Under the pieces are notes generated by a model. The model was not told the DNA's origin. It did not search any database and was given only the letters and a program-made list of their open reading frames with translations. Positions 1 through 64,000 of a DNA stretch of 64,000 nt are shown here, one piece after another. Each line of letters opens with the position of its first letter. Position 1 is the first letter of the stretch. Origin of the DNA: Actinomycetota bacterium (lineage in GTDB: Bacteria; Actinomycetota; Acidimicrobiia; Acidimicrobiales; JAJPHD01); NCBI GenBank assembly GCA_021325455.1, contig JAJPHD010000020.1, forward strand, positions 1 through 64,000, given 5' to 3'. A program made the translations under genes and the position numbers.

Positions 1-1
1 C

Positions 2-304
2 CCGGTGCTCACCTTGGGCCTGCCCCACGCCTACATCCCCCAGGCCAAGCCCGACGCCATCCTGGCCCGCCTGGGCCTGGACGGCCCGGGCATCGCCGCC
101 TCGGTGCTGGGCGCCCTGCGGGCCGAGGAGCCGGCGCTCAGCCCTGCCTATGCCGAGCCCCCTGCCCCCGAGGGCGGGGCACCCACCAACGGGAGGGCGC
201 CCTCCAGCGGCTCGTCGCGGCCCAACGGCAAGGCCCCAGCCAATGGCACCAGCCGTCCCTCGCCAGCCAGCGCCTCGCACGGCCGGACGGGGGCCGCCCA
301 GTGA
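2..304 (+). CDS. dxs: 1-deoxy-D-xylulose-5-phosphate synthase, C-terminal fragment
   Basis: This is the end of a gene that starts before the window; only about 100 residues are visible. The fragment reads like the last part of the transketolase C-terminal domain of Dxs: a Gly-Leu-Pro...Ile-Pro...Lys-x-Asp-x-Ile-Leu pattern followed by a Gly-Leu-Asp...Gly-Ile-Ala segment at residues 5-40. After that comes a Pro/Ala/Gly/Ser/Asn-rich tail of about 60 residues that looks disordered. Dxs condenses pyruvate and glyceraldehyde 3-phosphate in the first step of the MEP isoprenoid pathway. Its stop codon overlaps the GTG start of hpnC by four bases, so it is the promoter-proximal gene visible here of a hopanoid operon. 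The family call rests on a short C-terminal stretch. Confidence 0.8.
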   Translation, partial: PVLTLGLPHAYIPQAKPDAILARLGLDGPGIAASVLGALRAEEPALSPAYAEPPAPEGGAPTNGRAPSSGSSRPNGKAPANGTSRPSPASASHGRTGAAQ

Positions 305-1203
305 CGGCCGTGCTGAGCCGGCCCGGTGAGGGCCCTCGGGAGGCCGCCAGACAGGCCCCGCCTGTGGGGGTCCCGCCGGACGAGGCCGTGATGGCCCGGG
401 CCGGCGGGGAGAACTTCCCGGTGGCCTCCCGGGTACTGCCCCGGTCGGTGCGGGAGGACCTGCTCGCCATATACGGGTTCGCCCGCCTCGTCGACCAGCT
501 CGGCGACGACGCGCCCGGGGACCGCCTGGCCCACCTGGCCTGGCTGGAAGCCGAGCTGGACCGGGCCTACGAGGACCGGGCGACCCACCCCGTCATGGTC
601 CGCCTCACTGCCACCCTCCAGCGCAGGGCCCTCCCGAGACAGCCCTTCGTCGACCTCATAGAGGCCAACCGGATGGACCAGAGGGTGAGCCGTTACCCGA
701 CCTTCGCCGACCTGCTTGGCTACTGCAGCCGCTCAGCCAACCCCGTGGGCCGCCTGGTCCTCGTGGTACTGGGAGCCTCCACCCCCCGGCGCGAGCAGCT
801 CTCGGACCAGGTATGCACCGGGCTCCAGCTGGTCGAGCATGCCCAGGACGTGGGGGAGGACGCCCGCCGCGGCCGCATATACCTGCCCCAGGAAGACCTG
901 AGGCGCTTCGGGTGCCCAGAGGGGGACCTGCTGGAGCCGGTAGCGAGCCCCGCCCTGCGCGCCGTGGTCGCCTTCCAGGCCGCCCGGGCCAGGACCTTCC
1001 TCGACGCAGGGGCCCTGCTGGCGGGGTCCCTGCCGGGGAGGGCCCGCCTGGCCGTGGCCGGCTTCGCCGGCGGTGGGCTGGCGGCGCTGGACGCCATGGA
1101 GCGGGCCGATTTCGACGTGCTCTCGACCCGCTGCCATCCCAGCCGGGCAGGAGTGGCCCGCCGCTTGACCGAGGTCCTGGCCGCGAGCAGGAGGGCCCGA
1201 TGA
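301..1203 (+). CDS. hpnC: HpnC, squalene/hydroxysqualene synthase-like enzyme
   Basis: A 300-residue trans-isoprenyl synthase of the squalene/phytoene synthase family. The first Asp-rich motif lies at residues 58-70 (YGFARLVDQLGDD) and the second at 175-187 (LQLVEHAQDVGED). Known HpnC proteins convert presqualene diphosphate to hydroxysqualene on the route to hopanoids. The GTG start at 301 shares GTGA with the dxs stop. The stop shares ATGA with hpnD, so translation is probably coupled. HpnC rather than HpnD is inferred from the order C-D-E and from the EHAQDVGED variant of the second motif. Both are paralogues, so swapping the two names is the main risk. Confidence 0.9.
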   Translation: MTAVLSRPGEGPREAARQAPPVGVPPDEAVMARAGGENFPVASRVLPRSVREDLLAIYGFARLVDQLGDDAPGDRLAHLAWLEAELDRAYEDRATHPVMVRLTATLQRRALPRQPFVDLIEANRMDQRVSRYPTFADLLGYCSRSANPVGRLVLVVLGASTPRREQLSDQVCTGLQLVEHAQDVGEDARRGRIYLPQEDLRRFGCPEGDLLEPVASPALRAVVAFQAARARTFLDAGALLAGSLPGRARLAVAGFAGGGLAALDAMERADFDVLSTRCHPSRAGVARRLTEVLAASRRAR

Positions 1204-2072
1204 CCCTCGCCCCTGCTCCTCCGGCGGCGGCGAGCGTGGCCGAGGCCTACGCCTGCTGCGAGGCCATCACCTGGAACCAGGCCCGGAACTTCGCCTACGG
1301 CATCCGCCTCCTTCCCCCCCCGAGGCGCCGGGCCCTGGCGGCCGTCTACGCCATGGCCCGGCGGATCGACGACATAGGCGACGGGCCGCTGCCGGCGGCG
1401 GACAAGCTGGCCGCCCTGGCCTCGGCACGCGAGGACCTGGGCCGCCCGGTGCCCCGGGAGGCCGATCCCGTCCTCGTGGCCCTGGCCGATGCCGCCTCCC
1501 GGTACCCCATCCCCATGGAGGCCTTCGACGAGCTCATCGAGGGCTGCGAGATGGACGCCAGCGGCACCGCCTACGACACCTTCGACGACCTGGTGGGCTA
1601 CTGCCGGCGAGTGGCCGGGTCCATCGGGCGCCTGTCGCTGGGCGTCTTTTGCACCAGTGACCGGGAGACGGCTGCTGGCCGGGCCGACGCCCTCGGCGTG
1701 GCCCTGCAGCTCACCAACATCCTGCGGGACCTGGTCGAGGACCGTGATGGCCTGGGCCGGGTGTACCTGCCCAGGCAGGACCGTGAACGCTTTGGCATCG
1801 GTCCCCGGTTGGAGGGGAGCCCCGAGGACCTCTCCGCCCTGGTCGTCTTCGAGGTGCGCCGTGCCCTCCCCTACTGGGACGAGGGCCTCCGCCTCCTGCC
1901 GCTCCTCGACCACCGCAGCCGAGCCTGCGTGGGGGCCATGGCCGGCATATACCGCCGTGTCCTGGCCCAGATCCAGCGTCGCCCCGCCACCGTGCTCACG
2001 TCCCGCTTGTCCCTGTCCGGCTGGGAGAAGGCCTGGGTGGCGGGGCGGTCCCTCCTGGGGAGGGCGCCATGA
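1200..2072 (+). CDS. hpnD: HpnD, presqualene diphosphate synthase
   Basis: A 290-residue squalene/phytoene synthase family protein. The Asp-rich motifs are at residues 54-61 (RRIDDIGD) and 168-180 (LQLTNILRDLVED), followed by a GRVYLP stretch near 185-190, all typical of HpnD. The enzyme joins two farnesyl diphosphates head to head to give presqualene diphosphate, which HpnC and HpnE turn into squalene. The ATG at 1200 overlaps the hpnC stop as ATGA, and the gene ends with another ATGA overlap into hpnE. A longer open frame extends upstream of 1200 but is antisense-like shadow inside hpnC, so the coupled ATG is preferred. Confidence 0.92.
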   Translation: MTLAPAPPAAASVAEAYACCEAITWNQARNFAYGIRLLPPPRRRALAAVYAMARRIDDIGDGPLPAADKLAALASAREDLGRPVPREADPVLVALADAASRYPIPMEAFDELIEGCEMDASGTAYDTFDDLVGYCRRVAGSIGRLSLGVFCTSDRETAAGRADALGVALQLTNILRDLVEDRDGLGRVYLPRQDRERFGIGPRLEGSPEDLSALVVFEVRRALPYWDEGLRLLPLLDHRSRACVGAMAGIYRRVLAQIQRRPATVLTSRLSLSGWEKAWVAGRSLLGRAP

Positions 2073-3511
2073 CCGGCTCCGGGCGCCCCCGTGTGGTCGT
2101 GGTGGGCGGGGGCCTGGCCGGCCTTTCCGCCGGCCTGGCCTGTGCCGACCGAGGAGCGGCGGTTACCCTCCTCGAGTCCCGTCCCCGCCTGGGTGGGGCC
2201 ACCTGGTCCTTCGAGCGCAACGGCCGGTGGTTCGACAACGGCCAGCACGTCTTCCTCAGGTGCTGCAGCGCCTACCGCGAGCTGCTCGAGCGCCTGGGAA
2301 CCACTGCTGGCACCCGCCTGCAGGGCCGCCTGGCCATACCGGTCCTCTCCCCCGGCCGCCCCGTGGCCTGGATAGGCCGCAGCTCCCTGCCGGTGCCCTT
2401 GCACGTGGCCCCCTCCCTGGCCCGCTACCGCCACCTCAGCGTCAGGGACCGCCTCCGGCTGGCACCGGCCACCGTGGCCCTGGCCCGCCTGGACCTGGCC
2501 GACCCCTCCCTGGACCACGAGACCTTCGGCACCTGGTTGTCCCGGCACGGCCAGAGCGAGGAGGCAGTGGCCGGCCTGTGGGACCTCATCACCCGGCCCA
2601 CCGTGAACCTGCCGGCATCCCGGGCCTCCCTCGCCATGGCGGCCAAGGTGTTCCAGACCGGGCTGCTGAGCGAGCCCGCTGCCGCCGACATCGGCTGGGC
2701 CCGCCTGCCCCTCTCCCGCCTCCACGGCGAGGCCGCCGCCCTGGCCCTGGCCGGGGCCGGAGCCGCGGTGCGGCTGCGGGCCAAGGTCAGCGCTGTCGAG
2801 GACCAGGGCGCTGAGCGGGTGGCGGTGGTGGCCGGCGGGGAGCGCATTGTGGCCGACGGGGTCGTGGTGGCCGTTCCCCATGACGCCGCCCGCCAGCTCC
2901 TCCCCCCTGGCGCCCTTCCCTGCCTCGAGGGTCTGGCCGATCTCGGGACCTCCCCCATAGTGGACGTCCACCTGGTGTTCGACCGCCGCGTCACCGACCT
3001 GGAGCTGGCTGCCGGCCTGGGGACCCCCGTGCAGTGGCTCTTCGACCGCACCGCCTCTGCTCATGGAGGCCAGGACGGCGGCTGGCGGGGAGAGCAGGTC
3101 ATCGCCGTGTCCCTCTCGGCCGCCGACCAGTGGCTGGGGCGGCGCCCGGAGGAGCTCATCGAGCTCTTCCGGTCCGAGGTGGCCCGGCTCCTGCCCCGGG
3201 CCCGCTCGGCCCGCCTGGTCGACGCCGTCGTATCCCGCGAGCGGGCGGCGACCTTCGCCGCCGTGCCGGGAGCTGCCGCTCTGCGTCCCGGGCCCCGCAC
3301 CGCCCTGCCTCGGGTCGCCCTGGCGGGGGCCTGGACGGCAACCGGCTGGCCGGCCACCATGGAGGGCGCCGTTCGCAGCGGCCTGGCTGCGGCACGCCAG
3401 GTGCTGGCCGAGCTGGACATCACCCGGTCGCTCCCGGTCGTCCCCGAGGACCGGCCCGCCTGGTCCCCCGGGCCCCGCCGGCCCTCCCCCCCGGCGGAGG
3501 TGGCAGCTTGA
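2069..3511 (+). CDS. hpnE: HpnE, hydroxysqualene dehydroxylase (FAD-dependent)
   Basis: A 480-residue flavin-dependent amine-oxidase-type protein. The dinucleotide-binding motif VVGGGLAGLSAG is at residues 11-22, followed by an acidic residue ending strand 2 (LLES) and a RLGGATWSF segment typical of HpnE and phytoene-desaturase relatives. HpnE reduces hydroxysqualene to squalene, completing the three-enzyme bacterial route used instead of a single squalene synthase. A Pro-rich tail of about 20 residues ends the protein. The start overlaps hpnD (ATGA) and the stop overlaps a TTG start of the next gene (TTGA). Confidence 0.92.
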   Translation: MTGSGRPRVVVVGGGLAGLSAGLACADRGAAVTLLESRPRLGGATWSFERNGRWFDNGQHVFLRCCSAYRELLERLGTTAGTRLQGRLAIPVLSPGRPVAWIGRSSLPVPLHVAPSLARYRHLSVRDRLRLAPATVALARLDLADPSLDHETFGTWLSRHGQSEEAVAGLWDLITRPTVNLPASRASLAMAAKVFQTGLLSEPAAADIGWARLPLSRLHGEAAALALAGAGAAVRLRAKVSAVEDQGAERVAVVAGGERIVADGVVVAVPHDAARQLLPPGALPCLEGLADLGTSPIVDVHLVFDRRVTDLELAAGLGTPVQWLFDRTASAHGGQDGGWRGEQVIAVSLSAADQWLGRRPEELIELFRSEVARLLPRARSARLVDAVVSRERAATFAAVPGAAALRPGPRTALPRVALAGAWTATGWPATMEGAVRSGLAAARQVLAELDITRSLPVVPEDRPAWSPGPRRPSPPAEVAA

Positions 3512-4548
3512 GCAGCACCCCGGCTCCCGTCTCCCGCCTGGCGCCGGCTGTCCTGGACCGGGCCCGGGACCTGGTGGCCCCGGTCCTGCGCAAGGCCGTG
3601 GCCCGTCTGCACCCGGAGGTCCGCCGGGTGGCTGAGTACCACATGGGGTGGCGGGAAGCGGACGGCTCCCCTGCCTCGGCCGACACCGGCAAGGGGGTGC
3701 GGCCCGCCTTGGCCCTCCTCTCGGCCGAGGCGGCCGGGGCGGGAGGGGCCGTGAGCCTGCCCGGCGGGGCGGCAGTGGAGCTGGTGCACAACTTCTCGCT
3801 GCTGCACGACGACGTCATGGACGGCGACCACCAGCGCCGGCACCGGGCGACGGCGTGGACCGTGTTCGGGGTGGGGGCAGCCATCATCGCCGGCGACGCC
3901 CTGCACACCCTGGCCCATCAGCTCCTGCTGGAAGTGCCTGGGAAAGAGGGCCGGAGGGCGGCAGCGGCCCTGGCCCAGGCCACCTCGGCCATGATCGCCG
4001 GTCAGGCCGACGACATGGCCTTCGAGGCCGAGGACGCCGCCGCCGTCGGCCTGGAGGGCTGCCTCGCCATGGAAGCGGCCAAGACCGGCGCCATCCTGGC
4101 CTGCGCCTCCTCGATAGGCGCCATCCTGGCCGGGGCGCCACCGGCCGCGGTGGAGGCCCTCCATGACTATGGCTTGCACCTGGGCCAGTCCTTCCAGGCC
4201 GTCGACGACCTGCTCGGCATCTGGGGGGACCCGGCCCGCACCGGCAAGCCGGTGGCGAGCGACCTGCGCCAGCACAAGAAGTCCCTGCCGGTGGTGGCGG
4301 CCCTGGCCACACCGGAGGGGCAGGCCAGCGAGCTTCCCCGGCTCCTCGCCGCCGACCACCTGGACGAGGAGGGCCTGGCCCGGGCCGCCGACCTTCTCGA
4401 TTCCTGCGGAGGCCGCCAGCGCACCCTGGAGGAGGCCGGCCGCCATCTGGATGCCGCCCTGGCGGCTCTTGGCCGGGCCGACCTCGCCGAGGCGGCCGTA
4501 GTCGAGCTGACCACGCTGGCCCGCTTCGTGACGGACCGGGAGCGCTGA
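3508..4548 (+). CDS. Polyprenyl (farnesyl-type) diphosphate synthase
   Basis: A 346-residue polyprenyl synthetase family protein. The first Asp-rich region is LLHDDVMDGDHQRR at residues 98-111 and the second is DDLLGIWGD at 233-241, with the Gly-Lys...Arg-Pro substrate motif at 61-66. Such enzymes condense isopentenyl diphosphate with allylic diphosphates. In a hopanoid operon the expected product is farnesyl diphosphate for HpnD, though chain length cannot be read reliably. An open frame runs further upstream but is shadow of hpnE. The TTG at 3508 overlapping the hpnE stop as TTGA is the best start and matches the family length. Actinobacterial hopanoid clusters commonly carry such a gene beside shc. 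Confidence 0.88.
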   Translation: MSSTPAPVSRLAPAVLDRARDLVAPVLRKAVARLHPEVRRVAEYHMGWREADGSPASADTGKGVRPALALLSAEAAGAGGAVSLPGGAAVELVHNFSLLHDDVMDGDHQRRHRATAWTVFGVGAAIIAGDALHTLAHQLLLEVPGKEGRRAAAALAQATSAMIAGQADDMAFEAEDAAAVGLEGCLAMEAAKTGAILACASSIGAILAGAPPAAVEALHDYGLHLGQSFQAVDDLLGIWGDPARTGKPVASDLRQHKKSLPVVAALATPEGQASELPRLLAADHLDEEGLARAADLLDSCGGRQRTLEEAGRHLDAALAALGRADLAEAAVVELTTLARFVTDRER

Positions 4549-4550
4549 GG

Positions 4551-6482
4551 ATGCTGGCCGAAGCGCTGACCACGCCCCAGCTCGACAAGGGCTCGCCTGT
4601 CGGCGCCGCCCTGGCCCGGGCCGTCGACCACCTCCTCCGGCTCCAGGACGAGGCCGGCTGGTGGAAGGGCGAGCTGGAGACCAACGTCACCATGGATGCC
4701 GAGGACCTCCTGCTGCGGGAGTTCCTCGGGATCCGCACCGAGGAGGGAACGGCCGAGACGGCGGAGTGGATCCGCTCCCAGCAGAGGCCGGACGGCACCT
4801 GGGCCACCTTCTACGGCGGGCCGGGTGAGATGTCGGCCACCGCCGAGGCCTATGTGGCCCTGCGCCTGGCCGGTGACCCTGCGGAAGCCAGGCACATGCA
4901 GGCGGCGGCGGCCTTCGTGCGCGACAGCGGGGGCCTGGAGAGGTGCCGGGTCTTCACCCGGCTGTGGCTGGCCCTGTTCGGCCTGTGGTCATGGGACGAC
5001 CTGCCTGCCCTGCCCCCGGAGGTCATCCTCCTGCCCCCCTGGGTGCCCCTCAACATCTACGACTTCGGGTGCTGGGCCCGCCAGACCCTCGTGGCCCTGA
5101 CCATAGTGGGCGCCCACCGCCCGGCACGGAGCCTCCCCTTCCGCCTGGACGAGCTGAGGACCGGCGTGCCCGGGCCGCCTGCCCCTCCCCTCACCACCCT
5201 GGCCGGGCGCCTGCACGCCCTGGACCGCCTGCTGCACCGCTACGAACGGCACCCGCTGCGGCCCCTCCGGACGGCTGCCCTCCGCCGGGCCGAGCGGTGG
5301 ATCATCCAGCGCCAGGAGGCCGACGGGGGCTGGGGGGGGATCCAGCCCCCCTGGGTGTACTCCCTCATGGCCCTCCACCTCCAGGGCTACCCGCTCGAGC
5401 ACCCGGTGATGGCAGCTGGGCTGCGGGGCCTGGACGGCTTCACCATCAGGGACGAGCGGGGCCGCCGCCTGGAGGCGTGCCAGTCCCCGGTGTGGGACAC
5501 CGCCCTGGCGGTCATCGCCCTGGACGACGCCGGCCTGCCCCCCGACCATCCCGCCCAGCAGCGGGCCGGCCGCTGGCTGGTGGAGGAGGAGGTCAGGGTG
5601 AAGGGCGACTGGTCGGTGCGCCGACCGCGCCTGGCGCCGGGAGGCTGGGCCTTCGAGTTCGCCAACGACAACTACCCCGACGTGGACGACACGGCTGAGG
5701 TGGTGCTGGCCCTGCGCCGCCTGGTGCCTCCCGAGGGAGCCGCCTGGCCCTGGGCCGCCAGGGCTAGGGCCGCCATCGACCGGGCCGTGGCCTGGGTCGA
5801 GGGGATGCAGTCGGCCAACGGGGGGTGGGCCGCCTTCGATGCCGACAACACCCGGGCGCTGGTGGGTGCCCTGCCGTTCTGCGACTTCGGGGAGGTCATC
5901 GACCCCCCCAGCGCCGACGTGACCGCCCACACCATCGAGATGCTGGCCGCCGAGCCAGGCCACGACCCGGCCCGCCTGGCCCGGGGCCTGGCCTGGCTGT
6001 GCGCCGAGCAAGAGGCCGACGGGGCCTGGTTCGGCCGCTGGGGCGTGAACTACATCTACGGGACCGGCGCCGCTGTCCCCGCCCTCGTGGCGGCAGGGGT
6101 GGACCCTGCCGACCCCCGTATCCGCCGGGCCGTGGCCTGGCTCGAGCAGCACCAGCAGGCCGACGGGGGCTGGGGCGAGGACCTGCGCTCCTACCGGGAC
6201 CCGGCCACCCGGGGGACGGGGGCGACTACCGCCTCCCAGACGGCCTGGGCCCTGCTGGCCCTGCTGGCGGCGGGCGAGACGGGCCCCGCCGTGGAAAGGG
6301 GCATCAACTGGCTGGTGGAGCACCAGCGCCCCGACGGAACCTGGGACGAGCCCTGGTACACGGGGACCGGGTTCCCGTGGGACTTCTCGATCAACTACCA
6401 CCTGTACCGGCTGGTCTTCCCCATCATGGCCCTGGGCCGCTGGGCCCGGGGAAGCGGCCCTGGCACGGGGAGGAGGCCATGA
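4551..6482 (+). CDS. shc: Squalene-hopene cyclase
   Basis: A 643-residue class II triterpene cyclase, close to the usual 620-650. The catalytic acid motif DVDD is at residues 377-380. Several QW-type repeats (Gln...Gly-x-Trp) are visible near residues 77-84, 254-262 and in three stretches of the C-terminal third, each with the DG-W spacing. The enzyme is a monotopic membrane protein that folds squalene into hopene or hopanol. ATG 4551 lies two bases after the preceding stop, and the gene ends in an ATGA overlap with the hpnG-ispH fusion. It is the committing step of the pathway encoded by this operon. Confidence 0.96.
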   Translation: MLAEALTTPQLDKGSPVGAALARAVDHLLRLQDEAGWWKGELETNVTMDAEDLLLREFLGIRTEEGTAETAEWIRSQQRPDGTWATFYGGPGEMSATAEAYVALRLAGDPAEARHMQAAAAFVRDSGGLERCRVFTRLWLALFGLWSWDDLPALPPEVILLPPWVPLNIYDFGCWARQTLVALTIVGAHRPARSLPFRLDELRTGVPGPPAPPLTTLAGRLHALDRLLHRYERHPLRPLRTAALRRAERWIIQRQEADGGWGGIQPPWVYSLMALHLQGYPLEHPVMAAGLRGLDGFTIRDERGRRLEACQSPVWDTALAVIALDDAGLPPDHPAQQRAGRWLVEEEVRVKGDWSVRRPRLAPGGWAFEFANDNYPDVDDTAEVVLALRRLVPPEGAAWPWAARARAAIDRAVAWVEGMQSANGGWAAFDADNTRALVGALPFCDFGEVIDPPSADVTAHTIEMLAAEPGHDPARLARGLAWLCAEQEADGAWFGRWGVNYIYGTGAAVPALVAAGVDPADPRIRRAVAWLEQHQQADGGWGEDLRSYRDPATRGTGATTASQTAWALLALLAAGETGPAVERGINWLVEHQRPDGTWDEPWYTGTGFPWDFSINYHLYRLVFPIMALGRWARGSGPGTGRRP

Positions 6483-8185
6483 CCAACGTCCTTCCCACCG
6501 GCACCTTGCGGCCCCCGCGCCTGGTAACGAGGCACCGGCGCCCCCCTGCCTCCGCAGGGCCGCGCCTGGTGGTCCTCACCCCCCTCGGGATCGAGGCCAC
6601 CGCCGTGCGCAGGAGCGCGCCCGGGGCCCGGGTGCTGGTGACGGGCATGGGCCCCCGCCGCGTGGGGGCCTGGCGGGGGTTGCACCCCCGGGGCCTTGGC
6701 GGGGCGGGGGCGGTGGCGGTGATGGGCTTTGGTGGGGCGGTCCAGGACGGACTCCGGCCCGGAGACCTGGTGGTGGCCACCGAGGTCCGGTGCCCTGACG
6801 GCACCGTCACTCCTCTCCCCTGCGCCCCCCTGGTGGCTGGCGCCCTGCGACGCGCCGGCCTGGTGGCCCATCTCGGGCCCATCGCCTCCCGCCGGCACCT
6901 GGTGCGGGGGGCCGAGCGCCGACGGCTGGCGGCCACCGGGGCGCTGGCTGTGGACATGGAGTCGGGGTGGCTGGTACCCGGGCTAACCAGCACCGGCCAG
7001 CCGCCGGGGGAGGGGACCGGCCATACCGGCCCAGGCGGAGCCGGTGAGCCTGATGGCGCCGCCGGGCTGCCCGGCGGGGCCGACCGGGCCCGGGGCCTCG
7101 GGCCCCTCCCGGTGGCGGTGGTCAGGGCCATCGTGGACACCCCTTCCACGGGCCTTTCCTCCCCCGCCACCCTGGTGGGGGGGCTGAGGGCCTATCGCTC
7201 GCTGGCCCGGGCCGCAGCCGCCCTGGGCCCGTGGGCGGAGGCCACCCTGGGCGAGGGTGAGGCCCGCCGGGTCCTGCTGGCCGGGCCCCGCTCGTTCTGC
7301 GCCGGGGTGGAGAGGGCCATCGAGATCGTGGAGCGCTGCCTGGAGTGCTTCGGGCCCCCTGTCTACGTGAGGCGCCAGATCGTCCACAACCGCCATGTGG
7401 TGGCCGCCCTGGAGGCCAAGGGGGCCATCTTCGTGGAGGAGCTGGACGAGGTCCCCGAGGGCGCCACCGTGGTGTTCTCGGCCCATGGCGTCTCCCCGGC
7501 GGTCCGCCAGGAGGCGGGGGCCAAGAACCTGCACGTCATCGACGCCACCTGCCCGCTCGTGGCCAAGGTGCACGCCGAGACCCGCCGCTTCTCCCGCAAG
7601 GGCTACCAGATCGTCCTCGTCGGCCACGCCGGCCACGAGGAGATCCAGGGCACCATGGGAGAGGCCCCCGAGGCCATCCACCTAGTCGAGGGGCCCGAGG
7701 ACGTGGAGGGCCTGGACCTGGACGCTTCCCTCCAGGTCGCCTACCTGACCCAGACCACGCTGGCCACCGACGAGGTGGCCGGGGTGGTGGACCGGCTCCG
7801 GGACCGCTTCCCCAACCTGATAGGCCCGGCCGCTGACGACATCTGCTACGCCACCCAGAACCGCCAGGAGGCGGTACGCTCGCTGGCCGGGGCGTGCGAC
7901 GTGCTGATCGTCGTGGGCTCGGCCAACTCGTCCAACTCCAACCGGCTGGTGGAGGTGGCCGAGCGGCTGGGATGCCCAGCCCACCTGATAGACGACGCCG
8001 AGGGCCTCGACCCCACCTGGTTGGTCGAGGCCAGGACTGTGGGTATCACAGCTGGTGCCTCGGCTCCCGAGTCCATGGTGCAAGGAGTGGTCTCGGCGCT
8101 GGCGTCCCTCGGCCCCGTCCAGGTCTCCGAGCACCCGGTGACCACAGAGTCCGTACAATTCCCCCTACCCACGGAGGTCCGCTAG
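6479..8185 (+). CDS. ispH: Fusion of HpnG-like nucleoside phosphorylase and IspH reductase
   Basis: A 568-residue protein with two recognisable parts. Residues about 28-250 resemble the nucleoside phosphorylase family used in hopanoid synthesis (HpnG). They contain a VVLTPLGIEATAV strand, a Gly-rich VMGFGGAVQDGLRPGD segment at 81-96 and an AVDMESG motif at 157-163. Residues about 262-560 are a complete IspH (4-hydroxy-3-methylbut-2-enyl diphosphate reductase). Its three iron-sulfur cysteines are at 274 (RSFCAGVERA), 358 (DATCPLVAKVH) and 456 (DDICYATQNRQ), and SANSSNSNRL is at 481-490. IspH makes IPP and DMAPP; HpnG phosphorolyses adenosylhopane. A Gly/Pro-rich insert at about 168-208 lies within the first domain. 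ATG 6479 overlaps the shc stop. There is no stop or frameshift between the parts. Confidence 0.88.
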   Translation: MTNVLPTGTLRPPRLVTRHRRPPASAGPRLVVLTPLGIEATAVRRSAPGARVLVTGMGPRRVGAWRGLHPRGLGGAGAVAVMGFGGAVQDGLRPGDLVVATEVRCPDGTVTPLPCAPLVAGALRRAGLVAHLGPIASRRHLVRGAERRRLAATGALAVDMESGWLVPGLTSTGQPPGEGTGHTGPGGAGEPDGAAGLPGGADRARGLGPLPVAVVRAIVDTPSTGLSSPATLVGGLRAYRSLARAAAALGPWAEATLGEGEARRVLLAGPRSFCAGVERAIEIVERCLECFGPPVYVRRQIVHNRHVVAALEAKGAIFVEELDEVPEGATVVFSAHGVSPAVRQEAGAKNLHVIDATCPLVAKVHAETRRFSRKGYQIVLVGHAGHEEIQGTMGEAPEAIHLVEGPEDVEGLDLDASLQVAYLTQTTLATDEVAGVVDRLRDRFPNLIGPAADDICYATQNRQEAVRSLAGACDVLIVVGSANSSNSNRLVEVAERLGCPAHLIDDAEGLDPTWLVEARTVGITAGASAPESMVQGVVSALASLGPVQVSEHPVTTESVQFPLPTEVR

Positions 8186-9192
8186 TGGCGATCCCCCTTC
8201 GCCAGAACCTGACCGTCGCCCGCTACCTGGCCCGCCAGAGGCTGGCCGGCCGCAAGCAGTTCCCCCTGTTCGTGGAGATCGAGCCCCTGTTCAGCTGCAA
8301 CCTGTCCTGCCCTGGCTGCGGCAAGATCCAGTACCCGACCGAGGTCCTGCGCCAGCGCCTCTCGGTCGATGACGTGGTGCGGGCCATGGAGGAGTGCGGC
8401 GCCCCTCTGTGCTCCATAGCCGGCGGGGAGCCGTTGCTGCACCCCGACATCGTGGAGATGGTGGAGGAGCTCATACGGCGCAAGAAGTTCGTCTACCTCT
8501 GCACCAACGCCGTGCTCATGCACCGCAAGCTGGACAAGTTCACGCCCAACCCCCGCTTCTCCTGGACCGTGCACATCGACGGCCTGCGGGAGCGCCACGA
8601 CCAGGCGGTGGACCGGGAGGGGGTCTTCGACAAGGCCGTGGCCGCCATCCGGGAGGCCAAGGCCAGGGGCTTCCGGGTCACCACCAACTCCACCTTCTTC
8701 AGCACCGACTCGCCCAAGACGGTGCGGGACGTGCTGGACTTCCTCAACGACGAGCTCAAGGTCGACGCCATGATGCTGTCCCCTGCCTACGCCTACGAGA
8801 AGGCCCCCGACCAGGAGCACTTCCTCGGTGTCACCCAGACCCGCAAGCTGTTCAGCGAGGCCTTCGCCGACGGGAGGCGCAAGAAGTGGCGACTCAACCA
8901 CAGCCCCCTCTTCCTCGACTTCCTGGAGGGGAAGGTCGACTACCAGTGCACCGCCTGGGGCATACCCAGCTACTCCGTCTTCGGCTGGCAGCGGCCCTGC
9001 TACCTGATGTCCGACGGTTACGCCAAGACCTATCAGGAGCTCCTCGAGACCACCGACTGGGACCGCTACGGGCGGGGCAAGGACCCCCGGTGCGCCAACT
9101 GCATGGCCCACTGCGGGTACGAGCCCACTGCGGTGCTGGCCACCATGGGCTCCCTGCGCCAGTCGATCCGGGCCGCGGTCGGCACCCATTGA
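8185..9192 (+). CDS. hpnH: HpnH, adenosylhopane-forming radical SAM enzyme
   Basis: A 335-residue radical SAM protein. The cluster-binding CxxxCxxC is at residues 38-45 (CNLSCPGC) in the EPLFSCNLSCPGCGKIQYP context diagnostic of HpnH, with a GGEPLLHPD segment after it and Cys-rich positions near the C-terminus (CANCMAHC). HpnH couples a 5'-deoxyadenosyl radical to diploptene, giving adenosylhopane, the first C35 hopanoid; the HpnG-like domain encoded just upstream would act next. The GTG start at 8185 shares one base with the TAG stop of the fusion gene, and a GGAGG stands about 8 bases upstream. This is the last clear hopanoid gene of the run. Confidence 0.95.
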   Translation: MAIPLRQNLTVARYLARQRLAGRKQFPLFVEIEPLFSCNLSCPGCGKIQYPTEVLRQRLSVDDVVRAMEECGAPLCSIAGGEPLLHPDIVEMVEELIRRKKFVYLCTNAVLMHRKLDKFTPNPRFSWTVHIDGLRERHDQAVDREGVFDKAVAAIREAKARGFRVTTNSTFFSTDSPKTVRDVLDFLNDELKVDAMMLSPAYAYEKAPDQEHFLGVTQTRKLFSEAFADGRRKKWRLNHSPLFLDFLEGKVDYQCTAWGIPSYSVFGWQRPCYLMSDGYAKTYQELLETTDWDRYGRGKDPRCANCMAHCGYEPTAVLATMGSLRQSIRAAVGTH

Positions 9193-9237
9193 ACGGCGGC
9201 AGTGGCCAGGTCCGGTACGGGGTTAGGCTTCCCGACG

Positions 9238-10236
9238 ATGGCTGACGAGCGGGTGACCTTCTACCGGGAGGCCGATGCCGATCCCAGCGCCCTGACCGGC
9301 CAGCGGGTGGCGGTCATCGGCTACGGCAACCTGGGTGCCTCCATGGCCCTCAACCTGAGGGACGCCGGCCTGGACGTGGTGGTAGGGAACAGGGACGACG
9401 ACTACCGGGGACGGGCCTCCAGCGATGGCTTCAGCGTCCTCGACATTCCCGAGGCAACCGGCCGGGCCGACATCGTCTACCTGCTCATCCCCGACGAGGC
9501 CACACCAGAGTGCTTCTCGGAGTCGGTGGCCCCCTTCCTGCAGCCGGCCTCGGCGGTGTGCTTCGCCTCCGGCTACTGCCTGGCCTACGGGCTGGTCGAG
9601 GTGCCCGAGGAGGTGGACGTCCTGCTCCTCGCCCCCAGGATGCTCGGCGAGGAGGTGCGTCGCGCCGCTCTCGAGCAACGCGGCTTCGTCAGCTACGTGT
9701 CGGTGGAGCACGACGCCACCGGCAAGGCCCTTCCCCGCCTCTTGGCCCTGGCCGCCGCCAGCGGCTCCTTGCGGCGGGGGGCCCTGGCGCTGTCGGCTGC
9801 CCAGGAGGCCACCTTGGACCTCATGATCGAGCAGACCGTGGGCCCCTACGTCGGGCTGGCCATCCAGCATGCCTTCGCGCTGGGGGTGGAGGCTGGTCTG
9901 CCGCCCGAGGCGCTGGTCCTGGAGCTGTACATGTCCGGGGAGATGTCCCGGGTGTTCCGGGCCTTCGCAGCCGACGGGTTCTTCCGCTCCGTGGCCGGCC
10001 ACGGCCTGGTTGCGGCCTACGGGGGCTTCCTGCGCACGCTGGCCATGGACGGGGCGAGCATGCGGCAGGCCTTCCAGGAGGTGCTGGAGGACATCCGCAG
10101 CGGCGGCTTCGCGGCCAAGCTCCAGGAGGAGAAGGAGCGGGGCTATCCGTCCCTCGCTGCCATCGACGCCATCACGGCCGGCACCGATCCCATGTCCGAA
10201 GCGGAGGCCAGGGTCCGGGCGGCGCTCGGATCCTGA
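9238..10236 (+). CDS. Ketol-acid reductoisomerase-like protein, atypical active site
   Basis: A 332-residue protein with the length and layout of class I ketol-acid reductoisomerase. It has a Rossmann motif GYGNLGA at residues 28-34, a LAPRMLGEEVRR segment near 130-141, an EHDATGKA block near 156-163, and a knotted-domain metal motif DLMIEQ at 193-198 keeping the Asp and Glu of DLFGEQ. The usual His-containing HGFNIH motif is FASGYCLAYG here (residues 108-117), so both histidines are gone. The substrate is therefore probably not acetolactate, or the fold has another role. ATG 9238 is chosen over an upstream in-frame GTG at 9202 because family similarity starts here. It lies 45 bases after hpnH on the same strand and could be co-transcribed. 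Confidence 0.7.
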   Translation: MADERVTFYREADADPSALTGQRVAVIGYGNLGASMALNLRDAGLDVVVGNRDDDYRGRASSDGFSVLDIPEATGRADIVYLLIPDEATPECFSESVAPFLQPASAVCFASGYCLAYGLVEVPEEVDVLLLAPRMLGEEVRRAALEQRGFVSYVSVEHDATGKALPRLLALAAASGSLRRGALALSAAQEATLDLMIEQTVGPYVGLAIQHAFALGVEAGLPPEALVLELYMSGEMSRVFRAFAADGFFRSVAGHGLVAAYGGFLRTLAMDGASMRQAFQEVLEDIRSGGFAAKLQEEKERGYPSLAAIDAITAGTDPMSEAEARVRAALGS

Positions 10237-10291
10237 GGGGCTGTTGAGCCAGAAGCCCCCCGGGCGGTCGGCCAGCTCGGCTGCTCCTCTG

Positions 10292-11113
10292 ATGGAGCCA
10301 CGCGCCGCCCGGCGCTCCTCCCTCCGGGCACAGCTGTTCCCGCCCCGGTCGGGGCCGCGCCCGCCCTTCGCCGGAGCGGCCGTCCTGGTGACGGGAGCCT
10401 CGGGGGGGATCGGGGCCGCCACTGCCCGTCGCCTGGCCGGGGCGGGAGCGCGCCTTGCCCTCCACGGCAGGGACCGCTCGGTCCTGGACGACCTGGCCGA
10501 AGAGACCGGCGGGATCGTGATGGTGGCGGACCTGACCGCCCCGGGGGCCGCCAGCCAGCTGGTGGCCGACACCGAGGAGCGGCTGGGGCCCCTGGACATC
10601 GTGGTGAGCAGCGCCGGGGTCGGCTGGGCCGGGGACTTCGTCACCATGGACCCCGGCACCGTGGACTGCCTCCTCACCCTCAACCTGAGCGCCCATGTCC
10701 ACCTGGCCCGGGCCGTCCTGCCTGGCATGGTGAAGCGGGGCCGGGGCCACCTGGTCCTGGTGGGGTCCATCGCCGGCCACGTGGGGGTCCGCCAGGAGGC
10801 CGTGTACTCGGCCGCCAAGTCCGGCCTGGCCGGGCTGGCCACCGCCCTGCGCCACGAGCTGGCACCCACCGGGGTGGAGGTGAGCCTGGTCAGCCCGGCC
10901 GTGGTGGCCACCGCCTTCTTCGACCGGAGGGGCCGCCCCTACGACCGCTCCCGGCCCCGGCCCATACCGGCGGAGAGGGTGGCCGCCGCCGTCGAGGCGG
11001 CTGTCCGCCGGGGCCGGCCCCGCCTCATCGTGCCTCCCTGGATGGGGCTCCCCGTGGCGGTGGCCGCCGTCGCCCCGGGGCTCTACCACCGGCTGGCGGC
11101 CCGCTGGGGATAG
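10292..11113 (+). CDS. Short-chain dehydrogenase/reductase
   Basis: A 273-residue classical SDR. The cofactor motif GASGGIG is at residues 35-41, an SSAG motif at 106-109, and the catalytic triad Ser159, Tyr172, Lys176 (YSAAK) is intact. The C-terminal 25 residues are hydrophobic and could associate with the membrane. The substrate cannot be told. A TTG at 10244 would add 16 residues and cannot be excluded; ATG 10292 is preferred. The gene follows the KARI-like gene by about 55 bases and ends 12 bases from the convergent RDD gene. Confidence 0.82.
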   Translation: MEPRAARRSSLRAQLFPPRSGPRPPFAGAAVLVTGASGGIGAATARRLAGAGARLALHGRDRSVLDDLAEETGGIVMVADLTAPGAASQLVADTEERLGPLDIVVSSAGVGWAGDFVTMDPGTVDCLLTLNLSAHVHLARAVLPGMVKRGRGHLVLVGSIAGHVGVRQEAVYSAAKSGLAGLATALRHELAPTGVEVSLVSPAVVATAFFDRRGRPYDRSRPRPIPAERVAAAVEAAVRRGRPRLIVPPWMGLPVAVAAVAPGLYHRLAARWG

Positions 11114-11125
11114 GGGCCCTCGGGG

Positions 11126-11632
11126 CTACCACCCCTGCCCGTCGCCGGGCCGCCACCAGGCTGGCACCACCACATCCCCGGCCACCTTGTCCTGCCAGGT
11201 CTGGCGCTCCCTGTCCCACAGCATCCACAGGTAGGGGAGGATGAGCCACCCTAGGAAGGCCTGCACCACCCATCGGACAAAGCCGCGCCCGTAGCCGATG
11301 GGGCCTCCGGTGCGGGCATCCACGACCCTGATCCCTGCCGCCTTGGCGCCCAGCGTCTGGCCCGCCGGACCGCCCAGGCCCAGGGTGAAGTAGGCCGCAT
11401 ACACGGCGATGAGGACCACCTCGGCGCTGGTGTAGCCCAGGCTGGCCTGCAGGAAAAGGGCCACGATGAAGAGGATCACCTGGTCGATCAGGAAGGCCAG
11501 GACCCGGATCCAGAACCCGGCCCGGGGGCCCGGGATGGCCCAGCCGCCCGCCCGTCCGTCCTGGTACGAGGGCGCCGCACCCGGCCGATAGCCGGCGGTG
11601 CCCTGCCCCCTCGCGCTGCGGTCCTGCCACAT
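11126..11632 (-). CDS. RDD family membrane protein
   Basis: A 168-residue protein. After a Gly/Pro-rich N-terminal 40 residues comes an RDD domain: a hydrophobic helix containing RVLAFLIDQVILFIV, a second helix (AEVVLIAVYAAYFTLGL), the conserved GQTLGAKAAGIRVVD segment and a third helix. RDD proteins are small polytopic membrane proteins whose transported substrate is generally unknown. The frame stays open to a TTG at 11671, but ATG 11632 fits better because promoter-like elements end 11 bases before it, suggesting a leaderless or nearly leaderless message. It is convergent with the SDR gene. Confidence 0.8.
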   Translation of the reverse strand: MWQDRSARGQGTAGYRPGAAPSYQDGRAGGWAIPGPRAGFWIRVLAFLIDQVILFIVALFLQASLGYTSAEVVLIAVYAAYFTLGLGGPAGQTLGAKAAGIRVVDARTGGPIGYGRGFVRWVVQAFLGWLILPYLWMLWDRERQTWQDKVAGDVVVPAWWRPGDGQGW

Positions 11633-11643
11633 GGCCAGCCCGA

Positions 11644-11671
11644 AGTCTAACCAGGACCTGGTGCGGGGCAA
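11644..11671 (-). promoter_or_regulatory. Putative promoter of the RDD gene
   Basis: Reading the minus strand, TTGCCC (11671-11666) and TAGACT (11649-11644) are separated by 16 bases, four of six matches to each consensus hexamer. The -10 ends 11 bases before ATG 11632, so the transcript would begin close to the start codon. Inferred from sequence pattern only. Confidence 0.4.
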
Positions 11672-11719
11672 TCGTCATGGACGCCACCGCCGCCCCCTGC
11701 CAGGCCATAGCCTGTCCGC

Positions 11720-12730
11720 ATGAGGGCTTGGGTCGTTGAGCAGCCGGGGCCCATCGACCACCACCCACTGGCCCTGGTGGAACGGCCGGGGCCGGAGCCG
11801 GGGGCGGGAGAGGTCCTTGTCCGGGTGTCGGCCTGCGGGGTGTGCCGCACCGACCTCCACCTGGCCGAGGGTGACCTCCCCCCCAAGCGCCCCCGGGTGG
11901 TCCCCGGGCACGAGGTGGTCGGCCGGGTGGAGGCCCGGGGCGAGGGGGCCAACCGCTTCGAGGTGGGCCAGCGGGTGGGGGTGGCCTGGCTCCGCCGCAC
12001 CTGCGGGACCTGCCGCTTCTGCCGGCGGGGGGAGGAGAACCTCTGCCTGTCGCCGGCCTTCACTGGCTGGGATGCCGACGGTGGCTACGCAGAGCAGGCC
12101 GTGGTCCCCGAGGCCTACGCCTATGCCCTGCCGGAGGGCTTCGGGGACGAGGAGGCCGCTCCCCTGCTGTGTGCCGGCATCATCGGCTACCGGGCCCTCC
12201 GCCGGTCCCGGCTACCACCGGCCGGCAAGCTGGGCATCTACGGCTTCGGGGCCTCGGCCCACCTGGCCGCCCAGGTGGCCCTCCACGAGGGGGCCACGGT
12301 GCACGTGATGACCCGCTCGGAGAACGCCCGCCGGCTGGCCCTGGATCTCGGGGCGGCCTCGGCGGGAGGCGCCGCCGACCCTCCGCCCGAGCCCTTGGAC
12401 GCCGCCATCCTGTTCGCCCCGGTGGGTACCCTCGTACCGCCGGCCCTGGCCGCCCTGGACCGGGGCGGCACCCTGGCCGTGGCCGGCATCCACCTCACCG
12501 ACATCCCCTCACTCAGCTACGAGCGCCATCTCTTCCAGGAGCGCACCCTGTGCAGCGTGACGGCCAACACCCGTCGGGACGGCGAGGAGTTCCTGGCCCT
12601 GGCCGCCCGCATACCCATCAAGGTGACCACTGACCCCCGTCCCTTCACCGCCGCCGACCAGGCTCTCTCCGACCTGGCCCATGACCGGGTCTCGGGCGCG
12701 GCCGTGCTCCGCCTGCCCACCCCCTCCTAG
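11720..12730 (+). CDS. Zinc-binding alcohol dehydrogenase (AdhA-like)
   Basis: A 336-residue medium-chain dehydrogenase. The catalytic zinc site shows the CGVCRTDLH motif at residues 39-47 and GHE at 63-65. The structural zinc lobe has Cys95, Cys98, Cys101 and Cys109. The nucleotide-binding region has a degenerate GFGASAH loop near residue 176. Relatives oxidise alcohols or reduce aldehydes with NAD(P). ATG 11720 opens a divergent gap of under 90 bases from the RDD gene. No Shine-Dalgarno is obvious, so the message may be leaderless. Substrate unknown. Confidence 0.87.
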
Positions 12731-12764
12731 GCCAGCGGGCGACCGGGCGGGGGAGGGAACCTCG

Positions 12765-13346
12765 GTGGGAGCGCCCAGCCCTCCCGGGAGCGCCGGCGCA
12801 CCCGGAGGGCCTGCCCATCCCCGCCGGCTGGTGCTGCACTTCGGGGGGCTGGCGGTGGAGCTGGAAGCCGGCGCCCTGTGGCCCCTGGTGGCCACGGCGC
12901 TGATCGTCGCCTGGCTGGCCTGGGCCCGCTCCTGGAGGGTGGCCCTGCCGGTGGGAGCGGCGGTGGCCGTCTCCTGGTACGCCTCGGTGGTGGCCCACGA
13001 GGTGGGCCACGCCCTGGTCCTGCGAGCCGTGGGCGGCCGGGCCGAGCGCATCTGCCTCGGGACGGTGGGGGCGGTGCATGCACCCTCCCCCCTGGAGCCG
13101 GGCAGGTCCCTCTGCGTGGCCCTGGCCGGCCCCGGGGCCAACCTCGTGCTGGGAGCACTGGGCTGGCCCCTGCTGGCCGTGAGCTCCCCCGTCCGCTGGT
13201 GGTGGGTCCTGGTGGGCATCTGGTCCCTGGTGAACACCGCCGTGGCCGTCCGCAACCTGGTCCCCTCCGACCGGACCGACGGTGCCCAGGCCCTCCAGGC
13301 CCTCCGGGAGCTGCGCTCCCCGGGGCGCCCCCCGCCTCCTGCCTGA
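12765..13346 (+). CDS. M50 family site-2-type metalloprotease
   Basis: A 193-residue membrane metallopeptidase. The zinc motif HEVGH is at residues 78-82 inside a hydrophobic segment, and the second motif NLVPSDRTDG (164-173) matches the NxxPxxxxDG that supplies the third zinc ligand. Four hydrophobic helices are visible. Compact M50 proteins of this size cleave substrates within the membrane, for example anti-sigma factors. The GTG at 12765 is chosen because GGAGGG (12752-12757) lies a good distance upstream; the longer frame overlaps the dehydrogenase gene. The next gene encodes an RsbW-like ATPase, so a signalling role is possible but not shown. Confidence 0.85.
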   Translation: MGAPSPPGSAGAPGGPAHPRRLVLHFGGLAVELEAGALWPLVATALIVAWLAWARSWRVALPVGAAVAVSWYASVVAHEVGHALVLRAVGGRAERICLGTVGAVHAPSPLEPGRSLCVALAGPGANLVLGALGWPLLAVSSPVRWWWVLVGIWSLVNTAVAVRNLVPSDRTDGAQALQALRELRSPGRPPPPA

Positions 13347-13397
13347 GCGCACCTTGGAATCGGACCGAGGGCGCCCCGAGTGGCAAGGTAGGTATCC

Positions 13398-14033
13398 ATG
13401 TGCTCCCGTGCCGGCATCGAGCTGGGCCCAAGCCCCCGCTCGGTCGCGGCCGCCCGGCGCTTCGTCGCCCGCACCTCCCGGAGATGGACCGGTGGCTGGC
13501 TGCCCCTCCACCGCCTCCAGCTCATCGCCTCCGAGCTGGTCACCAACGCCCTGGCCGTCAGCACCGACCCCATCGGGGTCGAGATGAGCGTGCACCACGG
13601 CCAGCTCGAGGTGGCGGTGGCTGACCACCATTCCGACCATCCCGCCGTGCGCCACGCCGGCCCGCTGGCCCCCGCCGGGCGGGGCCTGGTCGTGGTGAGC
13701 GCCCTCTCCGACGCCTGGGGGGTGCGGGCCCGGCCCGCCGGAAAGGTGGTCTGGGCCCGGGTCGAGCTTCCGCGCCACGGCCGGTGGCTCACCTGCCCGT
13801 GCACCGGCTGCAGCTGCGAGACCACCCCACCGGTCCCAGGCCAAAGGCCGCCCCTGCCCCCCGGCTCCTCTCACCCGCTCCCGCCGGCGTCTCCCCTCAG
13901 TGAGCCCGGAAGGCCTCCTCCAACCACTCCCCCACCACAGCGGGGTTCACCTTGGCGTCCACCACCAGCGGGCCGTCCCGCCGGCCCAGCCAGGCCTCCA
14001 CCTCGCCCAGGTCCTCGACCCGCCTCACGGTGA
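13398..14033 (+). CDS. RsbW-like ATP-binding protein (anti-sigma kinase fold)
   Basis: A 211-residue protein. Residues about 15-130 are a HATPase_c_2 (GHKL) domain with the N-box SELVTNAL at 45-52, an Asp at 76 in VAVADHHSDHP, and a Gly loop GRGLVVV at 94-100. This architecture is typical of actinobacterial anti-sigma or regulatory serine kinases. A short Cys-rich stretch, CPCTGCSC (about 141-148), follows. The last 60 residues are Pro-rich and encoded opposite the 3' end of the convergent TPP-enzyme gene, an overlap of 137 bases. The tail may therefore be read-through of an open frame rather than a selected domain. Confidence 0.75.
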   Translation: MCSRAGIELGPSPRSVAAARRFVARTSRRWTGGWLPLHRLQLIASELVTNALAVSTDPIGVEMSVHHGQLEVAVADHHSDHPAVRHAGPLAPAGRGLVVVSALSDAWGVRARPAGKVVWARVELPRHGRWLTCPCTGCSCETTPPVPGQRPPLPPGSSHPLPPASPLSEPGRPPPTTPPPQRGSPWRPPPAGRPAGPARPPPRPGPRPASR

Positions 14034-15531
14034 CGCCCTCCGCCCCGAGGGCCCTGGCCACGCCGGCCAGGTCCGTGGGCGGGAACACCGCCAGGTCAGT
14101 CGGCAGCCCCTTGGGGGCGAAGTGGTGCACCTCGGCTCCGTAGGCGGCGTCGTTGTAGACCACGACCATGACCGGCAGCCCGAGGCGCGCCAGGGTCTCG
14201 AGCTCGCCCAGGGCCATGAGGGCCCCGCCGTCCCCCACGCAAGCCAGGGTGAGCCGGTCGGGGCGGGCCAGCGCCGCCCCCGCCGCCCCCGCCAGGCCCA
14301 GCCCCACGGACTGGAAGGCCTGGGCGAAGACGAACCCGGCCTGGTCGGGGACTCGCAGGTACATGGCGGGCCAGCCCATGAAGTGCCCGGAGTCGACAAC
14401 CACGGTCCGGGCCGATGGCACCAGCCGGTCCAGGGCCAGGGTGAGGGTACGGGGGTCGATCCATCTCGCCTCGGAGCGGTCCTCGTAGCTCTGGTCCGCC
14501 CATCCCGCCACGCGCTCCACCCGCCCGCCGGCCGAGGCAGGGTTCCCGGTGAGGGCAGCGGCCACCGCTCGGGCCGTCTCGGCGGCATCGCCCACCACGG
14601 CGAGGTCCACCGGACGGTGGGCCCCGAGAGCCGACGGCTCCACGTCCACCTGGGCCACCCGGCTGCGAGGCCCGATGAGGGCACCGTGGCGGGTCGTCCA
14701 CATGTTGAGCGAGGCGCCGAAGGCCACAATGGCATCGGCCCCGGCCATCAGGCGGGCGGCAGGCGGGGAGGCGAAGCCGCCGGCGATCCCCAGGGAGCGG
14801 GGGTTGCCACGGAAGAGCCCGTGGGCCATGGCCGAGGTGGCCAGGTAGGCGCCGGCCACCTCGGCCAGCGACTCGAGGACGGGCCCCGCCCCAGCTAGCA
14901 CCGCGCCCCGGCCGGCCAGGAGAAGGGGCCGGTCCGCCCCCGCCAGCAGGTCGGCCAAGGCCGACACCTCCTCCGGGGAGGGACAGGGGCCCGATGGCGC
15001 CCCGCCGGCTTCCTTCGGCCCGCCGGGCAGGACGGGGTCGGGGCACTCGGCCCCCTGGACATCGAGGGGAGCGAGCACCAGGACGGCCCGGCGCTCCGCC
15101 TGGGCCCGCTGCAGGGCGCCGGCCAGCACCGGCACCGCCGTGGCCGGGGAGTCCAGGCGCTCCGTGGCCGCCCCCAGGGCGGTGGCGAGCTGGGCGGCAG
15201 GGAGGCGGAAGTTGGAGTGGACGGCAGAGGCAGAGGTGTCCGCCGCCAGCAGCACCACCGGGGTGCGGCTCTTGGCCGCCTCGGTGAGGCCGGTGAGGGC
15301 GTTGGTGATGCCGGGGCCCTGGTGCACGGTGGCCACCCCGGGGCGGCCGGAGAGGCGGGCGTAGGCGTCCGCCATGGCCACGGCGGCGGTCTCCTGGCGG
15401 GCAGCCACGAAGCGGGCGCCCGCCGCCACCGCCGCCTGGGACAGCTCCAGGTTGCCGCTGCCCACCAGCCCGAACAGGTGGCGGGTGCCAAGGGCGGCCA
15501 GGGCCCGGCCCAGAGCCTCGGCGACCCTCAC
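13897..15531 (-). CDS. Thiamine diphosphate-dependent enzyme, acetolactate synthase-like
   Basis: A 544-residue protein with the three-domain layout of the acetolactate synthase/benzoylformate decarboxylase family. The N-terminal PYR domain has the catalytic Glu47 in ARQETAAVAMADAY. A central domain follows, then a C-terminal PP domain with GDG at 433-435 and Asn at 460, the metal/diphosphate-binding motif. No regulatory-subunit gene is adjacent, so biosynthetic ALS is unlikely; oxo-acid decarboxylase or ligase chemistry is more probable. The GTG at 15531 lies 4 bases after the stop of the upstream cyclase-family gene. The gene is the last of a leftward run and overlaps the tail of the convergent ATPase gene. 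Confidence 0.82.
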   Translation of the reverse strand: MRVAEALGRALAALGTRHLFGLVGSGNLELSQAAVAAGARFVAARQETAAVAMADAYARLSGRPGVATVHQGPGITNALTGLTEAAKSRTPVVLLAADTSASAVHSNFRLPAAQLATALGAATERLDSPATAVPVLAGALQRAQAERRAVLVLAPLDVQGAECPDPVLPGGPKEAGGAPSGPCPSPEEVSALADLLAGADRPLLLAGRGAVLAGAGPVLESLAEVAGAYLATSAMAHGLFRGNPRSLGIAGGFASPPAARLMAGADAIVAFGASLNMWTTRHGALIGPRSRVAQVDVEPSALGAHRPVDLAVVGDAAETARAVAAALTGNPASAGGRVERVAGWADQSYEDRSEARWIDPRTLTLALDRLVPSARTVVVDSGHFMGWPAMYLRVPDQAGFVFAQAFQSVGLGLAGAAGAALARPDRLTLACVGDGGALMALGELETLARLGLPVMVVVYNDAAYGAEVHHFAPKGLPTDLAVFPPTDLAGVARALGAEGVTVRRVEDLGEVEAWLGRRDGPLVVDAKVNPAVVGEWLEEAFRAH

Positions 15532-15535
15532 GCCG

Positions 15536-16303
15536 TCACCGCTCGACCAGGGCCAGCACGCGGGCCGGGCTGCCCGATCCCCCCTCGATGGGCAGGGGCG
15601 CCGCCACCACCACGGCCCCGGTGGGAGGAAGACGGGCCAGGTTGGCCAGCTGGGTGAGGCCGTACTTGCCGGCCCCCAGCAGGTGGGCATGGCAGGGGAA
15701 GGGCGGGTCGAAGGAGTGGGCGGCGCCGGCGTCGGTCCCGACCGTCTCCACCCCGAGGCCCAGGATCGGCGTCTCCTCCGCCAGCCACCGGGCGCACTCG
15801 GGGGATATCCCCGGCGTGTGGGGGCCCGACTCGTCGGCATTGAGGTAGGCGGCCTGGTCGGCCGCTCGGGCATCCCAGCCCGTCCGGTAGAGCAGCCAGC
15901 CTCCGGCGGGGAGGGGGCCGTGGCTGCCCTCCCAGGCCAGCACGTGGTCCACCTCGAGCAGGAAGTCCGGGTCGGCGGCACACTCGGCCGACTTGTCCAG
16001 CACGGCAGCCGGCCCGATCAGCCGCCGGGCGGGCACCCGCGCCGTGTCCTCCCCCTCCCGCCCGGTCACCCAGTGGACGGGGGCGTCGAAGTGGGTCCCT
16101 ACGTGCTCGCCGGCATGGATGGTGTTCCAGTACCAGGCGGGCCCCCGTTCGTCGTAGCGGCTCAGCTCCTCCAGGGTGAACCCCGGTGTGTTCACGAAGG
16201 GCTCCGGGAGGCGGATGACGGGGGTGCGCTCTGACAGGGGCTGGGTGAGGTCGACCACCTCGACCCGGCCCTCCGCCAGCATCTGGATCAGCTCGGCCAG
16301 CAC
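15536..16303 (-). CDS. Cyclase family metal-dependent hydrolase (isatin hydrolase/formamidase-like)
   Basis: A 255-residue protein of the cyclase (Pfam Cyclase) superfamily. The metal-binding signature HVGTHFDAPVH is at residues 67-77 with His67, His71, Asp73 and His77. Characterised relatives include isatin hydrolase and bacterial kynurenine formamidase, which hydrolyse cyclic or formyl amides. Substrate cannot be assigned. The gene sits immediately upstream of the TPP-enzyme gene with a 4-base gap, suggesting linked functions such as hydrolysis followed by decarboxylation of an oxo acid. Confidence 0.85.
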   Translation of the reverse strand: MLAELIQMLAEGRVEVVDLTQPLSERTPVIRLPEPFVNTPGFTLEELSRYDERGPAWYWNTIHAGEHVGTHFDAPVHWVTGREGEDTARVPARRLIGPAAVLDKSAECAADPDFLLEVDHVLAWEGSHGPLPAGGWLLYRTGWDARAADQAAYLNADESGPHTPGISPECARWLAEETPILGLGVETVGTDAGAAHSFDPPFPCHAHLLGAGKYGLTQLANLARLPPTGAVVVAAPLPIEGGSGSPARVLALVER

Positions 16304-16338
16304 GGGCAGGGGAGCCTAGCCCACCGCCCGGCGACCGG

Positions 16339-16779
16339 TCAGCGCCGGCGCAAGGCCTCGGCGCTGACCCGGATCCGTCGGCCGCTCCCGAAGCCGGCCA
16401 TCTCCACCAGGGCCTCCCCACCTGGCTCGAGGGCCCGGACCACACCGTCCCTGCCCGCCCACGGGCCCTCCTGCAGGACGACCCGGTCCCCCGGCCGCAG
16501 GGCGCCAGGTGGCGGACCGTCGCCCGCTGCCTCGAGCCCGACGCCGGCCCCGGGCGAGGCCTGCTCCCCGCCGGTGGCGGGCAGGAAGCCCAGGGTGGCG
16601 CCGCAGGTACCGCAGTACAGGGCCGCCACCGGCCTGGCCCCGGCGCCAGCCCCCGGGGAGGCTTCCACCACCACCGAGCGCAGCGCCCCGGACAGGGCGG
16701 CCCCGCACACCGAGCAGGCCGGCGCCGGCGTGGCGCCCGTCCCGGGGCCGGGCCGGGAACCGGCCCGCTGGCGCCTCAT
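16339..16779 (-). CDS. Hypothetical zinc-ribbon protein with KOW-like C-terminus
   Basis: A 146-residue protein not assigned to a named family. Two Cys pairs (CSVC at 22-25 and CGTC at 56-59) could form a zinc ribbon. After a Gly/Ala-rich linker, residues about 94-146 (LRPGDRVVLQEGPWAGRDG onward) look like a KOW/SH3-like barrel as found in NusG and ribosomal proteins. The ATG overlaps the stop of the upstream SDR gene as ATGA, supporting real translation. A nucleic-acid-binding role is only a guess from the KOW resemblance. Confidence 0.6.
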   Translation of the reverse strand: MRRQRAGSRPGPGTGATPAPACSVCGAALSGALRSVVVEASPGAGAGARPVAALYCGTCGATLGFLPATGGEQASPGAGVGLEAAGDGPPPGALRPGDRVVLQEGPWAGRDGVVRALEPGGEALVEMAGFGSGRRIRVSAEALRRR

Positions 16780-17537
16780 GTCCGCAGGTAGGAAGCGCCG
16801 TTCAGGTCCAGGATGGCCCCGCTGGCAAAGGCCGCCTCGGGTGAGGCCAGATAGACCACCGCGGCAGCCACCTCCTCGGGAGTGGCCACCCGGTTGAAGG
16901 GGCTCTGGGACCTGATCTCCTCACCCCGGGACGCCTTCAGGTGCTCGCTGGTCATGTCCGTCTCCACGTAGCCCGGCGCCACCGTGAGCACGGAGATCCC
17001 GTGGGGGGCCAGCTGACGGGCCAGTGACTGGCCGAAGGCGTTGAGCCCCGCCTTGCTGGCGCCGTAGGCGGGAGCTGTCGGCTCCCCCCGGAAGGCCCCC
17101 CGGGACGAGACGTTCACGATCCTGCCCCCACCCCCCTCCAGCATGTGGCGCACCGCGCACCAGGTCACGTTGGCCGCTCCCACCAGGTTCACCCCGAGGG
17201 TCTCCCTCCAGGCCTCCTGCCACTCGGCATAGGAGAGCTCGGTGATCGGGTGCTCGGCGTAGATCCCGGCGTTGTTCACCAGGACGTCCAGGCCACCGAG
17301 GGCGGCGGCCGCCTCGTCCACCATGGCCGCCACCTGGCCGGCGTGAGCCAGGTCCGCCTGGACCACGGCATGGCCCTCGCCGCCGAGCGAGCCCACCACC
17401 TGTCCGGCCAGCTCAGGCGACTCCCGGTGGTGCACCGCCACCCGGTCTCCCAGGGCGGCAAAGGCCCGGGCCACGGCCCGGCCGATCCCCCTGGAGGCCC
17501 CCGTCACGAGGACCGCCCGTCCCGACCCTTCCGGCAC
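16776..17537 (-). CDS. Short-chain dehydrogenase/reductase (FabG-like)
   Basis: A 253-residue classical SDR with GASRGIG at residues 13-19, NNAG at 88-91 and catalytic Ser145, Tyr158, Lys162 (YGASK). The C-terminus (FASGAILDLNGASYLRT) matches the usual SDR ending. Such enzymes reduce ketones or oxidise secondary alcohols with NAD(P)H; this one is closest in look to FabG-type 3-oxoacyl reductases. The GTG at 17537 starts 2 bases after the DedA stop, and the end is coupled (ATGA) to the zinc-ribbon gene. Confidence 0.87.
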   Translation of the reverse strand: MPEGSGRAVLVTGASRGIGRAVARAFAALGDRVAVHHRESPELAGQVVGSLGGEGHAVVQADLAHAGQVAAMVDEAAAALGGLDVLVNNAGIYAEHPITELSYAEWQEAWRETLGVNLVGAANVTWCAVRHMLEGGGGRIVNVSSRGAFRGEPTAPAYGASKAGLNAFGQSLARQLAPHGISVLTVAPGYVETDMTSEHLKASRGEEIRSQSPFNRVATPEEVAAAVVYLASPEAAFASGAILDLNGASYLRT

Positions 17538-17539
17538 CG

Positions 17540-18196
17540 CTACGAGGGCGGCGTCGTTGCCTCGGCGGCCAGCTTGGCCCGCCTGCTGGCCTGCTCCCGG
17601 GCCTGGGCCGCCCGCTCGGCCCGCCAGCGCCGCCAGCCGGCGGCCAGGGCGGCCAGGATGCAAAGCACAGCGATCACGGCGATCACGTAGGTGGCGTCGT
17701 GGAAGCCGTGGGCGACAGTGGCCCAATGGGCGCCGATCTCGTACCCGGCCACCCCCAGGGCGGCGGTCCAGGGGATGGAGCCGGCCAGGGTGTAGGTGCC
17801 GAACCGCACCGGCTCCATGCGCGCCACCCCGGCCGGGAGCGATATGAAGGTGCGCACCACCGGCACCATGCGGCCCAGGAACACCGCCGGCGCCCCCCGC
17901 CGCTCGAACCAGCGCTCGGCCCGGTCCACGTCGGACTCCTTCAGCCATACGAAGCGCCCCCAGCGCCGGATGGCCGGCCGGCCTCCTGCCCGCCCCACTG
18001 CCCAGGCGATGAAGCTGCCCACCAGGTTGCCGAGGGCCCCCAGGATGATCACCGGCACCAGGCTCAGGTGACCGGTGGCCGCCAGAGCCCCTCCGAAGAG
18101 CATGATCACCTCGGACGGGATGGGGATGCATGCCGACTCGGCGATCATCAGCAGGAAGACGGCTGCGTAGCCGCCCGTCGTTATGAGGTGCTGCAT
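17540..18196 (-). CDS. DedA family membrane protein
   Basis: A 218-residue protein with the DedA/SNARE-associated (VTT) domain. It has an N-terminal re-entrant segment with ESACIPIPSEVIM, a GNLVGSFIAWAVGR helix, the RMVPVVRTFISLPAG motif near the middle, and a C-terminal helix followed by a charged tail. DedA proteins act in membrane lipid homeostasis; some flip undecaprenyl phosphate or phospholipids. ATG 18196 is preferred to an upstream in-frame start at 18253 because similarity begins here. It opens the SDR-cyclase-TPP run and lies 85 bases after the hydrolase gene. Confidence 0.9.
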   Translation of the reverse strand: MQHLITTGGYAAVFLLMIAESACIPIPSEVIMLFGGALAATGHLSLVPVIILGALGNLVGSFIAWAVGRAGGRPAIRRWGRFVWLKESDVDRAERWFERRGAPAVFLGRMVPVVRTFISLPAGVARMEPVRFGTYTLAGSIPWTAALGVAGYEIGAHWATVAHGFHDATYVIAVIAVLCILAALAAGWRRWRAERAAQAREQASRRAKLAAEATTPPS

Positions 18197-18281
18197 GGGC
18201 TCCGTCCGGGTCCTCGGCCTTCTTGGGGGGCCGCCGCAGGCGGCTCGTTCCACGCTACCGGCAAATGGGCCGCGACCGGCG

Positions 18282-19100
18282 TCATGGACGCTGGCCCTGC
18301 CCCACCCCTTCCCTCACCTTTCCCACCAGCTCGGCGATGGCCCCCAGGGTCTCCTCGGGCCGCTCCACCTGGGGGGCGTGCCCGCAGCCGGGGAGAACCA
18401 GGGTCTCCACCGGGCCCCTGACCCCTTGCTCTATGGCCTCCACCTGGGCCAGGGTCCCGTAGGCGTCATCCGTTCCCTGCACCACCAGGACCGGGCAGGA
18501 TATCCCCCCCAGGTAGTCCCTTATGTCCCAGCTCCTGAAGCCCGGGTCCAGCCAGGCACGGTTCCATCCCCAGAAGGTGGCATCGGGGTCCCGGTGGTGG
18601 CGGCCCAGGCGCTCCCGCAGGTCGGTGCCCAGGTACGCCTCCCGGGCGGCGGCGATGCCTGCCAGGGAGCGCTCCTCCACCATCACGTGGGGGGCGAGGA
18701 GAGCGAGACCGCCCACCGGCCAGCGCCTGGCGCCGGAGTGGATCACGGCGATGGAGGCCCCGTCGCTGTGGCCCACCAGCACCACAGGGGCCTCCTCCAG
18801 CCCCATGGCCTCCCGCAGCGCCGGCAGGGCCACCAGGGCCTCGTCGTGCATGTACCGGGGGCGCCGGGGGCCTTCCAGCACCTCCGAACGGCCGTAGCCG
18901 TACCGGGACCAGGTCACCACCCGGGACCCGGTGGCCAGGGCCAGGCGGGCGGGCAGGTCCCGCCAGAGGGAAAGGCTGCCCAGCCCCTCGTGGAGGAGCA
19001 GCAGGGGGGGGTCCCCTCCCTTACGGTCCTCCACCTCCAGCCAGCGGCCTGCCACCCGCACCATGTGCACGGCGACGCCGGCTCTCCCACCGGCGCTCAC
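18282..19100 (-). CDS. Alpha/beta hydrolase
   Basis: A 272-residue alpha/beta hydrolase. The oxyanion region reads LLLHEGLGSLSLWRDLP (34-50), the nucleophile elbow GHSDG has Ser112, the acid is Asp211 or Asp212 in QGTDDAYG, and His241 is in GCGHAP. Ester, lactone or C-C hydrolase activity is possible; the HEGLG rather than HGxxG motif is typical of one actinobacterial subgroup. The GTG at 19100 overlaps the stop of the PaaX-type gene as GTGA, so the two are coupled and the hydrolase is probably controlled with it. A later ATG in MVRVAGRW is an alternative start. Confidence 0.85.
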   Translation of the reverse strand: MSAGGRAGVAVHMVRVAGRWLEVEDRKGGDPPLLLLHEGLGSLSLWRDLPARLALATGSRVVTWSRYGYGRSEVLEGPRRPRYMHDEALVALPALREAMGLEEAPVVLVGHSDGASIAVIHSGARRWPVGGLALLAPHVMVEERSLAGIAAAREAYLGTDLRERLGRHHRDPDATFWGWNRAWLDPGFRSWDIRDYLGGISCPVLVVQGTDDAYGTLAQVEAIEQGVRGPVETLVLPGCGHAPQVERPEETLGAIAELVGKVREGVGQGQRP

Positions 19101-19942
19101 CGTGCCAGCCGGCCCCACCACTTCCAGGCCGCCGGCCGCCACTGTTCATGCAGCCGGTGGAAGCGGGCCAGGGCCTGGTCCCCTTCCCAGTCGTCGGGCA
19201 GCAGGGTCCTCGGCAGCTCGGGGTCGAGCAGGGGGAACTGGCGCCATTCGTGGACCAAGCGGGCCTGGGCGGCAAAGGACTCCTCGTCGCCCCGGGGGGC
19301 CAGGCTGTCGGCCCAGGCGCAAAAGGCGTGGTACCGCCGCCCCAGGGCGCCCAGGTTCCAGGCCTCGGCCACCAGCCGCCCCACGTCCCCGAGCTGGCCG
19401 AAGGAGCCCAGGAAGGAGGTCGCCCCCTCCAGCCCGAGGGACTTCACCACGCCCACCGCCATGCCCTCCCGCTCCACGTAAGGGCACAGCCACACCCCCT
19501 GGCCCAGGGCACCGAACCCGGCCCAGGTGAGCCGGGTCCGCAACCGGTAGCGCAGGGACCTGTGGCGCTCGGGCACGCTCACCACCAGCAAGAGCCAGCG
19601 CCCGTCCCAACCGGGCCGGCGCCGGCCGAACCCGTAGATCCTCTCGGTGCCCTCGGCCAGGAGGCGCCTGGCGTGCTCGGTGAGGTGCCAGCGGGTGCGG
19701 GCCCCCACCTTTTCCCGGACCAGCCAGCCCCGGGCGGCCGAGCGGGCCATGACCTGACGAGCGGTCCCCGGCTCCACCCCCAGGCTCCCCAGGGCGGCCA
19801 CCAGGGCCGAGGACTGGGCAGCCCCGCCCGAGGGGAGCACGAACTCCCCCAGCACCGTGAGGAGCAGCCCCCTGGCCCCGCTCACCACGGGCAGCCCGGG
19901 ACCCTCCCCGGCTCCCTCGAACTTCGTCATCCTGGCGCTCAT
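19097..19942 (-). CDS. PaaX family transcriptional regulator
   Basis: A 281-residue protein resembling PaaX, the GntR-like repressor of phenylacetic acid degradation. The N-terminal winged helix spans about residues 22-100, from GLLLTVLGEFVLPSGG through a basic GWLVREKVGARTRWHLT segment. It is followed by a RRPGWDGRWLLLVVSVPE block typical of the PaaX central domain and a C-terminal domain rich in Trp and Leu. PaaX proteins sense aryl-CoA thioesters. The divergent neighbour is an aryl-CoA ligase gene, which fits a regulator responding to that enzyme's product. A second ATG at 19930 is possible. Confidence 0.87.
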   Translation of the reverse strand: MSARMTKFEGAGEGPGLPVVSGARGLLLTVLGEFVLPSGGAAQSSALVAALGSLGVEPGTARQVMARSAARGWLVREKVGARTRWHLTEHARRLLAEGTERIYGFGRRRPGWDGRWLLLVVSVPERHRSLRYRLRTRLTWAGFGALGQGVWLCPYVEREGMAVGVVKSLGLEGATSFLGSFGQLGDVGRLVAEAWNLGALGRRYHAFCAWADSLAPRGDEESFAAQARLVHEWRQFPLLDPELPRTLLPDDWEGDQALARFHRLHEQWRPAAWKWWGRLAR

Positions 19943-19953
19943 AGGACAGGCCC

Positions 19954-19981
19954 TTGACGATGCACCACTCGATCGTACACA
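19954..19981 (+). promoter_or_regulatory. Promoter of the aryl-CoA ligase gene in the divergent gap
   Basis: The 60-base gap between paaX-like and ligase genes holds TTGACG (19954-19959) and TACACA (19976-19981) separated by 16 bases, ending 21 bases before ATG 20003. The CGATCG palindrome at 19970-19975 lies inside the spacer and could be part of an operator for the divergent regulator. Pattern-based only. Confidence 0.45.
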
Positions 19982-20002
19982 CTGAGCCCCGAGCGAGGCG
20001 CC

Positions 20003-21571
20003 ATGACCCCAGCCCCCCCAACTGCCCCAGAGCCCTTCAACTCGGCCACCTGGCTCCTCGACCGCCACCTCCGGGCCGGCCTGGGAGGGCGGGTGGCCAT
20101 CCGCAGCGAGGGGCGCTCGGTCACCTACGAGGAGCTGGCCCGGCGGGTCGGGGCGGCTGCCGGCGGGCTGGCCGCCCTCGGCGTCCAGGCCGAGCAGAGG
20201 GTCATCATGGCCATGGCCGACACGCCCGAGTGGGTGGCCACCTTCCTGGGAGGCCTGCGCATCGGCGCCGTCCCCGTGCCCGTCTCCACCATGCTGCGAG
20301 GGCCCGAGCTGGGCAGGCTGGCGGCCGACGCCAGGGCCCGGGTGGTCGTGATGTCCGAGGCCTTCGCCGGGGCCGCCTCCGAGCTGTGCGCCGGGGCCCG
20401 GGAGGTGACCGACCTCGTGGTGACGGGACAGGCCCTCCCCGCCATCCCCGGGGTGCGCACCCACCGGTTCGCTGACACCCTGGGAGCGGCGGGCACCAAG
20501 GCCCCCCCGGCCTATGAGACCTGGGCCGACTCCCCGGCCTTCTGGCTCTACACGTCGGGGACCACCGGTGCCCCCAAGGCGGCCATGCACCGCCATGCCG
20601 ACCTGCGCACGACCGTGGAGACCTACGCCCAGCAGGTCCTCGGGGTCGGACCGGGGGACGTGTGCTATTCGGTGGCCAAGCTGTTCTTCGCCTACGGGCT
20701 GGGCAACAGCCTCACCTTCCCCTTGGCGGCGGGGGCCACGACCGTGCTGGACCCGGCCCGGCCCACCCCCGAGGGGGTGGCGGCCACGGTCTCGTCGGAG
20801 CGCCCCACCCTGTTCTTCGCCGTCCCCACCTTCTACGCCGCCCTGCTCTCCTCCTCCATACCCGACGACACGTTCTCCTCTGTGCGCCAGGCGGTCTCGG
20901 CCGGCGAGCCTCTCCCCGCCGAGCTGTTCCACCGCTTCAAGGCCCGCTTCGGGGTGGAGATCCTGGACGGGCTGGGGTCCACGGAGCTGCTCCACATCTT
21001 CTGCTCCAACCGCCCTGGAGCGGTGCTGCCGGGTACCAGCGGGACCGCCGTTCCCGGCTACGAGCTGCGCCTGGAAGACGACGAGGGGAACCCGGTGGCC
21101 GGAGAGGGGGTCCCCGGCCACCTGGCCGTGAAGGGGGACTCGGCCGCTCTGGGCTACTGGTGCCGGGCCGAGGTGAGCCGGCGCACGTTCCGGGGAGAGT
21201 GGGCCCGGACCGGCGACGTCTATGCCCGCACCCCGGAGGGGGCCTATGCCTACCTGGGCCGGGCGGACGACATGGTGAAGGCCGGCGGAATGTGGGTCTC
21301 ACCGGCCGAGGTGGAGGCGGCCCTCATCGAGCACCCCGGCGTGCTGGAGGCCGCCGTGGTGGCTCAGCCGGACGAGCACGGCTTGGACAAGCCGGTGGCC
21401 TTCTGCGTGGCCGCTCCCGGTTTCGAGCTCGACCCGGCCGACCTCGAACGCCACTGCCGGGAGCGGCTGGCGGCGTTCAAGCGCCCCAGGCGCTTCGTCT
21501 TCCTGGCCGAGCTGCCCAAGACCGCCACCGGCAAGATCCAGCGCTACCGCTTGCGCTCGCTCGCCCCCTAG
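20003..21571 (+). CDS. Benzoate-CoA ligase family protein
   Basis: A 522-residue ANL-superfamily adenylating enzyme. The ATP-binding P-loop TSGTTGAPK is at residues 184-192, the KLFFAYGLGNSLTFP stretch is characteristic of benzoate-CoA ligases, a GLGSTE segment sits near residue 325, and the C-terminal catalytic lysine is in KTATGKIQR. The enzyme would activate an aromatic carboxylate to its CoA thioester with ATP. It is divergent from a PaaX-type regulator, matching the usual inducer logic. The exact acid (benzoate, hydroxybenzoate or other) cannot be read. Confidence 0.87.
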   Translation: MTPAPPTAPEPFNSATWLLDRHLRAGLGGRVAIRSEGRSVTYEELARRVGAAAGGLAALGVQAEQRVIMAMADTPEWVATFLGGLRIGAVPVPVSTMLRGPELGRLAADARARVVVMSEAFAGAASELCAGAREVTDLVVTGQALPAIPGVRTHRFADTLGAAGTKAPPAYETWADSPAFWLYTSGTTGAPKAAMHRHADLRTTVETYAQQVLGVGPGDVCYSVAKLFFAYGLGNSLTFPLAAGATTVLDPARPTPEGVAATVSSERPTLFFAVPTFYAALLSSSIPDDTFSSVRQAVSAGEPLPAELFHRFKARFGVEILDGLGSTELLHIFCSNRPGAVLPGTSGTAVPGYELRLEDDEGNPVAGEGVPGHLAVKGDSAALGYWCRAEVSRRTFRGEWARTGDVYARTPEGAYAYLGRADDMVKAGGMWVSPAEVEAALIEHPGVLEAAVVAQPDEHGLDKPVAFCVAAPGFELDPADLERHCRERLAAFKRPRRFVFLAELPKTATGKIQRYRLRSLAP

Positions 21572-21604
21572 GGCCGCTCTCCCGGCGGCCGGCGGGGAGC
21601 GGCC
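21572..21604. terminator. Strong hairpin between convergent genes
   Basis: GGCCGCTC (21572-21579) pairs with GAGCGGCC (21597-21604), and the stem extends by U-G and two C-G pairs to about 11 base pairs with an 11-base loop. It directly follows the ligase stop. There is no T-tract, as is common in high-G+C genomes. It probably ends the ligase transcript. Confidence 0.6.
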
Positions 21605-21613
21605 GTGGCCGGT

Positions 21614-21630
21614 GCCAGGCGCGGCCTGGC
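21614..21630. terminator. Second hairpin, next to the malQ stop
   Basis: GCCAGGC (21614-21620) and GCCTGGC (21624-21630) form a perfect 7-base-pair stem with a GCG loop immediately beside the malQ stop codon. On the minus strand it would terminate malQ transcripts. No T-tract. Confidence 0.5.
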
Positions 21631-23427
21631 CTAAAGGCGAGAGACGGGGCGTAGGGCCTCGGCCACCTCCGCCACCAGGGGATGGGCCTTGATCTCCTCC
21701 AGGGTGGAGGGAAGAGCGAGGCTCCAGTTCGGCCGGTGGGCACCCGTGGTGGCGGGGATGTTGGGCCTGTCAGGCACCGCCAGGGCATCCTCCATGGTGG
21801 CCGCCACCAGGGCCGAAGGGGCCTTGGCCAGCAGGCGGTGCACGCCGGCCACCACCTCCTGCACGGGCGCCTCGGGGCCCACCTCCAGCCAGGCCGCCAC
21901 CTTGTCCCGCATGGCGGCGGCCGCCCCCGGGTCCACGGGCAGGCCCAGGGCCCTCTGCTCCTCCAGGTCCTTGCCGGTCCACAGCCCGGCCACGGTAGGC
22001 AGGTCGTGGGTGGTGACGGCAGCAAGGGCCCGGGCGGGCCAGGTGGGGCCGGGGGGCTCGGGCTCGAACCACATGAGGCGGTAGGAGAGGACGCGCCGGC
22101 GGGCCAGCTCCTGGCGCACCGCCGGCTCCACCGTCCCCAGGTCCTCCCCGATCACGTAGGCACCCGCCCTCACGCTCTCCAGGGCCAGGATGTCGAGCAG
22201 CTCCCGGTGGGGGTAGCGCACGTAGGCGCCCTCAGCGGGGCCGGCCCCGGGAGGGATCCACCACAGCCGGAACAGCCCCATGACGTGGTCCACCCGCAGC
22301 CCCCCGGCGTGGGCCAGGCCGGCCCGCACCGTCTGGATGAACGGCTCGAACCTCTGCTGGCGCAGCTTCCAGGGGTTGAGGGGGGGGAGGCCCCAGTCCT
22401 GGCCCTCGACGTTGAAGTCGTCCGGCGGAGCTCCCACCCTCACGCCCAGGGCCAGGGCGTCCTGCCACACCCAGGCGTCGGCGCCCTCCGGGTCCACGCC
22501 GATGGCCAGGTCCGACACCAGCCCCACCTCCTCCCCCGCCCGGGCCAGCTGCCCGTCCAGGAGCCACTGGAGCCAGGCGTGGAACCCGACCTCCCGCTCC
22601 CTCCCGGCCAGGGCGGCCTCCACGCCCGGCCCGCCGGGGTGGCGCAGGGGCTCGGGCCAGCTGGGCCAGGGACCGGGACGGCTCTCGGCCAAGGCGGCGA
22701 AGCGGGCGTAACCGGACAGCGCCTCTCCCTGGGAGCAGCGCCATTTGGCGAAGTCATCGCTATCGCCGAAGCGCTCCCATGCCCACTCAAGCGCCTGGCG
22801 CTTGAGACTCCACACCGCGCCCCGGTCGATGCGCCGCTCGCCGTTGAGGGCCCGCCCGGCCCGGGCCAGCTCGGCCAGCCGGGGGTGGCCGGCCATGCCC
22901 GGGACCTCCTCCACCCGCAGGTAGAGCGGGTTGCGCCAGCACCGGCTGCTCGGGAAGTAGGGGCTGGGCTCCTCGGGCCGGGCGGCATGAAGGGGGTTCA
23001 CGAGGAGCATGCCGGCACCGAGGCCGGCGGACCAGCGGCCCAGGTCGGCCAGGTCGGCCAGGTCCCCCATCCCCCAGCTGGCCCCGGAGCGCAGGGCGTA
23101 CAGCTGCACGGCCCACCCCCAGGCCCGCATCCCCGGGGCCAGGTGGCACCGGCCGGGGCTCACGATGAGGCGCAGCGGCTCGGCCCGGCCCGGAACGTCC
23201 AGGTCGTGGTAGCCGAGGGGCAGGTCAGAGGGAAGGCGGCCCTCGCCCCGGAGGGTGGTTCCATCCTCCAAGGTGAGCTCGTAGGGGCCTCCCACCCCGG
23301 CCGGGTGGCCTGCCCGCACCACCCTCACGGGGCTGTCCCCCTGGCGGGGAGGCCGCCCCTCGGCCTCCATGGCAGTGGCCACGGCCCGCTGGATGGCGGG
23401 CGCGGTGTCGTGCCACTGGTGGCGCAC
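21631..23427 (-). CDS. malQ: 4-alpha-glucanotransferase (amylomaltase)
   Basis: A GH77 amylomaltase of 598 residues from the GTG at 23427, shorter than the E. coli enzyme of about 690. The catalytic nucleophile is Asp380 in GGLRVDHVMGLFRLWW, the acid/base is Glu428 in VIGEDLGTV, and the third carboxylate is Asp475 in TTHDLPTVAG. The N-terminal 90 residues form the extra beta-domain seen in actinobacterial members. The enzyme transfers alpha-1,4-glucan segments in maltodextrin and glycogen turnover. The reading frame stays open for 17 more codons upstream without ATG, GTG or TTG, and that stretch looks coding, so the true start is uncertain. Confidence 0.93.
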   Translation of the reverse strand: MRHQWHDTAPAIQRAVATAMEAEGRPPRQGDSPVRVVRAGHPAGVGGPYELTLEDGTTLRGEGRLPSDLPLGYHDLDVPGRAEPLRLIVSPGRCHLAPGMRAWGWAVQLYALRSGASWGMGDLADLADLGRWSAGLGAGMLLVNPLHAARPEEPSPYFPSSRCWRNPLYLRVEEVPGMAGHPRLAELARAGRALNGERRIDRGAVWSLKRQALEWAWERFGDSDDFAKWRCSQGEALSGYARFAALAESRPGPWPSWPEPLRHPGGPGVEAALAGREREVGFHAWLQWLLDGQLARAGEEVGLVSDLAIGVDPEGADAWVWQDALALGVRVGAPPDDFNVEGQDWGLPPLNPWKLRQQRFEPFIQTVRAGLAHAGGLRVDHVMGLFRLWWIPPGAGPAEGAYVRYPHRELLDILALESVRAGAYVIGEDLGTVEPAVRQELARRRVLSYRLMWFEPEPPGPTWPARALAAVTTHDLPTVAGLWTGKDLEEQRALGLPVDPGAAAAMRDKVAAWLEVGPEAPVQEVVAGVHRLLAKAPSALVAATMEDALAVPDRPNIPATTGAHRPNWSLALPSTLEEIKAHPLVAEVAEALRPVSRL

Positions 23428-23492
23428 GTCGGTGTAGCCAGGCTCGATGCCCCAGGCAGAGAGGTCGATGGCGAAAGGCTACCGTCGGGCCG

Positions 23493-24389
23493 GTGCGCCC
23501 CAGGGCAGGCCCGAGCGAGGTGGGCAGGGTCATCGAGGTGGTGGCGGACGACGGCGTCGAGGTGGCCGTCCACCACCTGGGCGGGGAGGGGCCTCCGGCC
23601 CTGGTTATGGCCCACGCCACGGGCTTCTGCGGGCCGGCGCTTTCGCCCCTGGCCCGGCACCTCGGGCCCACCCTCTCGTGCCTGGCCCTGGACGAGCGGG
23701 GCCACGGGCTGTCGGGATCACCGCCAGGCGGGGACTTCGCCTGGCAGGGCTTCGCGGCCGACGTCCTGGCCGTGGTGAGCGGCCTGGGGCTCGAGGTCCC
23801 GCTGGGGTTCGGGCACTCCTGCGGGGCCACCGCCCTGCTCCTGGCCGAGCAGGCCAGGCCGGGGACCTTCCAGGGTCTCTATTGCTTCGAGCCCGTCTTG
23901 TTCGGCCCCGAGGAGAGGGCGGAAGCGGCCGACCAGGCCGGCGAGCATCCCATGGTCGTGGCCGCCAGGCGCCGCCGGGAGGTCTTCGCCTCCCGGGAGG
24001 AGGCACGAGGCAACTTCCGCGCCAAGCCGCCCCTCGACACCTTGGACCCGGAGGCGCTCGAGGGCTACCTGGTGGGGGGGTTCGAGGACCTGGACGGTGG
24101 CGGGGTAAGGCTGCGGTGCCGGGCCGAGGACGAGGCGCGCATCTATGCCGCCGGACTGGCCCAGGACGCCTGGGACCACCTGGACCGGGTCCGCTGCCCG
24201 GTGGTGGTGGCCCGGGGCACTTGCTCCTCGGTCATGGGGGCAGCCAGGGCGGGGCGGGTGGCCGCCCGGCTACCCCTGGGCAGGGTCGAGGAGATCCCCG
24301 GGGTGGGCCACTTCGGCCCCATGGAGGACCCCGGTGCCGTGGCCCGTTCCCTGCTCGAGGCCCTGGTGGAGGGGCATCCCCGTAGTTGA
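23493..24389 (+). CDS. Alpha/beta hydrolase
   Basis: A 298-residue alpha/beta hydrolase. The oxyanion-side strand ends in MAHATGF, LALDERGHGLSG is typical of the family at residues 65-75, the nucleophile Ser109 lies in GFGHSCGA, and the catalytic His is in GVGHFGPMED near the C-terminus. Substrate unknown. It is divergent from malQ. GTG 23493 is used here, and GTG 23520, nine codons later, is an equally good alternative. It ends 25 bases before the nuclease gene and may be co-transcribed with it. Confidence 0.82.
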   Translation: MRPRAGPSEVGRVIEVVADDGVEVAVHHLGGEGPPALVMAHATGFCGPALSPLARHLGPTLSCLALDERGHGLSGSPPGGDFAWQGFAADVLAVVSGLGLEVPLGFGHSCGATALLLAEQARPGTFQGLYCFEPVLFGPEERAEAADQAGEHPMVVAARRRREVFASREEARGNFRAKPPLDTLDPEALEGYLVGGFEDLDGGGVRLRCRAEDEARIYAAGLAQDAWDHLDRVRCPVVVARGTCSSVMGAARAGRVAARLPLGRVEEIPGVGHFGPMEDPGAVARSLLEALVEGHPRS

Positions 24390-24414
24390 CAGGGGCCGGG
24401 CGTAGCGTGGGGCC

Positions 24415-25401
24415 GTGAGCCTGCCTCTTCCTCACAGCCTGTCCCCGTCCAAGGTCTCGGCCTTCAAGGACTGCGCCCTGGCCTTCCGCTTCTCGGCCAT
24501 CGACCGCCTGCCCGAGCCGCCGTCGGTCCCGGCGGTCAGGGGGACGCTGGTGCACCGGGCCCTGGAGGGGCTGTTCTGGTCCGTCCCCCGGGGGCAGCGG
24601 ACCGCCGAGGCGGCCCAGGCCCAGCTGGAGAGGGCCTGGGAGGAGATGCAGTCGGACCCTGAGTGGCTGGACCTCGCCCTTTCCCCCGAGGAGGCGGCGG
24701 GGATGCTGGCCGAGGCCCGGGTGCTGGTGGAGCGGTATTTCGGCCTGGAGGACCCCGACTCCGTCGTGGCCATCGGCACCGAGGTGGTGATGGAGGCCCG
24801 GCTGGGCTCCCTGCTGCTGCGGGGGATCATCGACCGCCTCGACCTCCTGCCCGACGGGAGCCTGGTCGTGACGGACTACAAGACGGGCAAGGTGCCAGGC
24901 GTGGCCCAGGAGCAGGCCCGCCTGGGCGGCGTCCACTTTTATGCCTTCTTGTGCCGGGAGGTGCTGGGCGTGCTGCCGGCCCGCGTCCAGCTGCTGTACC
25001 TGAAGGACCAGGTGGTGCTCTCCACGGAGCCGTCGGAGCAGTCCTGCTGGGGGCTCTGCCAGCGGGTGCGGGCCATCTGGGCAGCGGTCGAGCGCGCCTG
25101 TCGCCTGGAGGACTTTCGGCCCAAGCCGTCAGCCCTCTGCCAGTGGTGCTCCTACCGGGCCTGGTGCCCGGCGTGGGGCGGGGACCCCGCCCTGGCCCGG
25201 GTGGAGGCGCTACGGATGGCACCCGGTCGGGGCGGGGGCGGCCCGGTAGAGGGAATCGAGGGCGTGGTGCTGGCGGCCCCGGCGGCGTCCGCCGGCGTCG
25301 CCACCGGGGCGGGCGGGGACGGCCTGGGGGCCCCGGCGCCGGGCGGCCCGGGGGTCGGCTCCCAGCCGGCCCTGCCGCTGGACATGGTGGCCCCGGGCTG
25401 A
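24415..25401 (+). CDS. RecB-like PD-(D/E)XK nuclease with iron-sulfur cysteines
   Basis: A 328-residue protein of the RecB/Cas4-type exonuclease family. It starts with SLSPSKVSAFKDC (Cys20), has His47 in RGTLVHRALE, the nuclease core Asp140 (GIIDRLD) and Asp154-x-Lys156 (VTDYKTG), and a C-terminal Cys cluster at 242, 245 and 251 (CQWCSYRAWC). Four cysteines in this arrangement bind a 4Fe-4S cluster in AddB/Cas4-like nucleases. The last 70 residues are Gly/Ala-rich and probably disordered. Stand-alone copies are common in actinobacteria, where their role is not well defined. No cas genes or repeats are near. Confidence 0.85.
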   Translation: MSLPLPHSLSPSKVSAFKDCALAFRFSAIDRLPEPPSVPAVRGTLVHRALEGLFWSVPRGQRTAEAAQAQLERAWEEMQSDPEWLDLALSPEEAAGMLAEARVLVERYFGLEDPDSVVAIGTEVVMEARLGSLLLRGIIDRLDLLPDGSLVVTDYKTGKVPGVAQEQARLGGVHFYAFLCREVLGVLPARVQLLYLKDQVVLSTEPSEQSCWGLCQRVRAIWAAVERACRLEDFRPKPSALCQWCSYRAWCPAWGGDPALARVEALRMAPGRGGGGPVEGIEGVVLAAPAASAGVATGAGGDGLGAPAPGGPGVGSQPALPLDMVAPG

Positions 25402-25438
25402 TCAGTTGTACGGCGGGGCCGGACGGGGCCGCTCCCGG

Positions 25439-26101
25439 GTGCCGGCCGGGTCGTCGCAGGAGCATGGGCCGCTGCGCTCCTTCGACGCCACCTGTGACCG
25501 GGCGTTCGACCGGCTGCGCGGCCTGCCCACCCTGCAGCACCTCTTCTACGGCGCCTCGGCCCTCGCCGACCACAGCGCGCTCTGGCTGGCCCTGGGGGCC
25601 CTGCAGGTGGCCCGCCGGCGACCCGCTGCCGGCACCTCGACCTCAGGGAGCGGGGTGCCAGGGCGCCGCTGGGCTCCCCTGGCTCGTCTGGCCGCCGGCC
25701 TGGCCGTGGAGTCGGCCCTGGTGAACGGGGCCATCAAGTCAGCTGTGGGCCGGCGCCGGCCCCCCGGGGGCCCCAGCCCCCTCTACCTGCGCACCCCCCG
25801 CACCAGCAGCTTCCCGAGCGGGCACGCCAGCGCCGCCGCCTGCGCCTTCGTGCTCCTGTCCGAGGGCGACCGGGCGTGGCCCGCATACCTGGCCCTGGCC
25901 GGGGCGGTGGCTGCCAGCCGGGTCTATGTGGGCCTGCACCACACCTCGGACGTGCTGGCCGGGCTGGCCATCGGGGCGGCCCTGGGCGTGGTCCTGCGGC
26001 GCCTCGCCCCCCTGGACGACCCTCGGGCGCCCCACCCCCCTGGCCTCCCACCCCGGGCCGGCCGCCCGGCGCCGGAATCCTCACCGCCGGCGCGGCGTTG
26101 A
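25439..26101 (+). CDS. PAP2 family phosphatase
   Basis: A 220-residue type 2 phosphatidic acid phosphatase with all three motifs: Lys100...Arg-Pro108 (KSAVGRRRP), SFPSGHAS with His129, and SRVYVGLHHTSD with Arg161, His167 and Asp171. Several hydrophobic helices surround them. Such membrane enzymes dephosphorylate lipid phosphates, including undecaprenyl diphosphate. The start is uncertain: TTG 25406 gives 11 more residues, and GTG 25439 is preferred only slightly. The Pro-rich C-terminus ends 7 bases before the DsbA-like gene. Confidence 0.85.
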   Translation: MPAGSSQEHGPLRSFDATCDRAFDRLRGLPTLQHLFYGASALADHSALWLALGALQVARRRPAAGTSTSGSGVPGRRWAPLARLAAGLAVESALVNGAIKSAVGRRRPPGGPSPLYLRTPRTSSFPSGHASAAACAFVLLSEGDRAWPAYLALAGAVAASRVYVGLHHTSDVLAGLAIGAALGVVLRRLAPLDDPRAPHPPGLPPRAGRPAPESSPPARR

Positions 26102-26108
26102 GCATGCC

Positions 26109-26717
26109 ATGAGCCCTAGCACTTCGTTCGCCGTCAACTGGGACTATCGCTGCCCCTTCGCCCGCAACGCCCACGAGCACGTGACCACGGCCCTCCAGGC
26201 GGGAGCAGATTGGCAGGTGGAGTTCGTCCCCTTCTCCCTGAGCCAGGTCCACGTCGAGGAGGGCCAACCCGACGTGTGGGAGGATCCGTCCAAGGCACCG
26301 GACCTGCTGGCCCTGGAGGCCGGGGTGGTGGTCCGGGACCGTTATGCGGATCGGTTCCTCGACACCCATCTGGCCCTGTTCCGGGCCCGCCACGACGAGG
26401 GCAGGGACATCCGGGAGGAGGGCGTGGTGCGGGACGTCCTGGCGGGTCAGGGACTGGACCCGGACGCCGTGATGGCCGAGGTGGCCGCCGGCTGGCCCCG
26501 TGAGAGCGTGCGCAAGTCCCACGAGGGCTCGGTGGCGGATTACCAGGCGTTCGGAGTGCCGACGTTCATGGCCGGGGGGCGCGCCGTCTTCGTGCGCCTC
26601 ATGACCCGCCCCGGCGGTGATGGAGAGCTGGCCCGGCGAACCATCGAGCGCGTCCTCGACCTCGTGACGGGGGTGCCCGAGCTCAACGAGTTCAAGCAGA
26701 CGACCATCCCCCGCTGA
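26109..26717 (+). CDS. DsbA-family thioredoxin-fold protein
   Basis: A 202-residue protein with the DsbA/2-hydroxychromene-2-carboxylate isomerase fold. The N-terminal active-site region reads DYRCPFARN, so Cys15 is present but the second Cys of CxxC is replaced by Ala18. A cis-Pro loop GVPTFM lies in the C-terminal half. There is no signal peptide, so it is cytoplasmic. With one Cys it is more likely a glutathione- or mycothiol-type transferase or isomerase than a disulfide oxidase. ATG 26109 is preferred because the upstream frame is shadow of the PAP2 gene. Confidence 0.8.
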   Translation: MSPSTSFAVNWDYRCPFARNAHEHVTTALQAGADWQVEFVPFSLSQVHVEEGQPDVWEDPSKAPDLLALEAGVVVRDRYADRFLDTHLALFRARHDEGRDIREEGVVRDVLAGQGLDPDAVMAEVAAGWPRESVRKSHEGSVADYQAFGVPTFMAGGRAVFVRLMTRPGGDGELARRTIERVLDLVTGVPELNEFKQTTIPR

Positions 26718-26830
26718 GCGACCCCGGGGCGCGACCACCGGGCCGGGAGCCAGCGCCGTGGCCTTGCCTTCCTGCTCATCCCGCCCGGGCGTCCTCGGGG
26801 ATGGCCGGCCGCCTGGCGGGCCGGGGGCTC

Positions 26831-26852
26831 TAGTTTGGGCACCGGACCAAAC
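26831..26852 (+). promoter_or_regulatory. Inverted repeat and -10-like element before the OsmC gene
   Basis: GTTTGG (26833-26838) and CCAAAC (26847-26852) form an inverted repeat with 8 bases between, just upstream of the ribosome-binding site GAGGAGG of the OsmC gene. TAGTTT at 26831-26836 resembles a -10 box overlapping the left arm. A peroxide-sensing MarR/OhrR-type repressor site is one possibility; no such regulator gene is nearby. Confidence 0.4.
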
Positions 26853-26878
26853 ACCACCTCGGCCCGAGAGGAGGACCA

Positions 26879-27316
26879 ATGCCCACCCGGGTAGCCAAGA
26901 CGACCTGGTCAGGGGGCCTGCAGGATGGCTCGGGGACGACCGAGCTGGCCAGCTCCGGCGTCGGTTCCTACGAGGTCTCCTTCCCCAGGAGGGCGGCCGA
27001 GGAGGCCGGAGGGGTGACCAGCCCGGAGGAGCTGATCGCCGCCGCCCACTCGGCCTGCTACGCCATGCAGCTCTCGGCCCTCCTGGCCGAGGCGGGCGGG
27101 ACCGCCCCGCAGCTGGAGGTGACAGCTGAGGTCTCCCTGGGGCCCGATCCCGCCGGGGGCTACCGGATCCCGGGCGTGACCCTCCGGGTGCGGGGATCGG
27201 CGGCCGGGATCGACGCCGCCGCCTTCACCAAGGCCGCCGAGGAGGCCAAGTCCGCCTGCCCGGTGAGCAAGGCCCTGGCCGGCACGGAGATCAGCCTCGA
27301 CGCCAGCCTCAGCTGA
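26879..27316 (+). CDS. OsmC/Ohr family peroxide-reducing protein
   Basis: A 145-residue OsmC-family protein. The peroxidatic Cys60 lies in AAHSACYAMQLS and the resolving Cys127 in SACPVSKAL, the two-Cys pattern of OsmC/Ohr hydroperoxidases. These enzymes reduce organic hydroperoxides using lipoylated or dithiol donors. ATG 26879 follows a good GAGGAGG ribosome-binding site. The gene is convergent with transaldolase, 10 bases away, and has its own promoter-like region with an inverted repeat. Confidence 0.92.
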   Translation: MPTRVAKTTWSGGLQDGSGTTELASSGVGSYEVSFPRRAAEEAGGVTSPEELIAAAHSACYAMQLSALLAEAGGTAPQLEVTAEVSLGPDPAGGYRIPGVTLRVRGSAAGIDAAAFTKAAEEAKSACPVSKALAGTEISLDASLS

Positions 27317-27326
27317 GCTCCCCCGG

Positions 27327-28409
27327 TCAGCTGCCCAGCCGGGCTGCCTTCTCCGAGATCGCTTCGAGGAGGGTGGCCCAGTCGGCCTCGAAGGCCCGGG
27401 CCCCCTGGCGTTGGAGCGACTCTCCCAGGGCGTCCACGTCGATCCCCCGGGCCGCCACCTCGGCGACGCAGCGCTCGGCCGCCCCGTAGTCGGGGTTCAT
27501 GAGCTCGACGGGCCCGCCGTGGTCGGCAAAGGCCAGCAGGGTCTGCTCGGGCACGGTGTCGATGGTGTCGGGGGCGGCCAGCTTTCCCAGGTAGTAGGTG
27601 TCGGGGAAATGGGGGTCCTTGGTGGAGGTGGAGGCCCACAGCACCCGCTGGGGCCGGGCGCCGGCGGCGGCCAGCCGGGACCAGCGCTCCCCGGCCAGGA
27701 GCGAGCGATAGGAGGCGTAGACCTTCTGGGTGACGGCCAGGCCCAGGCGTCCGTGCAGCTCCTGGGGCAGCAGCGGGTCCGCCGCCCGGTCCCAGCGCGA
27801 CACGAAGACCGAGGCCACCGAAGGCACATCGAGGGGCAGCCCGGCGTCGGCCCTGCGCTCCAGGGCCCTCATGTAGGCATCGGCAGTCTGGAGGTAGTGG
27901 GTGTCGGAGAAGAGAAGGGTGACGTTTATGCCGATCCCCTCGGACACCAGCTGCTCCATCGCCGTGAGGCCCGGAGGGGTGCCCGGGACCTTGACGAGGA
28001 GGTTGGGCCGGTCCGCTCGGGCGTGCAGGTCCCGGGCCACCTCCACGCTCCGCTCGACGTCATAGGCCAGGCCCGGTGGCACCTCCACCGATACGTAGCC
28101 ATCGGCTCCTCCCGTCTCCTCCCACACGGAGCGGAACAGGTCGGCCGCCTCGGTGATGTCCTCGAGGGCCACGGCGTACACGAGGTCCTGGGGGTCCTTC
28201 ACGCCCGCATCCAGGTGCCGGCGGAGCGAGGAGTCGTAGTCCGAGCTGGCCGCCATGGCATGGCCGAGGATGGTGGGGTTCGAGGTGAGGCCGGTCACGG
28301 CCAGCTCCTCCCTGTAGCGGGCCAGGGTCCCGGTGGCGAGCAGCTTGCGGTTGATCGAGTCCAGCCAGAGGCTCTGGCCGGCCTGGTGGAGCTGCTGGGC
28401 AGGGTTCAT
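27327..28409 (-). CDS. tal: Transaldolase
   Basis: A 360-residue transaldolase. The N-terminal LWLDSINRKLLATG (14-27) and TGLTSNPTIL (39-48) are typical. The Schiff-base lysine is Lys140 in PNLLVKVPGT, and later segments GINVTLLFS and VLWASTSTKDP match the type found in actinobacteria. The enzyme moves dihydroxyacetone units between sugar phosphates in the non-oxidative pentose phosphate pathway. ATG 28409 is preceded by GGGAGG, and upstream in-frame codons lack a ribosome-binding site. It could process pentulose phosphate arising from the nearby polyol operon, though it is not part of it. Confidence 0.95.
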   Translation of the reverse strand: MNPAQQLHQAGQSLWLDSINRKLLATGTLARYREELAVTGLTSNPTILGHAMAASSDYDSSLRRHLDAGVKDPQDLVYAVALEDITEAADLFRSVWEETGGADGYVSVEVPPGLAYDVERSVEVARDLHARADRPNLLVKVPGTPPGLTAMEQLVSEGIGINVTLLFSDTHYLQTADAYMRALERRADAGLPLDVPSVASVFVSRWDRAADPLLPQELHGRLGLAVTQKVYASYRSLLAGERWSRLAAAGARPQRVLWASTSTKDPHFPDTYYLGKLAAPDTIDTVPEQTLLAFADHGGPVELMNPDYGAAERCVAEVAARGIDVDALGESLQRQGARAFEADWATLLEAISEKAARLGS

Positions 28410-28548
28410 GGCGACCTCCCGTCCTCCATCGTCAATGCCCTCGGGTCTCTCCTTGCCCGTCCTGCCAAGCATGGCCACGCGGCCGGTGCCAGACAAGCTG
28501 CGCCGGCGGCCACCGCCATCTCAGGGGCCCTCGCCGACAGGCCACGAT

Positions 28549-28608
28549 GGTGCTCGGAGCCCGCAGCCCTGGCATGCGGGGCGGCTTGGCACGCCGCTCC
28601 CGAGCACC
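28549..28608. repeat. Long inverted repeat before the universal stress protein gene
   Basis: GGTGCTCGGAG (28549-28559) pairs with CTCCCGAGCACC (28597-28608) with one bulged base. Inside it, CCCGCA (28560-28565) pairs with TGCGGG (28575-28580). The folded element would lie 22 bases before the usp start codon and could be a structured leader or operator. No coding similarity was seen for the frame through it. Confidence 0.5.
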
Positions 28609-28630
28609 GAAGGAAGCAGTAGGTGGGACG

Positions 28631-29044
28631 ATGTACGAGAAGCTCGTCGTGGCCATAGATCGCTCGGCACGGGCCCCCCGGGTCCTGATGGCGGCCAAGA
28701 GCTTCGCCGCCGCCTCCGGGGCCCAGGTGAGGATCGTCCATGTGCTCGAGTCCTCGGCCGGCATAGTGGGGTCCTTCGAGGTCGACGCCGAGGCGCGCGC
28801 CAGGCAGCTGGTTGAAGGCGCCATGGCTGACATGGAAGCCGCCGGGGTGCCTGCCGAGGGAGCGGTCCTCACCGTCATGGCCGGGCGAGCAGCGGCCGAG
28901 ATCCTCGCCCAGGCCGAAGAGGTGGGGGCCTCCCTCATCGTCATCGGCACCAGGCAGCACTCGGACCTGGCCCGGCTGGTCTCGGGCAGTGTGAGCCAAC
29001 AGGTCATCCACCGCTCCACCTGCCCCGTGCTGGTAGTGCCATAG
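28631..29044 (+). CDS. Universal stress protein
   Basis: A 137-residue single-domain UspA protein. It begins YEKLVVAIDRS with the usual Asp at the end of strand 1, and ends with VIGTRQHSDLARLVSGSVSQQV, a form of the Gly-x2-Gly-x9-Gly-Ser nucleotide-binding loop, followed by STCPVLVVP. Such proteins bind ATP and help cells survive starvation or oxidative stress. ATG 28631 with upstream AGGTGGGA is preferred over an earlier in-frame GTG-rich extension that crosses a hairpin. It is divergent from transaldolase. Confidence 0.92.
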   Translation: MYEKLVVAIDRSARAPRVLMAAKSFAAASGAQVRIVHVLESSAGIVGSFEVDAEARARQLVEGAMADMEAAGVPAEGAVLTVMAGRAAAEILAQAEEVGASLIVIGTRQHSDLARLVSGSVSQQVIHRSTCPVLVVP

Positions 29045-29134
29045 CCCCCATTGCCTCCAGGCGGCCGGCCGAGCCCGGCCACGACCGAGGCCTTCTCCCC
29101 GCCCCGTCGCTGGGCATGGCCGCGGCCGCCACGG

Positions 29135-29485
29135 TCAGCCCGTATCCCCGTCCCCATGGACCTCGCCCATGGCGTGGAGAGCCAGGGTCGAGTGGGCATA
29201 GGCCCCCCCGGCCCGCATCTCGGCCGCTACCCAGATGGCCTCCATGACCTCCTCGGGGCTGTTGCCGGCCCGCCGGGCCAGGCGGCTATGGCCCCTGATG
29301 CAGTACGGGCACTGGGTGACATGGGCCACGGCCACCGCGATCAGCTGCTTGGTCTTCTCGGGCAGGGCTCCGTCAGCGAACACGGCGCTGCTGAAGGCCT
29401 CGAACGCATCGTTGACCCGGGGGGCCAGCTCCCTGCGCCTGGCCCCCACCGCCGGGGTGGCATGCGGGTACAAGGGTTGGGCCAT
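29135..29485 (-). CDS. Carboxymuconolactone decarboxylase/AhpD-like protein
   Basis: A 116-residue protein of the CMD/AhpD family. The redox motif TQCPYCIRGH has Cys59, Cys62 and His66, the arrangement of alkylhydroperoxidase AhpD. A proton-relay Glu lies in the ALPEKTKQLIA helix. Stand-alone proteins of this size usually act as thiol peroxidases or unknown hydrolases. ATG 29485 follows a strong GGAGGG ribosome-binding site. It is convergent with usp. The gap to the polyol operon, on the other side, is regulatory. Confidence 0.88.
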   Translation of the reverse strand: MAQPLYPHATPAVGARRRELAPRVNDAFEAFSSAVFADGALPEKTKQLIAVAVAHVTQCPYCIRGHSRLARRAGNSPEEVMEAIWVAAEMRAGGAYAHSTLALHAMGEVHGDGDTG

Positions 29486-29624
29486 CGATCCCTCCTTTCC
29501 TCGCTCTGCTTGCCTAGTACCTTCGCCCCCGTCCTGGCCATCTCGCCCGCTCGCCTTGACGGCCTTCCCTCCTCACTGTGGGGGAATCCCTCCCGACCCA
29601 AGAGCCGATTTCCCCCGCCCGCGA

Positions 29625-29640
29625 CCCTCCATTTGGAGGG
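29625..29640. repeat. Short inverted repeat in the AhpD-polyol operon gap
   Basis: CCCTCC (29625-29630) and GGAGGG (29635-29640) face each other across ATTT. It lies between divergent genes, upstream of both, so an operator is more likely than a terminator. Confidence 0.35.
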
Positions 29641-29738
29641 ATAAAGGACGGAGATGCCCTTTCTAGTGGCATGGGGGCAATCTCCGCCTGGCCCGATGGC
29701 AACCGGGCTGGAGGCGTCCCGGCCTCCCGCTCACACCG

Positions 29739-29788
29739 TTGACTGCGCCAAATGCCGGTCATAATGTGGGTGCCCGAGCGGCTCGGGC
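29739..29788 (+). promoter_or_regulatory. Promoter and palindromic operator of the polyol operon
   Basis: TTGACT (29739-29744) and CATAAT (29760-29765) match the consensus hexamers at five of six positions each, with a 15-base spacer that is slightly short. Directly after it lies the perfect palindrome GCCCGAGCGGCTCGGGC (29772-29788), seven-base arms around CGG, at about the expected transcription start. A repressor bound there would block the operon; alternatively it is a 5' hairpin in the leader of about 120 bases before ATG 29893. No regulator gene is adjacent. Confidence 0.6.
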
Positions 29789-29892
29789 CGTCCTCGGGCT
29801 GGCAAACCTGGGAAAGGGAGGTGCCGGTATGGGGGAAAGTACGAGCGTGCATCCCACCCAAAGAGCCTAGGTCCGGGCGAATCGACTCGGTC

Positions 29893-31245
29893 ATGTCGGA
29901 CCGGACGCTCAGCCGCCGGAGCTTCCTCGGAGGGGCGGCGGCTGCCGTGGCCCTGGCGGCCTGCGGCAAGGCATCGGCAAGCCGGGCCTCCCCGGTCACC
30001 CTGCGGGTCGCCATCGTCTCCAACTCCCAGATGGACGACGCCATCAGCCTGTCTCCCGTGTTCGAGCACCAACATCCCGGGATCCGGCTCAAGTTCGTCA
30101 ACCTGCCCGAGAACGAGGCCAGGGCCAAGATCACGGCCGACGTCGCCACTCAGGGCGGCGAGTTCGACGTGGTCATGATCAGCAACTACGAGACCCCTCT
30201 GTGGGCGAAGAACGGCTGGATCGTGGACCTCCAGCCCTATATCGACCGCACGCCCGGCTATGACGCCGCCGACTTCGTCCCGCGCATCCGCAGCTCCCTC
30301 TCGTACAACGGTCACCTCTACTCGGTCCCCTTCTACGGCGAGTCCTCCTTCGTCATGTACCGCAAGGACCTCTTCGACCGGGCCGGGGTGGTGATGCCCA
30401 CCCATCCCACCTGGCTGGACGTGGTCAGGCTGGCCAAGCGGTTCCACGACCCCCGCTCGGGGCACTACGGGATAGTCCTTCGAGGAGACCCTGGCTGGGG
30501 GGAGAACCTGGCCCCCATCGACACGGTCATCAATGCCTTCGGGGGCCGCTGGTACAACATGCGGTGGGAGGCCCAGCTGACGACACCACAGGTCAAGTCG
30601 GCGGTCGGAACCTACATCGAGACGGTGCGAGCCTACGGGGAGCCGGGAGCCTCGGCCGACGGGTTCACCGAGTGCGGGACCCTCTACTCGCAAGGGGACG
30701 CCGCCATGTGGTACGACGCCACCTCGGCAACCAGCGTCATCGAAGACCCGGCGAGCAGCAAGGTGGTGGGGAAGAACGGCTACGCCTGGGCGCCCACCCA
30801 GACCGGTAAGCCCTCCGGGTGGCTCTACACCTGGTCCCTATCCATGCCGACCACCTGCTCCCACCGGCAACAGGCATGGGAGTTCATGGCCTGGATGACA
30901 TCGAAGTCCTACATAGAGCTGGTGGGGCACCGCCTCGGATGGTCCCACGTCCCCCCCGGCAGCCGGCTCTCGAGCTACCGCATCCCCCAGTACCGGGAGC
31001 TGTCGAGGCGCTACGGTCCCCTCACCCTCCAGTCCATCCAGGCCGCCGACCCCAAGCATCCCACTGTCCGGCCTGTGCCCTACACCGGCGTGCAGTTCCT
31101 GGACATCCCCGAGTTCCAGGACCTGGGCCAGCTGGTGAGCGAGCAGTTCAGCGCCGCAATCGCCGGGCAGACCTCCGTGGAGGCTGCCCTGGCCCAGTCG
31201 CAGGAGTACGCGCAGACGGTGGGCGCGACCTACCGCCACCGATAG
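29893..31245 (+). CDS. Polyol/sugar ABC transporter substrate-binding lipoprotein
   Basis: A 450-residue extracellular solute-binding protein of family 1. The N-terminus carries a twin-arginine motif (SRRSFLGG, residues 7-14), a hydrophobic stretch and a lipobox LAAC with Cys24, so it is probably Tat-exported and lipid-anchored. The mature part has the typical VFEHQHPGIRLKFVN and TWLDVVRLAKRF blocks. It would deliver substrate to the two permeases that follow. ATG 29893 is chosen because the signal peptide begins there; the frame is open further upstream across the promoter. The cluster content points to a sugar alcohol as ligand. Confidence 0.93.
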   Translation: MSDRTLSRRSFLGGAAAAVALAACGKASASRASPVTLRVAIVSNSQMDDAISLSPVFEHQHPGIRLKFVNLPENEARAKITADVATQGGEFDVVMISNYETPLWAKNGWIVDLQPYIDRTPGYDAADFVPRIRSSLSYNGHLYSVPFYGESSFVMYRKDLFDRAGVVMPTHPTWLDVVRLAKRFHDPRSGHYGIVLRGDPGWGENLAPIDTVINAFGGRWYNMRWEAQLTTPQVKSAVGTYIETVRAYGEPGASADGFTECGTLYSQGDAAMWYDATSATSVIEDPASSKVVGKNGYAWAPTQTGKPSGWLYTWSLSMPTTCSHRQQAWEFMAWMTSKSYIELVGHRLGWSHVPPGSRLSSYRIPQYRELSRRYGPLTLQSIQAADPKHPTVRPVPYTGVQFLDIPEFQDLGQLVSEQFSAAIAGQTSVEAALAQSQEYAQTVGATYRHR

Positions 31246-31258
31246 GGAGGAGGAGACC

Positions 31259-32194
31259 ATGACAGCGGTGACCGCGCCCAGCGCGGTTCCGGTGGGGACG
31301 ATCCGGTCCCGGAGCACCAGGCAGGTCAGCTGGTCCCGGCGGGCGCCACTGCTCCCGGCCCTGGTCTTCGTGGTGGTGGTCACCCAGGTGCCGTTCGTGG
31401 TGACCATCTGGTATTCCCTCAACTCCTGGAACCTGGTCCGTCCGGGGTCACGCCAGTTCGTGGGCCTGGCCAACTACGTCCATGTAGCCACCGACGTCCA
31501 GTTCCGGACCGCGCTGGTCAACACGGTCGTGCTCACCGCCGGGACGGTCATCATCTCCATGGTCATCGGGGTCGCCCTGGCGGTGCTGCTGGACCGCAAG
31601 TTCCTGGGTCGCAGCGTCGTGCGCACCCTGCTCATCACGCCCTTCCTGGTCATGCCGGTGGCCGCTGCCCTCCTGTGGAAGACCGCCATGTTCGACCCCA
31701 CGTTCGGGATCGTCGACTACGTGCTGGGCCCCCTGGTGGGCCACGTCGTCTGGCTGAGCCGCTTCCCGCTGGCCTCGGTGATGGTGGAGATGATCTGGCA
31801 GTGGACGCCTTTCATGATGCTCCTGGTGCTGGCGGGGCTCCAGAGCATGCCCACCGACGTGGTGGAAGCAGCCGGGGTGGACGGGGCCCGGCCCTTTGCC
31901 ATCTTCCGGGAGCTCACCCTGCCCCATCTGCGGCGCTACATCGAGCTGGGGGTGGTCCTCGGAGCCATCTACGTGGTCAACGAGTTCGACTCCATTTACA
32001 TGATGACCCAGGGGGGCCCCGGCGTCTCCAGCACCAACCTCCCCTACTACATCTACGAGCGGGCCTTCCTCGGCTTCGACGTCGGGCAGTCGGCAGCCAT
32101 GGGGGTGGTGGTCCTGGCCGGCACCATCCTGGTGGCCACCATTGCCCTCAGGCTGATATTCACCTCGTTCACCGGTCGAGAGGAGGCTGCGTGA
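31259..32194 (+). CDS. ABC transporter permease, polyol type (MalF-like)
   Basis: A 311-residue inner-membrane permease with six predicted helices. The EAA loop that contacts the ATPase reads EAAGVDGARPFAIFRELTLP, and the preceding helix has WQWTPFMMLLVLAGLQS. It is the MalF/UgpA-type subunit of a binding-protein-dependent importer, 13 bases after the binding-protein gene with a GGAGGAG ribosome-binding site. Its stop shares one base with the start of the second permease. Confidence 0.93.
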   Translation: MTAVTAPSAVPVGTIRSRSTRQVSWSRRAPLLPALVFVVVVTQVPFVVTIWYSLNSWNLVRPGSRQFVGLANYVHVATDVQFRTALVNTVVLTAGTVIISMVIGVALAVLLDRKFLGRSVVRTLLITPFLVMPVAAALLWKTAMFDPTFGIVDYVLGPLVGHVVWLSRFPLASVMVEMIWQWTPFMMLLVLAGLQSMPTDVVEAAGVDGARPFAIFRELTLPHLRRYIELGVVLGAIYVVNEFDSIYMMTQGGPGVSSTNLPYYIYERAFLGFDVGQSAAMGVVVLAGTILVATIALRLIFTSFTGREEAA

Positions 32195-33081
32195 TGGCCG
32201 CCACTGACACCCTGGCCGCCCCCCCCAGGGCCGCCACCCGACCGACCCCAGCCATCCGGCGCCGCCGGCGGCCCGGCATCGGCAACGTGGTCTGGGGCGT
32301 GGTGGCCTGGCTGGTCGGCATCCTCTTCTTCTTCCCCGTGCTCTGGATGGTCCTCAGCTCCTTCAAGACGGAGGCTGCGGCCTACACCAACGTCCCGCAG
32401 TTCGTCTTCTCGCCCACTCTGGCCGAGTACCGCCATGTCTTCTCCAGCGGGGTGGGCAGCTACTTCCTCAACTCGGCCATCGCCACCGTGGTGTCCGTGG
32501 TGGCCGTCCTCCTCCTCGGCACGCCGGCCGCCTTCGCCCTGTCGCTGCGGCCCATCAAGAAGACGAGCGATGCCCTCTTCTTCTTCCTCAGCACCAAGAT
32601 GCTGCCGATCGTGGCGGCGATCATCCCCCTCTTCGTGGCAGCCGAGGCCGTGCACATGCTCGACAACGTGTGGACGCTGGTGATCCTGTACACGGCCATG
32701 AACCTTCCCATAGCCGTCTGGATGATGAGGTCGTTCCTCCTCGAGGTTCCAAGTGAGCTGCTGGAGGCGGCCGAGATGGACGGGGCCCGGCTGTGGCGCT
32801 CCCTCCGTGAGGTGATCCTTCCTGTGGTCTCTCCCGGCCTGGCCGCCACCGCCTTGATCTGCGCCATCTTCGCCTGGAACGAGTTCTTCTTCGCCGTCAA
32901 CATCACGGCCGCCCGGGCCGCGACCGTGCCCGTCTTCTTGGTCGGCTTCATCAGCTCGCAGGGCCTGTACTGGGCCCAGCTGGCAGCGGCCGCCACCATC
33001 GCCACCTTGCCGGTGGTGCTGGCGGGCTGGGTGGCCCAGCGCCAGCTGGTGAGGGGCCTGTCCTTCGGAGCCATCAAGTGA
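32194..33081 (+). CDS. ABC transporter permease, polyol type (MalG-like)
   Basis: A 295-residue permease with six helices, the MalG/UgpE-type partner of the preceding subunit. The N-terminus has LFFFPVLWMVLSSFK and the coupling loop reads EAAEMDGARLWRSLREVILP. ATG 32194 overlaps the previous stop as TGATG; the in-frame GTG just before it is less likely. The N-terminal 25 residues are Arg/Pro-rich and cytoplasmic. It ends 12 bases before the ATPase gene. Confidence 0.93.
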   Translation: MAATDTLAAPPRAATRPTPAIRRRRRPGIGNVVWGVVAWLVGILFFFPVLWMVLSSFKTEAAAYTNVPQFVFSPTLAEYRHVFSSGVGSYFLNSAIATVVSVVAVLLLGTPAAFALSLRPIKKTSDALFFFLSTKMLPIVAAIIPLFVAAEAVHMLDNVWTLVILYTAMNLPIAVWMMRSFLLEVPSELLEAAEMDGARLWRSLREVILPVVSPGLAATALICAIFAWNEFFFAVNITAARAATVPVFLVGFISSQGLYWAQLAAAATIATLPVVLAGWVAQRQLVRGLSFGAIK

Positions 33082-33093
33082 TCGGGAGGAGCT

Positions 33094-34167
33094 GTGGCTG
33101 ACGTCTGCTACGACGAGGCGACCTGCATCTACGCCGGGGCCGACCGGCCGGCGGTGGACGCCTTGAACCTCGACATCAAGGACGGGGAGTTCGTGGTGCT
33201 GGTAGGCCCGTCGGGGTCCGGGAAGAGCACCGCCCTGCGGATGCTCGCCGGCCTGGAGGAGATCGATGCGGGCTCCATACGCATAGGCGGGCGGGACATG
33301 GTGGGCGTGCCCTCCCGGGACCGGGACATTGCCATGGTGTTCCAGAACTATGCCCTCTACCCCAACAAGACCGTGGCCGAGAACATGGGGTTCTCCCTCA
33401 AGATGCACGGGGTGAGCAAGGAGGAGCGCCAGCGGCGGGTCCGGGAGGCAGCCAGGCTGCTGGACCTGGAGCCCCTGCTGGGGCGCAAGCCGAAGCACCT
33501 CTCGGGCGGCCAACGTCAGCGGGTGGCCATGGGGCGGGCCATCGTGCGGGAACCCCAGGTATTTTGCATGGACGAGCCGCTCTCGAACCTGGACGCCAAG
33601 CTGCGCGTCCAGACCCGCACGCAGATCGCCGCCCTCCAGCGCCGCCTCGGCGTCACCACCGTGTACGTGACCCACGACCAGGTGGAGGCCATGACGATGG
33701 GCGACCGGGTGGCGGTGCTGCGCGACGGTCGTCTGCAGCAGTTCGCCACGCCGGGCGAGCTCTATGACCGGCCGGTCAACCTGTTCGTGGCCGGCTTCAT
33801 CGGCTCGCCGGCGATGAACCAGCTCAACGTGGATGTCGACGCCGGTGCGCTGCGCGTGGGCGAGACCGTCGTGCCGCTGTCGGCTGCCCAGGCCACGGCC
33901 GTGGCCGGTCTGTCCCGGGTCACCCTGGGCGTGCGCCCCGAGCACCTCTCGGTCGGCGGAGGCGAGCTCAAGCTCCAGGTCGACCTGGTGGAGGAGCTGG
34001 GGAGCGACTCCTATGTCTACGGGCACCTGGTGGCCGAGCCGGATACGAGCCTGGTGGCCCGGGCGGGGCGGGGCCGATTCCGCATGGGCGAGACGGTGGG
34101 CATCGGCTTCGACCCCGGCCAGCTCCACCTGTTCCACCCTGACAGCGGCGAGCGGCTCGGACCGTGA
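33094..34167 (+). CDS. ABC transporter ATPase (MalK/UgpC/SmoK-like)
   Basis: A 357-residue ATPase. Walker A GPSGSGKST is at residues 38-46, the Q-loop at FQNYALYP, the signature LSGGQ at 136-140, Walker B VFCMDEP at 156-162, and the H-loop at THDQ. A C-terminal OB-fold regulatory region (about 240-355) is typical of carbohydrate importers. It powers uptake with the two permeases. The start is GTG 33094 after GGGAGGAG, and the stop overlaps the xylulokinase GTG as GTGA. Confidence 0.94.
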   Translation: MADVCYDEATCIYAGADRPAVDALNLDIKDGEFVVLVGPSGSGKSTALRMLAGLEEIDAGSIRIGGRDMVGVPSRDRDIAMVFQNYALYPNKTVAENMGFSLKMHGVSKEERQRRVREAARLLDLEPLLGRKPKHLSGGQRQRVAMGRAIVREPQVFCMDEPLSNLDAKLRVQTRTQIAALQRRLGVTTVYVTHDQVEAMTMGDRVAVLRDGRLQQFATPGELYDRPVNLFVAGFIGSPAMNQLNVDVDAGALRVGETVVPLSAAQATAVAGLSRVTLGVRPEHLSVGGGELKLQVDLVEELGSDSYVYGHLVAEPDTSLVARAGRGRFRMGETVGIGFDPGQLHLFHPDSGERLGP

Positions 34168-35624
34168 GCCTGGTCGCCGGCATCGACTGCTCCACCCAGG
34201 CCACCAAGGTCCTCGTCGTCGACCAGGACGACGGCACCGTGGTGGCCCGCGGCGCCGCCTCCCATCAGGTGAGCGGCACGGGCGGCGTTCGCGAGACAGA
34301 TCCCCAGGTATGGGAGGGCGCTCTCGCCGAGGCCCTGGCGGCAACGGGGCATGCCGGGGACCTGCGGGCGGTGGCGGTGGCGGCCCAGCAGCACGGCTTG
34401 GTGATCGTGGACCGCTCGGGCTGCCCCCTGCGCCCGGCCGTGCTGTGGAACGACACCCGCAGCGCCCCCCAGGCCCATAGCCTGGTGGAGGCCCTGGGAG
34501 GCCCGGCGGCCAGCGCCACGAAGGTGGGCTCCGTGCTGACCGCCGCCTTCACGGTGACCACCTGGGCCTGGCTGCGAGATACCGACCCCGGCCTGGTGGC
34601 GGCCACCAGGGGCGTACGGCTCCCCCACGACCACCTCACGGCGCTGCTCACCGGTGCGGCCGTCACCGACCGCAGTGACGCCTCGGGCACCGGCTGGTGG
34701 AGCCCCTCCGAGGAGCGTTACGCCACCGAGGTGCTGGAGCTGCCCGAGGTGCAGCTGGACCCGGCCCTGCTGCCCGAGGTGCTGGGGCCCCAACAGGCAG
34801 CCGGAGCCGTCACGGCCGAGGCCGCCAAGCGCTTCGGGCTCGAGGAGGGGGTCCTCGTCGCTGCCGGCGCCGGCGACAACGCCGCTGCCGCCTTGGCCCT
34901 CGGCCTGGCTCCCGGGGAGGTGGCCCTGTCCCTCGGCACGTCGGGCACCACCTTCGCTCCGGCTGACCGGCCCAGCGCAGATCCCACCGGTGTCGTGGCC
35001 GGGTTCGCCGGGGCAGATGGTCGCTACCTGCCGCTCACCTGCACCCTCAATGCCACCCTGGCCGTGGACCGGGTGGCGGGATGGCTGGGCATCGGGCGCG
35101 ACGAGGTTGAGCCGGCTGGGGGGGTGGTCTGCCTGCCCTGGCTCGACGGGGAGCGGACCCCCAACCTGCCCGGGGCGAGCGGGACCTTCTGGGGCCTGCG
35201 GCACGACACCAGCCGGGGCGCCATCCTCCAGGCCGTCTATGACGGGGTGGTGGCCACCCTGCTCGCCGGCGCCGCCGAGCTGGCCCGCTGGACCCCCTGC
35301 CGGCGGATCGGGACCCTGGTGCTGATCGGCGGGGGCGCCCGGGGCCACAACTGGCGCCAGACCGTACGGAGGCTCTCCGGCCTACCCGTCCGGGTCCCCG
35401 AGTGTGCGGAGCCAGTCGCATACGGCGCAGCGGTGCAGGCGGCGGCGGTGGGATCGGGGCGTCCGCCTGCGGAGGTGGCCCGCGCCTGGAGGGCAGGTGA
35501 CGGCCCGACCCTGGAGCCGGTCCCGCCGGACGAGGATGCCCTGCACCGCATCGCCGCCTGGCGCGAGATGGTGACGGCCCTCGAGCTCCGGCGCTCGCCG
35601 CTGCCCGGCTCGACCGCAACTTGA
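34164..35624 (+). CDS. xylB: Xylulokinase (FGGY carbohydrate kinase)
   Basis: A 486-residue FGGY kinase. It begins LVAGIDCSTQATKVLVVD, the phosphate-1 motif. An AAGAGDNAAAALALG block and the LSLGTSGTT phosphate-2 motif follow, and the adenosine-binding LIGGGARGHNWRQ comes near the C-terminus. The AVAAQQHGLV and WNDTRS segments favour D-xylulose over glycerol or gluconate. Phosphorylation of xylulose would follow oxidation of xylitol or D-arabitol by the dehydrogenase encoded next. Translation is coupled to the ATPase gene. Confidence 0.9.
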   Translation: MSLVAGIDCSTQATKVLVVDQDDGTVVARGAASHQVSGTGGVRETDPQVWEGALAEALAATGHAGDLRAVAVAAQQHGLVIVDRSGCPLRPAVLWNDTRSAPQAHSLVEALGGPAASATKVGSVLTAAFTVTTWAWLRDTDPGLVAATRGVRLPHDHLTALLTGAAVTDRSDASGTGWWSPSEERYATEVLELPEVQLDPALLPEVLGPQQAAGAVTAEAAKRFGLEEGVLVAAGAGDNAAAALALGLAPGEVALSLGTSGTTFAPADRPSADPTGVVAGFAGADGRYLPLTCTLNATLAVDRVAGWLGIGRDEVEPAGGVVCLPWLDGERTPNLPGASGTFWGLRHDTSRGAILQAVYDGVVATLLAGAAELARWTPCRRIGTLVLIGGGARGHNWRQTVRRLSGLPVRVPECAEPVAYGAAVQAAAVGSGRPPAEVARAWRAGDGPTLEPVPPDEDALHRIAAWREMVTALELRRSPLPGSTAT

Positions 35625-35640
35625 GCCAAGGAGGTGTTCG

Positions 35641-36675
35641 ATGCAAGCGGTGGTGCTTGACAAGCCGGGGTCGATCCGGGTGGCCGAGGTCGACGACCCG
35701 GCCCCGGATCACGGCGAGCTGGTGGTGGAGGTGGGGGCATGCGGCATCTGCGGCACGGACCTGCACATAGCCGACGGCGAGTTCCCTCCCACGCCCTATC
35801 CGATCATCCCGGGCCACGAGTTCTCGGGAACGGTCGTGGCCCTGGGGCCCGGTGTCCCGGGGAAGGGATCCGGGCCGAGGGTGGCCATCGGGGACCGGGT
35901 GGCCGTAGACCCGTCACTGTTCTGCGGACGGTGCCCTCCGTGCCGGGCCGGCCGCGGGAACCTGTGCCAATACTGGAACGCCATCGGCGACACGGTGAAC
36001 GGGGCCTTCGCCCAGTACGTAGCCGTCCCGGCCGCCAACGCCTACAGAATCCCCGACCACCTGAGCTACCAGCAGGGAGCCCTCATCGAGCCGCTGTCCT
36101 GCGCCGTCCACGGTCTGCGCCGCCTGGGCCCGGTGGTCGGCGAAGCCGTGCTGGTGGTGGGGGCAGGCACCATGGGCCTCCTCCTCCAGCAGCTCCTGGC
36201 CCGGGCCGGCGCCGCCTCGGTCACCGTGGTGGACCGCAAGGCCAGCCGCCTCGATACCGCCTCGCAGCTGGGGGCCACCGCAGTGGCCACCGACCTGTCC
36301 GAACTTGCCGGCGAGCGCTACGGGGTCGCCGTTGACGCCACGGGGTCCCCGACTGCCATCGAGGCCGCCTTCGCCGCCTTGGCCCGGGGCGGGCGGCTGA
36401 TGGTGTTCGGCGTCTCCCCCCAGGAGGCCAGCGTGAGGCTGTCCCCCTTCCGCATCTACAACGACGAGATCACCATCGTCGGCTCGATGGCGGTCCTGCA
36501 CAGCTTCGGGGAGGCGGTGAGCTTGATGGCGTCGGGAGCGGTGAGCACGGATCCCATACTCGGCCCGCCACTCCCCCTCGACCGCTGGCCCGAGGCCCTG
36601 GAGCGGGTGCGCCGGGGCGAGGGCACCAAGATCCAGGTCGTCCCGGCCGGTTCAACCGGAGGGCCCGGCCACTGA
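35641..36675 (+). CDS. Zinc-dependent polyol dehydrogenase
   Basis: A 344-residue medium-chain dehydrogenase of the sorbitol/threonine/xylitol dehydrogenase type. The catalytic zinc site has CGICGTDLHIADGEF and PGHEFSG. The structural zinc lobe shows CGRCPPCRAGRGNLC. The Rossmann motif GAGTMGLL is near residue 176 and an Asp (VVDRK) at the end of strand 2 favours NAD. It would oxidise the imported sugar alcohol to a ketose, which the adjacent xylulokinase phosphorylates. ATG 35641 follows AAGGAGG, and it is the last gene of the operon. Confidence 0.88.
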   Translation: MQAVVLDKPGSIRVAEVDDPAPDHGELVVEVGACGICGTDLHIADGEFPPTPYPIIPGHEFSGTVVALGPGVPGKGSGPRVAIGDRVAVDPSLFCGRCPPCRAGRGNLCQYWNAIGDTVNGAFAQYVAVPAANAYRIPDHLSYQQGALIEPLSCAVHGLRRLGPVVGEAVLVVGAGTMGLLLQQLLARAGAASVTVVDRKASRLDTASQLGATAVATDLSELAGERYGVAVDATGSPTAIEAAFAALARGGRLMVFGVSPQEASVRLSPFRIYNDEITIVGSMAVLHSFGEAVSLMASGAVSTDPILGPPLPLDRWPEALERVRRGEGTKIQVVPAGSTGGPGH

Positions 36676-36765
36676 GCCCCCTCCCCCCTGGCTCCCAAAC
36701 GGGCCCGAGCCGACCGCTCGCACCTGCACCACGCTCACGCGCCAACAGGATTCGGCTAACTCCTA

Positions 36766-37305
36766 CTAGCTAGATGACCGGGCCGCCTCGCGAGGGGTGC
36801 CCCGGCCCTCGGGGCCCTGGGACAGCTGGCTCTGCATGGCTGAAAGCACGGCCCCAAGGTCCACCTCCGGCCTGGCAGCGAGCTCGGGGAGGATCAGGTC
36901 GTTCTCCTTGCCCGCATGGAGGGCGAAGACGGCGGCGAGGGCCCGTGCCTGGGACACCCCTCTCACCCCCACCTTCCCGACCAGAGCCGCCGTCTGGCCC
37001 CGCAGCCAGGCGTGCTCACCGACCATGGCCTGAACGAGGGGGTCGAGGCCGGCCCTTCGGGCCAGCCCGTAGAGGGAGGCCTCCTCGGCCGCAGCATGGG
37101 GGAGGACCTCCCGGTCCAGGTACGAGACGACCGCCTTCAGCTCCCCCCCGGCATCACTGCCCGATGCCACCTCCTCCTCTGCCCTCCCCACCAGCTCGTC
37201 CAGCCCGGCCACCAGGCCGGCGTGGTGGGCCACCATTGCCGCCCGGACCTCATCGTTGGCCTTGGTTGGCTCCCTCCCCCCATCGGGCTCGTCTACCGTG
37301 CTCAT
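36766..37305 (-). CDS. Hemerythrin-domain protein
   Basis: A 179-residue protein with a four-helix hemerythrin HHE fold. Candidate di-iron ligands are His27/His28, His70 and Glu74 (PHAAAEE), His98 (GEHAW), and His130 and Glu134 (FALHAGKEND). Bacterial proteins of this size bind oxygen, nitric oxide or peroxide and are often under Rrf2- or NsrR-type control. ATG 37305 follows AAGGAGAGG. An A+T-rich 22-base palindrome stands 25 bases upstream of the start, so the gene is probably tightly regulated. Confidence 0.88.
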   Translation of the reverse strand: MSTVDEPDGGREPTKANDEVRAAMVAHHAGLVAGLDELVGRAEEEVASGSDAGGELKAVVSYLDREVLPHAAAEEASLYGLARRAGLDPLVQAMVGEHAWLRGQTAALVGKVGVRGVSQARALAAVFALHAGKENDLILPELAARPEVDLGAVLSAMQSQLSQGPEGRGTPREAARSSS

Positions 37306-37329
37306 GACCTCTCCTTCCGGCTCCAGCCT

Positions 37330-37351
37330 AAATCTAGGCTAGACTAGATTT
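37330..37351. promoter_or_regulatory. Palindromic operator upstream of the hemerythrin gene
   Basis: AAATCTAG (37330-37337) and CTAGATTT (37344-37351) form a perfect inverted repeat around GCTAGA, ending about 25 bases upstream of the hemerythrin ATG. It stands out as A+T-rich in a G+C-rich region. Dimensions fit a dimeric winged-helix repressor such as an Rrf2-family sensor. Identity of the regulator is inferred, not shown. Confidence 0.65.
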
Positions 37352-37394
37352 ACTAGCGGGACAAGTGCCTCCCCCAGGCCCCGCGGCGGTCCCG

Positions 37395-38369
37395 TCATCC
37401 TCGGCTCAGCAAGGCCCGGCAGCGCTGGCGCAGCAGTTGCTCGGCCCCCTCGCCCAATCTGCGGACCACCTCGGCAGCCGGCCTGGACTCGCTCACCAGG
37501 CCCACGGCCTGGCCGGCGTAGATGTAGGCCACGTCGTAGTCGGCCTCCCTCTTCGCCTCCATGAGCTGGGCCCCGGCGTCCGAGTCGGCGGCCAGCTCCC
37601 GCTCGCGCCCATGCCATGCATCGGTGAAGCGGTTGCGAAGGGCGCGGCCCGGGAAGCCCGGTGGCCAGGGGATCCCCTGGGCCACATCGAACACCGAGGT
37701 GCGCACGGTGTCAGTCTCACGGGCGGAGATCACCCTCTGGCGGGCCTCGGGCCGGTTGGCCGCCTCCGGGCTGGCCAGCAGGCAGGTCCCCACCCAGGCG
37801 CCGGCAGCACCTGCGGCCAGCACCGCCGCCACCCCTCGGGGGCTGCCGATCCCCCCGGCAGCGAGGACCGGCAGCCGGAGGGACTCGACCAGCAGCTGGA
37901 GCAGGGGCAGGGTCCCCACTTCCCCGGCGTGCCCTCCGGCGTCGGCGCCCTGGGCCACGACCAGGTCCACGCCGGAACGCTCCGCCTCCTCGGCGCTGGC
38001 CAGGTCGGGGACCTGGGCCGCCGCCAGGATGCCTGCGTCATGGAGGGCGCCGACGTAGGGGCCCGGAGGCCCGAAGGACACGGACACCAGCCGGGGCCGG
38101 GAGGCGATGGTCGCCTGCAGGAGGTCCGGCCGATCCTCGAGGGCCCAGGCCATGAGGCCCACCCCGAACGGGAGCCGGCCGGCGTCGCTGGCGATGGCGC
38201 CCTCGCGCTCCACCATCTCGGCGGCGTCGGTGCTGCCCACCCCCACCATCCCCAGGCCACCGCCCTCGCTCACGGCCCTGGCCAGGGCTCCGTGGGCCAC
38301 CCCGGCCATGGGGGCGCCCACGATGGGGTAGCGGATCCCCAGGCGCTCGGTCAGCTCGGTGGTAAGCAT
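37395..38369 (-). CDS. Nitronate monooxygenase
   Basis: A 324-residue FMN-dependent TIM-barrel enzyme. It starts with LGIRYPIVGAPMAGVA, contains the active-site AQGADAGGHAG segment with His147, and has GGIGSPRGVAAVLAAGA and GTCLLASPEA phosphate-binding regions typical of nitronate monooxygenase/2-nitropropane dioxygenase. It would oxidise nitronates such as propionate-3-nitronate; related enoyl reductases (FabK) share the fold but this lacks their typical context. The gene is upstream of and co-directional with the hemerythrin gene. Confidence 0.9.
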   Translation of the reverse strand: MLTTELTERLGIRYPIVGAPMAGVAHGALARAVSEGGGLGMVGVGSTDAAEMVEREGAIASDAGRLPFGVGLMAWALEDRPDLLQATIASRPRLVSVSFGPPGPYVGALHDAGILAAAQVPDLASAEEAERSGVDLVVAQGADAGGHAGEVGTLPLLQLLVESLRLPVLAAGGIGSPRGVAAVLAAGAAGAWVGTCLLASPEAANRPEARQRVISARETDTVRTSVFDVAQGIPWPPGFPGRALRNRFTDAWHGRERELAADSDAGAQLMEAKREADYDVAYIYAGQAVGLVSESRPAAEVVRRLGEGAEQLLRQRCRALLSRG

Positions 38370-38469
38370 GGGATCACCTCGCTCGTAGGTGGACGTCCTG
38401 CCTCCATCCTGCCCCCGACGGGCCCCGTCCAGCGCCTGGCCCCGCCGCCCTCCTCAGGCCTGCCCGCCC

Positions 38470-39453
38470 TCAACCCCCCTTGGCCAGGAGGCGCGTGCCG
38501 TGGCGCCCCTCCAGGGCGGCGGTGACCTTGGCGGCGGAGGTGATGACCGCAACCTCCCCCCCATGGCGGAGGAAGCGGACGGCGGCAGACACCTTGGGAC
38601 CCATGCTGCCGGAGCGGAACTGCCCCTCGGCCAGGTGCGCCTCCGCCTCCTCGGCGGTCATCTCCGCAACGGGCCGCTCCTCGGGGGTCCCGAAGCCCAG
38701 CGAGACCTGGTCCACGTCCGTGACCAGCACCAGCGCCACCGCCCCGAGCGAGGTGGCCAGCCGCTCGGCAGCCAGGTCCTTGTCGATGACGGCCTCGACC
38801 CCGCTCAGCCCCTGCCCCTCCCGCACCACCGGGACACCGCCCCCGCCCGCCGCCAGCACCAGGTAGCCGGCGCTCACCAGGAGCCCGATGGCCTCCGCCT
38901 CCACGATCTCGAGGGGATCGGGCGACACCACCACCCGGCGCCAACCCCCCGGGGGCAGGTGCTGGACCGTCCATCCCTTCTCGGCAGCCAGGCGGCGGGC
39001 CCGCTCGGGAGGAAAGTAGGGGCCGATGGGCTTGCTGGGTGAGGCAAAGGCGGCATCGGCGGGATCCACGACCACGTGGGTGACCACCGGGACGACCCGG
39101 CCCTGCAGGTCAGCTCCCACTTGCCACAGGGCCAGCTCGAGCAGGCTCCCCAGCTGGCCCTGGGTCATGGCCCCCAGGGCGAACAAGGGCTGGGGCGGCA
39201 CCAGGCGGGCTCCTTCCTCCTGCTGGATGGCCAGGGACCCCACCTGGGGGCCGTTCCCGTGCACCACCGCCAGCCGGTAGCCGGCTGCGTCGAGGCCGGC
39301 CAGGGCCCGGGCCATCGGCAGGGCATTGGCCATCTGCTCCTCGAAGCGGCCCGCCTCCCCCGCCCGGGCCAGGGCGTTCCCGCCGATGGCCACGACCGCC
39401 GTGGGGCGGGGAACCCCGGTCCGCTCATCGTTGCCTACCGGGCCTTCCGCCAT
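38470..39453 (-). CDS. arcC: Carbamate kinase
   Basis: A 327-residue amino-acid-kinase-fold protein. VVAIGGNAL follows a 20-residue extension, AVVHGNGPQVG and ALGAMTQGQLG match carbamate kinase, and the later VEAVIDKDLAAERLA and FRSGSMGPKVSAAVRFL segments are conserved. The enzyme interconverts carbamoyl phosphate plus ADP with carbamate plus ATP. No arginine deiminase or ornithine transcarbamylase gene is adjacent. ATG 39453 is used; it overlaps the end of the cation transporter gene by 19 bases, suggesting co-transcription. Confidence 0.93.
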   Translation of the reverse strand: MAEGPVGNDERTGVPRPTAVVAIGGNALARAGEAGRFEEQMANALPMARALAGLDAAGYRLAVVHGNGPQVGSLAIQQEEGARLVPPQPLFALGAMTQGQLGSLLELALWQVGADLQGRVVPVVTHVVVDPADAAFASPSKPIGPYFPPERARRLAAEKGWTVQHLPPGGWRRVVVSPDPLEIVEAEAIGLLVSAGYLVLAAGGGGVPVVREGQGLSGVEAVIDKDLAAERLATSLGAVALVLVTDVDQVSLGFGTPEERPVAEMTAEEAEAHLAEGQFRSGSMGPKVSAAVRFLRHGGEVAVITSAAKVTAALEGRHGTRLLAKGG

Positions 39454-40085
39454 CCCTCGACCCCCTCCCTCATGGCCACCACCGCCACGACAAGGGCGGC
39501 GGTGGCGTCCGCCCACCACCATCCCACCACGAGGTCGAGCACCAGAGCCAGCAGCACGCCACCGGCCAGCGCCGCGTCCAGGAGGGTCATGGTGGCGTTG
39601 GCCAGCAAGGGGGGGCTCGGGAGGGCCAGCCCCACCCGGCGCTTGGCCCGGGCCAGGCAGGCCATGGCCACCACCGTCAGGGCCAGGACCGCGATACCGG
39701 CCGGCGAGCGGGCAGGGTGGGACCCCGTGACGATCCCCCGGCTGCCCGCAGCGGCCAGGTATAGGCCGAGCGCCCCAAAGGCCCCTGCCACCAGGCGCTC
39801 AGCCCTCCGGCTCCCACCCCCCGCCGGGCCGCCCAGGTGCCAGATGACCACCAGCGAGGCGAAGACCTCCACCAGCGAGTCCAGGCCAAAGGCCACCAGG
39901 GCCAGCGAGTTGGCCAGGAAGCCGAGGGACAGGGTCGCCACCACCTCCCCGGCGTTCCAGGCGGTGGTGACGAGCTCGAGGTGCCGGCCCCGCCGTCGCA
40001 ACCGCCGCTGGTCAGGTGGGCGAGGAAGGGGGCACTGGGTTCGGGGCCGTTCGGCCTGGGCCGCCGCTGCTGCCGCCATCGACAT
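39435..40085 (-). CDS. Short cation diffusion facilitator-like transporter
   Basis: A 216-residue membrane protein with about five hydrophobic helices. The helix LALVAFGLDSLVEVFASLVV carries an Asp and a Glu, and a later WWWADATAALVVAVVA segment holds another Asp, resembling the metal-binding helices of CDF transporters. It lacks the usual C-terminal cytoplasmic dimerisation domain, as in other short actinobacterial members. The metal is unknown. Its 3' end overlaps the carbamate kinase gene. The Arg-rich N-terminus up to residue 35 is cytoplasmic. Confidence 0.72.
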   Translation of the reverse strand: MSMAAAAAAQAERPRTQCPLPRPPDQRRLRRRGRHLELVTTAWNAGEVVATLSLGFLANSLALVAFGLDSLVEVFASLVVIWHLGGPAGGGSRRAERLVAGAFGALGLYLAAAGSRGIVTGSHPARSPAGIAVLALTVVAMACLARAKRRVGLALPSPPLLANATMTLLDAALAGGVLLALVLDLVVGWWWADATAALVVAVVAMREGVEGWRKAR

Positions 40086-40232
40086 CCTCCTCTCGCCGGT
40101 CCGGGCGCAGGGCCTCCGACCGGCACGAACTGCTTCGGTGCCATGTCGAAGGTCTCGCCCACCTGGCGGCGGCCAGGCCCAGCGACCGGGGACTGGCTCG
40201 GTCCCAGCATGTCGATCGGCTGGAGGGAGGGG

Positions 40233-40688
40233 CTACTCCCCTTCGTTGCCCATACTAGCCCCCGACGATCGGAGGGTGGTGCGGGGGCTCTCGGGGCGGA
40301 GCTCGATGTCGACGATGTTCACGGCCACCACGGAGGCCAGGCCGGCGTGGGACCGCACCTGGGCCCTCACCTCCTCCTGTACCGCCCTTCCCACCTCGAG
40401 GCACGGATAGCCGAGGCGGGTCACCACATCCAGCTCGATGCGGGCCACCTGCCCGTCCACCTCCACCCTCACTCCCTCGGCAGAGGCCTCCTTCGGCCGG
40501 TCCTGGAGCTGGTCCCTCACCCGGCCGGCCAACAGGGCCACCGCCTGGCTGAGGCGGGACCGCAAGGCCACCACCCCGGGCACCCGCCCCGCGTAGTGGG
40601 CGGCCACCTTGGCCACCACCTGGTCCGAGACCCTCACCCCCACCGGGGGGCCGGAAGGGGCCGGGGGACCGGGCTCGGTGTCCCTCAC
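40233..40688 (-). CDS. Asp23/Gls24 family envelope stress protein
   Basis: A 151-residue Asp23-family protein. Residues about 20-135 contain the domain, with VRVSDQVVAKVAAHYAGRV, then a GVRVEVDGQVARIELDVV strand pair, a LEVGRAVQEEVRAQVRSHAG helix, and VVAVNIVDIEL. In Staphylococcus, Asp23 is tethered to the membrane by AmaP, and a homologue of AmaP is encoded about 3 kb away. The frame is open to 40757, but that stretch overlaps the upstream gene. GTG 40688 with GGGGG upstream is preferred. Last gene of the leftward sigma-factor operon. Confidence 0.85.
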   Translation of the reverse strand: MRDTEPGPPAPSGPPVGVRVSDQVVAKVAAHYAGRVPGVVALRSRLSQAVALLAGRVRDQLQDRPKEASAEGVRVEVDGQVARIELDVVTRLGYPCLEVGRAVQEEVRAQVRSHAGLASVVAVNIVDIELRPESPRTTLRSSGASMGNEGE

Positions 40689-40710
40689 CGTACGACCCCC
40701 GAGGACAGCC

Positions 40711-41325
40711 TCAGAGCCGCCGCCGCCACCTGGCCTGCTCCTCCTCGAAGACGTCAACCACCTCCACGTCCACCGTCCTCACCTCCAGGCCCAGCAGCCT
40801 GGCCCCCCCCTCCACCACCACCTGCCTCACCGAGTCCGCCGTGGAGGGGATGTCCATGCCGACCGCTACGGCCACCGTGAGGGCGACCGTCACCGGGATC
40901 CGCCTCGCCGGCCCTCCTTCCGCCTCGTTCCCGAGCTCCCCGTGCCCCTCGACGGGGAGGATGCGGCAGCTGCGGGCCCGCAGCCCCGGGACCTGGTCCA
41001 GCAGCTGGCGGAGGGTGCCGGCTGCCGCCCCCCGCTCGAGGCGGATGGGACCCAGCGGGGACGGGAGCACCAGCCAGGCCCTGGGCCGCAGCTCCGCCCT
41101 CACCCTGGACATGATCCGCTCGGCCAGGTGGGCAGGTGGCTCGACCGGCTGGCGCAGGTAGCGTTCCACCGGGTCCTGGATGGAGCGGTACTCGCTCACC
41201 ACCTTCTGGCAGTAGGGGCAGGCCTGCTCGTGGGGATCGAGGGTGCCAGCGGCGGCGTGGTCCCACACCTCGGAAGGATCGCGGCCGCAGATGAGCCGGG
41301 GCAGGTCCTCTGCGCTCATCGCCAT
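40711..41325 (-). CDS. Anti-sigma-like zinc-finger protein fused to an Asp23 domain
   Basis: A 204-residue protein with two parts. Residues about 10-50 contain a zinc-finger anti-sigma pattern: a Cys at 13, His at about 23 and 32, and CPYC at 36-39, close to the HxxxCxxC of ZAS domains. Residues about 75-195 resemble an Asp23/Gls24 domain, ending in the LGLEVRTVDVEVVDVFEE strand. There is no transmembrane helix. It overlaps the sigma-factor gene by 10 bases, the usual layout for a sigma/anti-sigma pair. The fused Asp23 domain could recruit it to an Asp23/AmaP assembly. Confidence 0.75.
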   Translation of the reverse strand: MAMSAEDLPRLICGRDPSEVWDHAAAGTLDPHEQACPYCQKVVSEYRSIQDPVERYLRQPVEPPAHLAERIMSRVRAELRPRAWLVLPSPLGPIRLERGAAAGTLRQLLDQVPGLRARSCRILPVEGHGELGNEAEGGPARRIPVTVALTVAVAVGMDIPSTADSVRQVVVEGGARLLGLEVRTVDVEVVDVFEEEQARWRRRL

Positions 41326-41954
41326 GGCTGCATCACCTCCGCCAGCCGGCGTCTGGCCCGATGTATCCGGCCCCGCACGGCCGCGGGGCTCCCTCCCACT
41401 ATGGCAGCAATCTCGGAGTAGCTGAGCCCCTCGCCCTCCCGGAGGAGCCAGCAGGCCCGCTGGTCGGGAGGCAAGCGGGCCAGGGCCAGGCGGAGGGCGC
41501 CCAGCTGCTCGTTGGCCTCCACCCCCCTCTCGGGACCCCTGGCCTCGGGGCCGGCTACCTCCTCGGCAGCGCCGTCAAGGGAGGTGGCGGGCCGGCGGGA
41601 CCGGACCATGTTGAGGCAGCGGTTGGTGACTATGCGGTACATCCACGAGGAGAAGGCGGCCTCCCCCCGGTAGCCGCGCAGGCGCCGCCAGGCCGAGAGG
41701 AACGACTCCTGGGTGGCGTCCTCGGCCTCGCCCGGGTCGTCCAGGAGGCGCAGCGCCAAGCGGTACATGGCCGGCTGGTAGCGGACCACTAGCTCTCCGT
41801 AGGCGGCCGTGTCCCCCTCCTGGGCCCGCACCACCAAGGTGTCGTCGTCAAGGCGGTAAGGGTCGCTGATGGGGCCCAAGCTTTGCACCCCGGCACTGGC
41901 CTCGGCCCACTCGATCCAAGCGTGACGATCCGGGCCGGCCTGTGTCCCAACCAT
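41316..41954 (-). CDS. ECF-type RNA polymerase sigma factor
   Basis: A 212-residue sigma-70 family ECF factor. Region 2 spans about residues 42-110 and includes the DPGEAEDATQESFLSAWRRL core-binding and -10-reading helices. Region 4 occupies the C-terminal 60 residues (LPPDQRACWLLREGEGLSYSEIAAI then a GSPAAVRGRIHRARRRLAE recognition helix). The N-terminal start is uncertain: ATG 41954 is used, ATG 42017 is also open, and family similarity begins only near residue 37. It heads an operon with a zinc-finger anti-sigma and an Asp23 protein, and is divergent from the AmaP operon that it may control. Confidence 0.88.
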   Translation of the reverse strand: MVGTQAGPDRHAWIEWAEASAGVQSLGPISDPYRLDDDTLVVRAQEGDTAAYGELVVRYQPAMYRLALRLLDDPGEAEDATQESFLSAWRRLRGYRGEAAFSSWMYRIVTNRCLNMVRSRRPATSLDGAAEEVAGPEARGPERGVEANEQLGALRLALARLPPDQRACWLLREGEGLSYSEIAAIVGGSPAAVRGRIHRARRRLAEVMQPWR

Positions 41955-41995
41955 TGTCGGGCCAACCGGGTCTTCCCCAGAAGAAGGAGCACAAG

Positions 41996-42205
41996 TTGTC
42001 GCGTCGCCAGTACGCATTCATAGTCGGGTTCCTCTTCGTGTGGCTGGCCTACGTGTCCGGCCCCGTCGTCGTGGCCGCCCTGGCCGCCGGCGTCATCGCC
42101 TGGCTGGCCGTTCGGGCCCTCGAGGGCGACCTGGCGTTCGCGGAGTGGCTGGAGCGCTTCCGCGACGAAGGTGCCCCCTCGCGGCGGCAGGAGAGCCGGC
42201 GGTAG
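41996..42205 (+). CDS. DUF2273-like small membrane protein
   Basis: A 69-residue protein with one long hydrophobic segment at about residues 7-34 (YAFIVGFLFVWLAYVSGPVV and on), followed by a charged amphipathic tail. Its position beside Asp23 and AmaP genes matches the small DUF2273 membrane proteins found in such loci in Firmicutes and actinobacteria. TTG 41996 is chosen because GAAGGAG stands 8 bases upstream. GTG 41942 is an alternative that would overlap the sigma-factor N-terminus. First gene of the rightward envelope-stress operon. Confidence 0.7.
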   Translation: MSRRQYAFIVGFLFVWLAYVSGPVVVAALAAGVIAWLAVRALEGDLAFAEWLERFRDEGAPSRRQESRR

Positions 42206-42282
42206 GGCCATGGGTGCCCCGGGGACCCAAAGAGACCAAGACGAGTTGACGAGATGAAACAGCACAAAGGAGAACCAAGACC

Positions 42283-42804
42283 ATGAGCGACCCCGCCGTC
42301 CGCGCTTCGTCCGAGGCCGGGCCCGAGCAGGCTCCCCCGGTCCCCCAACCGTCCCGGCCCGGCCGGCCATCGGTCAGCCCCACCCGACCGGGCGAGGGCG
42401 GGGCCAGCCTCACCAGCGACCGGGGGATCACCAAGATATCCGACGTCGTGGTGGCCAAGATCGCAGCGCTGGCCACGCGCGAGATCGCCGGCGTCCAGGC
42501 CATGGGCACCGGCATGGCCAGGACCTTCGGGGCCATCCGGGCCCGCGTGCCGGGAGGCAGCGAGGGAAGCCTCACCCAGGGCGTTGCCGTGGAGGTGGGC
42601 GAGCGGCAGGCAGCCGTGGACATCGACATCGTCACCTACTACGGCCAGAGCATCGTCGAGGTCACCGAGGCGGTGCGCGCCAACGTCATCTCCCGCATAG
42701 AGAGCATGACCGGCCTCGAGGTGGTCGAGGTGAACATTGCCGTCGACGACCTCTACATAGAGGCCGAAGCGGCCCGCGAGCGTGAGGTCACCCGCGTCGA
42801 ATGA
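42283..42804 (+). CDS. Asp23/Gls24 family envelope stress protein
   Basis: A 173-residue protein. After a Pro/Ser-rich N-terminal 40 residues comes a canonical Asp23 domain: GITKISDVVVAKIAALATRE, a GVAVEVGERQAAVDIDIVTYYG strand pair, a helix ending IESMTGLEVVEVNIAVDD. It has no membrane segment and would be anchored through AmaP. ATG 42283 follows AAAGGAGAA. Its stop overlaps the next start as ATGA. It is the most typical Asp23 protein of the locus. Confidence 0.92.
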   Translation: MSDPAVRASSEAGPEQAPPVPQPSRPGRPSVSPTRPGEGGASLTSDRGITKISDVVVAKIAALATREIAGVQAMGTGMARTFGAIRARVPGGSEGSLTQGVAVEVGERQAAVDIDIVTYYGQSIVEVTEAVRANVISRIESMTGLEVVEVNIAVDDLYIEAEAAREREVTRVE

Positions 42805-43154
42805 CCGGGAGGCAGGGCCTGACACCTCCCCGAGGGGGGGATCGGGCCGATCTCGCCCGGGCCGTGGCCCCCGCCCTGCAGGCAGTGCCCGGGGTGGCCC
42901 GCCTCATGGTGGGACGAGGGGTCGAGGTGGCAACCCACCACGCGGGAGGCAAGGTGGCAGGCGTCAGCCTGGTCGGTGACCGGGTGCTCGTCTGCCTGGT
43001 GGCGGACCGGGTGCCGGTCCACGAGGTGGCGGCCAGGGCCGCCGCGGCTGCCGAAGCCGTGCTGGCCCGCTTCGGCGACACCCGGGTGGTGGACGTGGTC
43101 GTGGACGACCTCGATCTGCCCGAGGACGTCAGCACCGCCGGGGGTTCCTCTTGA
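42801..43154 (+). CDS. Small Asp23-like protein
   Basis: A 117-residue protein. Residues about 20-110 resemble a minimal Asp23 domain, with VAPALQAVPGVARLM, a GVEVATHHAGGKVAGVSLVGD strand region, a long Ala-rich helix and VVDVVVDDLDLPED at the end. It is less conserved than the preceding protein. It is coupled by ATGA to the gene before and by TTGA to the gene after, showing it is part of the same operon. Function presumably as a partner subunit of the Asp23 layer. Confidence 0.72.
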   Translation: MTGRQGLTPPRGGDRADLARAVAPALQAVPGVARLMVGRGVEVATHHAGGKVAGVSLVGDRVLVCLVADRVPVHEVAARAAAAAEAVLARFGDTRVVDVVVDDLDLPEDVSTAGGSS

Positions 43155-43684
43155 GGGCCTTCAACCGACTGCTCGGGATGGCCATGGGCCTGGCCCTGGT
43201 TGGTGCCGGAGGCTTCTGCGCCCTGGAGGTGGTGCTGGCGGCCTTCGGGCACGCCTTCTTGGTCCTGCCTGCCAGCGCCTACCTCCGCGCCCTGCGCACC
43301 ACGCCCTGGTCGGCCACGCCCACCAGGGCGATAGTGGCAGCGGTGGCCGCAGCCGGGCTCCTTCTCTTCGTGGCAGAAGCCTGGCCCCGCCGCCCTCGCC
43401 TCGTCCGCATACCGGCCAGCGACGGCGCCGGACAATGGTGGTTGCGCAGGACCTCCATAGAGAGCCACCTTCGCCGCCACGTGGTGGGCGTCACGCCGGC
43501 CCAGCGAGCCCGGGTGCGCCTGGGTGTGCGCAAGCAGCGCTGGCAGGCCCGCATCAGGACGGTGGCCCCGCTCCACCTGCGGCCCGAGATCGAGGAGGTG
43601 GCGCGCCAGGGCCTGGTCCGCCTGGGAGCTCCCGAAGCCACCACGATCAGGGTCAGGGTCGCAAGGTCCCGGAGGGTGGCATGA
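43151..43684 (+). CDS. DUF6286-like membrane protein
   Basis: A 177-residue protein with two N-terminal hydrophobic helices (about residues 7-40 and 59-75), then a soluble C-terminal domain containing TSIESHLRRHVVGVTPAQRA and a basic Arg-rich region. This layout and the neighbourhood match the DUF6286 proteins located between Asp23 and AmaP genes in actinobacteria. Role unknown, probably a membrane component of the Asp23 complex. The start is a TTG overlapping the previous stop (TTGA), and the end overlaps amaP (ATGA). Confidence 0.72.
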   Translation: MRAFNRLLGMAMGLALVGAGGFCALEVVLAAFGHAFLVLPASAYLRALRTTPWSATPTRAIVAAVAAAGLLLFVAEAWPRRPRLVRIPASDGAGQWWLRRTSIESHLRRHVVGVTPAQRARVRLGVRKQRWQARIRTVAPLHLRPEIEEVARQGLVRLGAPEATTIRVRVARSRRVA

Positions 43685-44265
43685 CCGACAGCGCCAACCG
43701 GGGGCTGTGGCTGGTGGTCGGCCTCATCCTCATGGCCATGGGGGGGGTTGGGCTGAGCTTCTCCTTCGGGGCCTGGGGCGAAGGCGCGGCCCATGCCACC
43801 ATCATCACCCACACCGTCGTGCGGTGGTGGCGTGAGGGGTCCTGGAAGTCCTTCGCCGCAGCGGCCTTCATCGGCTTCGCCTTCCTGGTGCTCGGGCTCT
43901 TGCTCCTGTGGCGGGAGCTCGTCCCCCACCAGGGCCGTGCCCGCCTCGACGACTTCGTCCTGCCCCCGGCCGGGGGAGTCCCCTCCAGGGGGGAGACGGT
44001 GGTCAGGGCCGCCTCGCTGAGCCATGGCCTCGAGGGGGACCTGGAGAGCATCCCCGGGGTGGAACGGGCCCTGGTGGGGCTGTTCGGGACCACCGAGCAC
44101 CTCGCCGTCCGGGCCCGGCTGCGGGTCCTGGACACAGCCGACCTCGAGGAGGTCTCCCGGCGGGCGGCCGAGGCCATGGCGAGGATGGCGAGGACGGCGT
44201 CCCTGCGCACCGAAGATGCCGAGGTGACGGTGTCCCTGGTCGCCTCCGGGACCCGGGTGGGGTGA
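43681..44265 (+). CDS. amaP: AmaP, alkaline shock response membrane anchor
   Basis: A 194-residue protein. Two hydrophobic helices (about 9-28 and 58-80) form a hairpin, followed by a cytoplasmic domain with LEGDLESIPGVERALVGLFG and VRARLRVLDTADLEEVSRRA, resembling the Asp23-like C-terminus of AmaP. AmaP binds Asp23 and holds it at the membrane in Staphylococcus. It is the last gene of the operon and is translationally coupled to the DUF6286-like gene. Confidence 0.85.
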   Translation: MTDSANRGLWLVVGLILMAMGGVGLSFSFGAWGEGAAHATIITHTVVRWWREGSWKSFAAAAFIGFAFLVLGLLLLWRELVPHQGRARLDDFVLPPAGGVPSRGETVVRAASLSHGLEGDLESIPGVERALVGLFGTTEHLAVRARLRVLDTADLEEVSRRAAEAMARMARTASLRTEDAEVTVSLVASGTRVG

Positions 44266-44348
44266 GCGGCGGCCCAGGCTCCTGAGGGCCGGCCCCGCCG
44301 GGTGGAAGAGCGCCTTTGGTCGGTCACCGGGAGCTGCTTCGCTTATCG

Positions 44349-44377
44349 TTTGCGTACGGTCCCGTACCGTACATAAG
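44349..44377 (+). promoter_or_regulatory. Promoter with TetR operator
   Basis: The palindrome GTACGGTCCCGTACCGTAC (44354-44372) has seven-base arms around CCCGT. It lies exactly between a weak -35 (TTTGCG, 44349-44354) and -10 (CATAAG, 44372-44377) spaced by 17 bases, 11 bases before the tetR ATG. A repressor here would shut off both tetR and the exporter gene. Confidence 0.7.
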
Positions 44378-44387
44378 GTGTCGGTCG

Positions 44388-44999
44388 ATGCCACCGGCCG
44401 TCGAGTCCCCACCCAGCCGGGGCCGGCTCCGCGACCCGGGCCGCGACGAGGGCATACGCCGGGTGGTCCAGGAGCTGCTGGCCGAGGTGGGCTACGACCG
44501 GCTCACGGTGGACGCCGTGGCGGCCCGGGCCCATGCCAGCAAGGCGACCATCTACCGCCGCTGGCCGTCCAAGGCCGAGCTGGTGATCGACGCCGTGGGC
44601 TGCATGGAGCCCCTGCCCGTCCCCCCCGACACCGGCTCGGTGGAGGAGGACCTGCGCCAGGCCTTCGCTCACAAGGGGGTCACCAAGGAGTTCCACCTCG
44701 ACCTCGTGAGCGGCCTGCTGACCGCCCTCCCCCGCAACCCTGACCTGGCCCAGGTGTTCCGGGACAGGTTCATCGACCCCCGGGCCCGGGCCATGCGGGT
44801 GATATTCGAGCGGGCCGTGGCCCGGGGCGAGATCCCCCCCGAGCGGGACCTGGACCTGCTCACCTCCGTGTTCCCGGCCATGGTGGCCCACCGGTCCCTG
44901 GTGGCCGGCCGGCCCGTCACCGTGGCGTACCTGCGTGCCGTGCTGGAGCAGGTGGTGCTGCCCCTGGCCGGGAGGCAGTCCCCGCGGAGCCCGGGATGA
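44388..44999 (+). CDS. TetR family transcriptional regulator
   Basis: A 203-residue TetR-type repressor. The N-terminal helix-turn-helix reads LLAEVGYDRLTVDAVAARA then ASKATIYRRWPSKAELV (about residues 26-66). The C-terminal ligand domain is the TetR_C form common in regulators of efflux pumps. ATG 44388 is used since the operator lies just upstream; the frame is open back to 44316 through it. It is coupled by ATGA to the MFS gene and probably represses both. Confidence 0.92.
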   Translation: MPPAVESPPSRGRLRDPGRDEGIRRVVQELLAEVGYDRLTVDAVAARAHASKATIYRRWPSKAELVIDAVGCMEPLPVPPDTGSVEEDLRQAFAHKGVTKEFHLDLVSGLLTALPRNPDLAQVFRDRFIDPRARAMRVIFERAVARGEIPPERDLDLLTSVFPAMVAHRSLVAGRPVTVAYLRAVLEQVVLPLAGRQSPRSPG

Positions 45000-46480
45000 C
45001 CGCCGCCCCCCCGGCCCGCACCAGGCCCCGCCGCCTCGGCCTGGCCCTGCTCGTCATCTCCACCGCTCAGCTCATGGTCGTCCTCGACGCCACGATCGTG
45101 AACATCGCCCTTCCCTCCATGCGCCGCGACCTGCACTTCTCCCTGCCGAACCTGGAGTGGGTGATCACTGCCTATGCCCTCACCTTCGGGGGCTTGCTGG
45201 TGTTCGGCGGCAGGACGGGAGACCTGTTCGGCCGACGGCGGATGTTCATGGTCGGCATTGGCCTCTTCGCCGCCTCCTCCCTGCTGGGGGGCCTCGCCAC
45301 CACTCAGGCCTGGCTGATAGCCAGCCGGGCGGCTCAGGGGATCGGGGCAGCCATCGCCTCCCCCACCGCCCTCTCCCTCGTGGCCACCACCTTCCCCGAG
45401 GGCCCGCCGCGCAACCGGGCCATGGGCGTGTATGCGGCCATGTCGGGGGCCGGCAGCGCCGTGGGGCTCCTGCTCGGAGGGATCCTCGTGGACGTGGCCT
45501 CCTGGCGCTGGGTCCTGTTCGTGAACGTCCCCATAGGCGCCCTGGTGCTGGTCCTGTCGCCCTGGGTCCTGGCCGAGTCCGAGACCCGGGCCGGCCGCCT
45601 CGACCTGCCCGGTGCCATCACCGTGACCGGAGGCATGGGCCTCTTGGTCTACGGCCTCACCAATGCCGCCACCCACGGCTGGGCGAGCACGGGAACCGTG
45701 GCCCCCCTGGTGGTGGCGGGCGTCCTCCTCCTCGGGTTCGTGGCCATCGAGACGAGGAGCCCCCAGCCGCTCATGCCCCTGCGGATCTTCGCCAACCGCG
45801 ACCGGTCGGGCGCCTACGCCATCATGCTCGCCGTGGGGGCGTCCCTCCTCGCCATGTTCTTCTTCTTGACCCAGTACATCCAGAACATCCTGGGGTTCAG
45901 CCCGCTGGAGGCCGGCGTCGCCTTCCTGCCCCTATCGTTCCTCATCGCCGGCACGGCCGTGGGCGTGTCCCGCCTCGTGAGCCGCATCGGCCCTCGGGTC
46001 CCCATGACCGTGGGGCCGTTCCTGGCCGCCGGGGGGATGTTCTGGCTCTCCCGCATCACCGCCAGCAGCGGCTACCTCGACGTGCTCGGCCCCATGCTGG
46101 TGCTGGCCGTCGGGATGGGGCTGGCCTTCGTGCCCCTCACCCTGGTAGCCGTGGCCGGCGTGCGCCCGGGCGAGACGGGCCTGGCATCGGCCCTCCTCAA
46201 CACCGGCCAGCAGATCGGCGGGGCGGTGGGGATCGCCGTGCTCGGCACCATAGCCACCACCACCATCAAGTCCCAGGCCCGCCGGCTCGTGATCGCCCAC
46301 CACGGCCTGCTGACCCGCCACCTCATCGCCGTGGCCACCACCAGGGGCTACACGCACGCCTTCTTCGTCTCCACGCTCATCGCTCTGGGGGCCTTCGCGA
46401 TAGCGGCGCTGGTGATACGGACCAGGGCCGCCTCCCCCAGGGCGCCGGCACCGTTGCCCCGTGAGGTGGACACTGCCTAG
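44996..46480 (+). CDS. MFS drug exporter, DHA2 (EmrB/QacA) family
   Basis: A 494-residue transporter with 14 predicted helices. TM1 contains the family signature QLMVVLDATIVNIALPSM. Motif A follows in the 2-3 loop (GGRTGDLFGRRR), and motif C appears as AMSGAGSAVGLLLGGILVD. Proton-coupled export of drugs or cationic compounds is expected, under control of the upstream TetR. There is no partner membrane-fusion protein. The start overlaps the tetR stop. Confidence 0.92.
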   Translation: MTAAPPARTRPRRLGLALLVISTAQLMVVLDATIVNIALPSMRRDLHFSLPNLEWVITAYALTFGGLLVFGGRTGDLFGRRRMFMVGIGLFAASSLLGGLATTQAWLIASRAAQGIGAAIASPTALSLVATTFPEGPPRNRAMGVYAAMSGAGSAVGLLLGGILVDVASWRWVLFVNVPIGALVLVLSPWVLAESETRAGRLDLPGAITVTGGMGLLVYGLTNAATHGWASTGTVAPLVVAGVLLLGFVAIETRSPQPLMPLRIFANRDRSGAYAIMLAVGASLLAMFFFLTQYIQNILGFSPLEAGVAFLPLSFLIAGTAVGVSRLVSRIGPRVPMTVGPFLAAGGMFWLSRITASSGYLDVLGPMLVLAVGMGLAFVPLTLVAVAGVRPGETGLASALLNTGQQIGGAVGIAVLGTIATTTIKSQARRLVIAHHGLLTRHLIAVATTRGYTHAFFVSTLIALGAFAIAALVIRTRAASPRAPAPLPREVDTA

Positions 46481-46489
46481 GTTTACGCC

Positions 46490-48361
46490 ATGAGCGACCG
46501 GCCCCTCCCGTCCCCCTCCAAGCGAGCTCGTGGCCCGTTGGTCCTGGGCCTGGTCCTGGCGCTGGGGTTGCTGGCGGCGGCCTGTGGCGGCCAGGCAGGT
46601 TCCTCCGGCCAGCCCGCCAGCTCTTCCAGCCAGGCATCCAGCGGGAGCAGCACGCCCGTCAAGGGAGGAACGGCCACCTTCGCCCTTCCTCCCTCGGTGC
46701 ATCCCACCTACATCCTGCCCCTCATGCCCAACGCCTACTACAGCAATGTGAACCTGTTCCAGTTCCAACAGCTGCTGTACAGACCGCTGTACTGGTTTGG
46801 CAAGGGCGCCCAACCGGTGCTCAACGAGCAGCTGAGCTTGGCCCTGCCGCCTCGGTACTCTGACCACGACCGCCGGGTCACGATCACCCTCAAGCCCTTC
46901 CGTTGGGCCGACGGCAAGCCCGTGACCTCCAGGGACGTGACCTTCTGGATGAACCTCTTGAAGGCAGAGAAGGCGATCTGGCCCGTGTACGTCCCGGGCG
47001 GGTTCCCCGACGACGTCACCCGCATGGTCACACGGAGCCCGCGCACCCTCGTCTTCTACCTGTCGGGCCCGTTCTCCCCCCGCTGGTTCACCTACAACGA
47101 GCTGTCCCAGATCACGCCCCTCCCCCAGCACGCCTGGGATAAGACCAGTGCCTCCGGCCCGGTCGGAAACTACGACGAGACCACCGCCGGTGCTCGGGCC
47201 GTATACAAGTTCCTGTCGGCCCAGGCCCGCGAGACCACCACCTACGCCGCCAACCCGCTGTGGAAGGTGGTGGATGGCCCATGGCTCCTGTCCCAGTACC
47301 AGAACACCGGCTACACGGTGCTCGTGCCCAACCAGCACTACTCCGGAACCAAGCCGCACCTGGCCAAGCTCATCGAGGAGCCCTTCACCACGGACTCGGC
47401 TGAGTACAGCGCTCTCCGGGCGGGGCAGGTCACCTACGGCTACATCCCGTATGCCGACGCCAGCCAGAGGCCCTTGCTGGCCAGCAAGGGCTACCGGTTC
47501 TCCCCCTGGGTCACCTGGGGCATCAACTACTTCCCGGAGAACTACAACAACCCCGTCGTCGGCCCTATCTTCCGGCAGCTGTACGTACGACAAGCGATGC
47601 AGATGCTCATCGACCAGCCTGGAGACATCAGGGCCGCCCTGCACGGCTACGGGGTGCCCACCTACGGGCCTGTCCCCATCAAGCCATCCAATTCCTTGGC
47701 CTCCGCCTTCGAGAAGCGCAACCCGTACCCCTACGATCCGCGGAAGGCGGCTTCCCTCCTCGCCTCCCACGGCTGGGCCGTGCACCCGGGCGGTGTGAGC
47801 ACCTGCACCCACCCCGGTGACGGGGCCCACCAGTGCGGGCCCGGGGTCAAGCAGGGGGCCCGGATGTCCTTCAACCTCCAGTATGTGAGCGGAAGCCTGT
47901 TCGTCAACCAGGACATGCAGGCCCTCAAGTCCAGCTTCTCCACCGCCGGTATCGACATCCACCTGTCCCAGGCCCCGTTCCAGTCGGTCATCGCCACTGC
48001 TGCCCCTTGCAAGCCGTCGCAGTCCTCCTGCTCCTGGCAGATGGAGAACTGGGGCCAGGGCTGGAGCTATGGGCCGGACTTCTACCCCACCGGCGAGGAG
48101 ATCTTCGCCTGCGGGGCAGGTATCAACGAGGGCAGCTACTGCGACAAGACGGCCGACCGGTATATCAACGCCACCACTCGCCCCGGCAACGCCCATGCCA
48201 CCATGGTCCGCTACGAGGACTACCTCACCCGTCAGCTCCCGGTGATCTGGCAGCCCGAGCCCGACTTCCAGCTCTCCGAGATCCGCTCCACTCTCCACGG
48301 GGTCCTCCCGCAGAGCTCGGTCCTCAACTTCACTCCGGCCGCCTGGTACTTCACGAGATGA
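46490..48361 (+). CDS. ABC transporter substrate-binding lipoprotein, family 5 (peptide type)
   Basis: A 623-residue family 5 solute-binding protein. A Sec lipoprotein signal with LLAAACGG puts the lipid-anchored residue at Cys32. A Ser/Gly-rich linker follows. The mature domain has the typical FQQLLYRPLYWF and VTITLKPFRWADGKPVTSRD segments. Family 5 proteins bind peptides, nickel, or other solutes. No permease or ATPase genes are adjacent; instead the stop overlaps an aspartoacylase-like gene, hinting at use of acylated amino acids or similar. ATG 46490 starts 9 bases after the exporter gene. Confidence 0.9.
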   Translation: MSDRPLPSPSKRARGPLVLGLVLALGLLAAACGGQAGSSGQPASSSSQASSGSSTPVKGGTATFALPPSVHPTYILPLMPNAYYSNVNLFQFQQLLYRPLYWFGKGAQPVLNEQLSLALPPRYSDHDRRVTITLKPFRWADGKPVTSRDVTFWMNLLKAEKAIWPVYVPGGFPDDVTRMVTRSPRTLVFYLSGPFSPRWFTYNELSQITPLPQHAWDKTSASGPVGNYDETTAGARAVYKFLSAQARETTTYAANPLWKVVDGPWLLSQYQNTGYTVLVPNQHYSGTKPHLAKLIEEPFTTDSAEYSALRAGQVTYGYIPYADASQRPLLASKGYRFSPWVTWGINYFPENYNNPVVGPIFRQLYVRQAMQMLIDQPGDIRAALHGYGVPTYGPVPIKPSNSLASAFEKRNPYPYDPRKAASLLASHGWAVHPGGVSTCTHPGDGAHQCGPGVKQGARMSFNLQYVSGSLFVNQDMQALKSSFSTAGIDIHLSQAPFQSVIATAAPCKPSQSSCSWQMENWGQGWSYGPDFYPTGEEIFACGAGINEGSYCDKTADRYINATTRPGNAHATMVRYEDYLTRQLPVIWQPEPDFQLSEIRSTLHGVLPQSSVLNFTPAAWYFTR

Positions 48362-49311
48362 GCGCTTCCCCCGCAGTAGAGCGGCGCGTCGTCCCCCTGA
48401 GCGGGGGGACTCCATCCGGGTCCGAGCTGGTCATCACCGAAGCCAGAGGCGCCACGCCCGGGCCCCGGGTGGCCCTGATGGCCGGGGTCCACGGGTGCGA
48501 GTACTCCTCCATGGCTGCCCTCACCCGGTTCCTGCGAGACCTGGACCCCGAGGGCCTGGCCGGTTCCCTCATCTGCTGCCCCATCGTCAACCAGGTGTCC
48601 TTCCGCACCAGGACGCCGTTCGTGGTCCCCGGGGACGGCAAGAACCTCAACCGCTGCTTCCCGGGGGACCCCAACGGCTCGCCCACCGAGGTGCTGGCCC
48701 ACGAGATCTTCGACCACCTGGTCCGGGGGGCCGACTACCTGATCGACATGCACGCCGGAGACATGGTGGAGGCCCTGGCGCCCTTCGCCCTCTACGAGGA
48801 GGCCCCGGTGGAGGACTCGTCCCGCCAGATGGCGGAGGCCTTCGGCCTTCCTTACGTGGTGCGCACCGGCCGCTCCGACGCCCCCATCGGGGGCACAGCC
48901 AGCGGGGCGGCGGCCTCGAGCGGCATACCGGCCATCACCGCCGAGGCGGGGGGGCGGGGCCTGCTGGAGGAGGACGCAGTGTCCCTTCACCTGGCCGGGC
49001 TCAGGTCCGTGCTCTCCCATCTTGGGGTGCTGGCCGGCCCCCGTCCCACTCCAGCTGGAGGTCGCTGGACGGTGGGGCGTTTCGTCTGGCTGCGGTCAGC
49101 GGTCGCCGGTTGGTGGGAGGCCAGGGTGACCACCGGCCAACGGGTGGGAGAAGGGGACCTGCTCGGGGTCGTGCTCGACGCCTTCGGCCACGAGGTGGAG
49201 CGGATCCTCTCGCCCGAGGACGGGGTGCCCCTGTTCATCACCACCAGCCCGGCTGTCACCGCCGATGGCCTGCTCCTCGGCCTGGGGGCAGACATGCGCC
49301 CTCTCGCCTGA
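48358..49311 (+). CDS. Succinylglutamate desuccinylase/aspartoacylase-like metallohydrolase
   Basis: A 317-residue AstE/AspA-type zinc amidohydrolase of the M14-like fold. The zinc site is GVHGCEYSS with His45 and Glu48, and the third ligand is His132 in LIDMHAGD. DGKNLNRCFPGDPNG near 92-107 is the substrate-binding motif of the family. A C-terminal beta-domain follows. The enzymes cleave N-acyl amino acids or similar amides. ATG 48358 overlaps the binding-protein stop (ATGA), linking it to import of an acylated substrate. It is convergent with the dienelactone hydrolase gene. Confidence 0.85.
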   Translation: MSASPAVERRVVPLSGGTPSGSELVITEARGATPGPRVALMAGVHGCEYSSMAALTRFLRDLDPEGLAGSLICCPIVNQVSFRTRTPFVVPGDGKNLNRCFPGDPNGSPTEVLAHEIFDHLVRGADYLIDMHAGDMVEALAPFALYEEAPVEDSSRQMAEAFGLPYVVRTGRSDAPIGGTASGAAASSGIPAITAEAGGRGLLEEDAVSLHLAGLRSVLSHLGVLAGPRPTPAGGRWTVGRFVWLRSAVAGWWEARVTTGQRVGEGDLLGVVLDAFGHEVERILSPEDGVPLFITTSPAVTADGLLLGLGADMRPLA

Positions 49312-49337
49312 TCCGATCAGGCTTCCAGCGCCGTGGC

Positions 49338-50078
49338 CTAGCCCTTCAGGTGGGAGTCGAAGAACGAAATGATGCGCCGGCGGGCATCCCGAGCCGACTC
49401 TTCGTGGTAGCCGGGGCCCGGCATGAGCTTGCCCATGACCCTGAACAGCAGCGGGTTCTCATCACCGGCGCCCTCGTGGTCGTTCAGGAACCCGTGCCCG
49501 GCGTCGGGATACTCCTTGATGTCATGCTCCACCCCCACCGCAGTGAGGGCCTGCTCCAGGCGCTCGGCCGCTCCCCGCAGCGTGGGATCCTTGGCCCCGT
49601 AGCTGGCCACGATGGGGCAGGCGCCCCGGAGGAACTCAGGTGTGTAGGCGTCCTTGGGGGCCGTGCCGTAGTTGACGCTGGAGGCAGAGAAGCCCCGGCC
49701 CGGGGCGAGCAGGAGGGCCAAGCCACCTCCCATGCAGTAGCCGATGACTCCCACCTTGCCGGTGCTGTCCTCCCGGGCGCCCAACCAGGCCCGGGCGGCT
49801 TCGATGTCCTGGAAGGACCGCCCCTTGCGCGCCCGGGCCTCCCGCATGATCGACACCATGCAGGCCATCCTGTTCCGCCCGTGGAACAGGTCGGGTGCCA
49901 CCGCCAGGTATCCCTCGCTGGCCAGCCAGTCCCCCTGGTTGCGCAGGTCCTGGCTCATGCCGAGGGCATCGTGGATCACCACCACCCCGGGCCATGGTCC
50001 CTGGCCGACGGGTACCGACAGGTGGGCGGGGAGATCACCTGAGGGGGCGCTGATGGAAACTGAGGCCATGGCTGCCAT
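49338..50078 (-). CDS. Dienelactone hydrolase family protein
   Basis: A 246-residue alpha/beta hydrolase of the dienelactone type. The Cys nucleophile Cys115 is in [10 protein letters not shown], the acid is Asp164 in YGAKDP and His195 is in [10 protein letters not shown]. Members hydrolyse dienelactone in aromatic degradation, though many act on other esters. There is no signal peptide. An in-frame ATG three codons in is an alternative start. It is convergent with the deacylase gene and 50 bases before a YdeI-like gene. Confidence 0.9.
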
Positions 50079-50126
50079 TATCGCCGGGGTTGGCGGGGCT
50101 GACGCCTTCTGACCCCGTCGCTCGTC

Positions 50127-50408
50127 TCAGGCGCCGGCCCTGACCCGGCCGGCTCGCTGGCGGTGCCTGCACCCAGGCCAGCAGCAGGGCCGGCGCTGGC
50201 CCTCCTCCAGCTCCTCCTGGGTCCGTCGAATGCGGCGCTCTCGAGTCACCTCCTGCTTGGCATCCTCGACCCAGCAGATGAACTCGTTGCGGGCCAGGGG
50301 AGTGATGTCCCTCCAAGCAGCAAGCGCCTTGGCATTGGCCACCAAGGCCTTGTGCAGGTCCGGGGGCAGCCCATGGACCACCCCCCCGGGGACAACCTGG
50401 TCGCTCAC
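50127..50408 (-). CDS. YdeI/OmpD-associated family protein
   Basis: A 93-residue protein. The segment LPPDLHKALVANAKALAAWR followed by TPLARNEFICWVEDAK, TRERRIRRTQEELEEGQRRP and a CCWPGC end matches the YdeI/DUF1905-associated (bacteriocin-protection) helical domain. Biochemical role is unknown. GTG 50408 is the most sensible start; the frame is open upstream but that part lacks similarity and codes in a Pro/Arg-rich shadow. Confidence 0.82.
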   Translation of the reverse strand: MSDQVVPGGVVHGLPPDLHKALVANAKALAAWRDITPLARNEFICWVEDAKQEVTRERRIRRTQEELEEGQRRPCCWPGCRHRQRAGRVRAGA

Positions 50409-50517
50409 GGGACCACAGTATCCCCACGGCAACCACAGGAAGGGCGGGAGACCCTGTAGCGGCCGGACCCACCAGCGACCGGGGCCCCATGGCGCCTGCC
50501 GCCTCGCCGGACCGCCG

Positions 50518-51363
50518 TCAGTCCAGGCCGAGCGTGAAGGTGGGGCGGGGCGAGGAAGGCGCCTGGCCGGCCTCCTCCAGGGGGCGGATGGCCGTGCCCG
50601 TGGCCAGGAACTCCGTGGCGTGCTCACCCCACACATGGTTGTGCACGGCCACGCTCACCCCCACGATGCCTCCAGCTCGGGCCTCCGTGGCCTCGGCCTG
50701 CATCCGGGACAGGGCCAGCTCGCGGGCCTCGTATATGCCCTGGGTGAACTGGGCCATCTCCTGGTTCTGGCCCACCTGGCGGAGCGACTGGAGGGCCGTC
50801 TGGTGAGCGATGTGGTAGACGCAGGTCCCGAGCACGAAGGCCACGGGCACTGCCCCTCCTGCCAACAGGCGAAAGAAGTCTTGCGCCGACAGGTCCGAGG
50901 TGAAGGGACGCCCTGCCGGCGTACGGTGACTGCCATTCCCCCCCTTTGCTCGCACTGCCGTGCCCGTGGCCAGGAACTCCAAGACCTCCTGACCCCAGAC
51001 GTAGGCCTGCAGGCGCAGCTGCACTCCCACGATGCCGTCGGCTCCCAGCTGCTCGGCCTCGGCCTCCATGCGGGTCATGGCCAGCTCCCGGGCGTCGTAC
51101 ATGGCCTGGGTGAGCGTTCTCAGCTCCTGGTTCTGCCCCCACCGCGAAACCTGCAAGCCGATGTGGTAGATGGACGAGCCGACCACGAACCCGAGGGGCT
51201 CGAAGCCCGCCTCACCGAGCAGCACGTACTCCGACACCGAGAGGTCCGAGGTGAACACCCCGGCCGGGTCCGCCCCGGCGGTCTGGGCCAGCCGGCCCCC
51301 GGCAGCCTCGGGTTCCCATCCCTCTCCGGCCGCCGGTGCCGCCCCCTTTCCGAACAGTGGCAT
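50518..51363 (-). CDS. Tandem YbjQ (UPF0145) heavy-metal-binding-type protein
   Basis: A 281-residue protein made of two related copies of the YbjQ/UPF0145 domain. Copy one spans about residues 36-140 (FTSDLSVSEYVLLGEAGFEP to FLATGTAVRA) and copy two about 153-262 (FTSDLSAQDFFRLLAGGAVP to FLATGTAIRP). Each has the QNQE...ARELAMTRM-type helix and a GIVGV strand. YbjQ proteins are soluble pentamers or decamers of unknown role, named heavy-metal-binding from weak evidence. Internal duplication is clear in the sequence. Confidence 0.85.
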   Translation of the reverse strand: MPLFGKGAAPAAGEGWEPEAAGGRLAQTAGADPAGVFTSDLSVSEYVLLGEAGFEPLGFVVGSSIYHIGLQVSRWGQNQELRTLTQAMYDARELAMTRMEAEAEQLGADGIVGVQLRLQAYVWGQEVLEFLATGTAVRAKGGNGSHRTPAGRPFTSDLSAQDFFRLLAGGAVPVAFVLGTCVYHIAHQTALQSLRQVGQNQEMAQFTQGIYEARELALSRMQAEATEARAGGIVGVSVAVHNHVWGEHATEFLATGTAIRPLEEAGQAPSSPRPTFTLGLD

Positions 51364-51508
51364 GCTGGGCCCTCCCTCAGGTTGTTGCCTCTCTCACGCC
51401 CTCGCCTGGCACCATAGGCCAGACGAGGCCACCCATGCCCGGGCATCCCGCCCCGACTTCAGCTGGTCACCATGGGATTTTGGACCACCTGCCCCTCGGC
51501 CATCACGC

Positions 51509-52987
51509 TCAGTCCGCCGCCAAGCCTGCCCTCTTGACCGGCACCGAGCCCGGGGTCCGGGCCCCGGGCCTGGCCCCGCGCCAGCGGGTGATGGTGTCGG
51601 CGGCATCCTCGTCCCTCACCGTGAGGGCGGACCCCGCCCCCATGAGGGCCACCGCCGCCGCCACCAGGAAGGCCCCCCGGTAGGCGCCCAGGTGGGCCGC
51701 CGGGTGGCCGGCCACATGAGTGCTGAACTGCCCGACGGCTGCCACCACCGAGGTGAGCACCGCCACTCCCATGGCCCCTCCCAGCTGGCGCTCGGCGTTG
51801 AACAGTGTGGACGCCGGCCCCATCCGCTCGGGCGGGATGGTGGCGAAGGCCGCCGTCTGGACCGGGATGAACACCCCGGACATCCCGAGACCCATGACGA
51901 ACATGAGGAGCCGAGCCCACCAGAGGCTGGTGTCCGGGCCGATCAGGACCATGGCCGCCATGGCGAAGGCCACGACGACCAAGCCACCAGCGATGACCCG
52001 ACGCGGCCCCAGCACCGGGTACAGCCGGCGCGTGGTGACCTGGGCCCCGGCCATCACCCCGAGGGCCTCAGGGAAGGTGCTCAACCCCGACTGCAGGGCG
52101 GAGAGGCCCAACCCGTCCTGGTAGAAGAGGGCGACCAGGTAAAGCACGCCGAGGAAGGCCGTGGAGGCCAGGAACATCACCAGGTTGCTGGAGCGGAACA
52201 GGCGGTCGCCGAGCAGGCGCAGATCGACCAGGGGATCCCGCCGGCGGAGCTCCATGATCCCGAGGGCGGCGATCAGCGCCGCCCCCAGCGCCACGGCCAC
52301 CAGCACATCGGGGGAGCCCCAGCCCTTGACCGGGCCCTCCGACAGCCCGTACATGAACAGGCCTAACCCCCCGCTAGCCAGGAGGAACCCCACCAGGTCG
52401 AACGCCCCCGGGCGCTCCAACCGCTGGTCGGCCACGAAGACCACCCCGAACAGGAAGGCGGCCAAGCCGATGGGCACGTTGACGTAAAACACCCACCGCC
52501 ACGACAGATCGGTCACGAAGAACCCACCGAGCACCGGACCGAGAGCTGGGGCGAACGCCGTGGGTACGACCAGGATGCCCGAGATCCGCACCCGCTCGGC
52601 AGGGGGAAAGCACCGCCAGAGCATGGCCATCCCCACCGGGGTCATCAGCCCTCCGGCCCCGCCCTGCAGGACCCTGAACACCACGAGCTCAGGAAGGCTG
52701 GCCGCCACCCCACAGAGGGCCGAGGCGCCGGTGAAGACGAGGATGGCCCCGAGCAGGACCTTCCTGCCTCCCAACCGGTCGCCGAGCCAGCCCGAGACCG
52801 GGATGCACACTGCCAGGCTCACCAGGAACCCGATGGCGATCCCGTCCACTGCCGCCGGCCGGGTGTGGAACTCCCGGCCTATCGTGGGCAGGGCCACATT
52901 CACGATGGTGGCGTCCATGATGGCCATGAACATGGCGGCCACGTAGACAGCGCTCACCGCCACCTTCTGGCTGATGGGCCTGCTCAC
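51509..52987 (-). CDS. MFS drug exporter, DHA2 family
   Basis: A 492-residue transporter with 14 predicted helices. TM1 has VAAMFMAIMDATIVNVALPT, the DHA2 signature. Motif A reads GWLGDRLGGRK, and motif C is in the fifth helix around PTAFAPALGPVLGG. It resembles the exporter at 45 kb but they are not recent duplicates. GTG 52987 is preferred because GGGAGG stands upstream of it; a GTG at 53002 would add five residues. No regulator is adjacent. The last 25 residues are Arg/Pro-rich. Confidence 0.9.
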   Translation of the reverse strand: MSRPISQKVAVSAVYVAAMFMAIMDATIVNVALPTIGREFHTRPAAVDGIAIGFLVSLAVCIPVSGWLGDRLGGRKVLLGAILVFTGASALCGVAASLPELVVFRVLQGGAGGLMTPVGMAMLWRCFPPAERVRISGILVVPTAFAPALGPVLGGFFVTDLSWRWVFYVNVPIGLAAFLFGVVFVADQRLERPGAFDLVGFLLASGGLGLFMYGLSEGPVKGWGSPDVLVAVALGAALIAALGIMELRRRDPLVDLRLLGDRLFRSSNLVMFLASTAFLGVLYLVALFYQDGLGLSALQSGLSTFPEALGVMAGAQVTTRRLYPVLGPRRVIAGGLVVVAFAMAAMVLIGPDTSLWWARLLMFVMGLGMSGVFIPVQTAAFATIPPERMGPASTLFNAERQLGGAMGVAVLTSVVAAVGQFSTHVAGHPAAHLGAYRGAFLVAAAVALMGAGSALTVRDEDAADTITRWRGARPGARTPGSVPVKRAGLAAD

Positions 52988-53210
52988 GCCCCATCCTCCC
53001 ACCGCGCACCCACGAGGGGGTCAACCGGGTGGGCCGCCGGCTTCTTCCCTCTCGGGGTCCCCGCTGCGCCTTGCGCTCGGCCGACGACAGCGGCCGGAGA
53101 TGCCGTCCAGAGAGGCGCTTGCAACCCACATGTCCCGGTCATGGCCGAGCCGCTGCTCAGTGTCCCGGCGGCGCTCGGAGCGGGAACGGCAAGGGGCAGT
53201 CATGCCCGCC

Positions 53211-53588
53211 TCAGCGGTCCTCGAGAAGGCCGAGGACGTTGCCATCGGGGTCGGTCACGGTGGCCACCCGGCGCCCCCAGCCCACCTTGCGCACGGGCTC
53301 CTTCACGGTAGCGCCGGCCGCCGTCACCTCGGCCAGCTTGGCCTCGATGTCCTCCACGTGCCAGTAGGCGACCGGGGCGTCCATGCCCTGGGGCCCACCT
53401 CCGGGCACGAGCCCGATGTGCTGGCCGGCGGCGTCGAAGCCCACGTACTCCGACGAGTCGGCTTGGGGCTCGGTCCCGAGCAGGGCGGCATACACCTTCT
53501 TGGCCCTGTCCAGGTCGGACACCGGGTGCAGCACGGTCTTGATCCCTTTGGTGGACGATCCGGGCACGATCCCTCCTTGCTCGCTCAT
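53211..53588 (-). CDS. VOC superfamily (glyoxalase/bleomycin resistance-like) protein
   Basis: A 125-residue single-domain VOC protein. IKTVLHPVSDLDRAKKVYAALLG is the usual beta-alpha entry. DAPVAYWHVEDIEAKLAEVTAAGA and the final VTDPDGNVLGLLE complete the paired beta-alpha-beta-beta-beta units. Members bind a metal and act as lyases, isomerases or binding proteins; this one cannot be placed further. ATG 53588. Confidence 0.87.
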   Translation of the reverse strand: MSEQGGIVPGSSTKGIKTVLHPVSDLDRAKKVYAALLGTEPQADSSEYVGFDAAGQHIGLVPGGGPQGMDAPVAYWHVEDIEAKLAEVTAAGATVKEPVRKVGWGRRVATVTDPDGNVLGLLEDR

Positions 53589-53718
53589 CGGTGATCTTGG
53601 CTTGACAACCCCATGACGTGCCAGATCCCCGGACGCGGCTCCAAGTCAGTTCCACCGGCGGAGCCCGCTCGGGACCAGAGGCTGGACACCGCTCGAAGGT
53701 TCAGCACTGGCGTCCTTG

Positions 53719-54786
53719 CTAGAGGCCATCGCTCACCCCCGGGGCCAGGTGCGATACACGATCCTCGGAGGCGTTGGACCCATCCGGGGTCGAACTGGCC
53801 TGCGCAGCTCGGATAGCGAGCAGGCCGATCAGCTCGTAGACGACATGGCTGGCTGCGATGGCGGTGATCTCGGCGTGGTCGTAAGCGGGAGCCACCTCGA
53901 CGACGTCCGCTCCCACCAGGCGAAGCCCGACCAGCCGGCGCAGGACACCGAGCAGCTCCCGGCTGGAGAGCCCCCCGGCCTCGGGGGTGCCGGTGCCGGG
54001 GGCATGGGCGGGATCGAGCACATCGATGTCGACGGACAGATAGAGGGGGGCGTCCCCGACCCGCTCCCGGATCCGGGTAGCCACGCCCGCCGGCCCCAGC
54101 TCGTCCATCTGCGCCGAAGTGACGACCCGGAAGCCCATGCCGGCATCATTGGTGAGGTCCGTCGCCCCGTACAGAGGTCCCCTGGTGCCCACGTGGAGGC
54201 AGTGGTCCTCTGCCAGGAGTCCCTCCTCGAACGCCCTTCGGAAGGGGGTTCCGTGGGTGTAGGGCGCCCCGAAGTAGGTGTCCCAGGTGTCCAGGTGAGC
54301 ATCGAAGTGGACCAGGGCCAGCGGTCCCTCGTTGCGGGCATGGGCTCGGAGAAGAGGCAGCGAGATGGTGTGGTCACCACCCACGGCCACGAGGCGCCGG
54401 CCCCCCTCGATGAGAGCCATGGCGCCGGCACCCACCTGGCCGATGGCCTCCTCGATATCGAAGGGGGTGGCCACGATGTCCCCGGCGTCGACGACCTGCA
54501 CCACGGCGAAGGGCTCGACGTCGAGGCCGGGATGATAGGGGCGGAGCAGCCGTGAGGCCTCCCTCACCGCTGCCGGGCCGAAGCGGGCCCCGGGCCGGTA
54601 GCTGACCCCGCTGTCGAAGGGCACCCCGGCCACCGCCACCGTCCATCCCGGCACCTCGTCGGCCCGGGGCAGCCGGGCAAAGGTGGCGGGGCCGGCGAAC
54701 CTGGGCACCTGGGAGGCATCGATCGGCCCCACCGTACGACGGCCGGCGAGGCCCTCCCTCTCGATCCTGGGCGCTGGGCGGTCCAT
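53719..54786 (-). CDS. Agmatinase-type ureohydrolase
   Basis: A 355-residue arginase/agmatinase family enzyme. The binuclear manganese ligands are visible: His139 in GGDHT, Asp162/His164/Asp166 in FDAHLD, and Asp253/Asp255 in [10 protein letters not shown]. SpeB-like agmatinases cleave agmatine to putrescine and urea; guanidinobutyrase or related activities are alternatives. ATG 54786 is used, with the upstream open frame lacking similarity. The C-terminal 25 residues are polar and unusual for the family. It is divergent from the FtsX-like exporter. Confidence 0.9.
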
Positions 54787-54966
54787 GCCGGCAGTGTCGC
54801 ACCCACCAGGGAAACCGGCAATGACCCGGCCAGGCAGGAGGAGCCCGACCAGCACTCGCCGAGGAGCACCGGGCGCCCTTGGGACCAGCGTGGGTCCCGG
54901 TCACCAGGCTCTTCCCGGCCCCAAGGTGCCGACCCGGCGGAGGCGGTCCTGGCTAGCCTGCGCCTG

Positions 54967-57900
54967 TTGCGTACCTCTACTGCCACCTCCCTCAAGCGCC
55001 CAGGCGCGGGGCCCGGTGGCAATGGGCCGCTTACCCTCCTCGTGGCCGGGGTGCTGTGGCGGGCCGGCTCCTCCCTCGTGCTCGTGGTGGTGGCCGTCGT
55101 GGCGGTGGCGGCGGCCGCGGTGGGACCCGTCTACCTGAACGCCAGCGGCCAGTCGGTCCTGCAGTCCACCCTGCGGGCCGCACCAGTCCCCAATCGGGGG
55201 CTCACCCTGGTGGCGAACGCCAACGGGCAGCTCCCCGTTCCCCGTATCGAGGCCGTCCGGGCCCCGGTCCCGGCCAGCGGCCCGCCCTGGTTCGGGCCCA
55301 AGGTGGTGACGGTGGATGTGGGGGTGGGCCTCGTGGCCCCCAATGGACAGGCTTACAGGGGTGACCTGCTGGCCAGGGACGGGGACTGTTCGCACTTGGC
55401 CTTCGTTGCCGGTACGTGCCCCCGGGCCAGGGGGGAGGTGGCCCTCTCGGTGCGCAGTGCCCGGGCTCTCCGGGCCCGGGTCGGCTCTACGGTCACCCCC
55501 TCCCCTGCCAACGCGCCCCGGCCCGCCAAGGACCGCCTCAAGGTGGTCGGCCTCTACCGGATCCCCGACACGAACACCACCTACTGGTGGGAGGACCACA
55601 GCGACTTCACCTTCGGCCTCGGAACCAACCCCAGCCAGCCCCTTCCCCTGGACGCCTTGTTCGTCACCCGGTCCACCTTGGCTCCCCTGATGCGCGACAA
55701 CCCCACGGTCACTGCCCAGGTGCCCCTGCGGGTAGGAGCGGTCACCACCGCCAACTCCTCGACCCTGGTGGGAGACCTGTCGGGGCTGACCCAGTCCGCC
55801 ATCGCCAAGCAGGACGTGACCGTTGGCACCGAGCTCGCCTCCCTGGTGGCGTCGGCCGATCATCAGGTCTCGCTCATGGCCACCATCGTGGCCGTCGTGA
55901 CCATGGAGCTGGTGCTCCTCACCCTCCTGCTGCTGTTCGGCCTTCTGGCCCGAAGCGCCGAAGCCAGGGAGGGGGAGGTGGCTCTGGCCAAGCTGCGGGG
56001 CTTCGGGGTCCTCCGGGTCCTGTCCGTGGGCCTGGCCCAGCCGGCCGCCCTCATTCTCCTGGCCTACCCGCTGGGTCTGGCCCTGGCCTGGGGGGTGGTG
56101 GCCGTGGAGGCCGGCTCCCTGCTGGTGCCCGGCACGCCGGTGGCCCTACCCCCGCTATCCCTTGGCACCGGGGCCCTGGCGGTGGCGGGAGGCCTCCTGG
56201 CCGGCCTCCTGGCGAGCAGGCGGATCCTCACCGCCCCCCTCGCCGAGCAGCTGAAGTCGGCCCGTCGCCCCGAGCCCTCTCGGCGCGCTGCCCTGGCCCT
56301 GGATGTGGCCGCTCTGGCCCTGGCCGCCGCCGGCATCGTGGAGCTGGCCTTCACCGGCGTCCTGCAGGGGAGCCATCCCAATCCCCTGGCCCTGTTCGCT
56401 CCCGCCCTCGTGGCCCTTGGCGCCGGGGTCGTGGGGGCCCGCTCACTGCCACAGCTCTGCCGGCTGGGGATCCGCCCCACGCGGGCCTCGCCGGCGGTAG
56501 GGGCCTTTCTGGCCGTGCGCCAGGTCGTGCGCCGACCGACCCTGGCCCGTCAGGTGGTCCTGCTGGCCGTGGCCCTGGGGCTCACCACCTTTGCCCTTTT
56601 GAGCTGGGCCGTGGCCCGCCACAACCGGGCTGTGCGAGCCGGCGTCGATGTGGGGGCGGCCCAGGTCCTCACGGTGGGAGTTCCCACCCTGGTGAACCTG
56701 GAGCAGGCCGTGCGCCGGGCCGACCCCTCCGGTCACCTGGCCATGGCTGCGGTGGTGGTCAACACCTCGAGCACCACCCTCCTCGCCGTGGACTCCACCC
56801 GCCTGGCCCGAGTGGCGTCCTGGCCCCGGGGCCTGTCGTCCGAGCCGGTGGCCGCCATCGCCCACTACCTGCGCCCCCGCACCGCCCCCCCTGTGACCCT
56901 GGTCGGCCGGGAGCTGGCCCTCTCGATTGACCTTCCCCACCCGGTCCCCCCCTCGCTGGCCCTGTCGCTCGTCGTGGCGGGCAGCAACGGCCAGGCACCC
57001 GGCATCACCATCGGCCCCATCCGGGCCGGCACCCATCGCTACACGGTTCGCCTACCTGGCATGTGCCGCCGGGGCTGCCACCTCGTGACCCTGCAGCCGG
57101 TATGGCAGCCCAACAGCTTCTATGGCGGGGTCGTCAACTTCTCCCTCGTCCTGCGCTCGCTCGCCGCGAGGCCCGATCATGGCTCGTGGCGGCCGGTCCA
57201 CGCCGGGCTCACCGATCCCAACCGCTGGGCCGTGGCCAACACCTCTCCCCAGTTCGGAGTGCAGGCCGCCCTTGGCGAGGCCCCGGCTCGAGGGGGCCTC
57301 GTAGCGTCGTTCAACCTGGAGGGGGACCAGGGCATCCCCACCATCGGCCCCGCCACCACTCCCCAGGCGCTGCCGGCGGTCATCACGCCCCCTGTGGCCA
57401 GCGTCAACAGCGACAACCTGTCGTCGATCCCCTCCCAGGGGCTCGACGGCTACGGCGTCAACCTGAACGGGCAGGTCGAGGTCCCGACCCTACCCGAGAT
57501 CGAGGCCCAAGGATCGCTGGTGGACCTCACCCTGGCCCAGAGGGCCGCCACTGGCCCGGAACTGGCCACCGCCACTGACCAGGTCTGGCTCTCTCCCCAG
57601 GCGGGGCAGGGAGTCATCCGCCGGCTGAAGGCGCAAGGGCTCACCGTCCTGTCGGTGAGGCGGACCTCGACCCGGCTGGCCCAGCTTGACCACGGCGGCC
57701 TGGCTCTGGCCGACTACCTCTTCCTGGTGGGGGCGGCAGCCGCTGCCATCTTGGCCCTCGGCACCGTGATCTTCTCCCTGGCCGTCTCGGCCGAGCGGCG
57801 GGCTACCGAGCTCACCGCCCTGCGGGCCATGGGCGTGAGGAGAAGAGCCCTGCTCTACTCGCTCCTCGGCGAGCAGCTGGTGCTGCTGGGCGGGGGAGGC

Positions 57901-58128
57901 GCCCTCGGCGTGGCGGCCGGGCTGGGCGCCTTGACCCTGGCCCTGCCAGCGGTGCCGGAGGTGGCCGACGCCTCCTCCGGGCCACCTCTCCAGCTCGGAT
58001 GGCCGGCGATGGTGCTGGGGCCTTTCGTTGCCGTCCTGGCGCTCCTCCTCGTCGTGGGGGCGCTGGTCTCGGCCCTCGGTGTGCTGAGGCGGGTGGCACC
58101 ATCCCGGCTGCGGGTGGAGGCCGAATGA
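54967..58128 (+). CDS. FtsX-like (MacB-type) ABC transporter permease
   Basis: A 1053-residue membrane protein. An N-terminal helix (about residues 25-50) is followed by an extracellular domain to about 295. The first FtsX core helices follow (MATIVAVVTMELVLLTLLLL and on), then additional helices at about 430-475 and 515-545, a second extracellular region to about 900, and a final three-helix FtsX core (YLFLVGAAAAAILALGTVIF to the end). This doubled FtsX layout occurs in MacB/LolCE-type extrusion systems. TTG 54967 is the start; no ribosome-binding site is visible, so leaderless translation is possible. It is coupled to two ATPase genes. Confidence 0.88.
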   Translation: MRTSTATSLKRPGAGPGGNGPLTLLVAGVLWRAGSSLVLVVVAVVAVAAAAVGPVYLNASGQSVLQSTLRAAPVPNRGLTLVANANGQLPVPRIEAVRAPVPASGPPWFGPKVVTVDVGVGLVAPNGQAYRGDLLARDGDCSHLAFVAGTCPRARGEVALSVRSARALRARVGSTVTPSPANAPRPAKDRLKVVGLYRIPDTNTTYWWEDHSDFTFGLGTNPSQPLPLDALFVTRSTLAPLMRDNPTVTAQVPLRVGAVTTANSSTLVGDLSGLTQSAIAKQDVTVGTELASLVASADHQVSLMATIVAVVTMELVLLTLLLLFGLLARSAEAREGEVALAKLRGFGVLRVLSVGLAQPAALILLAYPLGLALAWGVVAVEAGSLLVPGTPVALPPLSLGTGALAVAGGLLAGLLASRRILTAPLAEQLKSARRPEPSRRAALALDVAALALAAAGIVELAFTGVLQGSHPNPLALFAPALVALGAGVVGARSLPQLCRLGIRPTRASPAVGAFLAVRQVVRRPTLARQVVLLAVALGLTTFALLSWAVARHNRAVRAGVDVGAAQVLTVGVPTLVNLEQAVRRADPSGHLAMAAVVVNTSSTTLLAVDSTRLARVASWPRGLSSEPVAAIAHYLRPRTAPPVTLVGRELALSIDLPHPVPPSLALSLVVAGSNGQAPGITIGPIRAGTHRYTVRLPGMCRRGCHLVTLQPVWQPNSFYGGVVNFSLVLRSLAARPDHGSWRPVHAGLTDPNRWAVANTSPQFGVQAALGEAPARGGLVASFNLEGDQGIPTIGPATTPQALPAVITPPVASVNSDNLSSIPSQGLDGYGVNLNGQVEVPTLPEIEAQGSLVDLTLAQRAATGPELATATDQVWLSPQAGQGVIRRLKAQGLTVLSVRRTSTRLAQLDHGGLALADYLFLVGAAAAAILALGTVIFSLAVSAERRATELTALRAMGVRRRALLYSLLGEQLVLLGGGGALGVAAGLGALTLALPAVPEVADASSGPPLQLGWPAMVLGPFVAVLALLLVVGALVSALGVLRRVAPSRLRVEAE

Positions 58129-59009
58129 GAGGGCCAGCGTTGCTGTCCCGGCAAGGAGGCGAGGACGGCGCCGGCGTCGGGCTCTGCTGCGAGGGCGTGG
58201 TGCACATCTATCCCAGCCCGGAAGGCGACGTGGTGGCCCTCCGGGGGGTCGACCTCGAGGTCGATCCCTGCGAGCTGGTGGCCGTGCTGGGCCCGTCGGG
58301 CTCGGGCAAGTCGACTCTGCTCGGGCTGGTCGCCGGCCTCTTCCGGGCCTCGGCAGGCCGGGTCCGGGTCGGCGGGGCGGACCTGGCCCGGTTGGGGCCC
58401 CGCCAGCTTCTCCGGTTGCGGGCCACCCAGGTGGGCCTGGTCCTCCAGGGGGCGGGACGCAACCTCCTGCCCTACGCCGATGCCGTGGGAAACATTCGCT
58501 TCGCCCAGCGGGGAAGGGCCCGTGGGTCCAGCCGGGCCCATGTGGGCCGCCCCGGCGAGCTCCTGGACCGTCTGGGGCTCAACGCCGTGAGCCACCAGGC
58601 GGTGGGCACCCTGTCGGGCGGTGAGCGCCAGCGGGTGGCCCTGGCGGTGGGAGCGGCGACGGGAGTGGGGTTGCTGCTGGTGGACGAACCCACCGGCAAC
58701 CTGGACCGGGCCGCCCGGGACCAGGTGGTGGAGCTCCTGCACCGTCTCAACGCTGACCTCGGCATCACCATCCTCGTGGTCACCCACGATCCGGCGGTGG
58801 CGGCCGCCGTGCCCCGCACCGTGACCATCCGCGATGGCCGGATCGGGTCCGAGGGCCGCCGGGGGCGGGAGTACGCCGTGGTGGGCCAGGATGGCAGCAT
58901 CCAGCTCCCCCCCGACCTGCGAAGCGCCTTCCCGGCCGGCAGCCTCGTACGGGTGCGCCGCCAAGGCGACCGGGTGGAACTGGTCCGAGAGGAGGGGGAG
59001 AGGCCGTGA
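58125..59009 (+). CDS. ABC transporter ATPase with C-terminal AbrB-like extension
   Basis: A 294-residue ATPase. Walker A GPSGSGKST is at residues 56-64, signature LSGGE follows in the second half, Walker B VDEPTGNLD and an H-loop THDP. After about residue 245 comes an extension (VGQDGSIQLPPDLRSAFPAG then SLVRVRRQGDRVELV) resembling a SpoVT/AbrB-type small beta-barrel. ATG 58125 overlaps the permease stop as ATGA. The frame is open upstream but is shadow of the permease gene. It would power the FtsX-like permease. Confidence 0.9.
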   Translation: MRGPALLSRQGGEDGAGVGLCCEGVVHIYPSPEGDVVALRGVDLEVDPCELVAVLGPSGSGKSTLLGLVAGLFRASAGRVRVGGADLARLGPRQLLRLRATQVGLVLQGAGRNLLPYADAVGNIRFAQRGRARGSSRAHVGRPGELLDRLGLNAVSHQAVGTLSGGERQRVALAVGAATGVGLLLVDEPTGNLDRAARDQVVELLHRLNADLGITILVVTHDPAVAAAVPRTVTIRDGRIGSEGRRGREYAVVGQDGSIQLPPDLRSAFPAGSLVRVRRQGDRVELVREEGERP

Positions 59010-59659
59010 GTCCGGCGGGCCCCGTCCGGGAGCTGCGAGCCGAACATCTCCGTTACGAGGCCGGGGGGCGCCTGATCCTGGAGGACGTGAGCCTGACAGC
59101 GCCCGCCGGCCGGGCCCTGGCCGTCTCGGGCCCATCGGGGTCGGGCAAGACCACCCTCCTCCTGCTGCTGGCCGGGCTGGACCGGCCAGCCGGCGGACGG
59201 GTCCTCCTGGACGGGACGGCCATGGAGGACGGCACGGCCCGGCATGCTTGCGCCATGATGCTCCAGAGTCTGGGCCTGGTCCCCATCTTGACCGCCGTGG
59301 AGAACCTGGCCGTCCCCCTCCAGGCCCGCCGCCTGGCCCGGGCCGACATCGAGGAGCGGTGTGCCCGGTGGCTGGAGGCCCTGGGCCTGGGCTCTCTGGG
59401 CGAGAAGATGACCCAGGAGCTGTCCGGCGGCCAGCGCCAGCGCCTGGCACTGGCCCGGGCCCTCGCCCTGGACGCTCCCGTGCTGCTGGCCGACGAGCCG
59501 ACAGCAGAGCTGGACGCCGCCAGCCGATCCCTGGTGGTGGACCTGCTCGTGAGAGAGGCCAGGCGGGGGCGGATCGTGGTGGTGGCCACCCACGACGAGG
59601 AGGTCGGGGCCGCCTGCGACGACCACCTCCGGCTGGTAGAAGGCCGTATGGGGCGCTGA
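59006..59659 (+). CDS. ABC transporter ATPase (MacB-type)
   Basis: A 217-residue ATPase with Walker [10 protein letters not shown] at 42-50, signature ELSGGQRQR, Walker [13 protein letters not shown] and an H-loop THDEE. It is the size of a MacB/LolD ATPase without extension. The GTG start overlaps the preceding ATPase stop (GTGA). Two different ATPases for one large permease suggests a heterodimeric motor. It ends with a gap of about 230 bases that carries no recognisable gene. Confidence 0.9.
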
Positions 59660-59889
59660 GGGATCGCCGGTGGGTGCCGGTCCGTTCGTGGACACACCCG
59701 GCCGCCTGGGCACCGCCGCCTTCTGCTGGCCGAAGCGATCCCCCAGGGAACCGGAGGATGCAGGCCACCGGGACATCGACCCCCCGAGCCAGGGGACCCG
59801 ACGCCAGCGGTGATGTAGAGGGGCCACTCCCCTTCGCCCGGGACCGGGGCAATGACATAAGCCCGGGGCGCGGGAACGGTCACGGTTGC

Positions 59890-60540
59890 TCATGGCTCCA
59901 TCCCGGCCTCAGGCTCGCCGCCCTCACCGCTCCGGGTCCGCCTGCGCCTGCGAACCCGGCGAGCGGCCAGCCAGGCTGCAACCAGCGCAGCCACGATGCC
60001 GAGGGAACCCCATCCCATGAAATGAGCCACCGCATCGTAGGACTCCCCGGCCAGGTATCCGACCCCAACGACCAAAGGGGCCCAGACCAGGGCACCGAGG
60101 ACGTTCCAGGTCAGGAAGGCGCCATACGGCATCCCCGCGTCGCCTGCGGCGGCCGGCACGACCGCCCGCAAGAGGCCCACGAACCGTCCGATCAGCACGG
60201 CCTGAGGGCCTCTTTGGCGAATCTGCACCCTGGCCCGCTCCCAGCGGCGGGTCCCGACCCTTCGGCCCACCCAGCTGTGCTCCAGCCGAGGACCATAGTG
60301 GCGCCCGAGCTCGTAGCCAGCAGAGTCTCCCACCACGGCGCCAACGACAGCCAGCACCATGAGTGGCCAGAGGGTCAATCGGCCCTGGAAGGCGAGGAAG
60401 CCCGCCAACAACAAGACCGTCTCGCCCGGTATCACCAGGCCCACCAAGGCGGAGGCCTCGAGAGCGGTGGCGACGAAGACGACCGGGTAGGCCCAGGGGT
60501 CGACGGCATCCCCCATGAGGCGGAGCAGGTGCTCGACCAC
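59890..60540 (-). CDS. DedA family membrane protein
   Basis: A 216-residue DedA/VTT-domain protein. The N-terminal part has ASALVGLVIPGETVLLLAGF, then a GDSAGYELGRHYG helix, the RFVGLLRAVVPAAAGDAGMP motif, and a C-terminal helix followed by an Arg-rich tail. It is the second DedA of the window but of a different subgroup from the one at 17.5 kb. It may act in lipid flipping or envelope homeostasis. The start is uncertain: GTG 60540 is used, ATG 60516 is an alternative, and the frame is open to 60675. Confidence 0.88.
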   Translation of the reverse strand: MVEHLLRLMGDAVDPWAYPVVFVATALEASALVGLVIPGETVLLLAGFLAFQGRLTLWPLMVLAVVGAVVGDSAGYELGRHYGPRLEHSWVGRRVGTRRWERARVQIRQRGPQAVLIGRFVGLLRAVVPAAAGDAGMPYGAFLTWNVLGALVWAPLVVGVGYLAGESYDAVAHFMGWGSLGIVAALVAAWLAARRVRRRRRTRSGEGGEPEAGMEP

Positions 60541-60710
60541 AACCGAGGTTACCCACGGCTGCCCCGGCGATAGCCCAGGAAGTGGTGGTCGGCTTGGAGC
60601 ACCGGATCGAGGAGGAAGTGTCAGGACCGGTGGGGCACTCCAGCGCCGGCAGGCCAGGCCGATCGCCCCCTTCATTGCGGGCCCAGCCCCGGTGCGCTGA
60701 ACTGCTTCTG

Positions 60711-61718
60711 GTGTTGGTCCTGCAGAGGGAACAGGTTCTCCGCCACAGGCGAGCGGTCGCCCCGCTCGATCGGCGCCTGCCCCCGGGCCCGGACAGCCTC
60801 CGCAGAGCGGCGTGGGTCGGCCTGCAGGACAGCATGCCCCGTGCGGCGCTGCTGTCCCTCCATGCCCGGGTCGATGGCACCACCCCGCAGAGCTGGGAGG
60901 ATCCGGGGCTGGTCCAGGTGTGGGGGCCGCGCTTCAGCGTGTTCGTGGCCGCGGGCGTGGACCTGGCCCTATTCACGTTGGCACTGCTCCCCGACGATCC
61001 CCGGGGGCGGGAGCGGGCCAAGCGTCTCGCCGCGCAGCTGCACGACCTGCTGGCCAATGGCGTCGACTCGCTGGAGGAGGCTGGTCGTAGGGTCGGGGTC
61101 CACCCCAACGCCTTCCGCTACGCGGCAGCTACAGGCACGGTGCTCATCCGTTGGGACGGTGCCCGGCGACCCAGGGTCTCCCCCTGTCCCCCTCCCGACG
61201 TGGACCCGGGCGAGGCCCGCTTGGAGCTGGCCCGCCGCTACCTGCACGTGTTCGGCCCGACGACCGCCGCCTCTTTCGCCAGTTGGTCGGGCCTGTCGGC
61301 CAGCAGCAGCGAGGCGGTGTTCTCGAGGCTGCGGCCCTCACTGGTTCCTGTCCGCACACCCATCGGCCCCGCCTGGGTCCTGGCCTCCGACGAAGCCTCG
61401 TTCCGCTCCCGGGCCCGGCCCGAAGCGGCGGTTCGGCTCTTGCCGAGCGGGGACCCCTACTTCCTGCTGCAGGGCCCGGACCGCGAGCTGCTCGTCGCCA
61501 ACCCGGACCAGAGGGCGCAGCTGTGGACCCCGAGGGTCTGGCCGGGGGCTCTCCTCTTGGACGGGGAGGTCGCCGGGACCTGGCGGCGCTCCGGCCGGCG
61601 GGTTCGCATAGAGGCGTGGCGGGACCTCTCGGGCGCCGAGCGGGACCGCATCGCAGCGGAAGTGACGTCGTTGCCGCTGCCGGAGCCGAGCCCGGCGACC
61701 GTAGAGATCACTCCCTGA
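60711..61718 (+). CDS. Winged helix DNA-binding domain protein (HTH_42, YcaQ/AlkX-like)
   Basis: A 335-residue protein of the HTH_42 group. The N-terminal region has RLPPGPDSLRRAAWVGLQDS and PRAALLSLHARV, a form of the conserved opening of these proteins. The C-terminal half is alpha/beta with GPTTAASFASWSGLS and WTPRVWPGALLLDGEVAGTW. E. coli YcaQ is a DNA glycosylase for interstrand crosslinks, and related actinobacterial proteins are often annotated only as winged helix. The start is uncertain; GTG 60711 is used and a TTG one codon later is equal. It is divergent from DedA. Confidence 0.8.
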   Translation: MLVLQREQVLRHRRAVAPLDRRLPPGPDSLRRAAWVGLQDSMPRAALLSLHARVDGTTPQSWEDPGLVQVWGPRFSVFVAAGVDLALFTLALLPDDPRGRERAKRLAAQLHDLLANGVDSLEEAGRRVGVHPNAFRYAAATGTVLIRWDGARRPRVSPCPPPDVDPGEARLELARRYLHVFGPTTAASFASWSGLSASSSEAVFSRLRPSLVPVRTPIGPAWVLASDEASFRSRARPEAAVRLLPSGDPYFLLQGPDRELLVANPDQRAQLWTPRVWPGALLLDGEVAGTWRRSGRRVRIEAWRDLSGAERDRIAAEVTSLPLPEPSPATVEITP

Positions 61719-62028
61719 GCCACGAGCCGCCCGCACCGGGAGCCGCCGGCGATGGCAGCCGCATGGGAAGAGGTGGGCGGTGCCGGCGCCCATGGTGCCG
61801 ACGGCCAGCACCGATCGGCGGCAGACCTCCATGCGTTAGTGAGCAGGGAAGTAAGGGGGGGCCACCCCCTGGCAGTGATGAGGGTTCCCGGGTGCGAGGA
61901 ACAGGGTGATTGCCGCCTCGGCGGCGTGGTGATGAATCATCGGGGTGGCTCCATCGGACTGGCGACATGTGGCCGCCAGCACGGAGATCCAGATGACCCT
62001 TGAGGCGGCGATCAGCTACCGACTGCAC
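61719..62028. other. Intergenic stretch without a recognisable gene
   Basis: About 310 bases between the winged-helix gene and vapC. Open frames on both strands here are short and lack any family resemblance. A small CCGCC/GGCGG hairpin is visible near 61912-61924. Nothing else was recognised. Confidence 0.5.
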
Positions 62029-62415
62029 TCAGCCATCGTCGACGGTCGCGTACGGAGCGAGGCGCTCGTCGTAGCTCAGCAGTTGCCCGCCCAGCTCACG
62101 AGCGGTAGCCAGAACAATCGCGTCAGGCAAGCGCAAACGGTCGTGTCGAGCGCGGAGCTCGGCGGCACACTCGGCCGTCCTCGCGTCAAGGGGTGACAGG
62201 CGAATGCCCATAGCGGCGATGGCCTCTCGAGCTTCACCGATGCGGCCTACCCGTGCGAAGGCCACCATCGCCTCGCTGTAGGCGCTCGCCGGAGCGACGA
62301 GATCTGTGGACGCCTCGTCAGCGGCCTCGACGTCGTCGACAGCGCGCCGATGATGGTCGTCTGCAGCATCGAGCAACCCGATGAGGACGCTGGCGTCAAG
62401 GATCAGCGTTCCCAC
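62029..62415 (-). CDS. vapC: VapC-type PIN domain toxin
   Basis: A 128-residue PIN-domain ribonuclease. The acidic cluster is intact: Asp7 in LILDASV, Glu48 in AYSEAMVA, Asp98 in LRLPDAIVLATA and Asp116 in LSYDERL. VapC toxins cleave tRNA or rRNA when freed from the antitoxin. GTG 62415 overlaps the 3' end of the antitoxin gene by 13 bases, the usual VapB-VapC order. The codon usage looks a little less G+C-rich than in neighbours, compatible with transfer. Confidence 0.92.
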   Translation of the reverse strand: MGTLILDASVLIGLLDAADDHHRRAVDDVEAADEASTDLVAPASAYSEAMVAFARVGRIGEAREAIAAMGIRLSPLDARTAECAAELRARHDRLRLPDAIVLATARELGGQLLSYDERLAPYATVDDG

Positions 62416-62612
62416 TCGTCCCGGAGCTGGTCGAGTTCCGCTGGCCGATAGATCCCAGTTGCGATGCCAGCGTGGCGACGTACCCGGGAGGTCCGAGCTG
62501 CTATGACGATCTCGCCGGGGCCAGCGGGTCGCACCGTTACCTCGTCGCCTGGCCGGAGCCCTGCGGCCCGCATGGCCTTCAGGGGTAGGGTCACCTGGTT
62601 CTTGGAGGACAC
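62403..62612 (-). CDS. vapB: VapB-type AbrB/MazE-fold antitoxin
   Basis: A 69-residue protein. Residues 1-45 are an AbrB/MazE swapped-hairpin domain (SSKNQVTLPLKAMRAAGLRP then GDEVTVRPAGPGEIVIA), and the C-terminal part ending AELDQLRDEWER would wrap around VapC. GTG 62612 is used; no ATG is available. An inverted repeat with a TATAGT -10 box lies immediately upstream, fitting autoregulation by the VapBC complex. The frame is open further upstream, across that operator. Confidence 0.88.
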   Translation of the reverse strand: MSSKNQVTLPLKAMRAAGLRPGDEVTVRPAGPGEIVIAARTSRVRRHAGIATGIYRPAELDQLRDEWER

Positions 62613-62620
62613 CCTCGGCG

Positions 62621-62653
62621 TACCTTTACTATAGCACCGCAAGAGTAAAGGTA
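62621..62653. promoter_or_regulatory. VapBC operator and promoter
   Basis: TACCTTTACT (62621-62630) and AGTAAAGGTA (62644-62653) form a perfect 10-base inverted repeat with 13 bases between. On the minus strand TATAGT (62634-62629) is a near-consensus -10 box within it, placing the start close to vapB. Conforms to the usual conditional autoregulation of toxin-antitoxin pairs. Confidence 0.75.
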
Positions 62654-62898
62654 TATCGCAACCGCCGATCGCCCGGGGCGTGACGCTGCCATCCCAGCCG
62701 ACCCACGTCGGTAGGTCAACTTGGCAGGCGGTCTGGCTTGCAGGTGGTGCAACCGCCTTACGGCAGGCGGCTCGGAGCCGACACGGGCGGCTACGGCCTG
62801 GCTGTTGGATCACGCCTGAGAGCTTGAAGGCTCCTTGGTTCGCGTCTGGGTGATCCTCGGACCCGGGGCTTCCCGCTGAGATCCGAGCCGACCTTGCG

Positions 62899-62973
62899 TG
62901 GAGGCGGCGCCCGGAATTGAACCGGGGTACAGGGCTTTGCAGGCCCTTGCCTAAACCACTCGGCCACGCCGCC
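62899..62973 (-). tRNA. tRNA-Cys (GCA anticodon)
   Basis: On the minus strand the 5' acceptor GGCGGCG pairs with CGCCGCC near the 3' end. The D-arm region GGCCGAGTGGTTTAGGC, anticodon loop CTGCAAA with anticodon GCA, and T-loop GGTTCAATTCC are all in place. The discriminator base is T (U73), as expected for tRNA-Cys, and the CCA end appears to be encoded (62901-62899). Likely a single-copy gene. Confidence 0.95.
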
Positions 62974-63051
62974 AGCACCCGCCACCTTAGCCCCCCCCGC
63001 CCCCACCCCGGCTAGGGCGGGCCGACCGCCGCCAGTAGCCTTTCCCGTGTC

Positions 63052-63591
63052 ATGAGCACCACGGCCCGCCGGTCCGCCGGGGCACGAATGCGCCTGGCAC
63101 GCAACATCTCCATAACCATCTGCGCCATCGTGCTGGTAGTGTTCGTGTCCTACCTGGCCGGCTCGGCCTCCACCCATCCCAGCTCCAGGCCCTCCTACGG
63201 CTCGGTCAACCTCCCGACCCGTGGCGTCGGGGCCGCCTTCGCCCCTCTCGACCGCAGCCATCAGATACCTGCGGACGTGCTCGGCGCCGTCGTGGTGCCG
63301 GCCCACTCGACGGTCGTGGGCAGGACCAACCACGACCGGGGCGTCGACACCTATGACCGCAGCGTCTCCTACGTGTCGCCCTACCCCGTGGCCACGGTCA
63401 GGCACTTCTTCCCCGCCGCCCTCGCCCACCGCCGCTGGGACGTGGTGAACAACACCCCGGGCCTGATCCTGGCCCGCCATGCCAGCGACTACGGGGACTA
63501 CTGGGAGGTGGGCGTCTCCGTCTCACCCCGCCCCGGCCATGCCGGCAGCCGCTTCACCGTCACCCTCATGCTGTTCCAGGCCGAGGCCTAG
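63052..63591 (+). CDS. Hypothetical membrane-anchored protein
   Basis: A 179-residue protein I do not recognise. One N-terminal hydrophobic helix at about residues 18-38 (ISITICAIVLVVFVSYLAGS) follows a basic stretch, giving an anchor or uncleaved signal; the rest is predicted outside. The extracellular part contains several Tyr, His and Val residues and a repeated beta-strand look (ADVLGAVVVPAHSTVVG, YWEVGVSVSPRPG). ATG 63052. Its stop shares two bases with the stop of the convergent gene. Confidence 0.65.
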   Translation: MSTTARRSAGARMRLARNISITICAIVLVVFVSYLAGSASTHPSSRPSYGSVNLPTRGVGAAFAPLDRSHQIPADVLGAVVVPAHSTVVGRTNHDRGVDTYDRSVSYVSPYPVATVRHFFPAALAHRRWDVVNNTPGLILARHASDYGDYWEVGVSVSPRPGHAGSRFTVTLMLFQAEA

Positions 63592-64000
63592 GGCCACGCC
63601 CGGGTGAGGGCCAGGGCGACGGCCAGGGCCACCACCGCCCCGCACAGCGCCTTCAGGGCGCCCTCCAGCGGTCCGAGCAGGAGCTCCCGGTCTATGGCCT
63701 CTCTCCGGCCGTCCCGCCCCACCAGCTCCCCCGAGACGCTCACCGTCCTCCGCCGCAGGCGCCTGGCCGGCGCCGACAGCTGGCGCTGGGCCCATGAGAG
63801 GCCGAAGGCCCCAGCGGCACCAGCCAGGGCGGCCGGAGCCAGCGAGCCGGTCTGGGCGAAGTAGGCGGTGAGCACCGGGAAGGCGCCCCAGGCGGCGGCG
63901 AAGCCGGTGTCGTTGTGCAGCATCCCTCCCGCCAGCTCCAGGTCGTAGGTGACCACCAGGAGGGCCCCCACGGCGATGAAGGGGATGAGCAGGGGTCCGA
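63588..64000 (-). CDS. Hypothetical membrane protein, N-terminus beyond window
   Basis: The last 137 residues of a gene that begins past the window edge; the frame is open to 64000. Several hydrophobic helices are visible (around AAAWGAFPVLTAYFAQTGSL and at the C-terminus, ALCGAVVALAVALALTRAWP). A NLEL-like YDLELAGGMLHND motif and the helix pattern faintly recall UbiA-type prenyltransferases, but this is too weak to name. Stop codons of this gene and its neighbour overlap at CTAG. Confidence 0.5.
   Translation of the reverse strand, partial: GPLLIPFIAVGALLVVTYDLELAGGMLHNDTGFAAAWGAFPVLTAYFAQTGSLAPAALAGAAGAFGLSWAQRQLSAPARRLRRRTVSVSGELVGRDGRREAIDRELLLGPLEGALKALCGAVVALAVALALTRAWP

Follow-up and report, generated by a model that had tools for sequence, protein, structure and literature searches.

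Gene content of the locus

Within the window (the whole 64-kb stretch of DNA analysed here), positions 40233-44265 hold eight genes, all of them present where the initial annotation had placed them. A leftward trio encoding an ECF sigma factor, a putative soluble anti-sigma factor and an Asp23 protein (Asp23b) is divergent from a rightward five-gene operon encoding, in order, a small membrane protein, the main Asp23 protein (Asp23a), an Asp23-like protein, a DUF6286 protein and an AmaP-like protein (Table 1). The order and coordinates of both groups stand as first described. The DUF2273 label once given to the first rightward gene does not, Pfam returning only DUF7649 below its cut-off (E 0.004). 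Across the 2.95 Mb assembly, the Asp23 profile PF03780 matches only Asp23b, Asp23a and the anti-sigma factor.

Table 1. Features of the Asp23-linked sigma locus, in window coordinates.
Feature	Coordinates	Strand	Basis
Asp23 protein (Asp23b), directly after the anti-sigma gene	40233..40688	-	PF03780, 49.8 bits
Soluble anti-sigma factor (putative), 204 aa: CHCC zinc (ZAS) domain, linker helix, Asp23-fold domain	40711..41325	-	
Asp23-fold domain of the anti-sigma factor, residues 84-193, with invariant C120	40747..41076	-	hhalign, Pfam, AF2
ZAS part of the anti-sigma factor, residues 1-58	41152..41325	-	C13, H32, C36, C39
ECF sigma factor, about 190 aa	41316..41888	-	Pfam r2 and r4_2; homologue starts; sigma tree
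Predicted ECF-type promoter, GCGTGACGAT-N10-CTGTGTCCCAAC, facing the Asp23 operon	41920..41951	+	matrix score
Small membrane protein, Asp23 operon gene 1	41996..42205	+	hydrophobic segment; homologues in the same place
Main Asp23 protein (Asp23a)	42283..42804	+	PF03780, 89.7 bits; AF2 model
Small Asp23-like protein, 117 aa	42801..43154	+	profile-level likeness only
DUF6286 / AmaP-like membrane protein	43151..43684	+	PF19803, NCBIfam AmaP; three hydrophobic segments
AmaP-like two-helix membrane protein	43681..44265	+	NCBIfam AmaP; two hydrophobic segments

The sigma factor carries the sigma-70 regions r2 (66.5 bits) and r4_2 (58.3 bits) of Pfam. The most likely start of its gene is GTG 41888 rather than 42017, to which the open frame extends, and this gives a divergent gap of 107 bp; homologues, about 184-199 aa long, begin at the matching position, and the sigma stop overlaps the anti-sigma start. 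The first rightward gene most likely begins at TTG 41996, with AAGGAG six bases upstream, and Asp23b probably at GTG 40688 within an open frame reaching 40757. The product of the first rightward gene is hydrophobic at 24-62 of its 87-aa frame, and homologues occupy the corresponding position in three other loci (L044, L045 and L048).

Two of the rightward genes had been called Asp23-like. Asp23a clearly is, while the 117-aa protein has no Pfam match and is linked to the family by profile-level likeness only, which hhalign puts at 91% for the Asp23b set and at 10% for the Asp23a set. The DUF6286-like and AmaP labels of the last two genes are backed by membrane segments and profile likeness, the two sets matching each other at 96.9% in profile comparison, but their scores stay below the cut-offs: 34.6 bits against 35 for PF19803 and 24.4 against 55 for NCBIfam AmaP in the DUF6286 protein, and 20.6 against 55 for NCBIfam AmaP in the AmaP-like protein. 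That these proteins work as AmaP does is suggested by their position, membrane helices and profile likeness.

A zinc domain joined to an Asp23-fold domain

Relatives of the locus were collected with a DNA pattern combining the sigma-stop/anti-sigma-start overlap with a CGR...VW motif, and the counts given below are of the matches listed. The anti-sigma protein carries the zinc motif C13-X18-H32-X3-C36-X2-C39, which has the ZAS form C/H-Xn-H-X3-C-X2-C and, with CHCC rather than HHCC ligands and an N-terminal cysteine (C13), is of the RsrA type. All four ligands are invariant across the 64 aligned relatives among the matches listed; C13 was partly selected by the search pattern, H32, C36 and C39 were not. 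AlphaFold2 (AF2) places helices at residues 17-26, 31-35, 37-58 and 67-79, a bundle with a further helix. Neither hydrophobicity nor the AF2 model indicates a transmembrane helix, the lone hydrophobic stretch (143-161) being mostly predicted beta strand. Taken alone, the protein has no zinc-finger Pfam match and only weakly matches an NCBIfam anti-sigma model (16.8 bits, cut-off 100); among the relatives in the matches listed, that model finds 22 of 64 (best E 2.3e-5) and the RsrA model 5 of 64. We infer an anti-sigma function from the gene order, the ZAS motif and these weak model matches.

The C-terminal part scores 23.2 bits against PF03780, below the gathering cut-off of 28, and the match, at residues 145-192, spans just profile positions 60-107, in the C-terminal half. 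Despite this sub-cut-off score, the assignment of an Asp23 fold is supported by the family-wide matches, by profile-profile comparison and by AlphaFold models. Pfam Asp23 matches 50 of the 64 relatives among the matches listed (best E 7.8e-7). With the anti-sigma proteins excluded from the Asp23 profiles and their own N-terminal half as the negative control, hhalign aligns the domain with Asp23 at 96.8% (E 2.9e-10), and with the Asp23b set at 94.8%. The AF2 fold of the domain is beta-alpha-beta-beta-alpha-beta (pLDDT 88.4). In the PDB, the models of the domain and of Asp23 find one and the same fold, that of the C-terminal domain of MamM; no Asp23 structure was found there, and PDB searches by sequence yielded no informative match. 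The domain has a cysteine of its own, C120, which lies beyond the zinc ligands and is likewise invariant in the 64 relatives among the matches listed. The zinc-finger/Asp23 fusion read from the window by the initial annotation, which had set the profile test beforehand and suggested a search for the combined architecture, is supported, and predicted structure and sequence alike point to a putative anti-sigma factor made of a ZAS domain joined to an Asp23-fold domain.

Conservation of the trio

The trio recurs in the same order in at least dozens of genomes (Streptomyces, Nocardia and others), which excludes chance. Among the matches listed, Asp23b directly follows the anti-sigma gene in 59/59 loci, the main Asp23 gene lies near the trio in 49/49 sufficiently long loci (30 divergent, 19 downstream), and the anti-sigma factor strictly co-occurs with one sigma lineage. 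In the sigma tree, the sigma factors of the trio group with zinc-less and divergent Asp23-linked sigma factors, with moderate support only. Matches to the DNA pattern outside the actinobacteria, in Mycolicibacterium agri and in Amycolatopsis did not include the trio.

The Mycobacteriaceae, sampled through a Nocardia genome, include one genus that has lost C120 and the zinc ligands but still has the sigma factor, the Asp23-fold anti-sigma factor and Asp23b side by side. This points to the Asp23 domain as the part of the anti-sigma factor that is essential for sensing.

A predicted promoter shared with the Asp23 operon

A two-part ECF-type motif, GCGTGACG-N15-TGTCC, lies upstream of both the sigma operon and the linked Asp23 operon. 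Among the matches listed, it precedes the sigma operon in 43/62 cases (shuffles 0.5, at most 3) and Asp23a in 33/49 (shuffles 0.36, at most 2), and it was found in 0/26 Asp23 operons that lack a ZAS-type trio. In the whole 2.95 Mb assembly, CGTGACG-N15-TGTC occurs once, in the divergent gap and facing the Asp23 operon. A promoter matrix trained on other genomes ranks this same site best in the window (25.4 against 14.0 for the next). A sigma promoter in the gap, which the initial annotation had proposed to map, thus has strong comparative support. The closest relative (L035/L148), with the same gene order, yielded no such motif. Autoregulation of the sigma gene is unsupported in the window, where no motif lies on that gene's strand.

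The recurrence of the motif, together with its single genomic site facing the Asp23 operon, indicates that the ECF sigma factor very probably drives this operon, and the recurrence of both trio and promoter signal in Streptomyces and Nocardia argues that the sigma/anti-sigma pair probably forms a genuine circuit controlling the Asp23 layer. What is new here is the predicted two-part promoter motif shared by the sigma operon and its linked Asp23 operon.

Comparison with known systems

The pairing of an ECF sigma factor with an Asp23-family predicted anti-sigma factor is not wholly new. A 2022 review describes ECF286 (Streptomyces) and ECF292 (Mycolicibacterium), groups of Casas-Pastor 2021 with the model proteins WP_003983642.1 and WP_036395736.1, as adjoining soluble Asp23-family predicted anti-sigma factors, and keeps ZAS-type and Asp23-type anti-sigma factors as separate groups (PMC8999054). 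Our locus resembles both groups in having an actinobacterial ECF gene beside such an anti-sigma gene, as matched by group description only, and by the same description the Streptomyces trio loci are a natural candidate for ECF286. The same review makes no mention of a fusion of ZAS and Asp23 domains, of Asp23b as a partner, of the promoter or of the Asp23 operon as a target (PMC8999054).

Like RsrA and ChrR, the anti-sigma factor appears soluble, with a C/H-H-C-C zinc site and an adjacent ECF gene. It shares CHCC ligands with RsrA and the presence of an added C-terminal domain with ChrR; where ChrR has a cupin fold, however, this domain has the Asp23 fold, and it carries an invariant cysteine of its own (among the matches listed). 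As in the Staphylococcus aureus Asp23-AmaP system, Asp23 protein(s) and AmaP-like membrane proteins share one operon, whereas the present locus has 2-3 Asp23-like proteins, DUF6286 and a sigma/anti-sigma pair, and its AmaP match is below the cut-off. In S. aureus, asp23 is under the general stress factor SigB rather than a linked ECF sigma factor.

Possible role of the circuit

What might this pair do? We lean, by a modest degree, towards a dedicated sigma/anti-sigma circuit that acts as a homeostatic loop on the Asp23-AmaP membrane layer. The sigma factor would transcribe the Asp23 operon from the predicted promoter in the divergent gap, and the soluble anti-sigma factor, judging from its family, would keep it inactive through the CHCC zinc domain. 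The Asp23-fold domain would most likely join Asp23b and the AmaP-anchored layer through Asp23-Asp23 contacts, so that sigma activity would track how much layer there is or what state it is in, in either direction, and thiol stress may be a further input, through the zinc site. The proposed holding of the anti-sigma factor by the layer fits the anatomy of the locus; the domain may instead contact itself and not other Asp23 proteins. In S. aureus, where AmaP anchors Asp23 and the latter forms polymers, cell-wall stress genes are induced when Asp23 is lost (PMC6954212). A more specific version, in which the anti-sigma factor is built into the Asp23-AmaP polymer by its own Asp23-fold domain and layer assembly sets sigma activity, is one that we hold tentatively.

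Asp23 proteins are, to our knowledge, widespread in Gram-positive bacteria and of unknown molecular role. A conserved pair wired to the Asp23 operon, with an inhibitor that itself has the Asp23 fold, would make it possible to read out directly what the layer senses. The soluble ZAS anti-sigma factors gain a candidate sensor domain from it, and the poorly understood Asp23-linked ECF groups a predicted promoter. A self-monitoring layer, if true, would be a new type of envelope sensor at the cytoplasmic face, unlike the membrane-spanning anti-sigma factors.

The RsrA-like CHCC site makes redox input a rival to take seriously, albeit one we consider unlikely to be the main explanation. Thiol oxidation would form a C13-C36/C39 disulfide, zinc would leave and the freed sigma factor would raise the amount of Asp23 layer, the Asp23 domain just dimerising, stabilising or placing the anti-sigma factor, much as ChrR has a cupin domain beside its ZAS domain. 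CHCC zinc sites are established sensors of thiol state. The first CHCC cysteine of RsrA is required for disulfide sensing (PMC4960319), and the invariance of the CHCC ligands and C120, the presence of exactly four cysteines in most relatives and the matches to the RsrA and general anti-sigma models (all among the matches listed) agree with such a sensor. Zinc motifs can, however, be structural, as in RsiW (PMC7406223), the sole target found is an envelope-layer operon, and both gene order and Asp23 domain persist in relatives that lack the zinc ligands.

The constant place of Asp23b directly after the anti-sigma gene (among the matches listed), its retention even in the zinc-less version and the likeness of the anti-sigma domain to the Asp23b set would also suit partner switching, in which the anti-sigma factor binds either the sigma factor or free Asp23b, the latter being an anti-anti-sigma factor or co-inhibitor, and the membrane layer is not involved. 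We find this improbable, as the circuit adjoins a full Asp23-AmaP operon with the promoter facing it, which suggests that the layer is involved.

Finally, it is very improbable that the zinc-Asp23 protein inhibits no sigma factor and is just a further layer component, transcribed together with a sigma factor that is regulated through its own transcription. In favour of that reading, RefSeq labels one of five plasmid-borne relatives a hypothetical protein and the other four Asp23/Gls24 family envelope stress response protein, and in Streptomyces a zinc-less relative adjoins an Asp23 operon, where 15-kb stretches showed no sigma gene. Against it, the ZAS motif and helical bundle, the sigma-stop/anti-sigma-start overlap, the anti-sigma family matches and the strict co-occurrence with one sigma lineage (among the matches listed) all point to an anti-sigma factor.

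Architecture of the locus and its anti-sigma

All eight genes lie where the initial annotation had placed them, the sigma being an ECF factor with two domains, and the three Asp23 matches in the 2.95 Mb assembly all fall in this trio/Asp23 locus. With the likely gene starts, read from the sequence, the divergent gap is 107 bp. Beside the trio (sigma, anti-sigma and Asp23b) and on the same strand is an open frame (39435-40085) with, by eye, a likeness to a cation-efflux membrane domain.

Coordinates of features in the window and in Mycobacteriaceae loci (L-numbers)
Feature	Position	Remark
Sigma, likely start	41888	GTG; from sequence
First rightward gene, likely start	41996	TTG; AAGGAG box; from sequence
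Asp23b, likely start	40688	GTG; from sequence
C120 codon	40966-40968	extra cysteine within Asp23-fold domain; invariant in 64 relatives
Zinc-less trio, genus g337	L268 3197-5176; L269 7215-9185	sigma, Asp23-fold protein (CHCC and C120 absent), Asp23b
ECF gene divergent from Asp23 gene, genus g296	L270 7733-8986; L271 5711-6985	no ZAS protein

The fusion of a zinc finger to an Asp23 domain, also claimed in the initial annotation, is borne out by Pfam matches of relatives, profile comparison and AlphaFold. On its own, the window anti-sigma gave a half-domain match to Pfam Asp23, under the cut-off; among 64 relatives, Asp23 matches 50 and DUF6286 49, while the NCBIfam general anti-sigma and RsrA models match 22 and five. 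In profile comparison, with anti-sigmas taken out of the Asp23 target sets beforehand, the C-terminal half scored 96.8% (E 2.9e-10) against Asp23a, the main Asp23 protein of the rightward operon, and 94.8% against Asp23b, with no match to either from the N-terminal half. In the AlphaFold model (mean pLDDT 88.4), the three helices of the zinc (ZAS) domain are followed by a linker helix and then by a beta-alpha-beta-beta-alpha-beta domain whose order of elements equals that of an independent Asp23a model (mean pLDDT 71, rising to about 89-97 in the core blocks).

A PDB search found no Asp23 structure; the PDB fold matched by both models was the MamM C-terminal domain, with E a few times 1e-3 in Foldseek. 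The predicted Asp23 fold (40747-41076; 42283-42804) resembles this domain of cation-diffusion-facilitator transporters. Type III secretion ring components, also among the matches of the anti-sigma model, are broadly in keeping with the fact that Asp23 polymerises (PMC6954212).

Residues invariant in the 64 relatives include C13, H32, C36, C39 and C120; the search pattern partly selected C13 and W21, the remaining invariant residues being free of such selection.

Conservation of the trio

In the window's order, any Asp23 occurs in 18 of 148 genomes sampled and the trio in two, the window's and L035, whose anti-sigmas are 60% identical. A phylum sample added five genomes with full-length relatives, and scanning named genomes with a DNA pattern yielded at least 59 usable loci, mostly from Streptomyces and Nocardia and, among the matches listed, also from Actinokineospora, Arthrobacter and Microtetraspora. 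Full-length matches were found in 28 of 29 listed Nocardia (g171) genomes and in about 36 of 121 Streptomyces genomes. Among the matches listed, Asp23b directly follows the anti-sigma in 59/59 loci, and Asp23a is divergent from the trio in 30, downstream in 19 and beyond the fetched stretch in 10.

Streptomyces also encodes a zinc-less protein (L088 7025-7777, L089 6947-7762, L093 6982-7803), some 250-270 aa long, in which two stretches seem Asp23-like; its gene diverges from an Asp23 operon, and within the 15 kb covered at each locus no ECF gene turned up.

A predicted promoter motif linking sigma and Asp23 operon

Unbiased spaced-word counting upstream of sigma genes returned TGACG-N15-TGTC, with sites (consensus GCGTGACGAW...CGGTGTCCAAC) ahead of both the sigma operon and Asp23a. 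The looser form CGTVAC-N15-17-TGTC occurs in 43/62 sigma upstream regions (shuffle mean 0.50), in 33/49 Asp23a upstream regions (shuffle mean 0.36) and in none of 26 Asp23 operons without a ZAS-type trio. A matrix trained on sites without the window gave its top score in the 64 kb, 25.4, at 41920 on the plus strand (runner-up 14.0), which is also the single occurrence of CGTGACG-N15-TGTC in the whole assembly. The sigma promoter that the initial annotation proposed to seek in the divergent gap thus has, by comparison, a predicted site. No motif faces the sigma gene in the window, and the full motif was not found in L035, the nearest relative. One-mismatch matches are many and scattered, about 1.7x a reversed-pattern control, and therefore do not define a wider regulon. 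Overall, the comparative evidence is strong that the sigma would drive the Asp23 operon.

What the anti-sigma may sense

Comparison across genomes shows that the gene order is fixed, the domains fused and the promoter associated. Judging from its family, the ZAS domain would bind the sigma. The Asp23-fold domain may read the state of the Asp23-AmaP layer. Alternatively, the anti-sigma could be a redox sensor acting through its CHCC site, as it carries this ligand set and an extra invariant cysteine; in RsrA, release of sigma on oxidation depends on the first cysteine (PMC4960319). Sensing of the layer is favoured by a Mycobacteriaceae trio that stays together although the zinc ligands and C120 are lost (L268 and L269); its sigmas fall among trio sigmas in the tree, the exact placement being weakly supported. 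Layer and redox inputs could both act.

Relation to known ECF groups

Pairing of a sigma with an Asp23-family anti-sigma is already known at the level of classification: ECF286 and ECF292 adjoin soluble Asp23-family proteins, predicted as anti-sigmas with no experimental data, and ZAS groups are given separately from Asp23-type anti-sigmas (review PMC8999054). In RefSeq, four of the five relatives on plasmids are labelled just as Asp23/Gls24 family proteins. In the searchable literature we found no description of the ZAS-Asp23 architecture, the obligatory Asp23b or a promoter tying the sigma to the Asp23 operon. The sigma of L270 and L271, from a second Mycobacteriaceae genus, may belong to ECF292.

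In L035 (G021:C99), a gene for a CsbD-like stress protein (7073-7246; named by eye) lies between the sigma gene and Asp23a, in the orientation of Asp23a, and the same genome has a second Asp23-AmaP operon (L045) without a sigma.
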